Shown: positions 1 to 64,000 of the stretch, in pieces
How positions within the stretch are numbered: the first letter of the stretch is position 1
Layout: each line of letters starts with the position of its first letter
Assembly: GCA_016932735.1 (NCBI GenBank)
Contig: JAFGCI010000003.1
Coordinates: 1 to 64,000, forward strand
Length of the DNA: 64,000 nt
Reading direction: 5' to 3'
Source: Candidatus Aenigmatarchaeota archaeon
Lineage (GTDB): Archaea > Aenigmatarchaeota > Aenigmatarchaeia > QMZP01 > QMZT01
Position numbers and translations under genes: made by a program
Notes under the pieces: generated by a model
Seen by the model: the letters and a program-made list of their open reading frames with translations, nothing else
Databases searched by the model: none
What the model was told of the DNA's origin: nothing

Positions 1-278
1 TGGCTCATTTTTGGGCTTTTGTCAACATTCAATTTAGCTAATACAATTTTCCCTTTATGTTCTTCTGTAATTTTTTCTAAAACAGGGCCAAGCATTAAAC
101 AAGGCATGCACCATTCAGCCCAAAAATCGACAACAATAAGAACATCATTGCTCTGCCTGATTACTTTCTCTTCAAAATTGTTATCATCTACTTCTATTTT
201 TGTTTCTATTTTCTGATTTTCCATTTTCTCCCTCAATTCTTCAATTTTCTTTTTTCTAATCTCTTTTAATTCATCCAT
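1..278 (-). CDS. Thioredoxin family protein (partial, runs off the window start)
   Basis: Minus-strand reading from the ATG at 278: MDELKEIRKKKIEELREKMENQ...VLIVVDFWAEWCMPCLMLGPVLEKITEEHKGKIVLAKLNVD; WCMPC active site. Confidence 0.9.
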   Translation of the reverse strand, partial: MDELKEIRKKKIEELREKMENQKIETKIEVDDNNFEEKVIRQSNDVLIVVDFWAEWCMPCLMLGPVLEKITEEHKGKIVLAKLNVDKSPKMS

Positions 279-443
279 TCTTACATCTCTGAATTACAAT
301 AGTGATTAAATTAATCACTACCATTATAAAAAGCTGCCGGTATAGTGAAAGAATAACCAAAATAAAATCACTCATTTAAGCTATAAATATGTTCTTTTAG
401 AAAAAGAACCAGGGGGGGGGAGAATTCCAGTCCTGATGGGCAT

Positions 444-1070
444 CTACTTGCATCTTGAAATCCCGAGCTTTCTTAGAAGCCTCCATCTTTGCGAGGTCTT
501 TGGAGAATCGGAATAATTAACATGCTCTGTTACTATCTTAACATCTTCAACGGTATAAAACGTCTTTTCATCGTATTTTGTTATATAGTTAATCAGTTTC
601 TTGAGGTCTTTTTTATTGATGATCACATGAAGCGATTTGACTTCCCCGTCAGGTCCGTCGACGCCCACACATGTGAATGTGTATCTTTTTCTTCTTAGTT
701 CTTCAACTATGTCCGCCGCGTCTTTTGTTGTAGTGAACCTGACCATGACTTTTCCAATCGTTATCCTGTTTTCTATCGTTATCCCAAGATATGTCCCGAT
801 TGCAAAGCCTCCTGCATAAGCGATATAAGCATATGCGTTGGTCAGATTGTCCATTATGCGGGTTATCGCCAGAAGCCAGACAAGAACCTCAAAAAATCCT
901 ATTCCTGCCGAAAGCAGCTTCTCGCCTTTTGATATGAATATAAGCCGGATTGTCCCAAGCGTGACATCAACAATCCTTGCGGCCATAATCAAAAGCGGTA
1001 TTATTGCCAGAGTGAAAAACTGCTCGTTTGCAAGAATATCCATCATGAGAATGATATAGATATTTCTCAT
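444..1070 (-). CDS. DUF2179/UPF0316-like membrane protein
   Basis: 208-aa ORF with N-terminal TM helices and a soluble C-terminal domain typical of the family. Confidence 0.75.
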   Translation of the reverse strand: MRNIYIILMMDILANEQFFTLAIIPLLIMAARIVDVTLGTIRLIFISKGEKLLSAGIGFFEVLVWLLAITRIMDNLTNAYAYIAYAGGFAIGTYLGITIENRITIGKVMVRFTTTKDAADIVEELRRKRYTFTCVGVDGPDGEVKSLHVIINKKDLKKLINYITKYDEKTFYTVEDVKIVTEHVNYSDSPKTSQRWRLLRKLGISRCK

Positions 1071-1155
1071 TTATATAAATTGACTTTATTAGCAGCTTCC
1101 GGTTTTTCATGCCCGCTTTTCAGTCATTTTTATACCGGAGAATGATTTATTAATA

Positions 1156-1614
1156 ATGATAATCAGAAGAGCCGCTATCGGGGATTTCGAAGCGTTAAAA
1201 GAGATAAAGACAGAGTTCTTCCGCTGGGAATGCGAGCAGGACAGCATGCTTGACCCTGCATACATCAAAAGAGTCCTAGGAATGAGGCTTGCTAAGAATA
1301 TCAGGCAGAAAAACACGGTTTTTGTCATTGCTGAAGAGAACGGAAAAGTCATCGGCTTCGCAGGAGCCGAGATAAAGAAGAACGGGTCCGACCTGAAAGC
1401 CAGACAGCAGGGACATCTCTTCAGCCTCTATGTCCGGCCGAATCACAGGAGGAAAGGCATTGCTGAGAAGTTGCTCAATGAAGTTATGAAATGGTTCAAA
1501 GAGAAAAAGATAGATTATCTCACACTCGAGAGATGGGACCACAACAAGATTGCTGCATCCCTTTACAGGAAGTTCGGCTACAGGGACAGGGTAGTCTCGA
1601 TGTTTAAAGCCTGA
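1156..1614 (+). CDS. GNAT family N-acetyltransferase
   Basis: LYVRPNHRRKGIAEKLLNEVMKWFKEK acetyl-CoA binding motif. Confidence 0.9.
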   Translation: MIIRRAAIGDFEALKEIKTEFFRWECEQDSMLDPAYIKRVLGMRLAKNIRQKNTVFVIAEENGKVIGFAGAEIKKNGSDLKARQQGHLFSLYVRPNHRRKGIAEKLLNEVMKWFKEKKIDYLTLERWDHNKIAASLYRKFGYRDRVVSMFKA

Positions 1615-1681
1615 ACTAAGAAAATCAAAATTAAAACAAAAAAATAGTAGAAAGTTTACTGTACGAAATTTACAAAACGAT

Positions 1682-1885
1682 TTACTCAGAACTCTCTTTT
1701 TTAACGTTAACTGCCTTCGGACCTTTGTCTCCCTGTTCAATTTCGAATGTAACCGGAGTCCCCTCATCTCTCAGAATGGTTCCCTCAGCTAATCCTGTTG
1801 AATGGACAAAATAGTCCTTGCCGTCTTCACCAGTTATGAATCCGAATCCTTTTGTCTGGTTGAAGAACTTTACATTTCCTTTCAT
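1682..1885 (-). CDS. Cold shock protein (CspA family)
   Basis: MKGNVKFFNQTKGFGFITGEDGKDYFVH; RNP motifs. Confidence 0.95.
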   Translation of the reverse strand: MKGNVKFFNQTKGFGFITGEDGKDYFVHSTGLAEGTILRDEGTPVTFEIEQGDKGPKAVNVKKESSE

Positions 1886-2029
1886 TTAAAATACCTCAAT
1901 TAAATTTTTATCAGAAAAACCGTTTGGGTTTCTCCGATACATAGTAGATAAAACATCATTATTTATAAAGGGCTCAGTCTGTTCGGCTGTTAAAATGTTA
2001 TTTAATATTCAATAGTTCAAACCTTTATT

Positions 2030-3025
2030 ATGAAAGAGGCCATGTTCTACGATAAGCAGGAAGGAAAAAACGTCAGATGCAACCTGTGCGCAAGGCGCTG
2101 CTTAATCCTTCCCGGAAAGGCGGGCTTCTGCAAAGTCAGGAAGAATGTTGACGGAAAGTTATATTCTCTTGTTTACGGGAAATGCAGTTCTCTTGCGATA
2201 GACCCGATAGAAAAGAAGCCTCTATTCCATTTCGCTCCCGGAACCAAATGCTTGTCAATCGCGACAGTCGGATGCAATTTCAGATGCTCATTCTGCCAGA
2301 ACTGGTCAATCTCTCAGGAATACGGAGGCATAAAGGGTGAAGAGCTTTCTCCTGAACAGATAGTCGGAATCGCCCTGAAGAATGATATTCCGGGAATCGC
2401 ATACACATACACGGAACCGACAGTATTCTATGAATATTCTTTTGAAACGATGAAGCTTGCAAAGAAGAAAGGATTATACAATGTCTGGGTCTCCAACGGC
2501 TACACGGCTCCGGAAGCAATAGAAAAAATGAAAGGCCTTCTTGATGCAGTCAATGTCGACTGGAAAGGTTCTCCGGAATTCTACAGAAAAATGTGCTCCG
2601 TCCTTGATTTCGAACCAGTAAAGGAAGCCCTTATAACATACAAAAAAATCGGGGTATTAATCGAAATAACAAACCTTCTGATTCCCGGAAAGAACGATTC
2701 AGAAGAGGACATAAGGCCAATGTGCAGATGGATAAAGGAAAATCTCGGAGCTGATACTCCGCTCCATTTCAGTGCTTTTTATCCGCAATACAAGGAAGAT
2801 AAGATTCCGAAAACCTCAATGGAAATACTCGAGAAAGCGTACAAAACCGCTAAGGAGGAAGGACTGCATTATGTTTATATTGGCAATGTACTCAGCGATA
2901 AATCATCGACCTTCTGCCCGAAGTGCAATGAGAAAGTCATTGACAGGTCTGGTTATTCCGCCTCAATAGTCCACGAAAAATGCCCTAAATGCGGCTTTTG
3001 CATAATGATCAGGAATCTTAAATAA
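2030..3025 (+). CDS. amrS: AmmeMemoRadiSam system radical SAM enzyme
   Basis: N-terminal CNLCARRC...GFC and radical SAM CNFRCSFC motif. Confidence 0.88.
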   Translation: MKEAMFYDKQEGKNVRCNLCARRCLILPGKAGFCKVRKNVDGKLYSLVYGKCSSLAIDPIEKKPLFHFAPGTKCLSIATVGCNFRCSFCQNWSISQEYGGIKGEELSPEQIVGIALKNDIPGIAYTYTEPTVFYEYSFETMKLAKKKGLYNVWVSNGYTAPEAIEKMKGLLDAVNVDWKGSPEFYRKMCSVLDFEPVKEALITYKKIGVLIEITNLLIPGKNDSEEDIRPMCRWIKENLGADTPLHFSAFYPQYKEDKIPKTSMEILEKAYKTAKEEGLHYVYIGNVLSDKSSTFCPKCNEKVIDRSGYSASIVHEKCPKCGFCIMIRNLK

Positions 3026-3047
3026 AGCGAGTCATTATATAATATTT

Positions 3048-3494
3048 ATGGGCGAAGACGAGCTGGAGATTGGTGTCCCCGAAGAGTTTGAAGAAGACAA
3101 AGTGGAAATCACAGATATGCAGGAAGCAGACGTTCTTGACTCGAAATCGATGGGCAAACTGAAAAAGATACTCGAAAAGAACAAAAATCTCATTCTGAGA
3201 ATGAGAAAGGAAAATCAAGTACTCTCCAGAAAGGTGAAGATGATTGCAGAGAACAATTCCGAGTTCGCCGGGCTGGTCGAGATTCTGGAATCGGAAATAC
3301 AGTCGCTGACCGACAACGTATCAGACAAGTATAGATACTCGTTCGAGGACGGGGGCTGGGTGGAGAAGGGCACAGGAAGGAAAGCGGTCCTTGAAGAGGT
3401 CTTCAAAAATCCTGACATTAACGTCATAAACGCACAGCTTGAGGAAATTCTTAGGCTTGTGAAATTGCATAAAAAGAGGATAAAAAAGAAATGA
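3048..3494 (+). CDS. Hypothetical coiled-coil protein
   Basis: 148-aa ORF, acidic N-terminus and heptad-rich centre. Confidence 0.6.
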   Translation: MGEDELEIGVPEEFEEDKVEITDMQEADVLDSKSMGKLKKILEKNKNLILRMRKENQVLSRKVKMIAENNSEFAGLVEILESEIQSLTDNVSDKYRYSFEDGGWVEKGTGRKAVLEEVFKNPDINVINAQLEEILRLVKLHKKRIKKK

Positions 3495-3560
3495 GATACA
3501 GTTTTATATACAATTTCCGTTATAATTTCAATATCAGAGTTATAATTTTGAGGTGGTTCG

Positions 3561-3995
3561 ATGGTGCATAAAGGAGTGAGTGTCAACAAGAATGTTCATG
3601 AACATCTAAAAAGCGTTGTAAATATTCTTTCTGATGATGTTGTAACGGCTCTGAATATCAAGAAAGAGAGAGAGGACCTTGAGGAAAAGATAAAGAAGCT
3701 CCGCAATGAGGAGATACACCTTCAGGAGGTGGTCGCCCATCTCCAGAAGACAAGGGACAAGATGCATTCAGAACTCAAGAAAAAGGCAAAATATGAATCG
3801 GACCTCCAGGTGAAAATAGACAACCTCAAGGAAGACAGGGCGGGCCTTGAATCTGACGGGATAGTCCTAAAGACGCAGATTTTCCAGATGAAGAAGGAGA
3901 AAGTCAATCTGGAAAAGGCATTGTCGCACACGAATGACATGCTGATGCAGCTCAAGCATCATATAGAGGTCTTCGACAGGGAAATAAAGGATTAA
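3561..3995 (+). CDS. Hypothetical coiled-coil protein
   Basis: 144-aa ORF, charged heptads throughout; upstream gaggtgg RBS. Confidence 0.65.
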   Translation: MVHKGVSVNKNVHEHLKSVVNILSDDVVTALNIKKEREDLEEKIKKLRNEEIHLQEVVAHLQKTRDKMHSELKKKAKYESDLQVKIDNLKEDRAGLESDGIVLKTQIFQMKKEKVNLEKALSHTNDMLMQLKHHIEVFDREIKD

Positions 3996-4067
3996 AAATA
4001 AAAAACTCCCTTATTTTTATAAGTGTAACAGTATATATAGTGGTATCTATAATATTATGGTGATTAT

Positions 4068-4340
4068 ATGCCAAGACCAGCATTAAGATCAACTTCATGG
4101 AAAAGGAAAAAGGTAACCACGCCAGGCGGAACAAAGAAGGTTCATTATACTAAGCCGAAGAATGCGGCTGCAAAATGCGCCCAGTGCGGGAAGGCCCTTC
4201 ACGGCGTCCCCAGGACGACCGCTGAGAAGCTTAAGAAGCTCCCCAAGACCAAGAAGAGGCCAGAGAGAGCATACGGCGGGAACCTTTGTGCAGGCTGCCT
4301 TAAGAAGAAGCTTGTGATGGAGAACATAAAAGTCGCATAG
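4068..4340 (+). CDS. rpl34e: 50S ribosomal protein L34e
   Basis: MPRPALRSTSWKRKKVTTPGG...CAQCGKALHGVPR; L34e signature. Confidence 0.96.
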   Translation: MPRPALRSTSWKRKKVTTPGGTKKVHYTKPKNAAAKCAQCGKALHGVPRTTAEKLKKLPKTKKRPERAYGGNLCAGCLKKKLVMENIKVA

Positions 4341-4416
4341 AAGTGCATGCCCGCCTTTAGGCGGGAGTCAGAAATTAAAATTTATAATAAACTAACAAAA
4401 TAGGTATGGTGAATTT

Positions 4417-4722
4417 ATGATTGATATAGGAACCATTTGTGTTAAAATCGCCGGCAGGGAAGCCGGAAAATACTGCGTTGTCGTTGAAAAGGCAGACGAT
4501 AAGGGCTTTGCAATGGTCACTGGGCCAAAGTCCCTGACAGGTGTCAGGAGAAGAAAAGTCAATATCAATCATATCGAGCCGACAGCCCTGAAAGTCAAGA
4601 TTGCAGAAAAGGCAGGCGATGCCGAAGTCGAAAGGGCATTTTCATCAGACATAATGAAAAAGCTCGGAATTGAGAAGCCAACACCTGCTCCAAAAGCCGA
4701 AGCGAAGGCAGAGAAGAAGTAA
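4417..4722 (+). CDS. rpl14e: 50S ribosomal protein L14e
   Basis: IGTICVKIAGREAGKYCVVVE KOW-type start, VTGPKSLTGVRRRKVNINHIEP. Confidence 0.95.
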   Translation: MIDIGTICVKIAGREAGKYCVVVEKADDKGFAMVTGPKSLTGVRRRKVNINHIEPTALKVKIAEKAGDAEVERAFSSDIMKKLGIEKPTPAPKAEAKAEKK

Positions 4723-4780
4723 ATTCTTGGAATAATACTACTATTTATTTCTTTAATTAATACATTATCCAGGTGAAACC

Positions 4781-4912
4781 ATGAACGTATATAATAGACC
4801 AAGATGGTGCGAAGCGCCTTTTATTAATGGGGAATATAATCCATTCCATTCATGCACAACAAAAAACAGGTCAATAATACCAAAAGATTATTTAAGATTT
4901 GCTTTGTTCTGA
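4781..4912 (+). CDS. Hypothetical 43-aa small protein
   Basis: ATG with upstream aggtg: MNVYNRPRWCEAPFINGEYNPFHSCTTKNRSIIPKDYLRFALF; below the ORF-track cutoff. Confidence 0.35.
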   Translation: MNVYNRPRWCEAPFINGEYNPFHSCTTKNRSIIPKDYLRFALF

Positions 4913-4914
4913 TA

Positions 4915-5085
4915 TCAAATCCTCAATCCAACTTCTTTTAATTTATCTTTGACCTGAGGGACACAGTCCGGACAAACCCATAATTCGACTTTTCCCTTAT
5001 CCTTTCTCTTAACTATCTGAACTCGTCCTTCTGCTGTCGGTTTAAACTTCTTCCTGCATATGTTGCAGATCTTGTTTTTAATCAT
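4915..5085 (-). CDS. Hypothetical 56-aa zinc-ribbon-like protein
   Basis: MIKNKICNICRKKFKPTAEGRVQIVKRKDKGKVELWVCPDCVPQVKDKLKEVGLRI; CxxC...CxxC. Confidence 0.7.
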   Translation of the reverse strand: MIKNKICNICRKKFKPTAEGRVQIVKRKDKGKVELWVCPDCVPQVKDKLKEVGLRI

Positions 5086-5195
5086 TCCTTCACTTTTAGT
5101 TCATTTTATCGGATAGTATTTGAAATCCGCAGGTAAAAACCTGCGGCAAGCAGGCAATTGTAATGCGAAATATTAAATTCAGACCTCCGGCCGGA

Positions 5196-5636
5196 CTATG
5201 ATGAAACTATTATCCCGCCTGTCTGGGATGCGAACTTGTGCATCATAGCCGAAACCGAGTTCAGAATCCCCTGAGCTTCACCGAGAGGTATTTTCAATTC
5301 ATCCGGTTCCAGTATCTCGACGCTTGATGGGCCGTAATTCATGACGATTGTCATGAGCCTGTCAAGGTTTTGAGTCAGTATCTCGAATTCGACTACATAT
5401 GAGAATCCATGAGGGACATTGGGAAGCGGGTTATCGATTTTATCCATCTCACCGAATTTTTTATCATAGAGAAAAGCGCCCTTTTCTGTTTCCATTTTCT
5501 GGACATGCTTCTCCAGAGAAGACTTAGCAGCACTTTCTGAAACCGCCATGACCTCAATCATCATCCATGATTTTATCCATCCGTCCTTCATCTTTTTCTG
5601 AATCTTATCTTTAGTATCGCTATCCATAAAAAACAC
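5196..5636 (-). CDS. Hypothetical archaeal protein
   Basis: 146-aa ORF with RBS-like sequence upstream. Confidence 0.65.
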   Translation of the reverse strand: MFFMDSDTKDKIQKKMKDGWIKSWMMIEVMAVSESAAKSSLEKHVQKMETEKGAFLYDKKFGEMDKIDNPLPNVPHGFSYVVEFEILTQNLDRLMTIVMNYGPSSVEILEPDELKIPLGEAQGILNSVSAMMHKFASQTGGIIVSS

Positions 5637-5691
5637 CTCAAATATGATACTATAGGTTAAATGAATTATATATAAAAGGTTTTAAAGGAAA

Positions 5692-6687
5692 CTAATCAAT
5701 GTTCTGCCTCTGTTCAAATAAAGACATCGGCAGATAAGTTCTCTTATAATATTGATAGAACTCAATCATGTTGAACGTTTCAATGATATCGGTAAATTCC
5801 TGCCTCATATTATGGATGACCCTTCTTATTGCGGTCTTGTCAAGCGCCTCGATATCGACTTCCATATCCCAGTCGCCAACGGTCCTGTTGAGCTGGACAA
5901 TCTCTTTCTTGGAAATCATGTAATCAAGCATCTCTGTGTCCCTTTCCTGTGTTACGTTATGTAGTTTCAGGAAAAGCCGAAACTTGTTTATTCCCATCTT
6001 GTTAGGGTCTACTATCCGTTTATACCCTTCAATTATGTTCCTGTTCTCAAGGCCTTTGACTATTGATTTTGCCGTCCGGACATTCATTCCTGTCTCTTTT
6101 GATAGAAACGTCATTTTTGTCAGGGGCTTCCTGAGAAGGGCTCCCATGACAGCCATCTCGTTATCAGTGAACCTTTCTATGCCCCTGTCTCCTCCTATAA
6201 TGACATCGTTCTCCCTTCCCATAAGAAGTTCGTTTGTTTTCAGAAGATATGAACGCGGGTATATGTGGGTGACGAGATTCAGGACAACTTTGTATGTGTT
6301 AAGAGTCTTTACGAGGTCTGCGACCTTCTTGAGTTCCTTGTTGAATCTGGAAGGATTCGGGGCGGCCATCTCTATAGCTAGGTCGAACTCGCCTGAAAGC
6401 TCATAAATGGAGACTATGTGAGGATTCTGGACAAGCTTTTTTATGACGCTCTCTTTATCCCTGTCTCCTATATATCCGCCCTTGAAATAGACCCTGAAGA
6501 GGATGAGACCGAATCTCGAATAGTCGAATATGCAGAAAGGCTCGGAAAGGATTCCCTCGTCTTCTATGACTTTAAGGGAGTATTTCAGCCTCTGGGGAGT
6601 CTTCTTAAGCATGACTGATGCATCTTTCAGCCTCGTTCTTGAATTTTCTGTAAAAACGAATAAGCTTTCCTTATCAATCTTTGACAT
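5692..6687 (-). CDS. Lrp/AsnC family regulator, duplicated HTH-RAM architecture
   Basis: Two winged-HTH segments (KDASVMLKKTPQRLKYSLKVIEDEGIL; FLSKETGMNVRTAKSIVKGLENRNIIEGY), each followed by a RAM-like region. Confidence 0.85.
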   Translation of the reverse strand: MSKIDKESLFVFTENSRTRLKDASVMLKKTPQRLKYSLKVIEDEGILSEPFCIFDYSRFGLILFRVYFKGGYIGDRDKESVIKKLVQNPHIVSIYELSGEFDLAIEMAAPNPSRFNKELKKVADLVKTLNTYKVVLNLVTHIYPRSYLLKTNELLMGRENDVIIGGDRGIERFTDNEMAVMGALLRKPLTKMTFLSKETGMNVRTAKSIVKGLENRNIIEGYKRIVDPNKMGINKFRLFLKLHNVTQERDTEMLDYMISKKEIVQLNRTVGDWDMEVDIEALDKTAIRRVIHNMRQEFTDIIETFNMIEFYQYYKRTYLPMSLFEQRQNID

Positions 6688-6794
6688 GAGATATTATTTA
6701 TTTTTATTTATTAATAAAAGTTGGCCTTCTCTTACCAAAAAATTAAAAAATATGTCAGCAATGAATAAATGCAGGTTGTAGGCTTAATTTTGTT

Positions 6795-7439
6795 ATGGCA
6801 GACTCTTCAGCATTTGGAAGGATATTTCCTGTAGTAAGGGATGTTTATACTTCTGAGGAGATGCAGGAAGCTGCAGCAAAGCATCATTCCCGGGGGTTTC
6901 TTTTGCTTCTCGGAAAGAAGAACGGCACCGTAAGAGCTGATGACCAGTATGAGCAAATGCTGGCAGAAATTACTCGTGTGCATGGGAAGGAAGGATGGGA
7001 TAATCCCGCCAGATTGGGTTCATTCGTGAAAGAATGGATGCACATAACAAAAGAACAGGGAGATCTTGACGGAGGAATTGTCATAAACCCATATACAAAA
7101 TATAGCCTCGAATGCATAGGCGGTTATGTCAACGGCGTCAACCGTGACAAGGTAATTCAGGCTGTGAGGGAATCTGAGGCAATTAAAGGCGGCAGAGTCA
7201 AAGGAAAACATACATCTGGAGCCTTTTATACTTTGAAGCCAGGCAACACGGCCATTGTCGGAAGCGAATCCGGTTCAAGCGTCATATCATTTGAGAACGG
7301 TCTTGTGGTTCCTGAATATACTATACACAATCCTAACAGAGTCGGATTTTGCCATTATAATAGAGAACAAAGACAGCCAGAAACATCATATATGCCCGGA
7401 AGAGTGTCATGGGGACTGGCAACAGCAGTTTGTAAATAA
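6795..7439 (+). CDS. Hypothetical protein
   Basis: 214-aa ORF, no recognised domain. Confidence 0.55.
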   Translation: MADSSAFGRIFPVVRDVYTSEEMQEAAAKHHSRGFLLLLGKKNGTVRADDQYEQMLAEITRVHGKEGWDNPARLGSFVKEWMHITKEQGDLDGGIVINPYTKYSLECIGGYVNGVNRDKVIQAVRESEAIKGGRVKGKHTSGAFYTLKPGNTAIVGSESGSSVISFENGLVVPEYTIHNPNRVGFCHYNREQRQPETSYMPGRVSWGLATAVCK

Positions 7440-7443
7440 AAAA

Positions 7444-7626
7444 TGCGCCGTCGGGGATTTCCAAGATTTTCTTCATTCTTCTTCCACTTGAGTGCTTCTT
7501 TGCAGAAGCGTCAGCTCTCGGAAAGAAGGCCTCATTTGAACCCCGGTTTTAGGCTTGGGAAGCCTATGTCCTAATGACCGGAAGCCTTTCATCCGAAAGG
7601 AGACCTCCAGGCTAGACTAACGGCGC
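7444..7626 (-). tRNA. tRNA-Gly(CCC) with two non-canonical introns (D-loop about 7575-7606; T-loop 7458-7534)
   Basis: Spliced: GCGCCGTTAGTCTAGCCTGG/TTAGGACATAGGCTTCCCAAGCCTAAAACCGGGGTTCAAA/TCCCCGACGGCGCA; full cloverleaf, anticodon CCC. Confidence 0.9.
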
Positions 7627-7727
7627 ATCATTCGGAACTCTCGCTTTTCAGATTGATATTAGCGAGCATTTGAATGTTTTGTTTATTTGCTTTGAATATT
7701 TAATAATCTGCTCCCAATTCATATGAT

Positions 7728-8801
7728 ATGGTCGTTTTATACCGCCTAGTGGAAGACGATGAGTCTCTTAAAAAAGCTGTCAGTTTCTGGGAAAAAGAAA
7801 AGGTTCTCGGTTTAGATTTTGAGATGGAGAACAACCTCCACAGGTACGGAACTCACCTTGCTTTGATACAGGTATCCGACGGCAGGAAGACGTGGCTTGT
7901 CGATCCGCTTAAGGTCAAAGACCTGAGACCTTTCATAAAATTCATGGAGAATCCGAGAATTCAGAAGATAATGCATGATTATGAATTCGATTTCATGGTT
8001 CTCCACGAAAAGCTCAACTGCCATCCCAAGAACGTTTTTGATACAAAGATAGCAGCCGAGCTCGACGGAAGGAAGGAGTTTGGGCTTGGCTCCCTGCTTG
8101 AAGAATTATTCAGCGTGGAAAAGGACTCAAAGATGCAGAAGGTCGACTGGACAAAGCGCCCGATGACAGAAAGGATGAAGACTTATGCGGCAAAGGATGT
8201 CATCTATCTTATCAGGCTCAGGGATATTCTTAAGAAAAGCCTTATTGATAAAGGGCGTGAGTCATGGTTCAAAGAGGAATTCAGGCTTCTTGAAAAGATA
8301 AAATTTGAAAAGAAAACTGAATGCCATCTCATAAAGGGCTCTAGGACCATGACCGGCCGTGAGCGAGCTATCCTTCACAGCCTCTTCGACTGCAGGGAAA
8401 AAATAGCGGAAGAGACAGACAGGCCCGCTTATCATGTAATTCCTAACAAAAGGCTTCTCGAACTGGTAAAGGATACCCCAAGGACACCGGATGACTGGAG
8501 AAAAATGAAAGGCGTTTCGTGGCTGGTCAAGAAGAATGCTAACAGCTTTTCAAATGCGGTTAGGAGGGGCATGGAAATGCCTGAAGAGGGCAAGGAAAGG
8601 TTATTGAAGCCCCGGATGAGCAGTGCAAAATTCGATTATCTGAAAGAGGAAAGAAACAGGCTCGGCGAATTGCTGGGAGTTCAGCCTTACATTATAATGT
8701 CCACAAACCAGATGGAGGAGCTTGCCCGCGGGGAAGCCCCGAAAAAAATGCTCAGGGAGTGGCAGCAAAAAGTCCTTAATGCTCACGGAATAAAGTTATA
8801 A
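7728..8801 (+). CDS. rnd: RNase D-like 3'-5' exonuclease with HRDC domain
   Basis: LGLDFEMENN, HDYEFDFMVL, YAAKDVIYLIRL DEDD motifs plus HRDC-like C-terminus. Confidence 0.88.
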   Translation: MVVLYRLVEDDESLKKAVSFWEKEKVLGLDFEMENNLHRYGTHLALIQVSDGRKTWLVDPLKVKDLRPFIKFMENPRIQKIMHDYEFDFMVLHEKLNCHPKNVFDTKIAAELDGRKEFGLGSLLEELFSVEKDSKMQKVDWTKRPMTERMKTYAAKDVIYLIRLRDILKKSLIDKGRESWFKEEFRLLEKIKFEKKTECHLIKGSRTMTGRERAILHSLFDCREKIAEETDRPAYHVIPNKRLLELVKDTPRTPDDWRKMKGVSWLVKKNANSFSNAVRRGMEMPEEGKERLLKPRMSSAKFDYLKEERNRLGELLGVQPYIIMSTNQMEELARGEAPKKMLREWQQKVLNAHGIKL

Positions 8802-8823
8802 ATAATGAATTCAAGCGGTTACT

Positions 8824-9771
8824 ATGGCAATAAGGGACTTGATTTCTTCTGAGAAAGTAGAAGGGAATTTCATAATAAAATTCAAGAAACCCGTTCAGAA
8901 ATATGCTAAAGGTTATGGGTTCCAGCTAAATATAGGAGATTCATCAGGAAGCATAATGCTCAAATACTGGGGCACCGATAATGAATCCCATGTAAACGGA
9001 TTATATGAATCCCTAAATATTGATGATGTTATTTTCATCAGCGGAAAAACCAACCTTTACAATGATGTTATTTCCATAAATGTCGATTCTTCTGGCGAAA
9101 TAAGGAAACTAAAGGAGGGGGAATACGATCTTTCCGAATTCGTGCGCGTCAGTGAAAGGGACATTGAGAAAATGTCATCGGCATTAAACGGCTTCCTTAA
9201 TTCTGTTAAAAACCCGGAACTAAAAAAGCTCATTGGGTCATTTGCAAAAGATGCGGAATTTATGGAGAAATTCAGGAAGCATCCAGCGGCTATCTACCGT
9301 CACCAGGGGTGGATAGGCGGTCTCATGGAGCATACGTTAAACATGATGACGATATGCGAGTCTATGTCAACTATTTATCCGGAGCTTGACCGAGACCTTA
9401 TGATAACCGGATGCTTCATACATGACATCGGAAAACTGGAAGAGCTTGAAGTTTCGGGAAGCATCAAGGCAACTGAGGACGGAATAATGGTTGGTCATCT
9501 GACTCTTGGGGTTCTCATGCTGGAGAAGATAATGAGAAAAATAGGGACGCCTGAAACCCTCAGGAGAAAGCTTCTGAATATATCAATAAGCCATCACGGG
9601 CAACTTGAATACGGCTCACCGAAGCTTCCGGCATTCCCTGAAGCGCTCGTCGTCGCGCAGGCCGATATGATGGATTCCCAGGTCTGCACTATGGTCGACT
9701 TCAAAAAGAACGCCCAGACAGAGGATAAGTTTGCGTATAACAAAGACATGGGTAACATATACCTTGAATGA
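8824..9771 (+). CDS. OB-fold/HD-domain protein, YhaM-like 3'-5' exoribonuclease
   Basis: N-terminal OB domain and HD motifs (GGLMEHTLNM, GCFIHDIGKLEEL, SHHGQLEYGSPKLP). Confidence 0.88.
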   Translation: MAIRDLISSEKVEGNFIIKFKKPVQKYAKGYGFQLNIGDSSGSIMLKYWGTDNESHVNGLYESLNIDDVIFISGKTNLYNDVISINVDSSGEIRKLKEGEYDLSEFVRVSERDIEKMSSALNGFLNSVKNPELKKLIGSFAKDAEFMEKFRKHPAAIYRHQGWIGGLMEHTLNMMTICESMSTIYPELDRDLMITGCFIHDIGKLEELEVSGSIKATEDGIMVGHLTLGVLMLEKIMRKIGTPETLRRKLLNISISHHGQLEYGSPKLPAFPEALVVAQADMMDSQVCTMVDFKKNAQTEDKFAYNKDMGNIYLE

Positions 9772-10250
9772 TTCTTATGAGAAAATCGCTTAAGACGGGA
9801 ATAACTTTCGGTCTTACCTCTGGTACCATCACGACGCTTGGTCTTATGATGGGCCTGTCATCCAGCACAAACTCCGCTGCAATCGTTATGGGCGGAATCC
9901 TGACGATAGCTATAGCGGACGCTCTATCAGACGCTCTCGGGATGCACATATCAAAAGAATCAGCAAAGCACTCTGCAAAATATGTATGGGAGGCAACTGT
10001 TTCAACATTCGGCGCGAAATTCATTTACGGGATGACTTTTGTAATACCTTTTCTGATTTTTGGAATTGAATCGGCTGTTATCATCTGCATTATCTGGGGC
10101 CTCATAGTCCTATCTGCGATGAGCTATAAGATAGGAAAGTCAAACAAAGAAAACCCGTGGAAAGCGGTCACTGAACATCTTCTGGTGGCGGTAATAGTCA
10201 TAATAGTGACGCACTATATAGGCGTATTTATAGCTGCTACTTTTGGTTAG
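9768..10250 (+). CDS. VIT1/CCC1-like small membrane protein
   Basis: 160 aa, hydrophobic, IAIADALSDALGMHISKES region typical of the family. Confidence 0.65.
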   Translation: MILMRKSLKTGITFGLTSGTITTLGLMMGLSSSTNSAAIVMGGILTIAIADALSDALGMHISKESAKHSAKYVWEATVSTFGAKFIYGMTFVIPFLIFGIESAVIICIIWGLIVLSAMSYKIGKSNKENPWKAVTEHLLVAVIVIIVTHYIGVFIAATFG

Positions 10251-10263
10251 TAAAAAAATGCTT

Positions 10264-10704
10264 CTAATATCCGATTCCCTGGATATAATACTTCCCAATG
10301 GAATCCTGAGCTCCCTGGCATTGTCTGGAACGAAGGCTTACTTCTTTGACATTGGATGAGGACGTCATGTTGAAAGTCCCCACGCCGCCAGATAATACTG
10401 TCGTGTTATCAAAATTAGTGGATAATATACTGCTGTTTTCAAGTGTGACAATGAAAGTAAATCCATCTAGATCAACTTTCCCGTTGTTGAATACGTTTGT
10501 ATATAATTGCTGTGTTCCGTTGTCATAATAGCTGCTCTGGATGAGTATTCTCGCATCAGCGCATTTAACGAACTCAGACTGTCTGACCTGGACAAACTGT
10601 GTCGCCCATGCAGCAAGGATGCCTGCAACCACCATCGTGAAAGCTATCAGAAGAATAACAGAAATGAGGGGCGATATACCCTTTCTCTTGCTTCTTGATT
10701 TCAT
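10264..10704 (-). CDS. Type IV pilin-like protein
   Basis: MKSRSKRKGISPLISVILLIAFTMVVAGILAAW class III signal peptide. Confidence 0.88.
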   Translation of the reverse strand: MKSRSKRKGISPLISVILLIAFTMVVAGILAAWATQFVQVRQSEFVKCADARILIQSSYYDNGTQQLYTNVFNNGKVDLDGFTFIVTLENSSILSTNFDNTTVLSGGVGTFNMTSSSNVKEVSLRSRQCQGAQDSIGKYYIQGIGY

Positions 10705-10751
10705 AATTTTATATATGATGAACCTTCTTTATATATATTTTCCAAGCCGGA

Positions 10752-11525
10752 ATGATTATCATGAAGTTCATAAATGAGGAGCCATGCATAATAATCGGAA
10801 GGAAGCTTATTGTGGCCGACCTGCATCTTGGAATAGAATCAAAGTTCTATAAAGACGGGATTAAGATGCCGTCCCAGACGAAAGCCGTTGCAGAAAAAAT
10901 AAGGCGTCTTGTGGAAGAATATGAATTATCCGAGGTAATTTTTATCGGTGATATAAAGCATGAAGTTCCCGGAACAAGTTTTCAGGAACAGAGGGAAATC
11001 CCTGAATTCATGGACTCCGTTAAGAAATCCGCAAAAGTCCGCGTCTTATCAGGAAACCATGACGGCGACATAGAAAGGATGCTGGGAAACAAAATAAAGA
11101 TTGAAAAAGAGATCAAAACAAGAAACATATACCTGACACATGGTCATATTTGGCCCGACAGGAAATTTCTTGAATGCAAAACCATAATTATCGGTCATGA
11201 GCATCCGCAAATAGAGTTCAGGGATGCATTGGGCTACAGATTCACTGAGCAGGTATGGATTCGCGCGAAATTATCATGGCCAAAGATTTCAAAACAATAC
11301 AGGCTGAAAAAGAAAATCATGCTGCCTGAACTGGTCATAATGCCGGCTTTCAACAGGTTTTCCGGAGGAATTTCCCTTAACGGAAGATATGCAAAAACAA
11401 AAAGGACCGGCAATGCAATCGGTCTGGGGCCGATTGCAAGGAGCGCCAACATGAGAAGCTCGGATATATACCTTCTCGACGGCACTCATTTGGGAAAGCT
11501 GAAAGATCTTGTGCAGGAAAAATGA
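10752..11525 (+). CDS. Metallophosphoesterase
   Basis: ADLHLG, GDIKHE, GNHDGD, LTHGH, IGHEHP motifs. Confidence 0.9.
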   Translation: MIIMKFINEEPCIIIGRKLIVADLHLGIESKFYKDGIKMPSQTKAVAEKIRRLVEEYELSEVIFIGDIKHEVPGTSFQEQREIPEFMDSVKKSAKVRVLSGNHDGDIERMLGNKIKIEKEIKTRNIYLTHGHIWPDRKFLECKTIIIGHEHPQIEFRDALGYRFTEQVWIRAKLSWPKISKQYRLKKKIMLPELVIMPAFNRFSGGISLNGRYAKTKRTGNAIGLGPIARSANMRSSDIYLLDGTHLGKLKDLVQEK

Positions 11526-11535
11526 AATGTGCCGG

Positions 11536-12030
11536 TCATGAAATATAGTTCATCACTATCTTTATTCCGCTTTCGCGGTCATCAAAGAACTCATTCATCT
11601 TAATTACAAGATGCTCTTCTTTTACCGGTTCCCAGACTTTCTTTATTTTTCTGTAAACAGAAAAATCGGCATCGGATATGTCTTTTCTCTCCTCCATTTT
11701 CCTTTTTATACGCTCTTCAATGTTCGTGCATTCTATTATTTTAAGGTCTTCATTAAACTCATCTGCGAGGTTCCCTGCCATTTTCCTGTATTCTTCCTTG
11801 TAGAAAGTGCCGTCAAGAATTACATTTTTGCCTGTTCTTATGATATATCCGGCAATCAGGAAAAATATTCTGTATACTTCCTTCTTGCTTTCATCAGAGT
11901 ATTCAGGACTGCCGTTTAATTTTTTCCTGACTTCATCAGTCCTGAGTAAGAATGCATCTGTCCTCTTTTCTATTTCTTTTCCAAGAAGGCTTTTGCCCGT
12001 TCCGGGGAGACCGCATATTAGGATAATCAT
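11536..12030 (-). CDS. P-loop AAA-type nucleotide kinase-like protein
   Basis: MIILICGLPGTGKSLLGKEI Walker A. Confidence 0.8.
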   Translation of the reverse strand: MIILICGLPGTGKSLLGKEIEKRTDAFLLRTDEVRKKLNGSPEYSDESKKEVYRIFFLIAGYIIRTGKNVILDGTFYKEEYRKMAGNLADEFNEDLKIIECTNIEERIKRKMEERKDISDADFSVYRKIKKVWEPVKEEHLVIKMNEFFDDRESGIKIVMNYIS

Positions 12031-12042
12031 AAGTATAACCTA

Positions 12043-12639
12043 TCAGAACAATCTGAAGAGAAGGCCGGCTTTATTTGATATTGTCCCGTTGTTGCTGACC
12101 ATAAGCATTTTTTCCCCTTTGCTCAGAGCCATACGATTCCCGATTAAATCAATTGTATCGTATGTAATGTACATCTTGATGTCGTGCAACTTTCCCAAAC
12201 CAAATCCGAAACTTGGCTCAGGCTTATCCATGAACACACCCTTTTCTATATAGTCAATCACGCTGTCAAACCTCCTGTAATCACCCCTGCTAAAGACAGC
12301 ATAGACCATTGACCTGTTGAAAGACTGGTTCATTGTCATTGTATAATAAGAAGCGCCGTCAGTATCGACTATAATCGAATGGGGGGTGTAAAGCTGGTGG
12401 GCAAGGCCCGAAAGAAGTGTCTGATTGTAATCAGCGTCGTCATATGAGCAGACATAATAGTGCATTACATTCGTGAACGAGCCGATTGTCAGGCTGCTTA
12501 TTTTCTGAGGCGTATGTCCGGGAAGATAAACCCAAGCCTTTTCATTGTTCATTTTCAGGGTGACCTGCAAAGAATGTTCCGCAGCGGAAACCGTTGAAAC
12601 AACTAATAAAAATATTATTGGAAGCAACAATTTTTTCAT
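12043..12639 (-). CDS. Hypothetical secreted protein
   Basis: 198 aa with N-terminal signal peptide MKKLLLPIIFLLVVSTVSA. Confidence 0.65.
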   Translation of the reverse strand: MKKLLLPIIFLLVVSTVSAAEHSLQVTLKMNNEKAWVYLPGHTPQKISSLTIGSFTNVMHYYVCSYDDADYNQTLLSGLAHQLYTPHSIIVDTDGASYYTMTMNQSFNRSMVYAVFSRGDYRRFDSVIDYIEKGVFMDKPEPSFGFGLGKLHDIKMYITYDTIDLIGNRMALSKGEKMLMVSNNGTISNKAGLLFRLF

Positions 12640-12727
12640 GTATAATAATTAGCAGAACCTTTATTAGAATTAATCTCTTGCTGAATCTTAAATAATTCTT
12701 GTCATATAATTATAACAAGGTGGATGG

Positions 12728-14014
12728 ATGGTAGATTATGTTGATTTAGGCTATAAGCCGGGTTCTAATGACCTTGTTGCTGAATATTCTCTCCGGTCGG
12801 CAAAAGGCGTGACTCTGGAAAGGGCGTCTGAACACATCGCGAAAGAATCAAGCATAGGCACGTGGACAACCATTTCCACGATGAATGAGAAAGTCGCGGC
12901 AAAACTGAAGCCGCACGTCTATGAAATAAACAAAAAGAAAAAAATAATAAAGATAGCTTACCCCTCGGAACTTTTCGAAGGGGGGAACATGCCACAGATT
13001 TATTCCGCCATCGCGGGAAACATCTTCGGAATGACAGCCGTCGACAGCCTTCGGCTGGAAGACATAAACTTCCCCGACAATATAATGAAGAGTTTTAAGG
13101 GGCCAGCGTTCGGCATTCCGGGAGTCAGGAAACTTCTGAAAGTAAAAGACAGACCGTTAGTCGGAACGATTGTAAAGCCGAAAGTGGGGCTTAATGAGCT
13201 CCAGCATGCCAAAGTCGCTTACGAGGCGTGGGCAGGCGGTCTCGACATCGTGAAAGATGATGAGAACCTCACTTCAATGAAGTTCAATAAATTTGAAGAC
13301 AGGATTGTAAAGACTCTGGAATGGAGGGACAAAGCCCAGTCCGAGACCGGTGAAAAGAAGATGTACATGCCTAATGTGACTGCTGAAACGAAGACAATGT
13401 TAGACAGAGCGCAGTTCGTCAGGGACCATGGAGGGGAGTATGTCATGATTGATATACTTACATGCGGATGGAGCGGCCTTCAGACATTAAGGGACGCCAA
13501 TCTGGGGCTTGTGATTCATGCCCATAGAGCAATGCATGGCGCTATTACAAGAATACCATATCACGGCATTTCAATGCTTACTCTTGCAAAGACCGCAAGG
13601 ATTATAGGAGTGGATCAGATACATATAGGAACAGCTGTCGGAAAGATGGAAGGAAGCGCAAAAGAAGTGAAAATGCTGGAAGTTGAAGTTGAAGAGAGAC
13701 TTATCAAAGAAAAAGATAGATTGCACGTGCTCGAAGAAGACTTCGGAAAGATGAAACCTGTCTTTGCAGTCGCATCGGGTGGGCTTCACCCAGGTCTTAT
13801 CCCAAAGCTTGTTGATATATTCGGGAAGAACATAATAATGCAGTTCGGTGGCGGCTGCCACGGGCATCCCGACGGAACAAGGGCAGGCTCTGTCGCTATA
13901 AGGCAGGCTCTTGACGCAAAGATGAAAGGGGAAGATCTGCAAAAATATGCAAAGGGTAAGAAAGAGATTTCTGAAGCCTTAAAGAAATGGGGACTGCATA
14001 CCCCGAAAAACTGA
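12728..14014 (+). CDS. rbcL: Form III ribulose-bisphosphate carboxylase large chain
   Basis: GTIVKPKVGL, GGLDIVKDDENL, HAHRAMHGA, ASGGLHPG, QFGGGCHGHPDGTRAG active-site motifs. Confidence 0.97.
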   Translation: MVDYVDLGYKPGSNDLVAEYSLRSAKGVTLERASEHIAKESSIGTWTTISTMNEKVAAKLKPHVYEINKKKKIIKIAYPSELFEGGNMPQIYSAIAGNIFGMTAVDSLRLEDINFPDNIMKSFKGPAFGIPGVRKLLKVKDRPLVGTIVKPKVGLNELQHAKVAYEAWAGGLDIVKDDENLTSMKFNKFEDRIVKTLEWRDKAQSETGEKKMYMPNVTAETKTMLDRAQFVRDHGGEYVMIDILTCGWSGLQTLRDANLGLVIHAHRAMHGAITRIPYHGISMLTLAKTARIIGVDQIHIGTAVGKMEGSAKEVKMLEVEVEERLIKEKDRLHVLEEDFGKMKPVFAVASGGLHPGLIPKLVDIFGKNIIMQFGGGCHGHPDGTRAGSVAIRQALDAKMKGEDLQKYAKGKKEISEALKKWGLHTPKN

Positions 14015-14027
14015 AAGGAGTGATTTT

Positions 14028-15572
14028 TTGTTAAAGCTTAAAACGAATTCGATGAATTTCGAGGCACACAAGCCCATAGTTATGCTCAACAAAGAGGATG
14101 CCGCAGAGCTCGATCTCATGCCCCTCGAAAGGGTGCTTCTCAGATATGGCAAGAAAGAATGTATTGCCATAGTTAACATATCCAAGACAACCGTAAAGGA
14201 AGGCGAGATACTTCTCTCAATTAATGTCCAGAATGAGCTTTGTATAAAGAAGCCGTCCATCATAACAGCTTTGCCCGCTTCGCCTCCGAAGTCTCTGGAT
14301 TTCATAAAGAAAAGGCTTAACGGGACCGAGCTGACCAAGAGCGAGATTCTGTCAATCATTCAGGACACAGTTGATAACAAGCTTTCTGACATAGAGCTGA
14401 CGGCTTTTGTAATATCGCTTGAACATTTTCCGATGTCCATAGATGAGGCCACATACCTCTCTCAGGCAATGATAAAGACAAGCAGGAGGCTGAAGCTCGG
14501 GAAGGGTGCCATTTATGATAAACATTCAATCGGGGGAGTTCCCGGAGACAAGACATCGATACTTGTGGTTCCTATTGTAGCATCTTTCGGCCTCACTATC
14601 CCCAAGACCTCGTCAAGGGCCATAACTTCGCCGGCCGGAACGGCAGACAGGTTCGAATGCATCGCGCCTGTTGAACTGGAAATACATGAAATAGAAAAAG
14701 TGGTCAAGAAAACCAAAGGCTGCCTTGTATGGGGCGGGGCTGTCGATTTGGCGCCCGCCGATGATATGTTCATCAAAATAGAGTATCCTTTCTCCATAGA
14801 CCCTTTCCTGCTCCCGTCAGTCATGTCGAAGAAGAAAGCTGCGGGGGCGAAATATCTTGTCATTGATATACCTACAGGCGATGAGACAAAGGTAAAGAGC
14901 ATAAAGGAGTTCAATAAGCTTTCCCGCGGATTCATTGAACTCGGAAAAAGGCTGGGCATTGAAGTCAGGACATTGTCAACTTATGCAGACCAGCCGTTGG
15001 GCCATGCTGTCGGTCCTGCACTTGAGGCAAGGGAAGCCCTTTCAACACTTATGTGGAAGCGCCCTTCAATAGACCTTGTCGAGAAAGCATGCGCTGTTGC
15101 AGGAGTTCTTCTGGAATTCGCCGGACATAAAAACGGCAAAAAGCTTGCAATGCATTCCCTTGAATCCGGCAAAGCCTACAGGAAAATGAAGGAAATAATA
15201 AAGGCGCAGGGGGGAAATCCTGACATAAAACCCTCGGACATAAAGGTCGGAAAGCATGTCGTGAAAGTCAAGTCCAAGAGCTCCGGCATCGTTGAATGGT
15301 TTGACACGAAAGCTGTTGCGGAGATTGCAAGGGAGCTTGGCGCCCCGAAAGACAAGGGAGCCGGCATATATTTCCATAAGAAACTACGTGAAAACGTAAA
15401 GAAAGGCGATACAATCTTTGAGCTTTATGCCGAAAAGAGGCACAAGATGAAAAGGGCTCTCAGCGCTCTAAAAAAGAAGGACATTATGAATGTTGACACC
15501 AAGTTTGACATGGTCCTTGAAACATACCCCGAGGAGACAAGAGACAGGTATTATTTCATACTTGAGAGATAA
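14028..15572 (+). CDS. deoA: AMP phosphorylase (archaeal thymidine-phosphorylase-like), TTG start
   Basis: YDKHSIGGVPGDKTSILVVPIVASFGLTIPKTSSRAITSPAGTADR; directly follows rbcL. Confidence 0.95.
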   Translation: MLKLKTNSMNFEAHKPIVMLNKEDAAELDLMPLERVLLRYGKKECIAIVNISKTTVKEGEILLSINVQNELCIKKPSIITALPASPPKSLDFIKKRLNGTELTKSEILSIIQDTVDNKLSDIELTAFVISLEHFPMSIDEATYLSQAMIKTSRRLKLGKGAIYDKHSIGGVPGDKTSILVVPIVASFGLTIPKTSSRAITSPAGTADRFECIAPVELEIHEIEKVVKKTKGCLVWGGAVDLAPADDMFIKIEYPFSIDPFLLPSVMSKKKAAGAKYLVIDIPTGDETKVKSIKEFNKLSRGFIELGKRLGIEVRTLSTYADQPLGHAVGPALEAREALSTLMWKRPSIDLVEKACAVAGVLLEFAGHKNGKKLAMHSLESGKAYRKMKEIIKAQGGNPDIKPSDIKVGKHVVKVKSKSSGIVEWFDTKAVAEIARELGAPKDKGAGIYFHKKLRENVKKGDTIFELYAEKRHKMKRALSALKKKDIMNVDTKFDMVLETYPEETRDRYYFILER

Positions 15573-15625
15573 TATTCCGCATTTAATCTCCTTTTTAAAC
15601 TTTCCTTCTTTAATTATTAGAAATA

Positions 15626-15816
15626 GCCTGGGACTGGCGAGGACATCCATATAATCTGGATATCCGAAATCGGACGCCCGCTAAAGCGATATAATGAAGC
15701 GGGATATCCGAGAAGTTGGACGCTTCAGGCTCTGCCTGAAGATATCAAAAAGTTGGACGCCCGCTAGAAACGATATAATGAAGCGGGATATCCAAAGTAA
15801 GCCGGGACTGGCGAGG
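15626..15816 (+). repeat. Array of four hairpin units flanked by 16-17 bp direct repeats
   Basis: GCCTGGGACTGGCGAGG (15626-15642) and GCCGGGACTGGCGAGG (15801-15816) bracket GGAC-[stem]-loop-[stem]-ATATCC units. Confidence 0.8.
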
Positions 15817-15824
15817 TGATGTAA

Positions 15825-16376
15825 ATGACTTTTAAAGTAGTGGTATCAGACCCGAAGACAAAGAAAGCCTACCAGAAAGAGGTTGAAAATGCGGTTTCGG
15901 GACTTTCGGGAAAGAAAATCGGCGACAAGTTCTCAGGGAAGGGTCTGGGGCTGGAAGGATACGAGCTTGAGGTTACAGGCGGTTCCGACAAGGACGGATT
16001 CCCCATGAGAAAAGACGTTTCCGGAACAAAAAGGAAAAGAGTTCTTCTTTCCGTCGGTCCTGGATTTCATCCGTCAAAGAAAGGCGAAAGAAGAAGGAAA
16101 TCAATCCGCGGAAACACGATTGCCGACGACATTGCACAGATTAATGTGAAGGTTGTAAAGGCCGGCACAAAGTCGATAGCGGCTTCGTTCGGTGTTGAAG
16201 AGAAAGAGCCTCCGAAGGAAGAGAAGGCTCCGGCAAAGGAAACTCCAAAGGAGAAGCCTAAAGAAGAATCAAAGGCCGAAGAGAAAAAAGAGCCTGTAAA
16301 GGAAAAACCAAAGAAAGAAGCTCCCAAAGAGGAAAAACCAGTTGAAGATGGTCCAGCCGAAGAGAAGAAGGAGTGA
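15825..16376 (+). CDS. rps6e: 30S ribosomal protein S6e with K/E/P-rich C-terminal extension
   Basis: S6e core KKIGDKFSGKGLGLEGYELEVTGGSDKDGFPMRKDV then (K/E/P/A)n tail. Confidence 0.95.
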   Translation: MTFKVVVSDPKTKKAYQKEVENAVSGLSGKKIGDKFSGKGLGLEGYELEVTGGSDKDGFPMRKDVSGTKRKRVLLSVGPGFHPSKKGERRRKSIRGNTIADDIAQINVKVVKAGTKSIAASFGVEEKEPPKEEKAPAKETPKEKPKEESKAEEKKEPVKEKPKKEAPKEEKPVEDGPAEEKKE

Positions 16377-16396
16377 TTTCCTTTCTTTTTCTTAAT

Positions 16397-17188
16397 TTAT
16401 TTTATAATCGTGCATTGGACTTTCTCTCCCAGAATAGCTTTCTTGAGATCGTTTTCTTTCAGACCGTTTATTATCCATGTTTCAATTCCATCATCCGCCA
16501 TCTGGAGGCTCTTTTCTATTTTAAAAATCATTCCGCCGGTAACATCTGCAACCCCGTCTGAACCATATATGTGTTTTTTTATTTCATCAAAATTGTCCCT
16601 TGTTATTATAGGTATTGTTTTCTCTTTACTGTCGTAGACGCCGTCTGTTTTTCCGCACATTATTATCTTTTTTGCGCCAAGCCTTTTTGCAAGATATGCA
16701 AATTCCTCATCGGTCGATGCAATGCAGCATCCCTTCCCAGTGTCCATTGCCACATCCCCATGTATGACGGGAAGCATTCCTCTTCTTAGCATCTCTTCCA
16801 AGGGTTTAATATAGAAATCCTTTATCTCCCCGTTCATGCATATGGACGACGATGACGTTGAAATGTGTATAGCATTAAGATTTCTTTGAAGAAGCTTGTT
16901 TACGACTATTCTGTTAAGCCCGACGGCATCATCCGAAACCATTGCAAGGCCGTATGCGCTTCCATCGCTGACAAAGCCTTCATTTGTCCTGTACTTCTTT
17001 GCCGAGACGTGGCCGAACGAGCCTGCGCCATGGCCTATAAGAAGCCTGCAGCCGGCTTTGACGGTTTCGGCTATTTCATCGCACATCCTGTCGAGGACGT
17101 CTTCCCTCAGTGTATAGGGCTTTGATTTATCGGTTATAAGCGAGCCCCCAAGCTTCACCATAATCAGTTCTTTCATTCTGAGCCCCAT
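16397..17188 (-). CDS. Isopentenyl phosphate kinase
   Basis: MVKLGGSLITDKSKPYT, GHGAGSFGHVSAKKY, GKTDGVY; AAK superfamily. Confidence 0.93.
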   Translation of the reverse strand: MGLRMKELIMVKLGGSLITDKSKPYTLREDVLDRMCDEIAETVKAGCRLLIGHGAGSFGHVSAKKYRTNEGFVSDGSAYGLAMVSDDAVGLNRIVVNKLLQRNLNAIHISTSSSSICMNGEIKDFYIKPLEEMLRRGMLPVIHGDVAMDTGKGCCIASTDEEFAYLAKRLGAKKIIMCGKTDGVYDSKEKTIPIITRDNFDEIKKHIYGSDGVADVTGGMIFKIEKSLQMADDGIETWIINGLKENDLKKAILGEKVQCTIIK

Positions 17189-17736
17189 CTTCTGTATAGA
17201 TTATTTTCAATATCCATTATATCAAGGATTTTACCTACGATGTGCTTTTCCATATCTTCTATTGTTTTCGGTTTTGAATATAAAGACATTACCGGAGGAA
17301 GAATTATACCACCTGCCTTCGTGACGGTTTCCATGTTCTTTATATGAATATAGTTCAGCGGGGTCTCCCTTGTCACGAGAACAAGTTTTCTTCTCTCTTT
17401 AAGCATGACATCGGCTGCGCGCAGAAGAAGGTTGTCTGAAAATCCGTTAGCAACGCCTGCAAGAGTCTTCATGCTGCATGGAATAATTATCATCCCATCA
17501 GTTTTGAACGAGCCTGAAGCTATCGGGGAAAAGAAGTCCTTCTGGTCATATACGTGGTCTGCAAGCTTTCTTACATCTTCGATATCTTTTCCTGTCTCAT
17601 GTTTCAGTATCTTATCTGCCTGCTCTGTTATTACAAGATGCGTTTCAATATTCTTTTGCTTTTTCAGAAACTCGAGAAGCGTTAAAGCTAAGGAAACCTC
17701 CGATGTCCCCGTTATTCCGACAATTATCCTTTTCAT
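17173..17736 (-). CDS. ubiX: UbiX family flavin prenyltransferase
   Basis: VGITGTSEVSLALTLLEFL, IIIPCSMKTLAGVANGFSDNLLLRAADVMLKERRKLVLVTRETPL. Confidence 0.95.
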   Translation of the reverse strand: MKRIIVGITGTSEVSLALTLLEFLKKQKNIETHLVITEQADKILKHETGKDIEDVRKLADHVYDQKDFFSPIASGSFKTDGMIIIPCSMKTLAGVANGFSDNLLLRAADVMLKERRKLVLVTRETPLNYIHIKNMETVTKAGGIILPPVMSLYSKPKTIEDMEKHIVGKILDIMDIENNLYRRWGSE

Positions 17737-18116
17737 TTCTTCTCAACCAGGCCCTTTTCAGCATCGACCAGAAGATGGTCGCCTGTTTTCAATCCGCTTA
17801 AATCTATCTTGTCGACGCAAGGTATCTCGGAGATTATGGCACCGACCGCAACAACTGTTTCAGTTTCCTTGTTTATTATAGCAAGAGGAGCCTTTCCGTT
17901 CTTCTTGAGCCGATACATTGTATATGACCCGACAGTCGAGCCTTTTCCTGTCGGGAAGACGAGAACCTTTCCTGCCATCGACTTCCCTTCAAGTTCATGC
18001 CCCTGATCAGTAATTATTCCTGTATCAGGATCCACTCCGCCGTAGAATGATATAGGATCCTTTGTTACGATAGCAATGCCCTCGACTTTTCCAGCGCAGA
18101 TTTTTCTTCCGTTCAT
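17733..18116 (-). CDS. Aconitase X swivel domain / phosphomevalonate dehydratase small subunit
   Basis: FYGGVDPDTGIITDQGHELEGKSMAGKVLVFPTGKGSTVGSYTMY. Confidence 0.93.
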   Translation of the reverse strand: MNGRKICAGKVEGIAIVTKDPISFYGGVDPDTGIITDQGHELEGKSMAGKVLVFPTGKGSTVGSYTMYRLKKNGKAPLAIINKETETVVAVGAIISEIPCVDKIDLSGLKTGDHLLVDAEKGLVEKK

Positions 18117-19288
18117 TCTTTCACCGCCAAATCAATACACTCTTCAAGCGTTCTGTATGCAATCTTAAACTTGTTTTTCCCTCTTCCATAAAAAACGCCT
18201 TTTCCGGAATTCGTTGCAATGCCTTTGAATCTGCCTTTCAGAGGGGCCACTACATGGCATGTATCGCAAGCGAATTTGGCTCCGGATTCTTCAATGGCTT
18301 TCGAATATCCGAGCTCGTCAGCCTTCTTTTTTATCGGTCTTGCAACGCCTATCCAGAACTCTTTATGGACCTTTTTGCCTTTGAGAAGACCTGATATTTT
18401 CTTCAGTTCATCAAGACTGCAATGAGGGCATCCGATGAATACGAAATCGACATCGTCTGTATCGTTCATCTCGGAAAGTGCATTTTTCATGTCATCTTCT
18501 GTAACATCAAAAGATTCTGACGGCTCATCGTAATCATTTGGTGTGATTCCTTCTATATGATATATCGGAGCTGAGCCGTATGTAACAATTGATGCAGAGA
18601 ATGATTTGAGGTCATCTGTTGTCGCCTTCCCGATTCCTTTTATCAAAGGAACCTTTCCTTCGGCCTTCTTTCCGATAATCATCCCGAGAGCGCCAAAAAG
18701 CATAGGATTATCGACCTTTGCTTTTACATTAACAATGAATCCGGGTTGTCTCTTTTCATCAAGATGATATCCGTATTCCGGAGTGAATCCTGTAAGGGCG
18801 GATGCGATCGTGCTCGGGCCTCCTTCCTTGTTAGTGTATGCCCCAAGGACGGAATTCGCATAAGTAACTGCGCTCGATTCTCCCCATGCTATATGGTCTC
18901 CCTTATCGGGTTTGTTTCCGATGAAATACGGGGTGCAGGTGCATGTCGTCTCGACGTCCATCTTCCTGAACGCATCAATTACCATTATCTGCTTTTTAGC
19001 AAAATCCTCCGGTATTCCGAGAGCTTTCCAGTTCTCGATATCCATTCCGGCCGGGTTCAGTGTCGTCTTGACCCTCACCTTCCCGTCGGATGCCATCTCC
19101 TCAAGGAATTCGAGGCCGGCATCGCCAAGATTATCGTAGCTTACTCCTGAAATCTGGACGCTCTTTACGGGCAACAGCCTCTTCGCGCCGAAAATCTCCC
19201 CGAGAGCGACAAGTATCTCCATTGACTTTCTGACAGCATTACCGTGCTTTCCGGAAAGCATGTCTTTTTGTTCCTGCGTTAACTGCAT
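18113..19288 (-). CDS. Aconitase X catalytic domain / phosphomevalonate dehydratase large subunit
   Basis: DUF521 signature CPHCSLDELKKISGLL, HIAWGESSAVTYANSVLGAYTNKEGGPS. Confidence 0.94.
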   Translation of the reverse strand: MQLTQEQKDMLSGKHGNAVRKSMEILVALGEIFGAKRLLPVKSVQISGVSYDNLGDAGLEFLEEMASDGKVRVKTTLNPAGMDIENWKALGIPEDFAKKQIMVIDAFRKMDVETTCTCTPYFIGNKPDKGDHIAWGESSAVTYANSVLGAYTNKEGGPSTIASALTGFTPEYGYHLDEKRQPGFIVNVKAKVDNPMLFGALGMIIGKKAEGKVPLIKGIGKATTDDLKSFSASIVTYGSAPIYHIEGITPNDYDEPSESFDVTEDDMKNALSEMNDTDDVDFVFIGCPHCSLDELKKISGLLKGKKVHKEFWIGVARPIKKKADELGYSKAIEESGAKFACDTCHVVAPLKGRFKGIATNSGKGVFYGRGKNKFKIAYRTLEECIDLAVKE

Positions 19289-19290
19289 AA

Positions 19291-20586
19291 TTAAACCTCC
19301 AGATAATCTTTAATGTCGATTTCCATCGGCTTCTTCGGCTTCTTGAAATCTTCAGGATTCTTTCCCCACGGAATTGTCAGGTCGAACCCGACTTTGCATG
19401 TCTCTCTCGTATTGGGGTCTGCCGAAGGGTCAAGAGACGAACCCTTTGATTTGGGGAATATATAGATGTCTTTATCTCCCTGGAATCTTGTTGCCATCGC
19501 CCATTCAATCTCTGACGGATTCGTTATGTCGATATCATCATCAACGATAAAGACGTGCTTCATTGATTTATGGCCTTCGAATGCGGCATCTATGGCCTTC
19601 TTGCCGTCCTCCGGACCTTTCTTTTTTATCTTGACAGCTGCATGAAGCCATGAGCATCCTCCCGGTGTGACAAGGACGTCCCTACAGTCGCAGACTTTGC
19701 TAACTTCTTTCCATATTGTTGGCTCTCTTGGCATGCCCATAAGTACTTTATGTTCAAGGCCGCCCGGAAGAAGTGCATGGTACAACGAATCCTTCCTTCT
19801 GAACATTTTTTTGAGATGAAACACCCTTTCTTCCCTGATTATATCCGGCGTTTCAGTGAGGTCAAGGAACGGGCCCTCTTTAGTTCTTCTGCCCGTTGTT
19901 TCGAATATCATAACCAGCTCGCTTTCAGGAACTGTATGACCGCCGAGCTCAACGAGTTTAACATCGCCCATCCCGTTTGCAATATTTATTTCGCTGTTGC
20001 CCGTTTTTGTCGATATGGCGGCCGCAAGCATCATCGGTATCGTGTTGCCGACGCAGACGGCAAATTCATTAAGGCCTCTTTCAAGGAATGTATTGAAATC
20101 GCGCGGAAGTATTCTCATCACGACATTTTCCTTATCTATTATCATCGTTCTCTGATAAGATGCATTGATTCCGTATTCGGGGTCCTTTGCAATGATAATA
20201 GAAGATGCGATGTAGGGACCTCCATCAAAAGGATAATATGTGAGAATGGGTATTTTAGATAAATCCGGTTCGACTTCTTCATAATCAGAAGAACCCATTG
20301 TCTGCGGTTCTTTCGGATTCTCAATTGCACTCATAAGAGCCGGTATGATTTTATCCTCAGTCGTCTCAAGACCGAGAGCTACAAGCTCTCTTGTAGAGCA
20401 GACATTGGCAACAACCGGCATGTCAAATCCCTTTACGTTCTCAAAAATCAAAGGCTTTCCGTCAAGCTCTTTCATCACGGATGAAACTTCATATTTGACA
20501 TCGACTTCTTTTCTGATATGAACAAGAAGCCCCCTATCATCCAAAAGACTGACAAACTCTCTTAAATTCAAATAAATCACCCTCAT
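19291..20586 (-). CDS. ubiD: UbiD family decarboxylase (anhydromevalonate phosphate decarboxylase by context)
   Basis: UbiD family throughout; IVVDDDIDITNPSEIEWAMATRFQ motif; adjacent to UbiX and AcnX. Confidence 0.93.
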   Translation of the reverse strand: MRVIYLNLREFVSLLDDRGLLVHIRKEVDVKYEVSSVMKELDGKPLIFENVKGFDMPVVANVCSTRELVALGLETTEDKIIPALMSAIENPKEPQTMGSSDYEEVEPDLSKIPILTYYPFDGGPYIASSIIIAKDPEYGINASYQRTMIIDKENVVMRILPRDFNTFLERGLNEFAVCVGNTIPMMLAAAISTKTGNSEINIANGMGDVKLVELGGHTVPESELVMIFETTGRRTKEGPFLDLTETPDIIREERVFHLKKMFRRKDSLYHALLPGGLEHKVLMGMPREPTIWKEVSKVCDCRDVLVTPGGCSWLHAAVKIKKKGPEDGKKAIDAAFEGHKSMKHVFIVDDDIDITNPSEIEWAMATRFQGDKDIYIFPKSKGSSLDPSADPNTRETCKVGFDLTIPWGKNPEDFKKPKKPMEIDIKDYLEV

Positions 20587-20671
20587 TAGATTAATTATAT
20601 GACTATTTGATTTACAGTTTTTAAGAGTTTAATTGAGAAATCGTCAATGTATAAAAAGAAATATTAAGGAA

Positions 20672-21739
20672 TTATTTCAACGCAAAATATGTTGATGCTA
20701 GATTACTTTTTCTTCCAGTGACATGTGACTGTGGGTTATTGTATCCTGTTTCCTGACACAGTTCTGCTATACGACCACTCATTTTTGTGGTAACCAAACC
20801 ACTTTTTCTAAACCCTTCACCATACCTTTTTCTTGTTTGGTGGCTTTCGAGCGGCCATATTGAATTGGTTCCGTAATCATGACCCTGTTCTTTTAATAAC
20901 CCAAGATAAGCATTCCAGAATTTCCATATATCTCTGATAGCATTTGCTTCGGCTGGATCATTTGGTAGTTCGAAATTATCTCCTTTCAGATTGTACGTTT
21001 TTTTCCAATTCTCTAATCCTTGTTCTTTTTTTGGCCAATCCATTGTCTTAAGCATCTCGTATACAAGCCCGGGATGCTCCCATCCGCCATGATGCCAATC
21101 TGCCGAAGCGAAAATTCCGCCTTTTTTCAACGCATCTGCAAATGCCTGATAAGGAATGTCAGGGTCATGATGCATTGCTGCAACCTGCATTATCGTGTCA
21201 AATTCCGGCTGAACTATCTTCTGTGGTATTTCGTCCTGCCTCATCTCTACAGTACCTGCTACCTTTGCTCCTGCTTTCTGAAGCTTCTCTCTTGCTATTT
21301 CAAGAGTTTTTGATGCGGGATCGGTTAAGACGAATTCAACATCACCGTTAAAGTTAGGGTCGCTTTTCAAAGAATTGTATACTTCAAGAGCTGAATCTCC
21401 TGCACCAGAACCTATCTCAAGTATCCTGAAAGTACTCGGCGGCTGCATCTTCAGGTGCGTGGATATTATCTTTGCATTCGCTTCGCGTAATTTCTGGTTA
21501 TAATTCACCCCGTCAAATGCCATTTCTGAAGCTTTTCCTATTATTCCGTGCTGGGAAGCATCGCCAAGAGCATATTCGTTCATATATTCGCTTCTTCCTG
21601 CTTCTATGAGTGCTGTCTGTTCAATTGGCCTTCTCCAGCTGATTCCATAGTTCTTCCAGTCCTGCATGGGCACTCTTAAGGCTGAACCCATTTTCATGGG
21701 CATGAGCGACTCATCGTGAAATGGGATTGTTATTGACAT
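20672..21739 (-). CDS. Class I SAM-dependent methyltransferase
   Basis: FRILEIGSGAGDSALEVYNSL motif I. Confidence 0.8.
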   Translation of the reverse strand: MSITIPFHDESLMPMKMGSALRVPMQDWKNYGISWRRPIEQTALIEAGRSEYMNEYALGDASQHGIIGKASEMAFDGVNYNQKLREANAKIISTHLKMQPPSTFRILEIGSGAGDSALEVYNSLKSDPNFNGDVEFVLTDPASKTLEIAREKLQKAGAKVAGTVEMRQDEIPQKIVQPEFDTIMQVAAMHHDPDIPYQAFADALKKGGIFASADWHHGGWEHPGLVYEMLKTMDWPKKEQGLENWKKTYNLKGDNFELPNDPAEANAIRDIWKFWNAYLGLLKEQGHDYGTNSIWPLESHQTRKRYGEGFRKSGLVTTKMSGRIAELCQETGYNNPQSHVTGRKSNLASTYFALK

Positions 21740-21756
21740 TCATGAAAACCTCTATC

Positions 21757-22614
21757 TTATACACAATGCCTACCTATGGTTCTTCTATCCTGAACAATGT
21801 CTATGAAAGGTTCTAACGATTTCTCTTCCTGAACAAGTATAGGTATCCCGGCTTTAACGAATTGGCCCGTATGGGCTTTTGTCGGATTAAATCCAATTGC
21901 AATTCCACCTGCTTCCATAACAGGTTTCAATAGATGCTCTACATTTTCTCCGGAATCGTCTATTACAGCGACCTGAGATAACGGAGTTTTTGCTCTTATG
22001 AGATAATTAAAGAAATTCTGGATTTTGTTATATTTCTCTGTTTCACCTGTAAGAACAGCTGTTGGAGAATTTAGGTGAATTACGCTGTATGTTGTTTTTA
22101 CACCACCTATATCGAGTATGGGTGGTACACCGCCACCTGCTGTCATGCGGTGTTTTATCCTCTGGTGGTCTATCATCGGACCCATTCCGTCACTAAAAAG
22201 ACTTTGGCTCAATCCGGCTTTTCTGAATGCCTCTGTAGCAGCTTCGAAGCCGTTTATGTATCGTATTCCTTCAGAAGCCCGTTTAGCATCATCTATTGTT
22301 GCCCCTCTAAGTATATACTGTTTTCCCGCCTTGACATTCTCTTTCGATATAAGCGGGTCATCCGAACCGGGTTTTTTCATTTCATAAAGTCCCGCGGTCA
22401 TAAAGGCAGCCAAATCAGAAATTGTTTTGATTTCTCTTCCGCCAAAATCCTGTTGCCATCTGGAAACATCTGTATCAGTAAAAATACCCCTTTGTTTGAG
22501 ATAGCTCACGTGTTCTGCCGGATCAGCTTTATTATATTCGGCTAAAATTGAAGTTGTATAGCTATCATGGGCAACTTTATCGAAGTCCCAACCCACAAGA
22601 ACAATATTTGACAT
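21757..22614 (-). CDS. HAD-like hydrolase-type protein
   Basis: VGWDFDKVAHD near N-terminus, VAVIDDSGENVEHL...GIAIGFNP near C-terminus. Confidence 0.55.
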   Translation of the reverse strand: MSNIVLVGWDFDKVAHDSYTTSILAEYNKADPAEHVSYLKQRGIFTDTDVSRWQQDFGGREIKTISDLAAFMTAGLYEMKKPGSDDPLISKENVKAGKQYILRGATIDDAKRASEGIRYINGFEAATEAFRKAGLSQSLFSDGMGPMIDHQRIKHRMTAGGGVPPILDIGGVKTTYSVIHLNSPTAVLTGETEKYNKIQNFFNYLIRAKTPLSQVAVIDDSGENVEHLLKPVMEAGGIAIGFNPTKAHTGQFVKAGIPILVQEEKSLEPFIDIVQDRRTIGRHCV

Positions 22615-22708
22615 TAATAATCACCTTTTAATTATATTATTAACTATTTAACAGTAACATATATAAAGCCTATTATTAATATAATATTAGGTACTTTGAG
22701 GTGAGATA

Positions 22709-22981
22709 ATGAAAGCTTTAGCGTATGGTAAGGTTTTGGGTGCAGTAAATGGGTCTGTTGATCCTTCATCATCAATCGAAAGCACATATTTCGGCGGGTA
22801 TAATCTGGGAAAGAATGGTTTCGATATTTTCTATCCGAGTAAGCAAGCGAGAACGGATGTTCTTGTAGCTTACTGTACGCCTAAAACGAAAACTATAAAA
22901 TTAGCGATGCCATCCTGTGCAATGACCAAACCTCTTATAGCAGCTTCTGAAGAACTTGGCTATCATCTGGAAGCGAATTAG
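22709..22981 (+). CDS. Hypothetical protein
   Basis: 90-aa ORF, RBS gaggtgag upstream. Confidence 0.55.
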   Translation: MKALAYGKVLGAVNGSVDPSSSIESTYFGGYNLGKNGFDIFYPSKQARTDVLVAYCTPKTKTIKLAMPSCAMTKPLIAASEELGYHLEAN

Positions 22982-22987
22982 TAAAAA

Positions 22988-23929
22988 CTATTTCGCTCCA
23001 ATAAACGTCTTAATCGCATCAAATCCGGACTCTTTTACCGCTTTCAGCACCTTTTCCTGAAGCTCTTTTCCGGGTGTCAGGAGTATGACGCTTCCTCCCC
23101 TGCCTGTTCCGGTTAGCTTTCCACCAAGGGCACCTTTTGTTTTTCCTGCTTTGATTATCTTCTCTATTTCAGGGCATGAAAGCGTCATCTCACGAAGTAT
23201 GTCCTGTTTTTCATCCATGAGAGAGCCAAGTTTCTTCATGTCAAAATCTCCGATAGCCTCTTTTGCCTCATCGAAGATTTTCATGTAATCAGAAAACAGT
23301 TTATCGTACTTTTCCGGCTCCGCTTCCTTTTTTGAGCGGATATCAGATACGACTTCCTTTGTTTCCTGTGTTATTCCTGTATTGGCAAGAACGATTTCCA
23401 CAGGCTGTTTTATCTTCATCCTTTCTATCTGGTTAGGACCGCCTTCAAGATTCTTCTTGAAGACGAGAAGCCCTCCATATGTGGACGCTGTGTTGTCTAT
23501 TCCCGAAGGCGTTCCGGCTGAACCCTTCTCGCCTTCATAAGCGATTTCGTTTATCTGGTCGTCATTCAAGCCTAAACTGAAATGATCATTAAGCGCGCGG
23601 GCGATTGATGTCGCAAGGGCGGCGCTTGAGCCTTTCCCGCTTGCGCATACAAGATTGCCTCCCAAAGTTATCTTAAGTGGTGTTTTTTGCGTGTCAATAT
23701 TCATGAATTTGAACATGAGTCCAAGTGCTCTATCCCTTTCACCCAATTTTTTCTCTTTGTAGCCCGGAGTTTCCGGACGATTGTCAACTATTGTAAGTCC
23801 TTCTTTTCCATCCACCACCACTGCTGTTGTAACGTTGCCCATAGCAGAAACTATCGCAGGATATCCGTAAACAACTATATGCTCGCCGAATAAAATAACT
23901 TTTCCAAAACCCTTTCCATGACCTGTCAT
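22988..23929 (-). CDS. mvk: Mevalonate kinase
   Basis: GKVILFGEHIVVYGYPAI, CASGKGSSAALATSIARAL GHMP kinase motifs, GALGGKLTGTGRGGSVILL. Confidence 0.95.
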   Translation of the reverse strand: MTGHGKGFGKVILFGEHIVVYGYPAIVSAMGNVTTAVVVDGKEGLTIVDNRPETPGYKEKKLGERDRALGLMFKFMNIDTQKTPLKITLGGNLVCASGKGSSAALATSIARALNDHFSLGLNDDQINEIAYEGEKGSAGTPSGIDNTASTYGGLLVFKKNLEGGPNQIERMKIKQPVEIVLANTGITQETKEVVSDIRSKKEAEPEKYDKLFSDYMKIFDEAKEAIGDFDMKKLGSLMDEKQDILREMTLSCPEIEKIIKAGKTKGALGGKLTGTGRGGSVILLTPGKELQEKVLKAVKESGFDAIKTFIGAK

Positions 23930-23982
23930 ATTAACACCCCGAGAATATGGTTAAAGATGGTGTTTTCGTAAATAAGTATGTT

Positions 23983-26490
23983 TTACACTCCCAACTTCTC
24001 TTTCAGCCTTTCCGCAAAAGACTTCCTGAAGAACTTGTTCAGCGATTCCTGATCCTTGTTCTCCTCGGCCGCTTCCTCTATTCCGGTCATTGAAAAATCG
24101 GCGGTCTCCATTATCTTTGAGACCGCTCCTAAAATCTGCTTGTTTATGTAATATTCAGCATCATAGTTTTCTGTATATCCGTAAGGCTCTGCCCTCTCTG
24201 AGACTGTTCCGGGCCCGCTTGCCACTATATAGCTTATTATTGAGCCGACAGCGACTATTCCCCCTCTCACTGAAAGCTTCTTCGCCGCCGAAACATGCGG
24301 CCAGTTCTGGTCATATTTCTCGATGGGTTTTGTCATCTGATTCCTGATGACGAGGTCTTCCATGTCGACGTCGCCGCTCTTTATCCTTTCTATTGCGCTC
24401 TTTACAATCTCCTCAGCTTTCTTCGGCGACCTGTCGCGCAGTATGCTCATAAGAACCATCTCCTGCGTCTCTTTGGCAATCCGTGACCAGTCCCTTCGGA
24501 CTGCCTCAAATCCTTTTATCGTAAGATGGTCCCCAGAGTCAAGAAGAGCATATCTTCTTTGAGTGGTTTTCGTGGATCCGGGAGTCAGTATTCCCGACTT
24601 GTAGACGTCTTTCAGGATGAGCTCCGAGTTTTTCGGAGCTTTCTCTTTTATCTTATCAATAAGCTCCTTCATCCTCTTTTCACTAGTCTCTGGGATAAAG
24701 AATGAATAAGAATCCGCGAATATTATCTCATACCCCTCTTCTTTTGTAGTAATATCGAGGGCATTTTTCATATACTGACGGCCCCAAGAGGCGACTGAAT
24801 ATGCGCATATCCTTGAATACCATCTTGAGCCAGGATATGCGAAATAACCATAGACGGAGTTGGCTAACAGCTTTAATGCTTCCTGGCGGCTGTTTAGCTG
24901 AACATAAAGGCGGTCTTCCTCAGGCACTTCTTTCATCAGTTCGAGCGTCTTTTTCCCTTCCTCCATTGAATGAAGGACAACAGAAGGAACGAACCCTCTC
25001 TTCTTTCTGCTGAAGAAATGTTCGCTTTCCGGAACCTTGTTATACTTCTCATACATTTCCGCGTCAATGTCAACCATTTCTGGAGAAATATTATGCTCGA
25101 GGACTATGCTTGGATAAAGATTTGCGAACTCAAGGACAGCTATGTTCTTGTATATGCCTTTTTGTGGTTCCATGCTGTAGCCACCTTCATAAGGCTCTAC
25201 CGAGAAACGCCTGTTGATTTCCGTCGGCGTAGGTTGATTCAGTATAATCTCATTCAGGCGGACTGACTCTCTTACAAGAATCCAGTTAATCATCTGGGAC
25301 GGTCTCATCCTTGAAACATCAAAAATTGTCTGGCGGCATATATTGGAAAACTGGAATATCTGCGGCATTATGTGGTCTGAAAGCCGGAATATTAACTCTG
25401 CGTCCTTTATGTTATGCTTCATAATCCTGATGACGTCTTCCTTCTTCTTCCACAATATCTCAATGTCCCTTCTTTCGAGATCGTCTCTGCCTTCACCGAG
25501 GAATTTCTTTGAAACGTCATCAAGCCCGGTCGTTTCAAATGGGACATTCCTGCCGACAATATTCGTTATGAAATTGTAGAGGTCGATGTGAGCAATTCCG
25601 CACATAATAGCTGCTTCGTACTTGTTTTTCAGATAAAAGCTAAGGCCTCTGTTATCGCATCCTATGGCCATCTGGATTTTGAGGATGTCTGCCCTTTCGT
25701 CAAGTATTCTGAAATCGACTTTGTCACCATTATATGTGAGAATTATCTGCGGTTTCCTTTCATGAATTATTGAAACGAACCTTTCTATCAAATCCTTCTC
25801 GGTGTCCATCACGTCTACGCTGAACTCTTCTGATTTCAGTATTTCCGTTCCGTGGGTAAGGACCTTCCTGTAGCCGCCTTTCCCGACAACGGATATCATT
25901 GCAATCTTTCCTTCAATGTTCTCGAATTTGACTGCAATAGTTTCCGGTTCAGGAAGGACATCATTATCATTTGTCTTCTCCATGGATACAAAGCGGATGC
26001 ATAAATCGCTTCTGACATCCCCGATTTCAGTCTTCTCTCCTGTTATTACAATCCACTCCATTATGGGGATTTCCCTGTCTATCACGTACCTCTTCCTGAA
26101 CGGAATATCATATTCATATTGGCTCTTTATTGAAGGCCATTTCTTTATTATGTCCCAGAGCCAAATCACGTCGGGAGGCTGGTTCAGGGTTATTTTTATG
26201 AATTCCTTCTCTTCCCCCAGAAACTTTTTGGTGACAATCTCCACTTTATTTATGCACCCGTGGCCGAGCTCGTTGAGCTCCTTAATCATCTGTATTATCT
26301 CTCCCGTTCTCTGTTTTGATTTCCAGTCAGAGGCGGGCTCCACGTAGAAATAAGGCCTGAAAGTGTCATCTATTATGGTTATAGCCTCTCCTGAATAGGT
26401 GACTCCCCACAAACGGATTGAGGTCTTCTTCTCGACAGTGAAATAGTCAACATCAAATATACAGACCTTCTTGCGGATTTCACTTTCCAT
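23983..26490 (-). CDS. Family B DNA polymerase homologue with degenerate catalytic motifs
   Basis: Motif A VLEFANLYPSIVLEHNISPE, motif B KLLANSVYGYFAYPGSRWYS, motif C position FADSYSFF, KGFEAVRRDWS. Confidence 0.92.
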   Translation of the reverse strand: MESEIRKKVCIFDVDYFTVEKKTSIRLWGVTYSGEAITIIDDTFRPYFYVEPASDWKSKQRTGEIIQMIKELNELGHGCINKVEIVTKKFLGEEKEFIKITLNQPPDVIWLWDIIKKWPSIKSQYEYDIPFRKRYVIDREIPIMEWIVITGEKTEIGDVRSDLCIRFVSMEKTNDNDVLPEPETIAVKFENIEGKIAMISVVGKGGYRKVLTHGTEILKSEEFSVDVMDTEKDLIERFVSIIHERKPQIILTYNGDKVDFRILDERADILKIQMAIGCDNRGLSFYLKNKYEAAIMCGIAHIDLYNFITNIVGRNVPFETTGLDDVSKKFLGEGRDDLERRDIEILWKKKEDVIRIMKHNIKDAELIFRLSDHIMPQIFQFSNICRQTIFDVSRMRPSQMINWILVRESVRLNEIILNQPTPTEINRRFSVEPYEGGYSMEPQKGIYKNIAVLEFANLYPSIVLEHNISPEMVDIDAEMYEKYNKVPESEHFFSRKKRGFVPSVVLHSMEEGKKTLELMKEVPEEDRLYVQLNSRQEALKLLANSVYGYFAYPGSRWYSRICAYSVASWGRQYMKNALDITTKEEGYEIIFADSYSFFIPETSEKRMKELIDKIKEKAPKNSELILKDVYKSGILTPGSTKTTQRRYALLDSGDHLTIKGFEAVRRDWSRIAKETQEMVLMSILRDRSPKKAEEIVKSAIERIKSGDVDMEDLVIRNQMTKPIEKYDQNWPHVSAAKKLSVRGGIVAVGSIISYIVASGPGTVSERAEPYGYTENYDAEYYINKQILGAVSKIMETADFSMTGIEEAAEENKDQESLNKFFRKSFAERLKEKLGV

Positions 26491-26543
26491 ATAGCTTTGT
26501 TTAACTTAAGGATTAAAAACAGATACGGTTTCTAAAAATATGT

Positions 26544-27143
26544 TTATTGGAAGCATTTCTGATAAGCTCTTAATGTAGTCTTTCCGGCATCGTCTATATT
26601 TTTGCCGAGAGCTAAGAAGCCGTGATTCCTCATTATTATAAAATTCTCCTTTCCAAGGACCTTCTCGACTTCTCTCGCAAGCTCAACAGAGCCCCACGGC
26701 TGTTCCTTTTCCGTCGTCACGAAATTCAGACCCGGCTCGCAATCAAGCCTGTCGCAATGGCCATGGAAGACTGCATTGATATCGGGCCTGTTCTTATATA
26801 TGAGATAATGCAGGAATGTGTCCCTTGAAGGATTTTCGAGTCCGTGAACCCTTACTTTATTGTTGTTTATATCACAATGAACGACTTTGACAAATCTTGT
26901 CGGAGTAAGCTTCTCATCATGGAAATCCTCTTTCGTGGCTGTTATGACGAATTCATTCTTTCCTGGCTCAGCCCTAAAGCTGAGATTCCCGTAAGAGTCC
27001 TTGCCAACCGGCCGAATAAGGTCGTAGAAGCCAAACCGGCTTATCCAATACTTAAGGTCTTCCAGCCGGAGATCAGTCAGAACCTCCTTCCTGATAAATT
27101 CCGTAAAAAAATTTACATTTAAGTGAGATTTCATATAGACCAT
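26544..27143 (-). CDS. Class II aldolase/adducin family protein
   Basis: VFHGHCDRL, IMRNHGFLALGKNIDDAG. Confidence 0.88.
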   Translation of the reverse strand: MVYMKSHLNVNFFTEFIRKEVLTDLRLEDLKYWISRFGFYDLIRPVGKDSYGNLSFRAEPGKNEFVITATKEDFHDEKLTPTRFVKVVHCDINNNKVRVHGLENPSRDTFLHYLIYKNRPDINAVFHGHCDRLDCEPGLNFVTTEKEQPWGSVELAREVEKVLGKENFIIMRNHGFLALGKNIDDAGKTTLRAYQKCFQ

Positions 27144-27405
27144 TAATAATGGTTAATTATTTAAATGATTTCCATCCATATTTTTTGATTTTTGTTATCG
27201 AAACGTGATTTTTTAAGTCAAAATGTCATAATATTTTCTAATTTACCTATCTTTTTATAAATGAATCGCTAATACTCTTTTATGAGTAACGAACTTCTTG
27301 AGATTTTCGATGAAAACTGGAAATCTCTGGGAAAATCCAAAATTAATCTCTGCAATTATGGAAAGAATCAAAAACAATAAAACCACCCTGTAACAATAAT
27401 TAACC

Positions 27406-27642
27406 ATGCTTACATTGGTTATCCTTGTTTCAATGGTCGTTTTGTCCGTGCTGGCTGTCAACGCCAAAGACCTTCTATATGCATCAATTTATCTTGCAGG
27501 CGTTTCTGTTATGGTAAGCGTGCTGTTCATCGTATTATCGGCTCCTGACATAGCCATGACAGAGGCCGCTGTCGGCGCGGGGCTCTCGACATTCTTTTTC
27601 ATAGCTACAGTAAAGAAGACAGAAAGGAGGGAGAAGTTATGA
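27406..27642 (+). CDS. MbhD-like (DUF4040) antiporter/hydrogenase subunit
   Basis: VLAVNAKDLLYASIYLAGVSVMVSVLFIVLSAPDIAMTEAAVGAGLST. Confidence 0.85.
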   Translation: MLTLVILVSMVVLSVLAVNAKDLLYASIYLAGVSVMVSVLFIVLSAPDIAMTEAAVGAGLSTFFFIATVKKTERREKL

Positions 27643-27914
27643 TAATGAAAAATATAGCTTTTGCCTCGGTATTATGTATTTTCCTTGTATCATTCATATC
27701 TATATTCACATACTCCGGTTTCGGTTATAATGAGAATAATAAGGTATCCCATTATTATCTTGAGAATTCGCTTGAACATACGGGTTCCGCCAACGTTGTG
27801 AGCGCAATAGTATGGGATTTCAGAGGATTTGACACCATGGGAGAGGAAACTGTCCTCTTCACGGTTCTGGTAGGAGTTTTCACTGTAATTTCGCTGAAGG
27901 CCGGCGAGGTCTGA
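27639..27914 (+). CDS. MbhE-like membrane subunit
   Basis: Position after DUF4040; SANVVSAIVWDFRGFDTMGEETVLF. Confidence 0.85.
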   Translation: MIMKNIAFASVLCIFLVSFISIFTYSGFGYNENNKVSHYYLENSLEHTGSANVVSAIVWDFRGFDTMGEETVLFTVLVGVFTVISLKAGEV

Positions 27915-27919
27915 TATTT

Positions 27920-28315
27920 ATGGATATGATTGTAAGGACAGTTGCAAAAGGAATTGTTCCATTCATATGGATTTACGGTGCCTACATAATCCTTCACGGC
28001 CATATAACTCCCGGAGGATCCTTCTCAGGAGGCGTTATCGTGGCTGCAGGAGCCGTTCTTCTCATAATCGCATACGGAACGAAAGGAGCTGAGAAATCGC
28101 TTCATGAAGACAATCTCCATCTGCTGGAAGCACTTGCCGGAGCTGTCCTCGTCTTCCTGTTGCTTTCAGAGATGTTCTTCAGGGACTATGTTACGGTCCT
28201 GATGGGATATTTCGACATAGTGAGCGCAGGATATGTCCTGCTGCTGAATGTCGCAGGTGGGGTTATGGTACTCGCCGCATTGATAACGATTGCATATATG
28301 TTCACAAGGAGATGA
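27920..28315 (+). CDS. MnhB-type Na+/H+ antiporter subunit
   Basis: YIILHGHITPGGSFSGGVIVAAGAVL. Confidence 0.9.
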   Translation: MDMIVRTVAKGIVPFIWIYGAYIILHGHITPGGSFSGGVIVAAGAVLLIIAYGTKGAEKSLHEDNLHLLEALAGAVLVFLLLSEMFFRDYVTVLMGYFDIVSAGYVLLLNVAGGVMVLAALITIAYMFTRR

Positions 28316-28667
28316 AATGTACATTGTATACCTTTTCGTAGCCGCCCTTATGGGTATAGGGATATACGCCGTTGTCATGAAGGACAACATCCTTAAGAAA
28401 GTGATAGGCCTTGGGATAATTGGCCACGGAGTCCATGTACTACTTGTCAATATAGGTCATGTAGAAGGCGGACTGATACCTATAATCACTTCGGAAAACA
28501 TAGCTTATCTGGGAATGCATTCGGTCGATCCGATACCTCAGGCACTCGTGCTGACATCAATAGTAATCGATTTCGGGATAACTGTTCTTGCCCTCAGTAT
28601 CATTGTTATGATATACAAGCATATACACTCCCTGAGCTCTAAAGATGTAGGAAAGATGAAAGGATAG
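28290..28667 (+). CDS. MnhC/NuoK-like subunit
   Basis: NIAYLGMHSVDPIPQALVLTSIVIDFGITVLALSII. Confidence 0.9.
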   Translation: MHICSQGDEMYIVYLFVAALMGIGIYAVVMKDNILKKVIGLGIIGHGVHVLLVNIGHVEGGLIPIITSENIAYLGMHSVDPIPQALVLTSIVIDFGITVLALSIIVMIYKHIHSLSSKDVGKMKG

Positions 28668-28677
28668 AGGAAATAGA

Positions 28678-30090
28678 ATGTTAATAGTAATACCAATCGC
28701 AATCCTGCTCATGGGGGCACTGTTTACCCTGGCTTTCAGGAACGATAAGATAGGAATAACAGCCCTTATAGCCTCATTCATATCGCTGATTTATGTTTTC
28801 TGGTCTGAGGCGGGCGCAGTCTTCGCCTTTTCCGGCTGGGAGCCGCCATTCGGAATAGTATGGGTGCTTGACAGCTTCAGCATATTCATGTCCCTGCTTG
28901 TCATGGGCATTACGTCCCTGATAGTCATCTATTCGGTGAGATACATAAAGAAAAGGAGCCACAGATATTATGCCCTGATATGCCTCATTTCAATGGGAAT
29001 GATAGGTGTCTCGCTTACCGGAGACATCTTCAATATGTATGTATTCTTCGAAATACTTTCCATAGCATCATACGGCCTCGTTGCCTTCTTCTCTGACAGG
29101 CATGCACTCGAGGGGGCGTTCAAATATCTGATAATGGGCTCGTTTGCTTCATCATTTATCCTTATAGGGATAGCCCTGCTTTACGGACTCACAGGAACGC
29201 TTAACATGGCCGACATAGCATCAAACGTTTCTGTCATGTCGCATCTGCCGCCCATCTACATGGCGACATTAGGAATAATAATAGGCGGGTTCTGCCTCAA
29301 GGCAGCTATATTTCCGTTCCATGCATGGAAGCCCGATGCGATTGAAGGAACACCTTCGCCCATAGGAGCATTGTTTGCGGCTACATCATCGGCAATTGGC
29401 CTTTACTGCATAATGAGGGTTCTTTTCCTTTTCGGGCTTATACAGCTGAACTGGATACTGATAGCTATAGGCGTCATAACGATGTTTGTAGGGGCATTCC
29501 TTGCGTTCATGCAGAAGAACATAACAAGGCTTCTTGCATATTCATCGATTTCGCAGGTCGGCTATATTGTCGTAGCCTACGGCATCGGTAACCTGCCGGC
29601 AATAACCGCCGGAACATACCAGATACTGAACAATGCATTAATTGAGGCTTTATTATTCATGGCTTTCGGTGCGGCTATCCATGTAGCAGGAAGCGAGATT
29701 CTAGGCAAGGTTTCAGTCAAGAACGATTTCCTTCTTATATCATGCCTTATAGGAATCCTTGCATTGATAGGAATACCCCTTACTAACGGCTTTGTCTCCA
29801 AATGGCTCATCTATATGGTGACATGGACAGTGAACCCAATCCTCACGGTCCTTACACTGGTGATAACAGGATTCACCATGGCCTATTCACTGAAGCTTTT
29901 CTCTTCTGTTTTCCTGTCTCCGGACAAGAAAACGATAGATATACCAATGTCAATGAAGATTCCGATAATAATAGCAGTCGTTTTCTGTATAATGATGGGC
30001 ATCCTGCCCCAAGGAGGCTACGTTGTCTCAGAAATCGCATCAAAGGCCCTTTTCGAACTGCCGAAATACATAGGACTTGTTCTTGGTTAG
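28678..30090 (+). CDS. MnhD/NuoN-like proton-pumping subunit
   Basis: FEILSIASYGLVAF, KAAIFPFHAWKPDAIEGTPSPIGALFAATSSAIGLY. Confidence 0.92.
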   Translation: MLIVIPIAILLMGALFTLAFRNDKIGITALIASFISLIYVFWSEAGAVFAFSGWEPPFGIVWVLDSFSIFMSLLVMGITSLIVIYSVRYIKKRSHRYYALICLISMGMIGVSLTGDIFNMYVFFEILSIASYGLVAFFSDRHALEGAFKYLIMGSFASSFILIGIALLYGLTGTLNMADIASNVSVMSHLPPIYMATLGIIIGGFCLKAAIFPFHAWKPDAIEGTPSPIGALFAATSSAIGLYCIMRVLFLFGLIQLNWILIAIGVITMFVGAFLAFMQKNITRLLAYSSISQVGYIVVAYGIGNLPAITAGTYQILNNALIEALLFMAFGAAIHVAGSEILGKVSVKNDFLLISCLIGILALIGIPLTNGFVSKWLIYMVTWTVNPILTVLTLVITGFTMAYSLKLFSSVFLSPDKKTIDIPMSMKIPIIIAVVFCIMMGILPQGGYVVSEIASKALFELPKYIGLVLG

Positions 30091-30156
30091 ATGCAGAACT
30101 TTTTTATTCTTCTGAAATCATTGTATTTTATCCAATTGCATCTCAATTTCCAGAAC

Positions 30157-30186
30157 GGCTGCTAACATCAATTTAAATAAGCAGCC
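30157..30186 (+). repeat. Hairpin-family unit upstream of tRNA-Val(CAC)
   Basis: GGCTGCT-AACATCAATTTAAATA-AGCAGCC, 7-bp stem. Confidence 0.6.
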
Positions 30187-30198
30187 AAACCAGAGTAT

Positions 30199-30271
30199 GG
30201 GCTCTTGGTCTAGTGGTTATGACGCTGCCCTCACACGGCAGAGATCTCGAGTTCAATTCTCGAAGAGCCCA
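30199..30271 (+). tRNA. tRNA-Val(CAC), no intron
   Basis: GGGCTCTTGGTCTAGTGGTTATGACGCTGCCCTCACACGGCAGAGATCTCGAGTTCAATTCTCGAAGAGCCCA. Confidence 0.96.
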
Positions 30272-30376
30272 TAGAACCAACACATCAATTATAAAAATAC
30301 TAACAGCAAAATCATAGAACAGTAAGAAATAACAACAACCAGTGCACTTATAACAAGTCGAATCAATGTGTGCATG

Positions 30377-30404
30377 CCCGCTGATACCGATATAAACAAG
30401 CGGG
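30377..30404 (+). repeat. Hairpin-family unit between the two tRNA-Val genes
   Basis: GTGCATG-CCCGCT-GATACCGATATAAACA-AGCGGG-ATTC. Confidence 0.7.
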
Positions 30405-30448
30405 ATTCAGAACAGTTAATATATTGAACCGTTAATTATCCAGTATGT

Positions 30449-30522
30449 GGGCCCGTGGTCTAGTTGGTTAGGACGTCGCCTTGACGTGGCGAAGATCACT
30501 GGTTCAAATCCGGTCGGGCCCA
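30449..30522 (+). tRNA. tRNA-Val(GAC), no intron
   Basis: GGGCCCGTGGTCTAGTTGGTTAGGACGTCGCCTTGACGTGGCGAAGATCACTGGTTCAAATCCGGTCGGGCCCA. Confidence 0.96.
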
Positions 30523-30530
30523 CTTTTGTT

Positions 30531-31532
30531 CTATTTTAATAATCCTTTATTGATTCTTTTCACAAGTCCTGGTCCCCTGTAGATTAATCCGGTGTATATC
30601 TGGATAAGCTTTGCCCCTGCTTCCATCTTCTCTTTTGCATCATCCGGAGTCATTATTCCGCCGGCTCCGATTATTTCCGGGTCTTTAAGCTGTCTGTTCA
30701 CATATCTTATCATTTCAGTCGATTTTTCCTTCAGGCAGCGGCCGCTAACCCCTCCCACCTCTCCCGAGCTTAGACAATCTCTTGATTTGGTTGTATTGCT
30801 TATCACATATCCGTTTATTCCATAGTTCTCGCTTATATCCAGTATCCTGTCGATTTCACCGTAAGTCAGGTCTGGTGACAGTTTCACCAGAACAGGTTTT
30901 CTCTTTCCGGACCTTCTGTTGATTTCTATTTCAGATAGCAGTTCCTTCAGGGCAGATTTGTCCTGGAATGTTCTTCCGTCTTCTGTATTCGGACAGCTTA
31001 TATTCAGGGTTATGTAATCTGCCGAATCATTCATTTTCCGGAAAGTGTAGCAGTAGTCTCTTATAGCGGAGTCTCCGGTTATTTCCTTGTCGTTTGTTTT
31101 TGCTATGTTTATTCCTAACGGCACTTTGCATTTTTTGTTTTTCAGCCTTTCATAAACCGCGTCAGCTCCTTCGTTGTTGAGACCCATCCTGTTTATTATT
31201 GATTCATATTCAGGCAGCCGGAAGATTCTTGGTTTTGGGTTTCCGTTGCTCGGCTTCGCGGTCACCGAGCCTATTTCTATGTGCCCGAACCCGAGGCTCG
31301 GCAGAAAGTCCAGAAGTTCTCCGTTCTTATCAAATCCTGCTGCGAGACCGACAGGATTTGGAAAATTTATCCCGCAGAATTCAGTTTCCAGTCTTTTGTC
31401 TTTCAGATTGTATGTCTGGTCTATCACTTGCCTAAACGGTGTTCCTGATAGATATTTCCCCGCCTCGATTGCATAGCTGTGTGCGTCTTCAGGACCCAGC
31501 CTGAAGACTAAAGGTCTCAAAAGTCGGTACAT
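30531..31532 (-). CDS. pyrD: Dihydroorotate dehydrogenase (class 2-like)
   Basis: PNPVGLAAGFDKNGE, NISCPNTEDGR, VLVKLSPD, GAGGIMTPDDA. Confidence 0.95.
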   Translation of the reverse strand: MYRLLRPLVFRLGPEDAHSYAIEAGKYLSGTPFRQVIDQTYNLKDKRLETEFCGINFPNPVGLAAGFDKNGELLDFLPSLGFGHIEIGSVTAKPSNGNPKPRIFRLPEYESIINRMGLNNEGADAVYERLKNKKCKVPLGINIAKTNDKEITGDSAIRDYCYTFRKMNDSADYITLNISCPNTEDGRTFQDKSALKELLSEIEINRRSGKRKPVLVKLSPDLTYGEIDRILDISENYGINGYVISNTTKSRDCLSSGEVGGVSGRCLKEKSTEMIRYVNRQLKDPEIIGAGGIMTPDDAKEKMEAGAKLIQIYTGLIYRGPGLVKRINKGLLK

Positions 31533-31659
31533 CTTCTCCCTCCGAAATTTTCAAGGGAGGAGTTCCAATAGAATGGATAGTTTTTATCCTTGTTTTGCCG
31601 GTATTTCTTTTTTCTTCGATAAAAACCCTTTCATAATTGTTTCCGAACAAATAAAAAGT

Positions 31660-31980
31660 TTATGTTATCGTATCCACAATCTTTCTAATCATAACAACGG
31701 CAAGACCCCATGCAAACGGAAGCCATGCAGGAATAAAGAAAGTCGGATTCGTATATTGCCATGCTCCATTGTATATGCTTATGGCTTCGGTAAGCGAGCC
31801 GAGAACGGCCGCCAGTAAATATAAACGGAGATCGTTTTCCCTGTACCAGAATCTAAAGAAAAGTGCGGAAATGACAATAAAGAAAGCTGTCAGTATCACA
31901 TTATCGGCATAAAGGAAAGATATGGCAGCTATTGATATACAAAATATCAGTATCTCCAGAAGCAGTTCCTTTTCTTTCAT
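31660..31980 (-). CDS. Small multi-pass membrane protein
   Basis: MKEKELLLEILIFCISIAAISFLYADN...GAWQYTNPTFFIPAWLPFAWGLAVVMIRKI; start refined from the ORF track. Confidence 0.6.
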   Translation of the reverse strand: MKEKELLLEILIFCISIAAISFLYADNVILTAFFIVISALFFRFWYRENDLRLYLLAAVLGSLTEAISIYNGAWQYTNPTFFIPAWLPFAWGLAVVMIRKIVDTIT

Positions 31981-32064
31981 AATAATTAATTCATGTAGCT
32001 CATTTAAAAATTCCAGAAAGAATGTGTAGATTGCTTTTTTAAAATTTCGTTTTTTGTTTAAAAT

Positions 32065-32433
32065 ATGACGGAATATAACAGGCTGAATATTGCCCTGTCG
32101 CTTGCAGGATATGCCAGAAACAAAAACCTTACTTTTAGTATTAAACCACGGGAAGAGAAGTCTAGATATAATGGTTATGGAGGATCCCATGACCTGGAAA
32201 CTCCGGACGTTTACACTGATATCACTTTCAAAAAGGGCGGAGACATTGTTGCAAAAATAACACTGTCTCATGAAATAATAGAAAGCGGAATACCGTTCCC
32301 GCTTATACCGAGAATCGAAGTTGATGGAGAAGTTGTCAGGGTTGAAGATGATAAGAACCCTTTGGGCGCATTTGCCGGCAATTATACGGGCCCGGCCTAT
32401 TTAAAAACGGACAACAGAACAAAAAATAAGTGA
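32065..32433 (+). CDS. Hypothetical protein
   Basis: 122-aa ORF, no recognised domain. Confidence 0.5.
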   Translation: MTEYNRLNIALSLAGYARNKNLTFSIKPREEKSRYNGYGGSHDLETPDVYTDITFKKGGDIVAKITLSHEIIESGIPFPLIPRIEVDGEVVRVEDDKNPLGAFAGNYTGPAYLKTDNRTKNK

Positions 32434-32452
32434 TAGGATACAGATAGGTTGA

Positions 32453-33712
32453 TCACTTGTAATCCGACCTTGTTGTGTATTCGCTTTTATGGACATATTC
32501 GCTTTTCATTGAATAGACGTCATCCGAGAAGTCCAGATTTTTTGTTGCGTATGTATCGTCTTTGTCCTGCTCTTCGCCGCCTTCTTCGTGAGATATTTTC
32601 ACGGAAGCTTCCCAGAACTCATAAGGAGGAGGTACATCCGACCCCTCGAGGTTGCTTGTCGCAAACCTCCAGACCTCTTTCCCGGATTCTGCATCGACCG
32701 CATAAAGATGGCAATCCCATGAATCGAAAATGAGGATGTTATTCCATAAGGCTGGGCGGTTGCATACCATTCCTTCGGTTTTGAACCTCCATAATTCGTT
32801 CCCGTTTTTATCGAGACAGTACATGTTACCGTCCTCGCATCCGGTATATATTCTGGTTTCCATTACGAGAGGGTATGCGGAGAAGACGCCTTCTGCCTGG
32901 AATCTCCAGAGCTCTTTTCCTTCCATTGTCATGGCATATAATATGCCGTCCCTACAGCCGTAATATAATATATTGCTGTAAACTGTTGCCGAGCACGTAT
33001 TTCCGTATTTGCCTGTCTTAAACCTCCAAATCTCCCGACCTGTACCGGCATTTACCGCATAGAGAAAGTTGTCGAAAGAGCCGAAATACACAAAGTCCTT
33101 ATATACGAGTATGGGTGATACATTATGGACTTCTCCTCCTGTCTTGAATCTCCAGATTTCCCGTCCGCTGTCTGCGTCAATACAGTATAGATGGCTGTCT
33201 GCAGAGCCTATGTAGACCTTCCCATTGTCGTAGGCGGGCGAGCTCGAAACCATGTCGCCTGTCTTGAATTTCCATAGAAGCCTGCCTGTTTCTGGTTCCA
33301 AAGAATAGACATAGCCGTCCTTTGAACCGAAATAAACCCCTTTCTCAGAGACTGCTGGTAGACAATAAGCAATTTTATCGCCTGTCCTGAACTCCCATAC
33401 CTTCTGGCCTGTATCCTTATTCAGGGCATAAATCGAGAAATCGGATGATGCGATAAAAATGGTGTCGCCTAAAACGGCGGGGGAATTTAGTATTATACCA
33501 TCATTTGTCGGGAATCTCCATAGCTCCGTTCCATTTTTCAGGGATACTGCATATACATTTTTGTCGGCTGAGCCGAAATAAACAATATCATCTATAACGA
33601 GCGGAATACTGTATATGCTTCCCCCGCCCTTTATCCGGAAGACTCTGTCGAATTTCCTGACCTTCTTAAGTTCCATCTCGTTTATTCCGAAATCGAATCC
33701 ATCAAAATCCAT
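32453..33712 (-). CDS. PQQ-like beta-propeller protein (paralogue 1) with SEY-repeat C-terminal tail
   Basis: Repeated GxELWRFKTxG blades; tail DVYSMKSEYVHKSEYTTRSDYK. Confidence 0.9.
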   Translation of the reverse strand: MDFDGFDFGINEMELKKVRKFDRVFRIKGGGSIYSIPLVIDDIVYFGSADKNVYAVSLKNGTELWRFPTNDGIILNSPAVLGDTIFIASSDFSIYALNKDTGQKVWEFRTGDKIAYCLPAVSEKGVYFGSKDGYVYSLEPETGRLLWKFKTGDMVSSSPAYDNGKVYIGSADSHLYCIDADSGREIWRFKTGGEVHNVSPILVYKDFVYFGSFDNFLYAVNAGTGREIWRFKTGKYGNTCSATVYSNILYYGCRDGILYAMTMEGKELWRFQAEGVFSAYPLVMETRIYTGCEDGNMYCLDKNGNELWRFKTEGMVCNRPALWNNILIFDSWDCHLYAVDAESGKEVWRFATSNLEGSDVPPPYEFWEASVKISHEEGGEEQDKDDTYATKNLDFSDDVYSMKSEYVHKSEYTTRSDYK

Positions 33713-33716
33713 TAAA

Positions 33717-34991
33717 TCACTTATACTCTGAACTTGTTTTGTATTCGCTCTTATGAGCGTACTCCGATTTCATGCTATAAACATCAGAAGACATGTCAAT
33801 ATTCTGTGAAGTATATTTGTCTTCATCTGTTCCTGTCCAGTCTTCCTCTTCTACGTGCTTTCTTACTCTGGCCTCAAAAGCTTCGTTTGCAGGCGGGAGA
33901 TATGCCGTTTCCAATGTACTGGTCTGTATCCGGTAAAACTCTACTCCTGTTTCCGGGTCTAGACAATAAAAGTAGCAGTCCCACATTCCCATGTAAAGCT
34001 TTTCTTTGTGTATTACCGGCGTCGAGCCACTGATGTCATATTGGGTGGAATGTCTCCAGACTTCCTCACCCGCTTTCGTGAGCGCGAACAGTTCTCCACC
34101 ACTGTCAATGAATATCAGGTTCCTGTAGAATTCAGCTACAGCGGCTCCTCCAACCGTCCCGTTTGTATGGAATCGCCATATCTCGCGTCCTGTTCCGAAG
34201 TCTATCGCGTAGAACACATGGTCCCTTGACCCATAGTAGACAATGTCATCCTTGATGACAGCAGATGTTGTGTTTCCGTATTTGCCTGTTCTGAATCTCC
34301 ATACTTCCTTCCCGTCGGAAATCCGGACCGCATAAAGATAGCTATCCATTGACGCGAATAATACGATGCCGTCTTTTTCGGGAAATTCCAAAAGATTGAA
34401 AATCTCGTTTCCTGTCTTGAATCTCCATAATTCAGTGAAATCCGATCTTCTGAGACAGTAAAGGTTGCTATCCTGCGAGCCGAATATGATAACATCGTCC
34501 TTTACCAGAGGGCATGAAGAAAGTTCGGAACCGAAATTCTTCTTCTTTATCTCTTCACCGGTTTTTGCATCAAGCTCAGCAAGGAAACCGTTTCTCGCTG
34601 TCAGATAAACTTTTCCTTCAAAGACTGTCGGCTTTGCAATCATTTCCGAGCCTTCATTATACTGCCAGACTTCTTTACCGCTTTCAGAATCGACTGCATA
34701 AACCCTTCCGTCATAAGAGGGTATTATTATAAGGTTTTCAAAATTCGCAGGTGAATTGACTATCCTGTCACCGGTCTTAAACGTCCATTTGTAGTCCCTT
34801 TTCTCCGGATCCAGACAATATAAAATCCCGTCGAGAGCCCCGAAATATATCAGCCCATTCAGAACAAGCGCGCGGCAGAGTATGCTTCCGCCTCTTCCGA
34901 ACTTCCATCCGCGTTCATGTCTCTTTATCTTTACTATCTCAAAATCTTCCGAAACCGTGCCAAAATCATCAAACGAAAAAGAGAAGTCCAT
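33717..34991 (-). CDS. PQQ-like beta-propeller protein (paralogue 2) with SEY-repeat C-terminal tail
   Basis: Propeller blades; tail DVYSMKSEYAHKSEYKTSSEYK. Confidence 0.9.
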   Translation of the reverse strand: MDFSFSFDDFGTVSEDFEIVKIKRHERGWKFGRGGSILCRALVLNGLIYFGALDGILYCLDPEKRDYKWTFKTGDRIVNSPANFENLIIIPSYDGRVYAVDSESGKEVWQYNEGSEMIAKPTVFEGKVYLTARNGFLAELDAKTGEEIKKKNFGSELSSCPLVKDDVIIFGSQDSNLYCLRRSDFTELWRFKTGNEIFNLLEFPEKDGIVLFASMDSYLYAVRISDGKEVWRFRTGKYGNTTSAVIKDDIVYYGSRDHVFYAIDFGTGREIWRFHTNGTVGGAAVAEFYRNLIFIDSGGELFALTKAGEEVWRHSTQYDISGSTPVIHKEKLYMGMWDCYFYCLDPETGVEFYRIQTSTLETAYLPPANEAFEARVRKHVEEEDWTGTDEDKYTSQNIDMSSDVYSMKSEYAHKSEYKTSSEYK

Positions 34992-35006
34992 GTTGAAATT
35001 ATCGGA

Positions 35007-36035
35007 TTAATAGTTAAAAGGCTGATCATTATTCCTATGTTCTATCTTGGCCATAGGGTAGAAATGAAATTTGTTTATTCTGTACATCTGAAGCACATTA
35101 TAGTTCGTAATTATATCCGAGAATTTCTCCTTGAACTCGAGTATTATTTCCCTGAACTGGGCGGCATTCTTAACTTCTATATTAGCTTCTATATCAAAAT
35201 TTCCGATGCTCTTATTCGAGAACCATATGTTAGGGTGCCTAGCGATGAACCAGTCCAGTGATTCTGCCCTTTCCTTGGACAGGTGATGCAATGTGATAAG
35301 TATCTTATAATGCATCTGTTCCAGTTTTTCATTATTCAGCACAATAGTATAACCCTGAATCACGTTGCTTTTTTCCATCTGTTTTATTCTGGATTTTACT
35401 GTATTTCTTGAAATTTTCAGTTTCTCTGATATTTCAGTGGTTGTTGTCCTTGCATCAGAAGCGAGAATGCTTAATATGCTTTTATCAGTCTCGTCGAGCA
35501 GGAAGGTCTCCGGTTTAGAACCGAAGGTGACAGGATTTTCCGCTTTGAAAACTCTTTGCTGTCTTTTCTCTTGAATCATATAGTCTCTTGGATAGAAACT
35601 GGCAAGAACCATAACATTTGTATCCATTTCAGCGATGTAATCCCCAAATCTGGCTTCAAGGTCCTTTAATTGATTATAAAGATGCAATGCACTTTCTGCT
35701 AATATATTGAAGTTCATATCGAAGTTCCCGTCTGTGGAGGATAACCATTCTACAAACGGGTGATTCCTGAGGAACTCGACTATTTCGCTTTCCTTTTCCC
35801 GATTGACATTACGGAGCCTTAAAAGTATTTTGTAAGGTGTATAACCAAGTTTAGCCACATCAATAACCATAAGGAATTTCTGAATTATATTATTATCAAG
35901 AAGTCTTTGAACCCTATAGGCGACGACCTGCTTGCTCATCCCGAGCTTCTTTGATATATCAGAGAGGGACTTTCTTGAATTGGTATCCAGTTCATAAATT
36001 ATTCTTTTGTCCCGTAAATCCAGTTTATATGTCAT
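35007..36035 (-). CDS. Lrp/AsnC family regulator, duplicated HTH-RAM architecture
   Basis: LSDISKKLGMSKQVVAYRVQRLLDNNIIQKF and TTEISEKLKISRNTVKSRIKQMEKSNVIQGY. Confidence 0.88.
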   Translation of the reverse strand: MTYKLDLRDKRIIYELDTNSRKSLSDISKKLGMSKQVVAYRVQRLLDNNIIQKFLMVIDVAKLGYTPYKILLRLRNVNREKESEIVEFLRNHPFVEWLSSTDGNFDMNFNILAESALHLYNQLKDLEARFGDYIAEMDTNVMVLASFYPRDYMIQEKRQQRVFKAENPVTFGSKPETFLLDETDKSILSILASDARTTTTEISEKLKISRNTVKSRIKQMEKSNVIQGYTIVLNNEKLEQMHYKILITLHHLSKERAESLDWFIARHPNIWFSNKSIGNFDIEANIEVKNAAQFREIILEFKEKFSDIITNYNVLQMYRINKFHFYPMAKIEHRNNDQPFNY

Positions 36036-36169
36036 ATCATTACCAATACATTGAAAATTTATAAAATTACCATATTTCAGGTCTGTTTTTTTGTCGAATT
36101 ATAAATAAGCATATTATTGTCCATTGTAAATAGCAAAAGTTTAAAAAGACAGTATATAACTTTAATGAC

Positions 36170-37294
36170 ATGTCTACTGCAAAGAACGGAAGTGCCCAGA
36201 AATTTATAATTAAGGGAACCCCTTCTTATTATCAGATGAAAGGAGAAGAAACGGGTCCGTTTTCTTATATGACAATATGCCTTTTGGGGGTCACCAAAAA
36301 CGGCAAGCGCGTATGCAATAATAATTGTATATTCTGCAGCAACTGGGAAAGAGGCAGAATGCGGGCCGGAGATTCGACTTTAAGTAAAGAAGATTTTTCA
36401 AAAATAATACCAGCGTTCAGGAAGCTTGGCGGGAAAAGAATCGTGACTATGGGAGACGGGGAACCGCTTTATGGAGAAAACCTTGATTATATGTTAGAGA
36501 TTACAAAGATTGCAGGCGAGCATGGAATCGGGGTTACAATATTCTCTAACGGACGTCTGCTTACCAAAGACATTCTGAATTCATTTGACAGGCTTAATGA
36601 CGACGTTGTTTTTATAATTAATATCAATTCCCTGGACAAATACACATATGAAAAGACTATACGTGTTCCCGGCTCGTTCGAAGGCGTTATTGAAAATTCC
36701 AGATACTGGGCAGAGAGGAATGCGAGAAGAATTGAAATAACAGATCATGGGATAGTGTCCCAGTTTGCCATAACAATGGTCCTTTCCATAGCGAACGAGG
36801 GGAAAATTGAGGACATGAAGGAATTCGCGGAAAAATGCAATGCTGCATTCTTATGCACATCTCCGATGATGACCGGAAGTGCTGAAAAGAATAAGAGCCT
36901 GATTGCACCGGCTATAGGAGATATAAGAAGGCTCGAGCTTCTGTCCCAGAGATGGTCAACCACTAAGGGCCCGTCATCCAGGAATCTTTGCGGAACATGC
37001 GGTTATATAGGAGGATATGCCAGCGGGAAGAAATTATCCGCCGAGCCCGGAGGGATTACTTTTGACCTTTACGGGAATGCGAGACCCTGCGGATATCTTC
37101 TGGAAGGACTGGAATTCAACATCAGAAACAATGTTAAGACAGTCAGTAATGCTGTTGATGCACTTAAAAAGATGAATGAAATTGAGGATAAAATCCTTAA
37201 AGATATTTACGAAAAATTCGGTTTCGGGCCATGCCTCATGAGACATGAAAAATTGCCTGAGATTGAAGAATATCTGCAGAGCCTGCGGGCATAA
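36170..37294 (+). CDS. Radical SAM protein
   Basis: CNNNCIFCSNW (CxxxCxxC), GDGEPLYGENLDYMLEI; extra C-terminal cysteines. Confidence 0.88.
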   Translation: MSTAKNGSAQKFIIKGTPSYYQMKGEETGPFSYMTICLLGVTKNGKRVCNNNCIFCSNWERGRMRAGDSTLSKEDFSKIIPAFRKLGGKRIVTMGDGEPLYGENLDYMLEITKIAGEHGIGVTIFSNGRLLTKDILNSFDRLNDDVVFIININSLDKYTYEKTIRVPGSFEGVIENSRYWAERNARRIEITDHGIVSQFAITMVLSIANEGKIEDMKEFAEKCNAAFLCTSPMMTGSAEKNKSLIAPAIGDIRRLELLSQRWSTTKGPSSRNLCGTCGYIGGYASGKKLSAEPGGITFDLYGNARPCGYLLEGLEFNIRNNVKTVSNAVDALKKMNEIEDKILKDIYEKFGFGPCLMRHEKLPEIEEYLQSLRA

Positions 37295-38579
37295 TAAAAT
37301 CAGTAAATGATATAAGTTCGGTAGCGTACTCGCTCTTATGCGCATATTCGCTTTTTGTCGAGTATTCCGATTGTGTGTAGTCGCTAAGGTTTATGTTCTG
37401 GAAGGCGGCTGAGTACTTTTCTTCTACAGATATTGTTTCTATCGTATCAGCGCTCTTCTTTATCTCTGCCTCCCATGCCGCATAAGGAGCGTCTATATCC
37501 GATATGACCTGCGAGCTTGTTCCAACTCTCCAGATTTCTTCGTTAGTATTGATATCAATTGCATACAGGTGGCAGTCCATTGAAGTGAAATAAAGAACGT
37601 TCCCAATTTTCAGCGGAGGGTTCCATGCAGCCGCATTGGTTCTGAATCTCCAGAGCTCGTTTCCGTTCAGGTCGAGACAGAATAAATACCCTTCCTCGCT
37701 TCCCATGTAAATTCTTTCATCGTATATTCTCGGCGCGACCCCGAGAAGGCTTCCTGCCTGAAATCTCCATATCTCGTGGCCGTTCATTGTTATCGCATAT
37801 AATATCCCGTCACGGCTCTGATGGTACAAAACATCTTTATACATAATAGCGGAACACGAATTGCCGTATTTTCCGGTCTTGAACCTCCATAATTCCTTGC
37901 CTGTTTCGGCTTTCAGTGCATAAAGGAAATTATCGTTTGATGCGACATATATTATATCATTATAAACATTGAATGGGGTCTCATTGAATATCTCGCCGCC
38001 CGTCTTGAATCTCCAGACGAGATGACCGGTCTTTTTATCAAGAGCGTAGAAATAGCCGTCATAAGAACCAATGAATGCCTTATCCTCGTAGACGGTAACA
38101 GGGACGCTTATTTCTGCACCCGTCTTGAACTTCCATAAACAATTCCCAGTCTTCTCTTCGAGGGCGTAAAGAAAACCGTCCTGCGAGCCGAAATAGACGA
38201 TGCCATCTGAAATTGCCGGAAAGCATCCTGAAACCTTTCCGCCCGTCCTGAACTTCCAGTGAATAGTTCCATCACTTGCATTAATAGAATATAAGAAGCC
38301 GTCATATGAGCCTATGAAGACTCTTCCGTTTGAATATGCAGGAGAGCTGGCGAATATCTGTCCGTCTGTCCTGTATTTCCATATTTCGCTTCCGGTTGCA
38401 GCATCTATTGCATAAACATACTTGTCGGCCGAGCCGAAGACAATCATATTATCAACCGCGATAGGTATGCTGTGTATGCTGCCTCCGTCCCCGACGCTCC
38501 AGCCCCTGTCAAATTTTTTTGCTTTCTTTATTTCTATATTGTCAGTTACTGTCTCAAAATCTCCAAATCCGAACTCCAT
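37236..38579 (-). CDS. PQQ-like beta-propeller protein (paralogue 3) with SEY-repeat near the C-terminus
   Basis: MEFGFGDFETVTDNIEIKKAKKFDRGWSVGDGGSIHSIP...; SEYSTKSEYAHKSEYATE; 3' end overlaps the convergent radical SAM gene. Confidence 0.88.
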   Translation of the reverse strand: MEFGFGDFETVTDNIEIKKAKKFDRGWSVGDGGSIHSIPIAVDNMIVFGSADKYVYAIDAATGSEIWKYRTDGQIFASSPAYSNGRVFIGSYDGFLYSINASDGTIHWKFRTGGKVSGCFPAISDGIVYFGSQDGFLYALEEKTGNCLWKFKTGAEISVPVTVYEDKAFIGSYDGYFYALDKKTGHLVWRFKTGGEIFNETPFNVYNDIIYVASNDNFLYALKAETGKELWRFKTGKYGNSCSAIMYKDVLYHQSRDGILYAITMNGHEIWRFQAGSLLGVAPRIYDERIYMGSEEGYLFCLDLNGNELWRFRTNAAAWNPPLKIGNVLYFTSMDCHLYAIDINTNEEIWRVGTSSQVISDIDAPYAAWEAEIKKSADTIETISVEEKYSAAFQNINLSDYTQSEYSTKSEYAHKSEYATELISFTDFIMPAGSADILQSQAIFHVS

Positions 38580-38630
38580 AATCGATATTTTCATAAAAGG
38601 CTTAAAAAACGACCTTCACCAATAATCTAT

Positions 38631-39230
38631 ATGTTCTACGGGAAAAGGGGAAGGTTCAAAAAGTATGAGGATTTAATAGGCAAGAACTTCGCAAAATTAG
38701 GTCTTTCCCCGAACCAGTGGACGATTGTTTCACTGATACTGGGCTTCGCTGCTTTCTATTCTGTAATGACGATGAATTTCATTGAGGCCGCTGTCATAAT
38801 CATAATAACAGCCTTTTTGGATGTGGTTGATGGCTGTGTGGCCCGAACAACTGGAAAAGTCAGCAAGAAGGGAGCTTATCTTGATACGATAATTGACAGA
38901 TATGTCGAATTCCTCATAATATTCGGGCTGTTCTTCGTCCCTCTTCAGGGCTTGTGGCTGCCTTTCCAGGCGTGGCTCTTCATTTATCTGTTCGGAGCCA
39001 TGATGACTACATATGCAAAATCCGCCGCCAAGGAGAAGGAACTGATAAAAGATGAACTGAAGGGCGGAATCCTTGAAAGAGCTGAAAGAATGATGATACT
39101 ATTCTTAGGAATCGTGCTTGCTGCATTCAGTATACAATTACTTGTTTACATAATAGCATTGCTTGCAATTCTTTCGAATTTGAGCGCTTTCCAAAGAATA
39201 AACAAAGTATGGAAAAATAAAAAATCATAA
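38631..39230 (+). CDS. CDP-alcohol phosphatidyltransferase family protein
   Basis: FLDVVDGCVARTTGKVSKKGAYLDTIIDRYVEF (DGxxAR...GxxxDxxxD); start refined. Confidence 0.93.
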   Translation: MFYGKRGRFKKYEDLIGKNFAKLGLSPNQWTIVSLILGFAAFYSVMTMNFIEAAVIIIITAFLDVVDGCVARTTGKVSKKGAYLDTIIDRYVEFLIIFGLFFVPLQGLWLPFQAWLFIYLFGAMMTTYAKSAAKEKELIKDELKGGILERAERMMILFLGIVLAAFSIQLLVYIIALLAILSNLSAFQRINKVWKNKKS

Positions 39231-39470
39231 ATGCTCGTTTTCTCGCAGATAGCATTCTACTTTTCTAATAGCAGCCGGACCGATGTCAGTTTCAGATACG
39301 CCGGCAAGCAAAAGAACATCGGGCTGTAACCTGTAACAGTTTCTTGGCAATTTTTCAATGCCCATACCATTACAGTATTTACCGGATATAGCTAAAGAGC
39401 CTCCGCAAAAAATTCTTCCTTCCATACGAATCACCTTATACACGCTTTCCTCCTTAATTTTTATAAACAT
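39225..39470 (-). CDS. Hypothetical protein
   Basis: 81-aa ORF. Confidence 0.4.
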   Translation of the reverse strand: MFIKIKEESVYKVIRMEGRIFCGGSLAISGKYCNGMGIEKLPRNCYRLQPDVLLLAGVSETDIGPAAIRKVECYLRENEHL

Positions 39471-39482
39471 TTATTGAACCAG

Positions 39483-40022
39483 TCAATCCCATACAGGGCG
39501 GTGCCTGACTTTATTCATAAGCTTGTTAAGTTTTGTTATTTCTTCTCCAGAAAATCTCCAATCTATATGGCTGAACAGATCCTCATTAAGATTGAAAATA
39601 TACCATTCGTCCATATTATAACCGAAAATGTCCTTGATCCTCTTACTGTAAGACCTGGGTATGTTCTTTTCAGATCTTATACCGGGTCCTATGCTTCCTA
39701 AAGTGCTGTTTCCTATAGTCCCGTATCCCGTTTCAGGGTTTCCGTATACAAAAACGGAATGGGCGGGCCTCTGAATCTCACCTGATTGGCTTTCAATGAT
39801 ATCTCTGCTCGATGCAAGACTTAAAATTCTTGGCTTGTGGCCGAGCTGTTCGGCAAGATATGCGGCAACAAGAGCCTTTTCAATGCAGAGTCCGTATCCT
39901 CTCTTCATTACAGACTCCGCCGATCTGACAGAATAATGCTCAGCCGGATTCGACGACCCCAGCTTATCTACATATGACTGAACTTCTGATAAATCATGCA
40001 CGGTGATAGATTGTCTACCCAT
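39483..40022 (-). CDS. Hypothetical protein, possibly transglutaminase-like
   Basis: GYGLCIEKALVAAYLAEQLGHKPRIL and a later His (PAHSVFVYG). Confidence 0.5.
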   Translation of the reverse strand: MGRQSITVHDLSEVQSYVDKLGSSNPAEHYSVRSAESVMKRGYGLCIEKALVAAYLAEQLGHKPRILSLASSRDIIESQSGEIQRPAHSVFVYGNPETGYGTIGNSTLGSIGPGIRSEKNIPRSYSKRIKDIFGYNMDEWYIFNLNEDLFSHIDWRFSGEEITKLNKLMNKVRHRPVWD

Positions 40023-40072
40023 TATATTGATTTGATTCTATAATTTATAAATACCACTTATAAGTAGTCTAT

Positions 40073-40858
40073 TTATATCTTTTTAATTATCCCAGGCATG
40101 GGCTCATAGCATACGCCTTCATTAAGAAGGTCGTTAATGACGGCTTCTATATCGGTGTCGTGGCCCTTTATTTTCGAGAGGAGTTCCGTGTATTTGATGC
40201 CGTCTTGCGAGACTTCGATTATCTTCATAATCTGCTTCCTGAGCTCGAGGCGGTCGTCTCCCGGCTCTTCAGACTTGTTTAGCGAAAGGCTTATCCAGTA
40301 GTCCTTTATGTCCGGATAAGTCCTCTTAATGTATTCAACAATATTGTTCTCGTCCTGATATTTCTCCCTCAGCTTGCTTATAATCTCTCCGGTTTTCTTG
40401 ACCCCTGCTATTTTTTCCGCAGTCTCTAACCTGTGCACAAGCTCTTCTTTATGTGTTATCTTCCTTATCAGTTCCGGCATTACATATATTTCCTCGTTGT
40501 ATTCTTTCAGCCTCCCTACAATGCTTATGAGGTCTCCGGTCTTTACCTTGTTCAGGATATCGAATGATTTCATCGCCTTCTCAATCCTGTTGGCTTCTGA
40601 CTGGTCTTTTGAATTTGATTCGAGCGGTTTGAAAGCCTTTATGCGGACTGTCTCCGTCGAGTCGTCTATCGTTATTGTGCGGAAGTTCTCATTCTCCGAG
40701 GTGAATGAAGCGACAACGGTCCCGACAAGCTCGACCCTGGAAACCTTCTCGCTGTAGAAAGTGACGGCATAACTAGGAACCATTCCTTCCTTTTTTACCC
40801 ATCTCCCATTGACAATATCCTTAACCCTGACCTTTCTTGCAGTCTGTCTCTCAACCAT
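40073..40858 (-). CDS. OB-fold nucleic-acid-binding protein (RPA-like)
   Basis: RVELVGTVVASFTSENENFRTITIDDSTETVRIKAF and C-terminal winged-helix-like region. Confidence 0.8.
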   Translation of the reverse strand: MVERQTARKVRVKDIVNGRWVKKEGMVPSYAVTFYSEKVSRVELVGTVVASFTSENENFRTITIDDSTETVRIKAFKPLESNSKDQSEANRIEKAMKSFDILNKVKTGDLISIVGRLKEYNEEIYVMPELIRKITHKEELVHRLETAEKIAGVKKTGEIISKLREKYQDENNIVEYIKRTYPDIKDYWISLSLNKSEEPGDDRLELRKQIMKIIEVSQDGIKYTELLSKIKGHDTDIEAVINDLLNEGVCYEPMPGIIKKI

Positions 40859-41011
40859 AAAAAGAACCTTACTAAAACCATAGGTTCAAAATCTTTTAAG
40901 CATTTAACTTTTTCAGATTACCAGAATATTTGTTTTTTACATTTTCATGGGTAAAGCAATCGTAAATATTACGAAAAAGCTTTATAAATTTACAGTATTA
41001 TAGTATTTCCT

Positions 41012-41500
41012 ATGAAAAAAGAGACATTGCGAATGGATGAAAAGGACAAGAAAATTCTTCAGATGCTTAAGTCGGATTGCAAGATGCCTGTCAAAAACAT
41101 CTCAAAGGCCATTAACAGCCCGGTAACAACGGTTTATTCAAAAATAAAGAAGATGGAGAAGACGGGCGTTATCAAAGGCTATAAGGCGGTACTCGACAAC
41201 AAAAAACTAGGCTCTGCTGTAACAGCCTTTGTATGTGTTTCATTGATGCCGAGTCATGTCAGATGCAGTTCATGCAACAAGGAATTGAGAAATGAAATAA
41301 AAACAGACGTTACAGAAGAGCTCAAAAAATTGCCTGAAGTCGAGTGCATCTACATGGTGACCGGACCTTGGGATATTATCATGCAACTGAAATCAGAGAG
41401 CGTAGAGAGTGTTGGCGAGTTAATTACAAAGAAAATAAGGTCCATATCAGGCATTATGAATACATTGACTCTCATGTCTGTAAAAGAAGTTAAAGGTTAA
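41012..41500 (+). CDS. Lrp/AsnC family transcriptional regulator
   Basis: DEKDKKILQMLKSDCKMPVKNISKAINSPVTTVYSKIKKMEKTGVIKGY and RAM domain. Confidence 0.93.
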   Translation: MKKETLRMDEKDKKILQMLKSDCKMPVKNISKAINSPVTTVYSKIKKMEKTGVIKGYKAVLDNKKLGSAVTAFVCVSLMPSHVRCSSCNKELRNEIKTDVTEELKKLPEVECIYMVTGPWDIIMQLKSESVESVGELITKKIRSISGIMNTLTLMSVKEVKG

Positions 41501-41504
41501 TTAA

Positions 41505-42092
41505 CTATCCTTTCTTTCTTGCAAAACTGATGTAGCCTGTATGGAAGACGCCTTTATTCTGGGGGTGCGTTCCAAGGGACTTCACTTCAATTGCGCGCAT
41601 AATATTCTCGAAGCTTTCAATATTTTCAAATCCTGATTTTTTGCATTCGAGAACAAATTCTCTCATCTGCTCGATGCTGGGAACGTATGAGACCACCCAC
41701 CCGCCGGGCTTCAGTGCATCGAAAGCGATTTTCACAGCTTTGAAAGTTTCCGGCATGTCAAGGGTTATAAGGTCCAAATCCTTTTCATCGATGCCTTCGA
41801 ATATGTCCTTGTTCTTTATTGTCACGAACTTCCCGAGACCGGCTTTCAGTATATTCTTCAATGCAATCTCTGCATGCTCTTTCCTTATTTCATAGCTTAT
41901 TACAGATCCTTCCGGCTTTACAAGATTGCCAAGATATGCCGCAAGAAAACCCGAGCCAGAACCGGCATCAACGATCCGGAAACCGCTGCAGACACCGGTC
42001 ATTGCCGATATGATGGCCATATCCTTAATGGTAATTATCTGGGGCCCTCTTCTCATCTTCTTGAAAAAATCAGGATAAATTAAATGATGCAT
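41505..42092 (-). CDS. trmI: tRNA (adenine-N1)-methyltransferase, TrmI-like
   Basis: RVVDAGSGSGFLAAYLGNLVKPEGSVISYEIRKEHAEIA pattern; LITLDMPE. Confidence 0.85.
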   Translation of the reverse strand: MHHLIYPDFFKKMRRGPQIITIKDMAIISAMTGVCSGFRIVDAGSGSGFLAAYLGNLVKPEGSVISYEIRKEHAEIALKNILKAGLGKFVTIKNKDIFEGIDEKDLDLITLDMPETFKAVKIAFDALKPGGWVVSYVPSIEQMREFVLECKKSGFENIESFENIMRAIEVKSLGTHPQNKGVFHTGYISFARKKG

Positions 42093-42123
42093 GGTATCAT
42101 TTTGTTAAAAGAAAATATAAAAG

Positions 42124-42297
42124 TGGGGCCACTGGGACATTCGGGGATAGAATCCCTTTCGAACCCAGGTATACGGGTATCTTCTTATTGTCATAGGGTT
42201 AACTTGGAGGTTTTCCCTCAACATACCCTCATAACTCCAATAAATTCCTTTATTGGTTACTGGAGCCCGCCAGGATACCAGGCTACCTCATAGCCCC
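42124..42297 (-). tRNA. tRNA-Trp(CCA) with canonical anticodon-loop intron (42179-42259) and T-loop intron (42138-42157)
   Basis: Spliced: GGGGCTATGAGGTAGCCTGGTATCCTGGCGGGCTCCAG/ACCCGTATACCTGGGTTCGAA/TCCCAGTGGCCCCA. Confidence 0.93.
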
Positions 42298-42411
42298 ACA
42301 TGTCATATTAATTGGGATAGATGCTTTTAAGCATTTATAGAAAAATATACAAATAACTAATAGTGACATTTTTATTGGTGGGGAATCAAATAATATCTAT
42401 CTGGTGGAAAG

Positions 42412-42963
42412 ATGAAACTTTTTGGGGGATCAAGTTCTAACAGGAAAGAAGATATCCAGAAGATAAAGGAAATCAGGGATATAGTTGATAATTCGGGAAG
42501 ACCTATGCAACCTTCTCAAATACCACAAGGTCCGCCCAGGCAGCCGGTGCAGGGACCGCCGAGAGGACCTCCGCAAATAAGACCTCCGGCACAGATACGA
42601 CCGCCCCCGCAACCGGAACCGCAGCCAAGCACGCCTTCTCTTTTCATTAAGATAGAGAGATATCAGGAGATAGCCAAACAGATACAAAGCCTGAAATCGC
42701 TGGCCCTTACGCTGAGGGATGCCATGGAAGCCCTTTCCGAAATGGAGAAGGAGCTCAAGAACGGTATGCAGATGGCACAGGGAGCCCTGGATAAATTCAA
42801 TTACACGCTTCTGCAATTAGATGGTTCACTGATAAGATCTCAGGGAGTTGCGATGAGCCCGACAGAAGATACAAAGGAACTTGAAGAGTATGTCAGGGGC
42901 GTTTACAAGCAGGTCCAGAGAATGAAAGGCGATATGAGAACAATTTCTTCTGTTGAAGACTGA
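42412..42963 (+). CDS. Hypothetical protein with Pro/Gln/Arg-rich linker and coiled-coil
   Basis: PRQPVQGPPRGPPQIRPPAQIRPPPQPEPQP then helical region; ggtgg RBS. Confidence 0.65.
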   Translation: MKLFGGSSSNRKEDIQKIKEIRDIVDNSGRPMQPSQIPQGPPRQPVQGPPRGPPQIRPPAQIRPPPQPEPQPSTPSLFIKIERYQEIAKQIQSLKSLALTLRDAMEALSEMEKELKNGMQMAQGALDKFNYTLLQLDGSLIRSQGVAMSPTEDTKELEEYVRGVYKQVQRMKGDMRTISSVED

Positions 42964-43014
42964 TTTCTGTTAATACTTAAATTAGAGTAGTATTAATATG
43001 TTTATTATCCGCGT

Positions 43015-43258
43015 GCGGGGGTAGCCAAGTGGTCAAACACACGGCCGTTCAGCGGCCAGAAGTGGACTATAGGCGACAGAATCATCATATGGAAAGACGC
43101 ATATTTTATATGCGTCAAAAAAGATTTTGAGCTTTGAGGTGTTTAAGGCGCCGGTGATGTCGATGCTCAAGACCTGTTCACTTAGTGTGTTCGCGGGTTC
43201 GAATGCAATCGCTGAAGCGAAGCCTCTTCAGCAGGAGCCGAAGATCCCACCCCCCGCA
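43015..43258 (+). tRNA. tRNA-Leu(CAA) with three introns: D-loop (43033-43070), anticodon stem 30/31 (43080-43164), T-loop (43204-43244)
   Basis: Spliced: GCGGGGGTAGCCAAGTGG/AGGCGACAG/GCTCAAGACCTGTTCACTTAGTGTGTTCGCGGGTTCGAA/TCCCACCCCCCGCA; class II, CTCAAGA loop. Confidence 0.85.
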
Positions 43259-43286
43259 CTGTTTCAGGATGCAAAAAAAAGGATTT

Positions 43287-43625
43287 CTAAACCATCTTCA
43301 GATGGCCGGTAATCCTGTCTATTTTCTCATCTTCCACAGGTCCTATTCCGAGGACGGTAAGCGAGCCAGCCTCGACCTGCGTATGGCCTGCATCGTGTAT
43401 ATAGCAGGTCTTTATCTTCTGCGAATGGCACTGGTTCCTGATCTGTTCCATCTCTTCGAGACCTGAGACTTTAAGGACGACCTTCTTGGAGCCTTCCCTC
43501 TCCCATTCATCTATCTCTTCACGGGAAGCCTTCTTGTAGAGCTCTATCGCCGCATGGGCCACCTGTGCCGCAATCTTCCCTTTTCCCATCTTAAGGTTCG
43601 TCCTGATTACAAAGACCTGCTTCAT
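43287..43625 (-). CDS. pth2: Peptidyl-tRNA hydrolase Pth2
   Basis: VIRTNLKMGKGKIAAQVAHAA, DAGHTQVEAGSLTVLGIGP. Confidence 0.96.
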   Translation of the reverse strand: MKQVFVIRTNLKMGKGKIAAQVAHAAIELYKKASREEIDEWEREGSKKVVLKVSGLEEMEQIRNQCHSQKIKTCYIHDAGHTQVEAGSLTVLGIGPVEDEKIDRITGHLKMV

Positions 43626-43677
43626 AAGAATAAGTGGATTGTTCAGAATTTAAGTTTTCCATACATATCCGGAAATT

Positions 43678-44055
43678 ATGGTTCGCGGAGCAGTTCAAGT
43701 GGGGACGAATCTTGGAGCTTTCCCATACGAAGTTCTGAATAGATTTTATAGAATGACACATGATGCTGATTTAAATCCTTCTCATGTTCCTGTTTTTCTC
43801 GGAAATCTGGGATTTGTGAGAAAAGGATATATCAAAGAACGCGATTCAAGACCATTGGTATACTCCCTGACTAATGACCATGGATATATTACACTGTTCT
43901 CTGAAGAGCCCAATATTCATGGAGAACAAAAGATACAGCCAACGGAGCTTTCCGGAACTTTGTATGTCTCCAAAAAGCCTTTGAACATGATGGATGGGAC
44001 TGAATTATTGGTAGTGATGAATCTCATAAAAAGCAAGAACATGGGAACCAATTAG
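43678..44055 (+). CDS. Hypothetical protein
   Basis: 125-aa ORF. Confidence 0.5.
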   Translation: MVRGAVQVGTNLGAFPYEVLNRFYRMTHDADLNPSHVPVFLGNLGFVRKGYIKERDSRPLVYSLTNDHGYITLFSEEPNIHGEQKIQPTELSGTLYVSKKPLNMMDGTELLVVMNLIKSKNMGTN

Positions 44056-44387
44056 AAGTTCCAGAACTTCCACCAGACCTTTTCTTTTGGCTTCTCTTCT
44101 GGTTTTATCGGTTTCTTTTGAGGAGTCTCCGGCTTGGCGACCTTTTCTGTTTTCGGTCTTTTGTTCATCTCATCATAGCATGTCATGCATACAATCATAA
44201 CATTTGACTGTCTCTTATCCGTGGAATCGGAGTTCTTATATACAATCTGGGTCGGCATGCCGCGAACGGACATTCCGCATCGCTGGCATCTGTTATCGGA
44301 TGCATCAAGAAGCGATTTCCTGTCATTCCTCGAAGTTTTTCTCATCCTGTTCGATACCTGAGCATATTTCTTATAATTCTGTCCCAT
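44052..44387 (-). CDS. Hypothetical protein with two CxxC motifs and basic C-terminal tail
   Basis: NRCQRCGMSVRGMP...VCMTCYDEMNKR. Confidence 0.6.
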   Translation of the reverse strand: MGQNYKKYAQVSNRMRKTSRNDRKSLLDASDNRCQRCGMSVRGMPTQIVYKNSDSTDKRQSNVMIVCMTCYDEMNKRPKTEKVAKPETPQKKPIKPEEKPKEKVWWKFWNF

Positions 44388-44524
44388 GGCAAATAATTGG
44401 GTTTCGCACCCTTTAATATATTTATATTTTGAAACACGTATTTAGTTACATGCTTTAGGATGAAATCCCAAGATTTCGTGAAAGCAGAATGCCTTTGGCG
44501 CCAGCCAAAGGAGTTCCAAATGAT

Positions 44525-44654
44525 GTCCCTGTAGTCTAGACCGGTCAAGGATTCGAGCCTCTCGAGCTCGAGACCCGGGTTCAAACATTGGTAACCCACG
44601 CATAAAGTGTGGGAGACAGGAAACCGTCTCCAATTGAAATTCCCGGCGGGGACA
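44525..44654 (+). tRNA. tRNA-Glu(CTC) with T-loop intron (44586-44640)
   Basis: Spliced: GTCCCTGTAGTCTAGACCGGTCAAGGATTCGAGCCTCTCGAGCTCGAGACCCGGGTTCAAA/TCCCGGCGGGGACA; BHB CCGGG-TTCA-AAC-ATTGG...CCAAT-TGAA-ATT-CCCGG. Confidence 0.95.
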
Positions 44655-45176
44655 TTAACTTACAACAAGACTTAACGTGGCTTCAGGCTCTAATCTGATT
44701 ACTTTCTCCTTTTCTGTTCTTAAAGACCCGATTAAGGGAACTGCATGCATATACGGGGTAAATCCTGCACCATTCCTGTCATTTATACAAAAGAGTTCAG
44801 GGAATCCGTTAGTTTGGGAAAAGACAAATCCGGCAAAATCCGTATATAACTTCAAACGATTCAATAATTCCCTCGCGAATTCCGCTTCCTTTGTTGAGAA
44901 CGACCAGCAGTCAAGAAGCGTCTTTCTATATCTGACACTGACAGGTTCGTGTTTGACCAATGCCGCCGATATTAATCCCCCATCATTGAAATCTGATCCG
45001 TCACGGACGCGTAGATAGGATTTTCCCTTGAAGAATGATACTGCCCCATTTGATGAATTATGTAAATACAATTTTGTCCCCCTCAGGAAACTATATGTTT
45101 CCGAAGGAGAAATAGGTAAAAGGTACTTAAAATTCACATAAGTTCCATATTCGCTGGGCCTTCCTCTTCTTCCCAT
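44655..45176 (-). CDS. Hypothetical protein
   Basis: 173-aa ORF starting MGRRGRPSEYGTYVNFKYLLPISPSETYSFLRG. Confidence 0.5.
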   Translation of the reverse strand: MGRRGRPSEYGTYVNFKYLLPISPSETYSFLRGTKLYLHNSSNGAVSFFKGKSYLRVRDGSDFNDGGLISAALVKHEPVSVRYRKTLLDCWSFSTKEAEFARELLNRLKLYTDFAGFVFSQTNGFPELFCINDRNGAGFTPYMHAVPLIGSLRTEKEKVIRLEPEATLSLVVS

Positions 45177-45209
45177 ACATGATTCTTGGAAAGCGGTTTT
45201 AAAAGCACT

Positions 45210-45743
45210 CTATAATTCTCTGTAAAAAGTTTCAGCATTTTCATGGAAATTATCGATAGACGTATTATTATCAATGAAATAATCAGCAGAGTTAATTATC
45301 CCATCAATCGCTTTTTCAGTCACATTCTCTTCAACTTTCATGAACTCCTCAAAGGACATCCCGGATTCGCCCTTGTCTCCACGGTTTATGACCCTTTCAT
45401 ACCTTTTCTTTGCATTGCATATTATCGAAACTAGGATAAAATCATCCCCGAACTTGTTTTTCATGCAGTCAAGTTCTTCTTTGAATCTCATTCCGGTAAC
45501 GCAGTAGTTTCCATCTGATATCTTTTCGCAGAGTATTCTGGCAAAGATGTCGTTGCCTTTTTCTTTTCTGGTTTCCATTGCAACGTTGATGAGATTCTCC
45601 CTTGTAATTTCAAGCCCTCTTTCCTCAACCAAAGGAAAGATGCCGTCCTTTGAGAACCCCAATATTATGAATCCGTAATTATCTTTCAGATAGCCTGCAA
45701 AGGTGTCCTTTCCGGAACCTCTCTTGCCCGTCACAGCTATTAC
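45210..45743 (-). CDS. Dephospho-CoA-kinase-like P-loop protein
   Basis: AVTGKRGSGKDTFAGYLKDNYGF Walker A, ERVINRGDKGE LID-like; coordinates approximate at the start. Confidence 0.75.
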   Translation of the reverse strand, partial: VIAVTGKRGSGKDTFAGYLKDNYGFIILGFSKDGIFPLVEERGLEITRENLINVAMETRKEKGNDIFARILCEKISDGNYCVTGMRFKEELDCMKNKFGDDFILVSIICNAKKRYERVINRGDKGESGMSFEEFMKVEENVTEKAIDGIINSADYFIDNNTSIDNFHENAETFYREL

Positions 45744-45849
45744 AACCATAAGATATTCTTTTTCTGTCAAAGTTAATAAATAAAACCGGAATCCGGTTTG
45801 CGTATGTTTCTTTAAGACTTATAAATCACTCCCCTCAATCTAAAGTGGT

Positions 45850-46809
45850 ATGATAAAGGTCGCTAGCTATCAGGAAACGGGGAAGAAGGAGATAGACTCA
45901 ATCCAGAAAGTTGACATGAAAAGCAGGAACGTCATATGGATAGACGGCGAGAATCCGAGCATCGAGGAAAGAAATTCAATTGCAAAGACCCTTGACATGG
46001 ATATGGATTATATTATCGATTATCTTGATGAGGAAGAGCATGCAAGGGTCGAGGTCGAGGACGATTACATATCCATAATCTATACCGTGCCCTTCATAGA
46101 GGGGACGGAAATGGAGACCTCATCATTCGGTTTATTCATAAAACAGAATGTGGTCATGAGCATCCATAAGACGGGCCTGAAAGCCCTTGATACATTCGAG
46201 AAAAACTTTGATAAGACGAAGAACGGCTTCCGGAAGAAGCTTATAACGAACAGGTATTTTTTCATATACAGCATGCTTGACACGATAAACAAGGATTATC
46301 TGAAGACGCTTAATCAGATTGACGACCGTATAGAGGAGCTTAACGCCGAGATATTCAAGAATCCAAGGGACGATCATATCCAGGAAATCCTGAGGCATAA
46401 AAAGACGCTCGTATATTTCAGCAGGGCTCTTCTTGCGAACAAGGAAGTCCTTATGCTTGTGAAGAGGGGGTATCTGCCCAACATGAGCGAGGACGACATA
46501 GATAACTTCGACGACCTTTACAGCGACGTCCTGCAGCTTATAGACATGACATCAACGTACAAAGAACTTATCAACAACAGCATGAACCTTTATCACTCAT
46601 CGATATCGAATGTCATGAACGTGACGATGAAAAAGCTTACAGTCCTTGCCGTAATCTTCGTCGTCCCGACACTCATATCCGGAATCTACGGCATGAATTT
46701 TTCTTGGATGCCGTTTATTTCTGACCCATTCGGTTTCTATTATTCCCTTTTCATCATGGTTCTTCTGATTGCAGGACTTGTTATTTACGTCAGAAGGAAT
46801 GACCTTTAA
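45850..46809 (+). CDS. corA: CorA family Mg2+ transporter
   Basis: C-terminal TM with YGMNF signature (GIYGMNFSWMPF). Confidence 0.95.
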   Translation: MIKVASYQETGKKEIDSIQKVDMKSRNVIWIDGENPSIEERNSIAKTLDMDMDYIIDYLDEEEHARVEVEDDYISIIYTVPFIEGTEMETSSFGLFIKQNVVMSIHKTGLKALDTFEKNFDKTKNGFRKKLITNRYFFIYSMLDTINKDYLKTLNQIDDRIEELNAEIFKNPRDDHIQEILRHKKTLVYFSRALLANKEVLMLVKRGYLPNMSEDDIDNFDDLYSDVLQLIDMTSTYKELINNSMNLYHSSISNVMNVTMKKLTVLAVIFVVPTLISGIYGMNFSWMPFISDPFGFYYSLFIMVLLIAGLVIYVRRNDL

Positions 46810-46848
46810 TTGGATAATTAATTGTGATATTGGGTAATGGTTTGATAT

Positions 46849-46869
46849 CCTTAGGTCTTTGACCTAAGG
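46849..46869 (-). repeat. Hairpin-family unit, short-loop type
   Basis: Minus: GTGCATGCCTTAGGTC-AAA-GACCTAAGGATATC. Confidence 0.55.
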
Positions 46870-47010
46870 CATGCACTCGCTGTGCGATACTATGTGTTGG
46901 TTAGCTACGTTCTATCCAAAGATTGCATTTATAGTTTGTATACCTGTGAAGGGGGGGGGGGTGATTTATAAGTCTTAAATATTATTTATATTTTTAGAGG
47001 TGATTTAAGT

Positions 47011-47214
47011 ATGGAAAATACTCTAGATTTATCTAAAATAGATACTACTTTTAACGGTAGTTCATGTCCCAGATGTAAGAGTGAAAGAATATTCACATAT
47101 AGAACCGAAGACCATGCATTTTCTTGTCATTATATTAGAGATATATCTGAATACGGATGTGGAAATTGTAAGCATGTATGGGTAGGAGAAGCATCATATA
47201 ATGGTTTAGCATAA
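47011..47214 (+). CDS. Hypothetical zinc-ribbon-like protein
   Basis: SCPRCKSERIFTYRTEDHAFSCHYIRDISEYGCGNCKHVW. Confidence 0.55.
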   Translation: MENTLDLSKIDTTFNGSSCPRCKSERIFTYRTEDHAFSCHYIRDISEYGCGNCKHVWVGEASYNGLA

Positions 47215-47281
47215 TCGACTAATATATACTAAAATATACTAAAACATAATTCTAATAAGTCTCCTTTTTACTATATTAACC

Positions 47282-47539
47282 ATGACAACCGAAATAACAG
47301 TCTCTGCCGGGCAGAAAGCAAAGATTAAAACAGGGACTTTCAGTTCTGTTGGCTTTGTTTATTGCGGGATGCCGAATCCCGATGTATTTTCGATTAGCTA
47401 CATGGAGAGTTCGGGCTATCAGGGCTATGCTATGAACGTCTTCTATCCGAAGAAGATTAAGAACATAGTAATAGGGAAAAAGAACTTCATGGTTATCAGG
47501 GTCACGCCTGAATCGATTGCTCTTAGCCCGATGATGTGA
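47282..47539 (+). CDS. Hypothetical protein
   Basis: 85-aa ORF. Confidence 0.5.
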   Translation: MTTEITVSAGQKAKIKTGTFSSVGFVYCGMPNPDVFSISYMESSGYQGYAMNVFYPKKIKNIVIGKKNFMVIRVTPESIALSPMM

Positions 47540-47540
47540 T

Positions 47541-47909
47541 ATGAAAAAACCGGATGTATATTTCGTCAGATTCGGGTTCTGGTTTGGAAATCTTATAGTA
47601 AAGGTCTTGGAAAGGCTTATACCTCGGCTAAGAGATAAGGACGAGAATCTTCACGGATTCAGGAACGATTACCTGAAGGATTTCAATCTCAGTGATAAAG
47701 AGCTTTTCAAAAGATACATGAAACATAACATAAGGTTCTGCTCTACTATATTCTTCTGGTGCTATTTTTCACTCCTTCTGTTACTTCCTTTTGAAGTATT
47801 CACCCTGAAAGGCCAGGCAACGATTCTGGCTGCCTTGTTTATTCTGATGATATTGTTCTTTGTGCTGGGTATAGTTGTTGCTTACAGGCTGAGCAGGAAA
47901 AGAATGTAA
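47541..47909 (+). CDS. Hypothetical membrane protein
   Basis: 122 aa with two C-terminal TM segments. Confidence 0.55.
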   Translation: MKKPDVYFVRFGFWFGNLIVKVLERLIPRLRDKDENLHGFRNDYLKDFNLSDKELFKRYMKHNIRFCSTIFFWCYFSLLLLLPFEVFTLKGQATILAALFILMILFFVLGIVVAYRLSRKRM

Positions 47910-47959
47910 TGAAAATAGTCAATACTTATAAATAGTTAAAATAATATAATCCTGATTCA

Positions 47960-48667
47960 ATGATTAAAGGAAAACCGCCGGGACGCTATTCGGAAAACGA
48001 ATTATTACAGGTCGCAAGCGAACACTGCATGGTTTCTCCGGGAAACATCCTGCTTATAGGGGGAGGCTCAGTCCTTCCACAGATAAGCGGTTTCAAGATG
48101 CTGAGGCCGAGAAGCGAAGACCTGGATTTCGTTGCAAACAGCGAGGGCGTTGAAGCTCTCAGGGCAAACGCATCCTTATTGGATTCCGGCACTATAGGAA
48201 GAGCTTCGGGCGAATTCCTTTTCAGAGACTGCTATAATGGGGTTCATGTGGCAGTTTTTCCCGAAGGCGTAAGAGGTTTCCGGTTTTCAGAGCCAGATTA
48301 TCTGAACAGCCGGCAGGTAGAAACCGAATCCGGGAAAGTTTATGCCGTGGGACCAGAACTTAACACAGCATTGAAAATAAGAAGAGGCTCAAGCAAAAAG
48401 GATAATCCGCATATATATGCAAAGGATGCCATGGATTTTGCCACGATGGTTACAGGCGCAAATATCAGGGAAACCCCTTTCGATGTGAAAAGATGGGAAG
48501 AATATATGAAAAGAGGAGTATGCAGGGACTGCCTTCTTGGGGAGAAGGCAGGATGCATCGAAGCCCTTGCTTATGGCGCGACAAATCTCAAGACTGAATT
48601 CAGAAAACATGTATACGATAAGATAGAACAATGTAGAAATTGTGCTTACCATTTTTGCAGAAAATAG
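47960..48667 (+). CDS. Nucleotidyltransferase-like protein with Cys-rich C-terminus
   Basis: GNILLIGGGSVLP...RPRSEDLDFVA; C-terminal CRDCLLGEKAGC...CRNCAYHFC. Confidence 0.5.
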   Translation: MIKGKPPGRYSENELLQVASEHCMVSPGNILLIGGGSVLPQISGFKMLRPRSEDLDFVANSEGVEALRANASLLDSGTIGRASGEFLFRDCYNGVHVAVFPEGVRGFRFSEPDYLNSRQVETESGKVYAVGPELNTALKIRRGSSKKDNPHIYAKDAMDFATMVTGANIRETPFDVKRWEEYMKRGVCRDCLLGEKAGCIEALAYGATNLKTEFRKHVYDKIEQCRNCAYHFCRK

Positions 48668-48690
48668 AAATAAATGAAAAGAAGAGAATT

Positions 48691-48891
48691 TTACTTCTTC
48701 TCTGTTTTCTTTGCTGTTTCCTTCCCTGAAGTCTGTTTCTTTCTTACCCAGCCTATGTTCTTCGGGTTTCTCTTGAGCTTGTAGTTGTTCTGGCACTTGG
48801 AAGAGCAGAAGTAGAAGATTGTCCCGTCCGTTTTCACGAACATCTTCCCTGCAGTTTTGGATATTGTTTCATTGCAGAATGAGCATTTCAT
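48691..48891 (-). CDS. rpl24e: 50S ribosomal protein L24e
   Basis: MKCSFCNETISKTAGKMFVKTDGTIFYFCSSKCQNNYKLKRNPKNIGWV. Confidence 0.97.
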   Translation of the reverse strand: MKCSFCNETISKTAGKMFVKTDGTIFYFCSSKCQNNYKLKRNPKNIGWVRKKQTSGKETAKKTEKK

Positions 48892-48892
48892 C

Positions 48893-49099
48893 TTATCTAC
48901 CTCTCCTTCCCATAGAGCCGACTGACTCCATTTCAGTTTCCTTGACTATTATTACATCTCCCTTTACGCAGGGTCCGGAAACGTTCCTTGTGAGGACTTT
49001 GCCTGTGTCAGGCCCTTCAAGAATCTTGCATCTGACTCTTGTAACGCCTTTAAGTCCTATCCTTTCCATGACCTGCAGGATTTCTGCCGGATATGCCAT
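48893..49099 (-). CDS. rps28e: 30S ribosomal protein S28e
   Basis: GLKGVTRVRCKILEGPDTGKVLTRNVSGPCVKGDVIIVKETE. Confidence 0.97.
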   Translation of the reverse strand: MAYPAEILQVMERIGLKGVTRVRCKILEGPDTGKVLTRNVSGPCVKGDVIIVKETEMESVGSMGRRGR

Positions 49100-49174
49100 A
49101 AATCATCACACCATTAATCTTTATTTTTCCGCTTTATTGAATTTGAGTTGCGTAACACAGCCTTGGCTGTTTAT

Positions 49175-49549
49175 CTATTTCTTCAGGGCCGATATCTTTG
49201 AAACGATGTCGGAAACATTCTTCTTTGCGCTTCCTTCCTCGTCTATCGATACAGCGCCTGTCGATACTTCCAGTCCGGCCGCTTTTCCAAGCTCTGCCTT
49301 GGACGGAACGTAAGTGAATGCAATCTTTTTCTCATCGCAGATTACCGGAATGTGCATAAGTATCTCTTCAGGTGTCACGTCTTCTGCCATTATGACAAGC
49401 TTTGAGATTCCTCTCTCAACGCTTTTCGTGGCCTCGTTGACGCCTTTCCTGACCTTCCCGGTCGAGTTTGCCATCTGGATTGCTTCATAAATCTTGTCTG
49501 TGAGTTCCTTTGGAACTTCATACTTCACAAAAGCTGCTGCCATATTCAT
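49175..49549 (-). CDS. rpl7ae: 50S ribosomal protein L7Ae (kink-turn binding)
   Basis: VRKGVNEATKSVERGISKLVIMAEDVTPEEILMHIPVICDEKKIAFTYVPSKAELGKAAG. Confidence 0.97.
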   Translation of the reverse strand: MNMAAAFVKYEVPKELTDKIYEAIQMANSTGKVRKGVNEATKSVERGISKLVIMAEDVTPEEILMHIPVICDEKKIAFTYVPSKAELGKAAGLEVSTGAVSIDEEGSAKKNVSDIVSKISALKK

Positions 49550-49706
49550 CCCTCCTTAGTCATTGGTCTATAGCATTTTGTTATGAATTGTTATTATCTC
49601 TATAATTAACTATATAAAGGTTTATAAGCATGTCTATTTTCTCTTTAAATGAATTTATTTCTTTAATTTAACGATTCACTACTCTAATGAAATTATAAGT
49701 GAAAAT

Positions 49707-50660
49707 ATGAACATCTTACGGGCGGCTGCTTCATATGCAGCAGGATTAGTATATGAGAAGAAAGTGGATGTATTATTTCCAGAAGGTGCGGAAAAGAAGA
49801 ATTATGGAGATCCAACAATATATTTTGCAAATCATATGGATTTTGTCGGAGATTCTATTGCATTATTAACAGCCTTCTCTAAAAATAGCATTTATCCACC
49901 CGGATTTGTAATTAAAGACGATTTATGGCATCCGCGAGAGAAAAACAATGAAGGAAAGATTTATAGAAATCAAAAATTTTATCAATGGAATCTCATAAAA
50001 CATAAGTTATTATATCTTCTTATCAACGGGGCTGGTTTTTTTCCCACAACAAGAGATGATTCTCCGTATTGGAGAACAGATAAGGAAATAGAAATGAAAA
50101 GTATCATAGCCGATTTAGGAAATAAAAAAGAGAGTGCTATTATTTATCCGGCAGGAAAGGTATCAAGAACGGGAGAGGTCGATTATACTGTAGAAGATTT
50201 ACCCAATCTTCTCCGTCATAATCTGCGTATTTTCCAAAGGGGAAACGATTTAGAATTGGGATTTATACACGTAAATTGCGATCTACCTTTTGATAAATAT
50301 ATTGTTTCTTTTGGGGATTCGATAGGTTCAGGAAATAAGAGAAATGTGAGTTTTCTTGAAGAGATAGAGAAATGCAGCACCGTCACAGGTCTTCAGGTCC
50401 AAAGTCATTTGAATAGGAAGGGCTTGTCAGGTAAGATTGGTCTGAAAGAAGGGCTTGAGATTCTAAAAAAAGAAGGTTTGCTTGTTGTTCCTGATTACAG
50501 GGATGCATATGAAATAGCTGAAAGAACTACTGAATACTTAGCAAGAAATAAGCGTAGGCAGATTTCCCGAGATAACGGCAAAAAAATTGATATATGTTCC
50601 CCTGAATATCAGTCCAATTTCATTAAACATATACGAAAAATAAATGAAGTGTTGAAATAA
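49707..50660 (+). CDS. Possible PlsC/LPLAT-like acyltransferase
   Basis: IYFANHMDFVGDSIAL and AIIYPAGKVSRTGEVDY resemble NHxxxxD and FPEGTRSR blocks, but spacing is atypical. Confidence 0.45.
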   Translation: MNILRAAASYAAGLVYEKKVDVLFPEGAEKKNYGDPTIYFANHMDFVGDSIALLTAFSKNSIYPPGFVIKDDLWHPREKNNEGKIYRNQKFYQWNLIKHKLLYLLINGAGFFPTTRDDSPYWRTDKEIEMKSIIADLGNKKESAIIYPAGKVSRTGEVDYTVEDLPNLLRHNLRIFQRGNDLELGFIHVNCDLPFDKYIVSFGDSIGSGNKRNVSFLEEIEKCSTVTGLQVQSHLNRKGLSGKIGLKEGLEILKKEGLLVVPDYRDAYEIAERTTEYLARNKRRQISRDNGKKIDICSPEYQSNFIKHIRKINEVLK

Positions 50661-50661
50661 T

Positions 50662-51522
50662 TCATAAAAAGGCTTCAATGCCTGCAGCTGCCAGAATAAG
50701 GAAAACACCGACACAGAGCAGTATAAGGCAGTCTAAAAATATCTTCTTCGTTATTTCCATGCTGTGTCTCCTTATCAGGGAAGCCGACAATATCCCTCCA
50801 GCCATCCCGGCGAAGAGATATCCCCCGATTTCAGGAAGCCCGTGCGGAAGGAAGGACAGCGCGACAACCGGTATGTGGGTAATATTTTCCGCCAGGAATC
50901 CTATATAGACACCAAGTATTGATGCGTTCCAGACTATTATGAAGACAGCACCGCACCCATACAAGAGAGAGAATACAAAGGCGAAACCAAGAACCTTCAA
51001 GTTGTTTATGAAAATCGTGTAAAAGGCCGCCGACGGATTGGCGGTAATTGCTCCCGTGAAAAACTCTGAAAACATTGATGTGTTCTTTATTAGAAGTTGT
51101 CCGGATATCGAGCCCTGAAGCTCGCTTATCTTTAGCAATTGTATCTGGAAGACGCTTTCGGGAAGAATGAATGAAAACAACGCATATCCCATTGTTATCC
51201 CGAGGAATGTGAAGAGGAAGAAAAGTATATCATATAAATGCCTTTCAAGTATGTTCTTTTCCGTGTAGTGGTGCCTGATTTCATCTTCCTCAATCTTTTC
51301 CTCTCTCTTAAGCGCGTATGTCATGAGATAGACGAGCGGGATAACAGTGAAAACGACAGAGAATATGCCGGTAAGGCTGAATATCTGTCCTGAGCCGATA
51401 TGAATTTCATAAGAGAGCTGCAGGCTGATAAAAATTGCGACGCATGTTATGATAAAGGACCATATAAAAGCCAGATGAGGATTCTTAGAAATCTCCTTGA
51501 AATTCAGAATGGATTCCAGCAT
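50662..51522 (-). CDS. SpoIIM-like (stage II sporulation protein M family) membrane protein
   Basis: FLPHGLPEIGGYLFAGMAGG motif and multiple TM helices. Confidence 0.85.
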   Translation of the reverse strand: MLESILNFKEISKNPHLAFIWSFIITCVAIFISLQLSYEIHIGSGQIFSLTGIFSVVFTVIPLVYLMTYALKREEKIEEDEIRHHYTEKNILERHLYDILFFLFTFLGITMGYALFSFILPESVFQIQLLKISELQGSISGQLLIKNTSMFSEFFTGAITANPSAAFYTIFINNLKVLGFAFVFSLLYGCGAVFIIVWNASILGVYIGFLAENITHIPVVALSFLPHGLPEIGGYLFAGMAGGILSASLIRRHSMEITKKIFLDCLILLCVGVFLILAAAGIEAFL

Positions 51523-51564
51523 AGTAAATTATTATTGCAACCCGTTTATATCATTATTTGGAAA

Positions 51565-51640
51565 GACAGCTTGACCACATTGGCTTTAGCTGTCGTTCTA
51601 AATTTCGGAAAGACAGCTTGATTATATTGGTTTTAGCTGT
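51565..51640 (-). repeat. Tandem pair of hairpin-family units
   Basis: Minus: ACAGCT-AAAACCAATATAATCA-AGCTGT-CTTTCC and GACAGCT-AAAGCCAATGTGGTCA-AGCTGTC-TTTCC. Confidence 0.75.
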
Positions 51641-51650
51641 AATTCTATTT

Positions 51651-52952
51651 CTACTCGTCATCGTCTCCAAGAAGCCCCTTCTCCTTTATTGCACACGGGG
51701 AACCGCCGGCGTGCCATGACAATCTCGGACGGGCCTGTATGGGATAAATCCTTTCAGAATTGTCATCAAGCATTATCGCCGCGCCCTTCATTCTGGGAAG
51801 GTCGTTGATATAATCCTGTATGTCTCCAAGCATGTATGTCTGCATGATAGAACTTAGTGCATTGATATCTTTTGCAGAGGTCAGCCTGTGCGACATAATA
51901 AGATCAGACTGTGAAAGTGCATCAGGATGAAGTTTATTCGGCATCTGTGTAATGAATAATAATGAGATTCCGGGCTCTCTTCCCTCTTTTACAAGCGTTA
52001 GCAGAGCTCCCGATGCAGCCGTTTCTCCCTCTGCCGGAAGGAACTGGTGAGCCTCGTCCATCATTATCCATACCATTGGGATTGTCTTTTTCATAGCTCC
52101 GGTCATAAGGCCGTATTCTTCCTTCTTCCTTGCCATAAGCCTTTCCTGGAATATCTTTGAAGATAGCAGGCCAACGACAAGGCTCCTTACAGACCATGCT
52201 CCCGAAGTCCTTGTAAAGTGTGAAATATCAAGGATGGATATCTGCCCGGGGGCAAGAAGGTCTTCCACGGAAAGCCCCTCTTCGGAAAAGATTCCCCACT
52301 CCTCGGCTGCTGAGAACCTATTTGCAAGGGAATCCCTTATCTTCTTGTCCGTTCTTTCGTCGGCATTTATTTCCTCTATTATATCATCAATCCGGTACTT
52401 GTTTCCCATGTTCTTCCTGACTTTTTTGATTATCCTTTCTATGGCGATTCCGTGCTCATCTATCGGGGAGAATCCGAACGTTATTATCCAGTCTGTCGCT
52501 GTTAAATCCGTTGGCGAGAAGCTGAATGTCGAATCGACATCAACGCCGGAATCCTCATATTCTTTTTTGAATGCCTGCGGAACGAAGAGCTTTGCATCAA
52601 GAGCCTCAGGCTTGAGACCCCACGTCTTTAGAAGCTCTGCGTCCCTTTCATTGGGGGTCTTCATTGACCAGTATATGCCCATCGTGTCTATCATCAGGAC
52701 GGCAAGGTTTTTCCTGATGTCATCGGGCAGCCTGGCTATTTCCTCGACAAATGTTCCCGCGCTGTAGCTCTTGCCTGTTCCCCTCTTGCCGCAGACCAGA
52801 ATCACGTGGGGCCTTGTTACATCAACATGAACATAATTTGTCAGATGCGCGTCATCGCCGGTTCCGACTATGTGGCGGCCAATCAGGGCGGTTCCCTTAT
52901 CGCCGTATTTTTTCAGGTCGCTTTCATCCTTGCCTAACACAATCTTCTCCAA
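51651..52952 (-). CDS. HerA/FtsK-like ATPase (DUF87)
   Basis: VILVCGKRGTGKSYSAGTFVEEI Walker A, VWIMMDEAHQFLP Walker B. Confidence 0.9.
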   Translation of the reverse strand: MEKIVLGKDESDLKKYGDKGTALIGRHIVGTGDDAHLTNYVHVDVTRPHVILVCGKRGTGKSYSAGTFVEEIARLPDDIRKNLAVLMIDTMGIYWSMKTPNERDAELLKTWGLKPEALDAKLFVPQAFKKEYEDSGVDVDSTFSFSPTDLTATDWIITFGFSPIDEHGIAIERIIKKVRKNMGNKYRIDDIIEEINADERTDKKIRDSLANRFSAAEEWGIFSEEGLSVEDLLAPGQISILDISHFTRTSGAWSVRSLVVGLLSSKIFQERLMARKKEEYGLMTGAMKKTIPMVWIMMDEAHQFLPAEGETAASGALLTLVKEGREPGISLLFITQMPNKLHPDALSQSDLIMSHRLTSAKDINALSSIMQTYMLGDIQDYINDLPRMKGAAIMLDDNSERIYPIQARPRLSWHAGGSPCAIKEKGLLGDDDE

Positions 52953-53017
52953 AATCCCACCGTATTTTATATATGAAAACGGCCTAATAAATATCAGATA
53001 CGGCTTTCAGCCATAAA

Positions 53018-53233
53018 ATGGAGGATGTGATTTTGATGGGAGTTTTAGAAGAATTAGTTAAAAACAAGGAAGACCTTATCCTTACTTTCATGAAGATAAT
53101 TGAGGGCAAGGAAGCGAAGGCTAAGATAAATCTGGCAGGCGTCAAGTTCAGGGTGCAGGGAACGGAAGTCAGGCTTGACGGCGCAATCGAATTCACGGTA
53201 ATCCCGATTGCAGAAAAGAAAAAGAAAAAATAA
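53018..53233 (+). CDS. Hypothetical protein
   Basis: 71-aa ORF. Confidence 0.5.
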   Translation: MEDVILMGVLEELVKNKEDLILTFMKIIEGKEAKAKINLAGVKFRVQGTEVRLDGAIEFTVIPIAEKKKKK

Positions 53234-53281
53234 AAACATTCCAAATCTTTTTTTCATTTAATCCGGAGATATGGTGTTCTA

Positions 53282-53560
53282 ATGGCTTTCTGGAGTTCTC
53301 TTCTCTCACAGTTTTCAGATGGGGATATATGTTTTACAATAACTCTTCAGAAAAAGGACGTCGCTTCAATATGCATCAGGGAAAAGAAGATAATACTTGA
53401 GATAAAGAGCGCCGTCATGGCAATCGAGTTCGGTATAAAGGAATTCATGAAAACTTGGGGAAAGCCAAGCAGGAAGATTGACATGAGCGCTTTTCATAAC
53501 ATAAAGAAAGCAGGCTATAAGGTTATAATAAAATACAAATTGTTAGAGATTGAGATTTAA
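53282..53560 (+). CDS. Hypothetical protein
   Basis: 92-aa ORF. Confidence 0.5.
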   Translation: MAFWSSLLSQFSDGDICFTITLQKKDVASICIREKKIILEIKSAVMAIEFGIKEFMKTWGKPSRKIDMSAFHNIKKAGYKVIIKYKLLEIEI

Positions 53561-53572
53561 CCCCGGGCATTC

Positions 53573-53803
53573 TTAAACTTCTCTCACAAGAGTCTTTGCA
53601 TCAGTTTTCTTTTTCTTGCCGCCGTGGTGATATCCAATGAAATATGCGACAACAATGGCAACGGCACAGACAAAAAGAGTTACGCCTATGTAAAGGCTGT
53701 TTCCCTCGAAATATCCAAGCGCGAGGATTACAAAAAAAGTCACTATAACCAATACAGCGCCAATTATGAATTCCTTCAGGTTGGTAGATTGTTCCGGCTT
53801 CAT
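53573..53803 (-). CDS. Hypothetical small membrane protein
   Basis: Two TM segments, Lys-rich C-terminus. Confidence 0.55.
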   Translation of the reverse strand: MKPEQSTNLKEFIIGAVLVIVTFFVILALGYFEGNSLYIGVTLFVCAVAIVVAYFIGYHHGGKKKKTDAKTLVREV

Positions 53804-53807
53804 GGAA

Positions 53808-54689
53808 TCACTTTTTCGGAGGCTCCTGTTGAGGCTGCGGCTCTTCCTGGGGGACTCGCGGAAGATTCTGAAGCGAGTCCTTTTCCATTATCTCGACGAC
53901 CCTCTGGACAAAATCGCCGGCCTTCTTTGAAAGGATATCAAGCTCCCATCCGCGTATATCCTTCTTGTCTTCATGCTCGACATCCTTGTAAACACTAATG
54001 ACATCCTTGCAGTATTTCACATACCTCTTTTCTATTATGCCGTCATTCTTTGTCAGGGTTTCCAGCATCTCCGGGACCTGAGTCTGCAGGGGTATTGGAT
54101 ATTTCTTCGATATAAGCAAAGCCTGTCCGGAATCCACAACAGCATTGAAAAGGTTCTCAAGAACGTTAAGCTTCAGCGAATGGATTGTCCGGAATCTTGC
54201 CGTTATGCCGTCGCCAAGCCTCATCAGGGATTCCTTTGTCCCGAGAATCTCGCCCTTCTCAAGGAGCTTTTTAAGGGGGCGGAAGAATCCGCTTGGATCA
54301 TATACCGGTATCGAATTTTTCAGCTCATTAAACACATCAAGGTCGTTCTCCATTATCTTCTCAAAGTATTCAGTGACCTTGTAATAGCCTGCATGAAGGT
54401 TTATTTCATATTTGTCAAGGGCTATCTTCTTAGCCTCTTTTACAGTCTTGGCCACATCGCCCAGCTTGTATTCATGTTCAAGGTCATTCAGAAGAAGTAT
54501 AACAGTAAAGTCCTTTGATTTTGAAATGTCTTCCACCGAGAATATCCACATCGACTTGATTATGTCTTTGTGGTCCTTCATTATCAAATCTGTGAATTCC
54601 TTGATGGCCTTGGCGTTCTTGCTCATTTTGGGAGGCTCCTTCTGGCCCTCATATTTAGGCCCTTCCTCAAGCTGTTTTTTGTCTTCCAT
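53808..54689 (-). CDS. Hypothetical protein paired with the upstream nucleotidyltransferase
   Basis: 293-aa ORF, charged ends, operonic with 54699-55781. Confidence 0.6.
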   Translation of the reverse strand: MEDKKQLEEGPKYEGQKEPPKMSKNAKAIKEFTDLIMKDHKDIIKSMWIFSVEDISKSKDFTVILLLNDLEHEYKLGDVAKTVKEAKKIALDKYEINLHAGYYKVTEYFEKIMENDLDVFNELKNSIPVYDPSGFFRPLKKLLEKGEILGTKESLMRLGDGITARFRTIHSLKLNVLENLFNAVVDSGQALLISKKYPIPLQTQVPEMLETLTKNDGIIEKRYVKYCKDVISVYKDVEHEDKKDIRGWELDILSKKAGDFVQRVVEIMEKDSLQNLPRVPQEEPQPQQEPPKK

Positions 54690-54698
54690 GAATTTACC

Positions 54699-55781
54699 TC
54701 ATTTGCCCGTAACGTCCTCTATAGCCAGTTCAAGGCTCTTGATATAAACCATTCCAAGGTATTTCTCCTTGTCCTTGTCTTTGTTCTTCTTTCTCTTTTC
54801 AGGGTCCATATGATTGAACTCGTAAAGATTTTTCAGGGTTTCAAGGTGGCCTTTGCTCACTTTCCCTGTGTCTATGAAATGCTTCTTGAACATGGAGAAC
54901 TTATCGCCGTCTGCCGAAGGTATCTGGTCGGTAGTCGTCCTGAGAGCCTTCTCGCACAGCTGGACAGTCTTGTCATATGCTTTTGCAAGCTCCTTTTCTA
55001 TCCTCTCATTTTCCAGGTCAACTATGAACTCGCCCATGAACGATATGAAAACCCTTGCCTTTCCTATCCATGTATCAATGTCTTTACCGACCATCTGGGA
55101 GAGGTGTCCTTTGCTTATCTTGTTATAGAGGTCGTTGTACTCCTCAAAAATTGCCAGCACCTGAGGATTCAATTCGCGCTGCTCAAAAACCCTGTACAAT
55201 TCCGTAATCGCTGTTTCGGGGTCCGCGGGGAATATGTTGTAATACATCAATATGGAACGCGCCGAATCCAGCATCAATAATAATATTTCATAAGACAGGT
55301 CGCTCAGATAGATGAACCTGTTCTCCTCAAGGCGTTTGACCGCCCTGTCAAGAAGCTTCTCTGCCTTTTCATTGGCGCCGAATAGCTTTCCCTCTTCGTT
55401 AAGCATATGCATTAATTTGATGTATCCGGACTCATCGTAGATTATCTCCACATCCTTGATAGAGGTGATAGCCCACGGCTCGCCGTGCTTTACCAGAGCC
55501 CACCAGAGAGTCAGCATCTTAGGCTGCTGGAAATGTATCTTTACATTCTTCTTCTTGCCTTCATCAGTTATGTCGCGTGTAGCCCTGTCAACGGCCGCGA
55601 AGAAATTTTCATCGAGCTCCTTTGTATCATCAATAAGGACCATCACATCAATGTCGGACTTTGACGGGATGAAAGTCTTTCTTGTCGCAGAACCGAAAAT
55701 CCAGACAGACATAACTCCCGGCGCGAGCTTTATAATCGGCTCGCATAACTTCTGTACCTGTTTCAGCAGCTTAGAATCCAT
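54699..55781 (-). CDS. Nucleotidyltransferase-domain protein
   Basis: VWIFGSATRKTFIPSKSDIDVMVLID (GSxxxxxxxxSDID). Confidence 0.88.
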   Translation of the reverse strand: MDSKLLKQVQKLCEPIIKLAPGVMSVWIFGSATRKTFIPSKSDIDVMVLIDDTKELDENFFAAVDRATRDITDEGKKKNVKIHFQQPKMLTLWWALVKHGEPWAITSIKDVEIIYDESGYIKLMHMLNEEGKLFGANEKAEKLLDRAVKRLEENRFIYLSDLSYEILLLMLDSARSILMYYNIFPADPETAITELYRVFEQRELNPQVLAIFEEYNDLYNKISKGHLSQMVGKDIDTWIGKARVFISFMGEFIVDLENERIEKELAKAYDKTVQLCEKALRTTTDQIPSADGDKFSMFKKHFIDTGKVSKGHLETLKNLYEFNHMDPEKRKKNKDKDKEKYLGMVYIKSLELAIEDVTGK

Positions 55782-55824
55782 GTGATTAAATATGACGTAA
55801 GTTAAATAAAAGCGTTTAGAAAAA

Positions 55825-56946
55825 TTATTTCTTACTATATCTTTCCTTCAAAGATTTCTTCAGCTCTTCTATATTATCAATGCTTGCAGGGTCTATGCCG
55901 TTAAGAAGGCCGAGATAAAAACTCACATAATCTATGAGATAAATCAGCGAGAATATTTTTGCGAGGAGGCTTTTCCCTACCGGGCGTAACTCTATAACGC
56001 TTGATGCAGACTTCTTGATTGCGTCCCTTGTAAGGTCAAGCCTTGCATTCATCTCCATTGACTCGGATTCCTTGTCTCTGATTATTATCACGGTAATCCT
56101 TCCTGAAAGCTTCTTCATGAGCCAGCCTTCAATCGCATTATGGTCTGCATTAGGCATAATCTCGTAGAATGACGGAACCTTGGAATTCTCGTTGAACTGT
56201 TCTTTGGCTCTCATTGCAACAGCAGAAAAAGGACCGAACCCGTAAACTACCGGAATGTCGCCATTGAGGCTGCATGCAATCTCTTTTGCAGGATTATGCT
56301 TGTCGTTTGAGAATATGATATCCTTCTTGAAATCCTCAAGGACAGAAAAGGCTTCTTTCATATCGTTGTCGAAGTCATGGAAGCCTGTTGCATGGAAGAA
56401 TCCCAGAAGGGAAAAGAACATATGGCTTATGCTGAATCTCGGGACTATTTTAGCCGGTACTTTCACAAGATAGCATCCCTCCTGAACCTCCATATTCCCG
56501 ATGACACCGTCTGAAGCGATTGCAAGATATTTGAGGTTCCTCTTCTTTGTTTCCTCAAGCAAAGCTATTGTTTCTTCTGTGTTTCCTGAATAGCTGATAG
56601 CTATGCAGAAATATTCATGATCCACATATTTCGGCAGATTGTAATCCTTGAAGACCCTGATATCCGTGTCAGGAAACATTCCCTGTATTATGTTGGCGCT
56701 TATACCCGAGCCGCCCATGCCGTATATCGCATATTTTTTATAATGTTTATCGAGCTTCTTTCCTGAAAATATTTTTACTGCCTCTTCAAAAGCGAATCTG
56801 CAGTCCTCCGGAAAGCTTTCAAGAAATCGCATGGAGTTTCCTATATCATACTTCAGCATCTTGGGATTGGATAGCGAACTCATGTTTAGAATATGGGTAA
56901 GGTCGCTTATATGATTTGCTGAATTTAGTTCTACGTATCTTACCAA
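55825..56946 (-). CDS. Bifunctional phosphoglucose/phosphomannose isomerase-like SIS protein
   Basis: YGMGGSGISANII, ISYSGNTEETIALLEE, NADHNAIEGW; the true start may be internal. Confidence 0.9.
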   Translation of the reverse strand: MVRYVELNSANHISDLTHILNMSSLSNPKMLKYDIGNSMRFLESFPEDCRFAFEEAVKIFSGKKLDKHYKKYAIYGMGGSGISANIIQGMFPDTDIRVFKDYNLPKYVDHEYFCIAISYSGNTEETIALLEETKKRNLKYLAIASDGVIGNMEVQEGCYLVKVPAKIVPRFSISHMFFSLLGFFHATGFHDFDNDMKEAFSVLEDFKKDIIFSNDKHNPAKEIACSLNGDIPVVYGFGPFSAVAMRAKEQFNENSKVPSFYEIMPNADHNAIEGWLMKKLSGRITVIIIRDKESESMEMNARLDLTRDAIKKSASSVIELRPVGKSLLAKIFSLIYLIDYVSFYLGLLNGIDPASIDNIEELKKSLKERYSKK

Positions 56947-57014
56947 AAAAATTCCACTAACTATAAATATAGTCGGTATCCAAAACTATATCAGAGGGAT
57001 TTTGGGGTGAATTT

Positions 57015-59423
57015 ATGAAAAATATATTTGTTTTTGGAATAACTTTGGTTTTAATTTCAGGTATAGCATCCGCTCTGCCAAATCCGGCATCCACATACTG
57101 TGAAGAGATGGGATATCAGCTTGCTGGGGAAATGTGCATTTTCCCTGATAAAAATAGTTGCGAACAGTGGGCATTCTATCGCGGCGAATGCGGACAGAAT
57201 TACGTTCACGGTGTAGAATGCGCTCAGGCAGGAGAACATTCTGGAGTTGCTATCCAATGTTGTGAAGGGCTTGACGAAATATCAAACTCTCCCGTAGGAA
57301 ATGATGGAATATGTGCTTATCCTATTGGTGCATATCCTATATGCTCTGATTGCGGTAATGGAATTTGTGAAGATTGGGAAAACGGATGTAACTGCAAGGA
57401 AGATTGTTATTCTGATTCAACATGTATAGATAAATGCGGCGATGGTATTTGTCAGGAGATTGTATGCCAGGGAACAGGGTGCCCCTGTCCGGAAACAGCA
57501 AATATATGTCCCCAAGACTGTAGTTCTGAAATATGTATAGATTCTGACGGCGGAAAGAACTTATATGAGAAGGGTACCGCAAAGAAAGGTTCTCAATCAT
57601 TAAGCGATCACTGCAACAGCGATGGGACTATAACAGAAAAATATTGCGAGAATAATGAAATAGTGTGGAATAGTTTTGAATGTCCTGAAGGTTATTCATG
57701 CAAAGACGGGGCATGCATAAAAGAAGAGACAGAATGCTATGCAAAAGGAAGTTCATGTTGCAAAGGAGATATCTGCCAGTCTGTGGCATTAGATTGTGTG
57801 GCTGGTTCCAAGCCCGTATTCAAAGGATGCACTGACAGCTGCAGCCCTCAATGGGAATGTGTTAAAACAGATGAATGTTATGAAATGGGAAGCTCGTGCT
57901 GTATAAACGGGCTTTGCCAGGCGATAGCTTGTGAAGAAGGTACCAAAGCCACATTCGGAGGCTGCACTGATGAATGTAAGCCCATATACGAATGTGTCAA
58001 AATAGAATGTCCACAATATACACCACCTGGTCCTGATTTCTGCAAAGACGGAAAAATCATAGACGGTGGGTTTGATGAGAACGGATGCAGGCTTCCGCCT
58101 AAATGCATAAGATCAGAAGAGAAATATTACTATTACGCCAAATGGTCTTGCTATGATGGCATCGGATACTCTTCAGAGGATTTAGCAATACCATCGACAG
58201 AGGAACCCATTCTGGTTTCCAACGATGTTACGACAGGATACATGACCGTCGAGGAAGTAGCAGGAACGTCGATTAAAATCTCCTTAAGATGCAAATCATA
58301 CAGCGAATGGCAACAGGAAGCTGAAGATACATGCAAGGGACATTGTTCAAAGGAAACGGGAAAATGCGGTGTCAACAGCTTCAGCGTATGGGGTGAATGC
58401 ACCCCTCCATATGAAACATGCTATGATTCCGACAATGGAAAGAATTATCATAGGCAGGGAACCACGAAATCCGGCTCCGGAAAGGTCAAGACGGATACAT
58501 GTATAGAATGCATCGGGGAATGCCAGATAAACGGCCCCTGTTCAGAGCCGTTCTGTTATAAAGTGGAAGAATACTTCTGCGGAAGGAGTGGCATCGAATC
58601 AAGCATATATTCCTGTCCGAATGGATGCAAAGACGGGGCATGCGTTGCTCTACTTACTTCGAAATGCAATTCAGATTCTGACTGCGGAGAAGGCGAGAAG
58701 AACAGGTACTGCTCAGGCGATTCTGCCTGCATCAAAGCAAAGTATCCGCAATGCCTTAATCCGGGCACTGAAGAATCGCAATGCTCATGGATAGGCACCG
58801 GCGGCTGCGAGGTATGCAAGAACGGGTGCAGCGACGGAAAATGCATAAGCGGCGAATGCGGAAACGGAATATGCGAAGAGAACGAAGTATGCGATGTGGA
58901 CTGCTGTGAATATTACTGCCAGATGTACTGCCCGAACGGCTATGTTGAGGGCAGCTGCCATTGCAAATGCCAGGAGGGGCCAGATGTAATCTGCACAGAT
59001 TCTGATGCAGGGCCGAACTACTTCATACCGGGAACAGCGATAGGCCCGGGAGGCTCGTTCTTCTCTGACATATGCGACACCAATGGCCGGGTGCTTCAGG
59101 AAGGCGTCTGCACTAAAGAAGGAACGGTCAGCTCGCTGAGATACGAATGTCCCAATGGATGCGAGAAGGGAGCATGTATAGATGAAGGAGATACAACATC
59201 ATGCAGCGGCTGTTCATATGAAAGCGCATGCCTACCAATAGGATTCCGGAGAGGAACGCAGTACTGCGACATAGACCACCAGCTAAAAGAGCAGAAATCA
59301 GGAACTGACGCATGCGATAACCATCACGAATGCTCAAGCAATGTCTGCGTCAGCGGAAAATGCGTGAGCCCTTCATTCATTGACGCGATAATAAGCTGGT
59401 TCTCGAGTTTATTCGGGGGATAA
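57015..59423 (+). CDS. Large secreted cysteine-rich repeat protein
   Basis: Signal peptide; repeats such as CIDSDGGKNLYEKGTAKKGS, CYDSDNGKNYHRQGTTKSGS, CTDSDAGPNYFIPGTAIGPGGS, and CGNGICE units. Confidence 0.85.
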   Translation: MKNIFVFGITLVLISGIASALPNPASTYCEEMGYQLAGEMCIFPDKNSCEQWAFYRGECGQNYVHGVECAQAGEHSGVAIQCCEGLDEISNSPVGNDGICAYPIGAYPICSDCGNGICEDWENGCNCKEDCYSDSTCIDKCGDGICQEIVCQGTGCPCPETANICPQDCSSEICIDSDGGKNLYEKGTAKKGSQSLSDHCNSDGTITEKYCENNEIVWNSFECPEGYSCKDGACIKEETECYAKGSSCCKGDICQSVALDCVAGSKPVFKGCTDSCSPQWECVKTDECYEMGSSCCINGLCQAIACEEGTKATFGGCTDECKPIYECVKIECPQYTPPGPDFCKDGKIIDGGFDENGCRLPPKCIRSEEKYYYYAKWSCYDGIGYSSEDLAIPSTEEPILVSNDVTTGYMTVEEVAGTSIKISLRCKSYSEWQQEAEDTCKGHCSKETGKCGVNSFSVWGECTPPYETCYDSDNGKNYHRQGTTKSGSGKVKTDTCIECIGECQINGPCSEPFCYKVEEYFCGRSGIESSIYSCPNGCKDGACVALLTSKCNSDSDCGEGEKNRYCSGDSACIKAKYPQCLNPGTEESQCSWIGTGGCEVCKNGCSDGKCISGECGNGICEENEVCDVDCCEYYCQMYCPNGYVEGSCHCKCQEGPDVICTDSDAGPNYFIPGTAIGPGGSFFSDICDTNGRVLQEGVCTKEGTVSSLRYECPNGCEKGACIDEGDTTSCSGCSYESACLPIGFRRGTQYCDIDHQLKEQKSGTDACDNHHECSSNVCVSGKCVSPSFIDAIISWFSSLFGG

Positions 59424-59487
59424 TTTATCCCCATCAATTTAATTTCATTTTCTTATTTGATGTGCACGAAGTGTGCATCTTTCCAGT

Positions 59488-60672
59488 CTACGGCTTAATC
59501 CATTCTATCTCGTAGTATTCATATTTAGAGCCGGGAAGTACTATCTGCTTTAGAACATAGTAAGTGATTGATGTTTCCCTGTCTGTAATTGAAAGCATCA
59601 ATGACAATCCCATTTCCTTTGCCATCTTCAGAAGAGATGCAAGTTCCACTCCTCCGATATGCTCATCTTCTGAAACGACTGCAAGAAGGTATCTGGGCTT
59701 ATCTTTCGGAGTCTCGCGGACGAATATTCCGCCTTCCTTCTTCCTTCTGTAGGCGACAAAATCGACATGATAATTTATGTAATCCTTCTCGGTCATCTCA
59801 GGAATACCGAGAATGAATGTCTTCTTGACGCCGTGCGCAACACGGACGGCTCTTGACCATTCCGAAATAAGGAGCTTCTGGTCTTTGGGGAAGACATGAA
59901 GAACGTGCTTGGAGTGTATCCAGTTGTCTTCCTTGACCGGGCTTGCGCCGGGGAAATATATCCGAAAGTGCGTCCCGAACTTAAAGCCGGTCTTAACGAC
60001 ATAGGACTGAAGCCTCCAGTCCTCATAAATATCATACAGTTCTTTGGTATACTCTCTCTTCTTTATGGCGGCATTAAGGACCTTCTCGGGGGTAGTCGCT
60101 TTCTTCGTTTTGGCGTCAATGAGCTTTACCCCGAAGTGCTTTGCGACAAAGACCGTCTCAAGAAAGCTCAGTTTGGAAGTGTCTCCTCTTCCCTGCTTGT
60201 AGATTCCGTACTGACCAATCCAGAACTCCTCGAAGAACCATTTTCCGAGCTCATCACTGTCAAGGATTGAATAAAGAGAGTCAGAAAACCAATAAGCTGT
60301 CGCCTCAAGCTTTTTTGTCTGGAGCTTTTTCGAAGGATACTTCTTGAAAGTCTTCCCCTCATGCTTGCTCCTTACGTTGGTAAGGCGTCTGACGATGAGA
60401 CCGCGGTCTCTCCAGTCCCTGTAAGCATTGTATTTGGTGAAGAGCCGATCCTCCTTTTTGGAGAAATGAACCATCACATCGGTGAAGGTCAGTTCCTTAC
60501 CTTTCACATCGACTGCTTTCGCATTCTGGAACTGGATAAGATAGAGGAACTCCTCGGGCTCAAGCCATATCAAGCCCTGCTCTTCCTTTCCGAAGAAGTT
60601 CTTCCTGAGCTTGTCGAGAGTCTCTTCATCCTGAGCGTATCCGCCTTTGGTCTTGTCGAGTATTATCTGCAT
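59488..60672 (-). CDS. endA: tRNA-intron endonuclease, long (probable three-unit) form
   Basis: 394 aa; YDIYEDWRLQSYVVKTGFKFGTHFRIYFPGA...NWIHSKHVLHVFPKDQ...SRAVRVAHGVKKTFILGI with candidate catalytic Y, H, K. Confidence 0.93.
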   Translation of the reverse strand: MQIILDKTKGGYAQDEETLDKLRKNFFGKEEQGLIWLEPEEFLYLIQFQNAKAVDVKGKELTFTDVMVHFSKKEDRLFTKYNAYRDWRDRGLIVRRLTNVRSKHEGKTFKKYPSKKLQTKKLEATAYWFSDSLYSILDSDELGKWFFEEFWIGQYGIYKQGRGDTSKLSFLETVFVAKHFGVKLIDAKTKKATTPEKVLNAAIKKREYTKELYDIYEDWRLQSYVVKTGFKFGTHFRIYFPGASPVKEDNWIHSKHVLHVFPKDQKLLISEWSRAVRVAHGVKKTFILGIPEMTEKDYINYHVDFVAYRRKKEGGIFVRETPKDKPRYLLAVVSEDEHIGGVELASLLKMAKEMGLSLMLSITDRETSITYYVLKQIVLPGSKYEYYEIEWIKP

Positions 60673-60762
60673 AGTAAATACCTTGTAAATGTCTTATGCT
60701 AATATGATGTGTTTGGTTTATAAGAATAAGTGAATAAACATAAACTTTAGCTGTGAGGCGTT

Positions 60763-62241
60763 TCATTTTTTAAACGTCCATTCACTTTCATTATACCATC
60801 TGAACTTAGTTTCTTCCGTATTTATTGGGTAAATATAACCACCATTATAAAGACGTGTAAATTCTTCGAGAGCCTTTTTCTCAGACCAGCCCAATAACCT
60901 TCCCAATTCCTCTATAAATGTATTCTTATCACCATTGGCATTTATGAAAGCTAATCTTACCCGTGGGTATGTTTTCTTTTCAAACTCACTCCTATGAGAA
61001 GCTATTTCTGGGTTCTCTGAATAGGAATGTTTCGTGTCCTCATAGGCTAATACACTATCAAAATTCCTTGTGGTTGAGTCAATAATCTCTTTCTTAATTT
61101 TATCTATATCGTCTTGAAAGAAAGCCGTGAAGAATGATTGCATTCTTCCTATATGTATATCTAGATTTTTTTCATCCATGTATTGTAGAACATTGCTTCT
61201 ATCACTGCCATAGAGTTCGTATATTTTTTCTAGAACATCTGAATGGATTGCACGAAATTCTTTTTCGTTTATTTTCTTATCCTTGATATTATAATATAAA
61301 AGGGAATTTTGGAGTTGAATATTGAAATCTAAATCTCTTACGTTCTCTATACCTATAATCTCATTATCGTTATTGTATTTGAATTCTGAATGTATGATGT
61401 TATCGATAGAATCCGATGCCATATTCCAAGAAATTGTTCTAAGCTTATTATTTCGGGCTCTTTGTCTTTCTATATTAACGAGGTCTTCTTTTAGGAAATT
61501 GATGATACCAAAATTGGATAAAGGCAGACCTATTTCAGTATTATTAAGTGCTTTATGAATTATATTCAAATCATCACTTATTCCCTTATCCTGTACATAG
61601 GAACACCCAATACCATCTGTTTTAAGGGTAAAATTTGTACCAACATAAGGAGAAATCAGTGAATTAACTATATGTTCATCATTATTGCTAAGTGTACTAA
61701 TTTCAGCAAAAGATTTTATTATACGCTTTAGTGGCATTAATGGAAAGGGTGGTAATGTTTTGGGTGGTTTTATAACAGTCGGGTTAAACTCCTTTAACAA
61801 GAAATATTGCTTGTAGTCTAGTGATTTTAATCCTAAACCAGACAGTCTAGTCAAAACTAATTCATTCGGCATCTCTGTAGAAGGTGTTAGACTGCTGTTA
61901 CATACAATAAAAACTTGCATATCTAAAAAGGAAGATTCGGCGTAATAATTGTATATTTTGCACCCGGCATGAAAGCTTATATCATGTGCTTTTTCCCATT
62001 TCTTAAGTAAATTGATATCTATCTTATTGTTATTCCTTTCCAAGTATCCGTCTACCTTTATAGTTTCATTTGTTTGGCAATGATTAAGCTTTGATATATT
62101 CTCTTGGTATATTTCCCTTACCAAGGGTATTTTCTCCGATACATTGGACTTCTTGCCAATAGGATAATCAAAGAGTATTCTTCTTTCTCCTATTTCTTCA
62201 ATCAATTCTTCATAAAATCCATTGATAGAACCAACATCCAT
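60763..62241 (-). CDS. Hypothetical protein
   Basis: 492-aa ORF, no recognised domain. Confidence 0.55.
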   Translation of the reverse strand: MDVGSINGFYEELIEEIGERRILFDYPIGKKSNVSEKIPLVREIYQENISKLNHCQTNETIKVDGYLERNNNKIDINLLKKWEKAHDISFHAGCKIYNYYAESSFLDMQVFIVCNSSLTPSTEMPNELVLTRLSGLGLKSLDYKQYFLLKEFNPTVIKPPKTLPPFPLMPLKRIIKSFAEISTLSNNDEHIVNSLISPYVGTNFTLKTDGIGCSYVQDKGISDDLNIIHKALNNTEIGLPLSNFGIINFLKEDLVNIERQRARNNKLRTISWNMASDSIDNIIHSEFKYNNDNEIIGIENVRDLDFNIQLQNSLLYYNIKDKKINEKEFRAIHSDVLEKIYELYGSDRSNVLQYMDEKNLDIHIGRMQSFFTAFFQDDIDKIKKEIIDSTTRNFDSVLAYEDTKHSYSENPEIASHRSEFEKKTYPRVRLAFINANGDKNTFIEELGRLLGWSEKKALEEFTRLYNGGYIYPINTEETKFRWYNESEWTFKK

Positions 62242-62316
62242 AATAAAGTGATGGAAGGAAAAATTAAAAGGTTAATCATTGGTTTCTTAGTTTTTGTTAT
62301 AGACTGCCAAACCCCT

Positions 62317-62742
62317 TCATCCAATAATCCCAACATCCTTTATTGTTCCCATGTATGCACAGGTATCAAAGTGCCTCATGCTTTCCTTCCAGTCGGAGAC
62401 GTATTTGAACCTCAGGACCTTGTCGTCTATGACAAGCCCCTTCGCATCGACTATGGCTTTTACAACTATTATCCTTCCCCCGAAAGTCTGGATTGTCTCG
62501 TCGGCTTTTGCTCTTGCAGCAACTTCTCTTCCAAGATATACCCTGTCGCCGTCCGTGAATGCGATGCCCTGCACATAGTTGCCGGTTTCCCTGCTTGGCC
62601 TGAGCCCTTCTTTGATTATCTTCTTTCTGAACTTTGTAGATGTACCATGATATAGGACAATCCTTTCTATTCTCTCAGGAAAAACGAAATCCCGAAGGTC
62701 AGGACACTCCTCATACGTGGGCAGTTCAAAGACGTTTGTCAT
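62317..62742 (-). CDS. ADP-ribosyltransferase-fold-like protein
   Basis: IVLYHGTSTKFRKKIIKEGLRPSRETGNYV...GIAFTDGDRVYLG; start refined to MTNVFELPTYEEC. Confidence 0.55.
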   Translation of the reverse strand: MTNVFELPTYEECPDLRDFVFPERIERIVLYHGTSTKFRKKIIKEGLRPSRETGNYVQGIAFTDGDRVYLGREVAARAKADETIQTFGGRIIVVKAIVDAKGLVIDDKVLRFKYVSDWKESMRHFDTCAYMGTIKDVGIIG

Positions 62743-62778
62743 AATTGTTTTACTACTAAATAGTTTTATAAAAGATAA

Positions 62779-63013
62779 TGGACTGGCGGGGAATTTCACT
62801 TTTTTCACTCGTCGTTTTCATGATGAGTAATACCTTAGGGAAGCACGGAAGCGCAAGCTCCTTTAGCTTCTCTCGGTTTTGAACCCCGGGCCTCTGCGTT
62901 GCGAACGCAGCGATCTAATATCCATAGTCCGCATTCTTCTTCCCCTAAAGGGCTTCTTTTCAGAAGCGTCAGCTCTCGGAAAGAAGGGCTTTACCGGACT
63001 GATCTACCAGCCC
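62779..63013 (-). tRNA. tRNA-Ala(CGC) with D-loop intron (62918-62993) and T-loop intron (62793-62877)
   Basis: Spliced: GGGCTGGTAGATCAGTCCGG/TAGATCGCTGCGTTCGCAACGCAGAGGCCCGGGGTTCAAA/TCCCCGCCAGTCCA. Confidence 0.93.
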
Positions 63014-63026
63014 ATCGTTTGGAAAT

Positions 63027-63090
63027 CTTTAGGCACAGCCTAAAGGATCTTATTTCGGATATCCCGCTTAATTATATTGGCTTTAGCGGG
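63027..63090 (-). repeat. Two adjacent hairpin-family units upstream of tRNA-Ala
   Basis: Minus: CCCGCT-AAAGCCAATATAATTA-AGCGGG-ATATCC...CTTTAGGC-TGT-GCCTAAAG-ATTTCC. Confidence 0.75.
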
Positions 63091-63142
63091 ATGCTTTCTA
63101 ACTTTATTAAATAAATCGAATTATATATTGTTAGTTGGTTTT

Positions 63143-63691
63143 ATGGAATACGGTCTTGTCTTGTTCTATTTCATAGAGGCTATATGGTTTATTCTTCCTG
63201 CCTATGCAGCAAATGGATTTGCGCCGCTTTTCAAAGGGAAAGTCCCCATTGACGGCGGCCGGAGGCTTAAGGACGGAAAAAGGATATTTGGCGACGGGAA
63301 GACCGTCAAAGGCTTCATCGGCGGTTGTGTAATGGCTCTGGTTGTGGGGCTGATCCAGATGCTTATAACACCTTATATCCCGTGGGATATGTCGCCGGTG
63401 GTTTTGAGAATAATCTACATGACGCCAGTCCTCGGATTCCTGTTAGGCTTCGGTGCGCTTGCTGGCGATATGGTCGGAAGTTTCGTTAAAAGAAGAATGG
63501 ACTTGAAAAGAGGAGAACCCGCCCCATTGCTCGACCAGGTAGACTTTCTTGTCGGTGCATTGTTTTTCACTTTCCTTATAGCCGATATCAAGGCAGAATG
63601 GGCGATAGTCCTTTTGATTGTAACACCGTTGTTCCACCTTCTGGCAAATGTCATAGGATACCTGATTAAGATAAAGAAAGAGCCGTATTAA
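63143..63691 (+). CDS. carS: CDP-archaeol synthase
   Basis: PAYAANGFAPLFKGKVPIDGGRRLKDGKRIFGDGKTVKGFIGG, FVKRRMDLKRGEPAPLLDQVDFLVGA; start refined. Confidence 0.95.
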   Translation: MEYGLVLFYFIEAIWFILPAYAANGFAPLFKGKVPIDGGRRLKDGKRIFGDGKTVKGFIGGCVMALVVGLIQMLITPYIPWDMSPVVLRIIYMTPVLGFLLGFGALAGDMVGSFVKRRMDLKRGEPAPLLDQVDFLVGALFFTFLIADIKAEWAIVLLIVTPLFHLLANVIGYLIKIKKEPY

Positions 63692-63755
63692 CACAGTAAG
63701 TTAATAAAAACTGTTAATTCTGAAATCTTACCGCAATGAGGGTAAGCAATCCGGC

Positions 63756-64000
63756 TTACAGGTCGGTAAACCTCAGCCTGTCAGGCCTTCCGCCGGATTC
63801 CGCCGTCCTTGAATTCTCGTCGCTTTTCATCGGGTCTATGCTGCTTAGCTCGTTGAAGACGTCCTGATCAACATGTGTGGACTGTTCGGGGAAGTTCAGC
63901 TCGCCAAGAATCCTGTTCATCGTGCCTGTCCCTGTCATTCCGTCGGTTTTTGCATCAAGGTTATAAACCATGACCCTTGTGAACTTCTCGTAACATGACT
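63756..64000 (-). CDS. Partial hypothetical CDS running off the window end
   Basis: Open frame continues past the putative Met at 63971 to the edge (SCYEKFTRVMVYNLDAKTDGMTG...). Confidence 0.45.
   Translation of the reverse strand, partial: SCYEKFTRVMVYNLDAKTDGMTGTGTMNRILGELNFPEQSTHVDQDVFNELSSIDPMKSDENSRTAESGGRPDRLRFTDL

Follow-up and report, generated by a model that had tools for sequence, protein, structure and literature searches.

A three-intron tRNA-Leu(CAA) gene in an Aenigmatarchaeota genome and the guide-like layout of its middle intron

Structure of the interrupted tRNA-Leu(CAA) gene

The window analysed here, 64,000 nucleotides of DNA from Candidatus Aenigmatarchaeota archaeon (GCA_016932735.1), lies on contig C8 of a genome (G000) of 1.18 Mb that is 90.6% complete. 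At 43015-43258 it carries a tRNA gene in four exons separated by three introns (Table 1). In-silico splicing of this stretch yields an 84-nt class II tRNA that ARAGORN calls as tRNA-Leu(CAA), the identity given to it by the original prediction. The unspliced gene is missed by both ARAGORN and Rfam; standard tools call only two tRNA-Val in the window, and relaxing the Rfam threshold to E 10 brought up no relevant family at the locus.

Table 1. Features of the tRNA-Leu(CAA) locus and the splicing endonuclease gene, in window coordinates
Feature	Position	Strand	Basis
Exon 1: acceptor 5' strand, D-stem 5' strand, D-loop up to position 21	43015..43036	+	
Intron 1, position 21/22, 34 nt	43037..43070	+	H, bulges, h and relatives
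Exon 2: AGGCGACAG, positions 22-30	43071..43079	+	
Intron 2, position 30/31, 85 nt	43080..43164	+	H, bulges, h and relatives
Antisense guide TTTTGAGCT in intron 2	43125..43133	+	Complementary to positions 30-38 of own tRNA
Box D-like TTGA	43134..43137	+	CTGA in most relatives
Short stem between the boxes, GGTG 43138-43141 / CGCC 43149-43152	43138..43152	+	Sequence
Box C-like GTGATG	43154..43159	+	Sequence and relatives
Exon 3: anticodon CAA (34-36), variable arm, T-stem, T-loop up to position 59	43165..43203	+	
Intron 3, position 59/60, 41 nt	43204..43244	+	H, bulges and relatives
Exon 4: position 60, T-stem and acceptor 3' strands, discriminator A73	43245..43258	+	
EndA, epsilon-type splicing endonuclease, 394 aa, catalytic Y239, H253, K284	59488..60672	-	ARMAN-2 match

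Each of the three introns has a central helix of 4 bp and bulges that follow the NN^N rule. In intron 1, helix H is formed by GGTC (43031-43034) and GACT (43065-43068), flanked by bulges AA^A and AT^A and followed by an inner helix h of CAC (43038-43040) and GTG (43062-43064). Intron 2 has H formed by CGAC (43074-43077) and GTCG (43159-43162), bulges AG^A and AT^G, and an h of 6 bp, while intron 3 has H formed by TTCG (43198-43201) and CGAA (43239-43242) with bulges AA^T and GA^T. The outer exon helix h' of introns 1 and 2 is just 1-3 bp long, and these two introns are therefore of the relaxed (hBH) form. Random placement in the window would give equal H and h scores with probabilities of 1.3e-3, 3e-5 and 3e-3 for introns 1, 2 and 3, which come on top of the tRNA match itself.

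The three-intron organization had been proposed from the sequence before this analysis, and it holds with one boundary corrected. The middle and T-loop introns stand exactly where they had been placed, with relatives agreeing on both junctions. The D-loop intron had been set at 43033-43070 (38 nt) with a weak BHB of 3 bp; this put its 5' end 4 nt too early, and the corrected intron has the 4-bp H and the additional h described above. The earlier boundary is rejected because it would remove TCAA from the D-loop and because relatives contradict it; removal of the corrected intron leaves a standard Leu D-loop, AAGTGGTCAAAGGC. The spliced tRNA has the predicted acceptor GCGGGGG/CCCCCGC, along with the predicted anticodon stem and loop. 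The C-A mismatch noticed in the T-stem is also present and corresponds to C50-A64 (window 43193-43249), with all other stems intact. Relatives do not share it and have T-stems CAGGG/CCCTG or GTGGG/CCCAC; in the window gene it may be a tolerated mismatch, a site of editing or a fault of the assembly. A shift of the T-loop splice site was considered as a way to mend it, but the permitted slide yields an identical product.

Comparison with relatives fixes the junctions. A search of eight more genomes from the family supplied Leu(CAA) genes, whose introns were then parsed. The gene of G007 has the 30/31 intron alone, without introns 1 and 3, and that of G005 has introns at 30/31 and 59/60 without intron 1; in both, an uninterrupted D-arm reads through exactly at the corrected intron 1 junction. 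G006 is uninterrupted at 30/31 and 59/60; its introns are one in the V-arm and one in the D-loop that differs from intron 1. For every intron there is a relative that reads through at the predicted junction, and each junction of the window gene is thereby fixed independently. G003, from the same genus, shares the three positions, where its dissimilar introns measure 20, 62 and 32 nt. The H of intron 1 there reads GGTC/GACC against GGTC/GACT in the window, a compensatory change from G-U to G-C. Introns occupy 30/31, 37/38 and 59/60 in G008, and G001 has four, at 21/22, 30/31, the V-arm and 59/60. V-arm introns were placed by exon anchoring, and adjacent 30/31 and 37/38 introns in four genes (L161-L163, L168) were separated by eye. 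Relatives retain the gene with 1-4 introns each, and its orthologs extend across families.

The gene appears to be the genome's only one for this tRNA. A search of the 90.6%-complete assembly with the mature sequence found no second intact tRNA-Leu(CAA) at full strength, the only full-strength matches being the gene's own exons; the locus is thus not a decaying duplicate of an intact copy in the assembly, the outcome that the original prediction had named as contrary to its reading. The genome makes use of UUG, which accounts for 34 of 515 sampled Leu codons. Read from its sequence, the three-intron gene structure is near certain, and its introns alone would make it a further case of the known multi-intron tRNAs.

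A guide-like layout within intron 2

The original prediction passed over what looks like a likely box C/D guide for the tRNA's own wobble base, located in the middle intron. The antisense stretch forms 9 pairs with the tRNA from which it is cut, G-U allowed, and is directly followed by a box D-like motif, a short stem and a box C-like motif. The base facing C34 is G43129, at a distance of 5 nt upstream from box D. The N+5 rule, by which the nucleotide paired at this distance from box D is the one modified, is established for box C/D RNAs; taken with the placement of G43129, it predicts 2'-O-methylation of wobble C34.

The layout recurs in 30/31 introns of relatives as an antisense of the anticodon loop, 0-3 bases, CTGA or a variant of it, a short stem or loop, and RTGATG or TGAAG beside the H strand. 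The equivalent inter-box stem is GGC-GAAA-GCC in G003 and GGC-AA-GCC in G005. In the window, the box C-like motif lacks the final A of the consensus RUGAUGA. Its bases partly coincide with the 3' strand of BHB helix h, and its last G is also where the H strand GTCG starts. Two motifs (C/D and C'/D') are usual in characterized archaeal guides, and a C'/D' pair was not seen in the intron sequence, which contains a single box pair. With one C/D-type motif visible, intron 2 is described here as working like a box C/D guide and not as a complete member of the class.

Among distinct Leu(CAA) 30/31 introns of the order, both boxes and 8 or more pairs at N+5 to C34 occur together in 8 of 10, where dinucleotide shuffles predict 0.009. 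An enlarged set of 18 anticodon-arm introns was assembled from the Leu(CAA) 30/31 introns, Leu(CAA) 37/38 introns of another family, and Leu(UAA) introns. At least 7 pairs at N+5 were found in 15 of these 18, where shuffles expect 0.06, and in none of them at registers N+2, 3, 4, 6, 7 or 8. D-loop and T-loop introns gave no instance of the N+5 layout (0/10). Furthermore, the guide covaries with the anticodon that it faces: CAA genes have TTGAG and UAA genes TTAAG, within a guide that reads CTTGAG- in Leu(CAA) and CTTAAGT in Leu(UAA), although the UAA half of this covariation is slightly weakened because CTTAAG is palindromic.

The 18 introns share ancestry and are not independent trials, and the motif had been noticed before testing. 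For both reasons the cleanest check of the guide is a scan of 156 genomes of the phylum with a pattern made of guide, CTGA and downstream exon, from which box C was excluded. Matches occurred in 13 of the 156 genomes and in none with a reversed-pattern control. Eight matches lie outside the order that prompted the idea; all eight are in tRNA-Leu(CAA) and all have ATGATG. Because this strand is also one side of BHB helix h in several species, some of the conservation of box C may serve splicing. A match to the guide pattern in G002 (contig C69) was counted as chance, as it sits in an unrelated protein-coding-like region. The guide match is lost in G011 and G015, and G006 is without a 30/31 intron; a search of G006 with the strict pattern found no free-standing guide, and loosening the pattern would not be decisive. 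On this sequence evidence, a guide function of intron 2 is well supported.

Processing machinery and competing readings

Several of the proteins that such a precursor would call for are encoded in the same genome. The endonuclease named in the original prediction is real and of the epsilon2 type, matching the ARMAN-2 epsilon2 EndA (PDB 4fz2, 9w2k) over its full length (E 5.7e-106). The catalytic residues of the ARMAN-2 enzyme, Y236, H251 and K282 (PMC12397907), align with those listed in Table 1, leaving the triad intact. The ARMAN-2 enzyme cuts both BHB and BHL substrates (PMC12397907). Identity of the window enzyme is 85% with the EndA of one Micrarchaeota-labelled assembly and 49-68% with those of many Aenigmatarchaeota-labelled assemblies, which places the host among the DPANN archaea (Micrarchaeota/Aenigmatarchaeota type). 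RtcB is encoded on contig C9, and fibrillarin and Nop5 are both encoded in the genome. Since EndA and RtcB are encoded, a known route exists by which the tRNA-Leu(CAA) precursor can be processed, and we infer that it is.

These observations present a model in which the locus is very probably a working, single-copy tRNA-Leu(CAA) gene with three BHB introns excised by EndA, the middle of which would also guide methylation of C34. The epsilon2 EndA would cut out the introns at 21/22, 30/31 and 59/60, and RtcB, as gene content suggests, would presumably ligate the exons. The antisense of intron 2 would pair with the anticodon loop of its own tRNA, in cis or in trans, and a predicted RNP would form in which the intron directs fibrillarin and Nop5 to methylate the 2'-OH of wobble C34.

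Intron-anticodon pairing is common in many pre-tRNAs, and the main competing reading is that all three are plain BHB introns, the antisense of intron 2 just folding onto the anticodon loop in the precursor. The BHB motifs do explain splicing fully, a hairpin TTGAGC...GCTCAA is possible, and the box C strand overlaps helix h. Plain introns leave unexplained a TGA-type box that 15 of 18 introns place at N+5 and none at another offset, the stem and UGA box downstream, and the identical layout in Leu(UAA) introns at a different position. Known Pyrococcus guides, moreover, aim at exactly these two wobble positions (PMC7994747), and plain introns without an added role are judged unlikely. The intron might alternatively be removed and guide modification of another RNA, the match to its host being incidental. 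Action in trans is possible and is favored by in vitro data for the Haloferax tRNA-Trp intron (PMC2584109), but the guide sequence changes together with the host anticodon from Leu(CAA) to Leu(UAA) genes, making another target extremely improbable. Decay is no more credible: a pseudogene whose insertions are debris would account for the C50-A64 mismatch and for the failure of standard tRNA finders, yet the remaining stems are intact, the splice motifs are maintained with a compensatory change relative to G003, and UUG codons are used. The pseudogene reading was rejected on the grounds that this is the sole tRNA-Leu(CAA) copy in the assembly and that orthologs across families retain it.

The guide model can be extended beyond the window gene, to a reading that we hold tentatively and at slightly less than even chances. 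The anticodon-arm introns of Leu(CAA) and Leu(UAA) in this phylum would be minimal, single-motif self-guides for the wobble base. Because helix h and box C use one strand, the splicing and methylation folds of such a self-guide would exclude each other in time. The introns of a sister Leu gene would, in the same extension, choose between two anticodon exons.

Relation to known systems and other interrupted tRNA genes

To our knowledge, only tRNA-Trp introns are known as guides for their own tRNA. In many archaea these introns guide formation of Cm34 and Um39 (PMC2584109). A comparison of the tRNA-Trp intron (sR50 type) with intron 2 reveals a common arrangement, as both place a guide in the intron of its own target and aim it at C34 (PMC2584109; PMC7994747). 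They differ in that the host here is tRNA-Leu(CAA), and in relatives also Leu(UAA), in that the window intron lies at 30/31 and not 37/38, and in that one guide and one box C/D motif are visible. The Pyrococcus C/D box sRNAs for position 34 of tRNA-Leu(CAA) and tRNA-Leu(UAA) share the target nucleotides and the N+5 logic (PMC7994747). The Pyrococcus guide for tRNA-Leu(CAA) is a free-standing sRNA, only the Trp one being described as an intron, whereas the guide described here lies inside its target gene. C34 of P. furiosus tRNA-Leu(CAA) is a predicted C/D target that was undetected in the set analysed (PMC7668247). A search of largely open-access literature found no description of a tRNA-Leu intron guide. 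A self-guiding tRNA-Leu intron would make the tRNA-Trp case a recurrent strategy instead of an oddity and would offer a ground for intron retention. Three introns in one tRNA are a puzzle in a small genome, and here one of them would have a concrete job in guiding wobble methylation of its own tRNA.

As a multi-intron gene, the locus resembles those of Thermoproteales (Pyrobaculum, Thermofilum) and ARMAN-1/2, which likewise carry multiple BHB introns, some at canonical and others at non-canonical sites, and have an EndA of broad specificity (PMC4033280; PMC8450103; PMC3218864). The window gene belongs to another lineage, is paired with an epsilon2 EndA and has different introns. The published maximum is three introns per archaeal tRNA gene (PMC4033280; PMC8450103). 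The window gene is at this maximum, and two other genes, Leu(CAA) of G001 and Leu(UAA) of the window's own genome, parse with four. A lineage above the published limit would be a good setting in which to study intron gain beside an epsilon2 endonuclease.

Several other tRNA genes of the genome are interrupted. The tRNA-Leu(UAA) gene on the minus strand of contig C3 (G000:C3:89421-89607 plus flanks; L156, L157) has its four introns in the D-loop, at 37/38, in the V-arm and in the T-loop. In this gene, and likewise in Leu(CAA) of G001, every junction has NN^N bulges and forms three or more of the four H pairs. The 37/38 intron of this Leu(UAA) has the same guide layout, aimed at U34. Within the window, a tRNA-Glu(CUC) gene at 44525-44654 (+) has a 55-nt T-loop intron at 59/60, with H TTCA/TGAA, bulges AA^C and AT^T, and an h of 5 bp.

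A further tRNA-Leu gene, at G000:C7:89484-89748 (L133), contains tandem alternative anticodon exons, GTTTAGG (UAG) and GTTCAGG (CAG), each of which is bounded by separate BHB splice sites; these pair with partners common to both exons through 3-4 of 4 H pairs. Genes with two anticodon exons also occur in G002 (L037), G021 (L130) and G028 (L121), and a search of G000 for stand-alone Leu(CAG) and Leu(UAG) genes found none. From its sequence, this type of gene looks like a case of mutually exclusive exons that would give two isoacceptors by alternative cis-splicing. Finally, a tRNA-Leu with anticodon AAG, an A at position 34 being unusual for archaea, begins at G000:C1:74333 (L154), where it has D-loop and T-loop introns, and is also present in related genomes (L131, L137, L034). 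Only about ten tRNAs in the whole of G000 score well with a general tRNA model, so most of its tRNA genes are probably interrupted.
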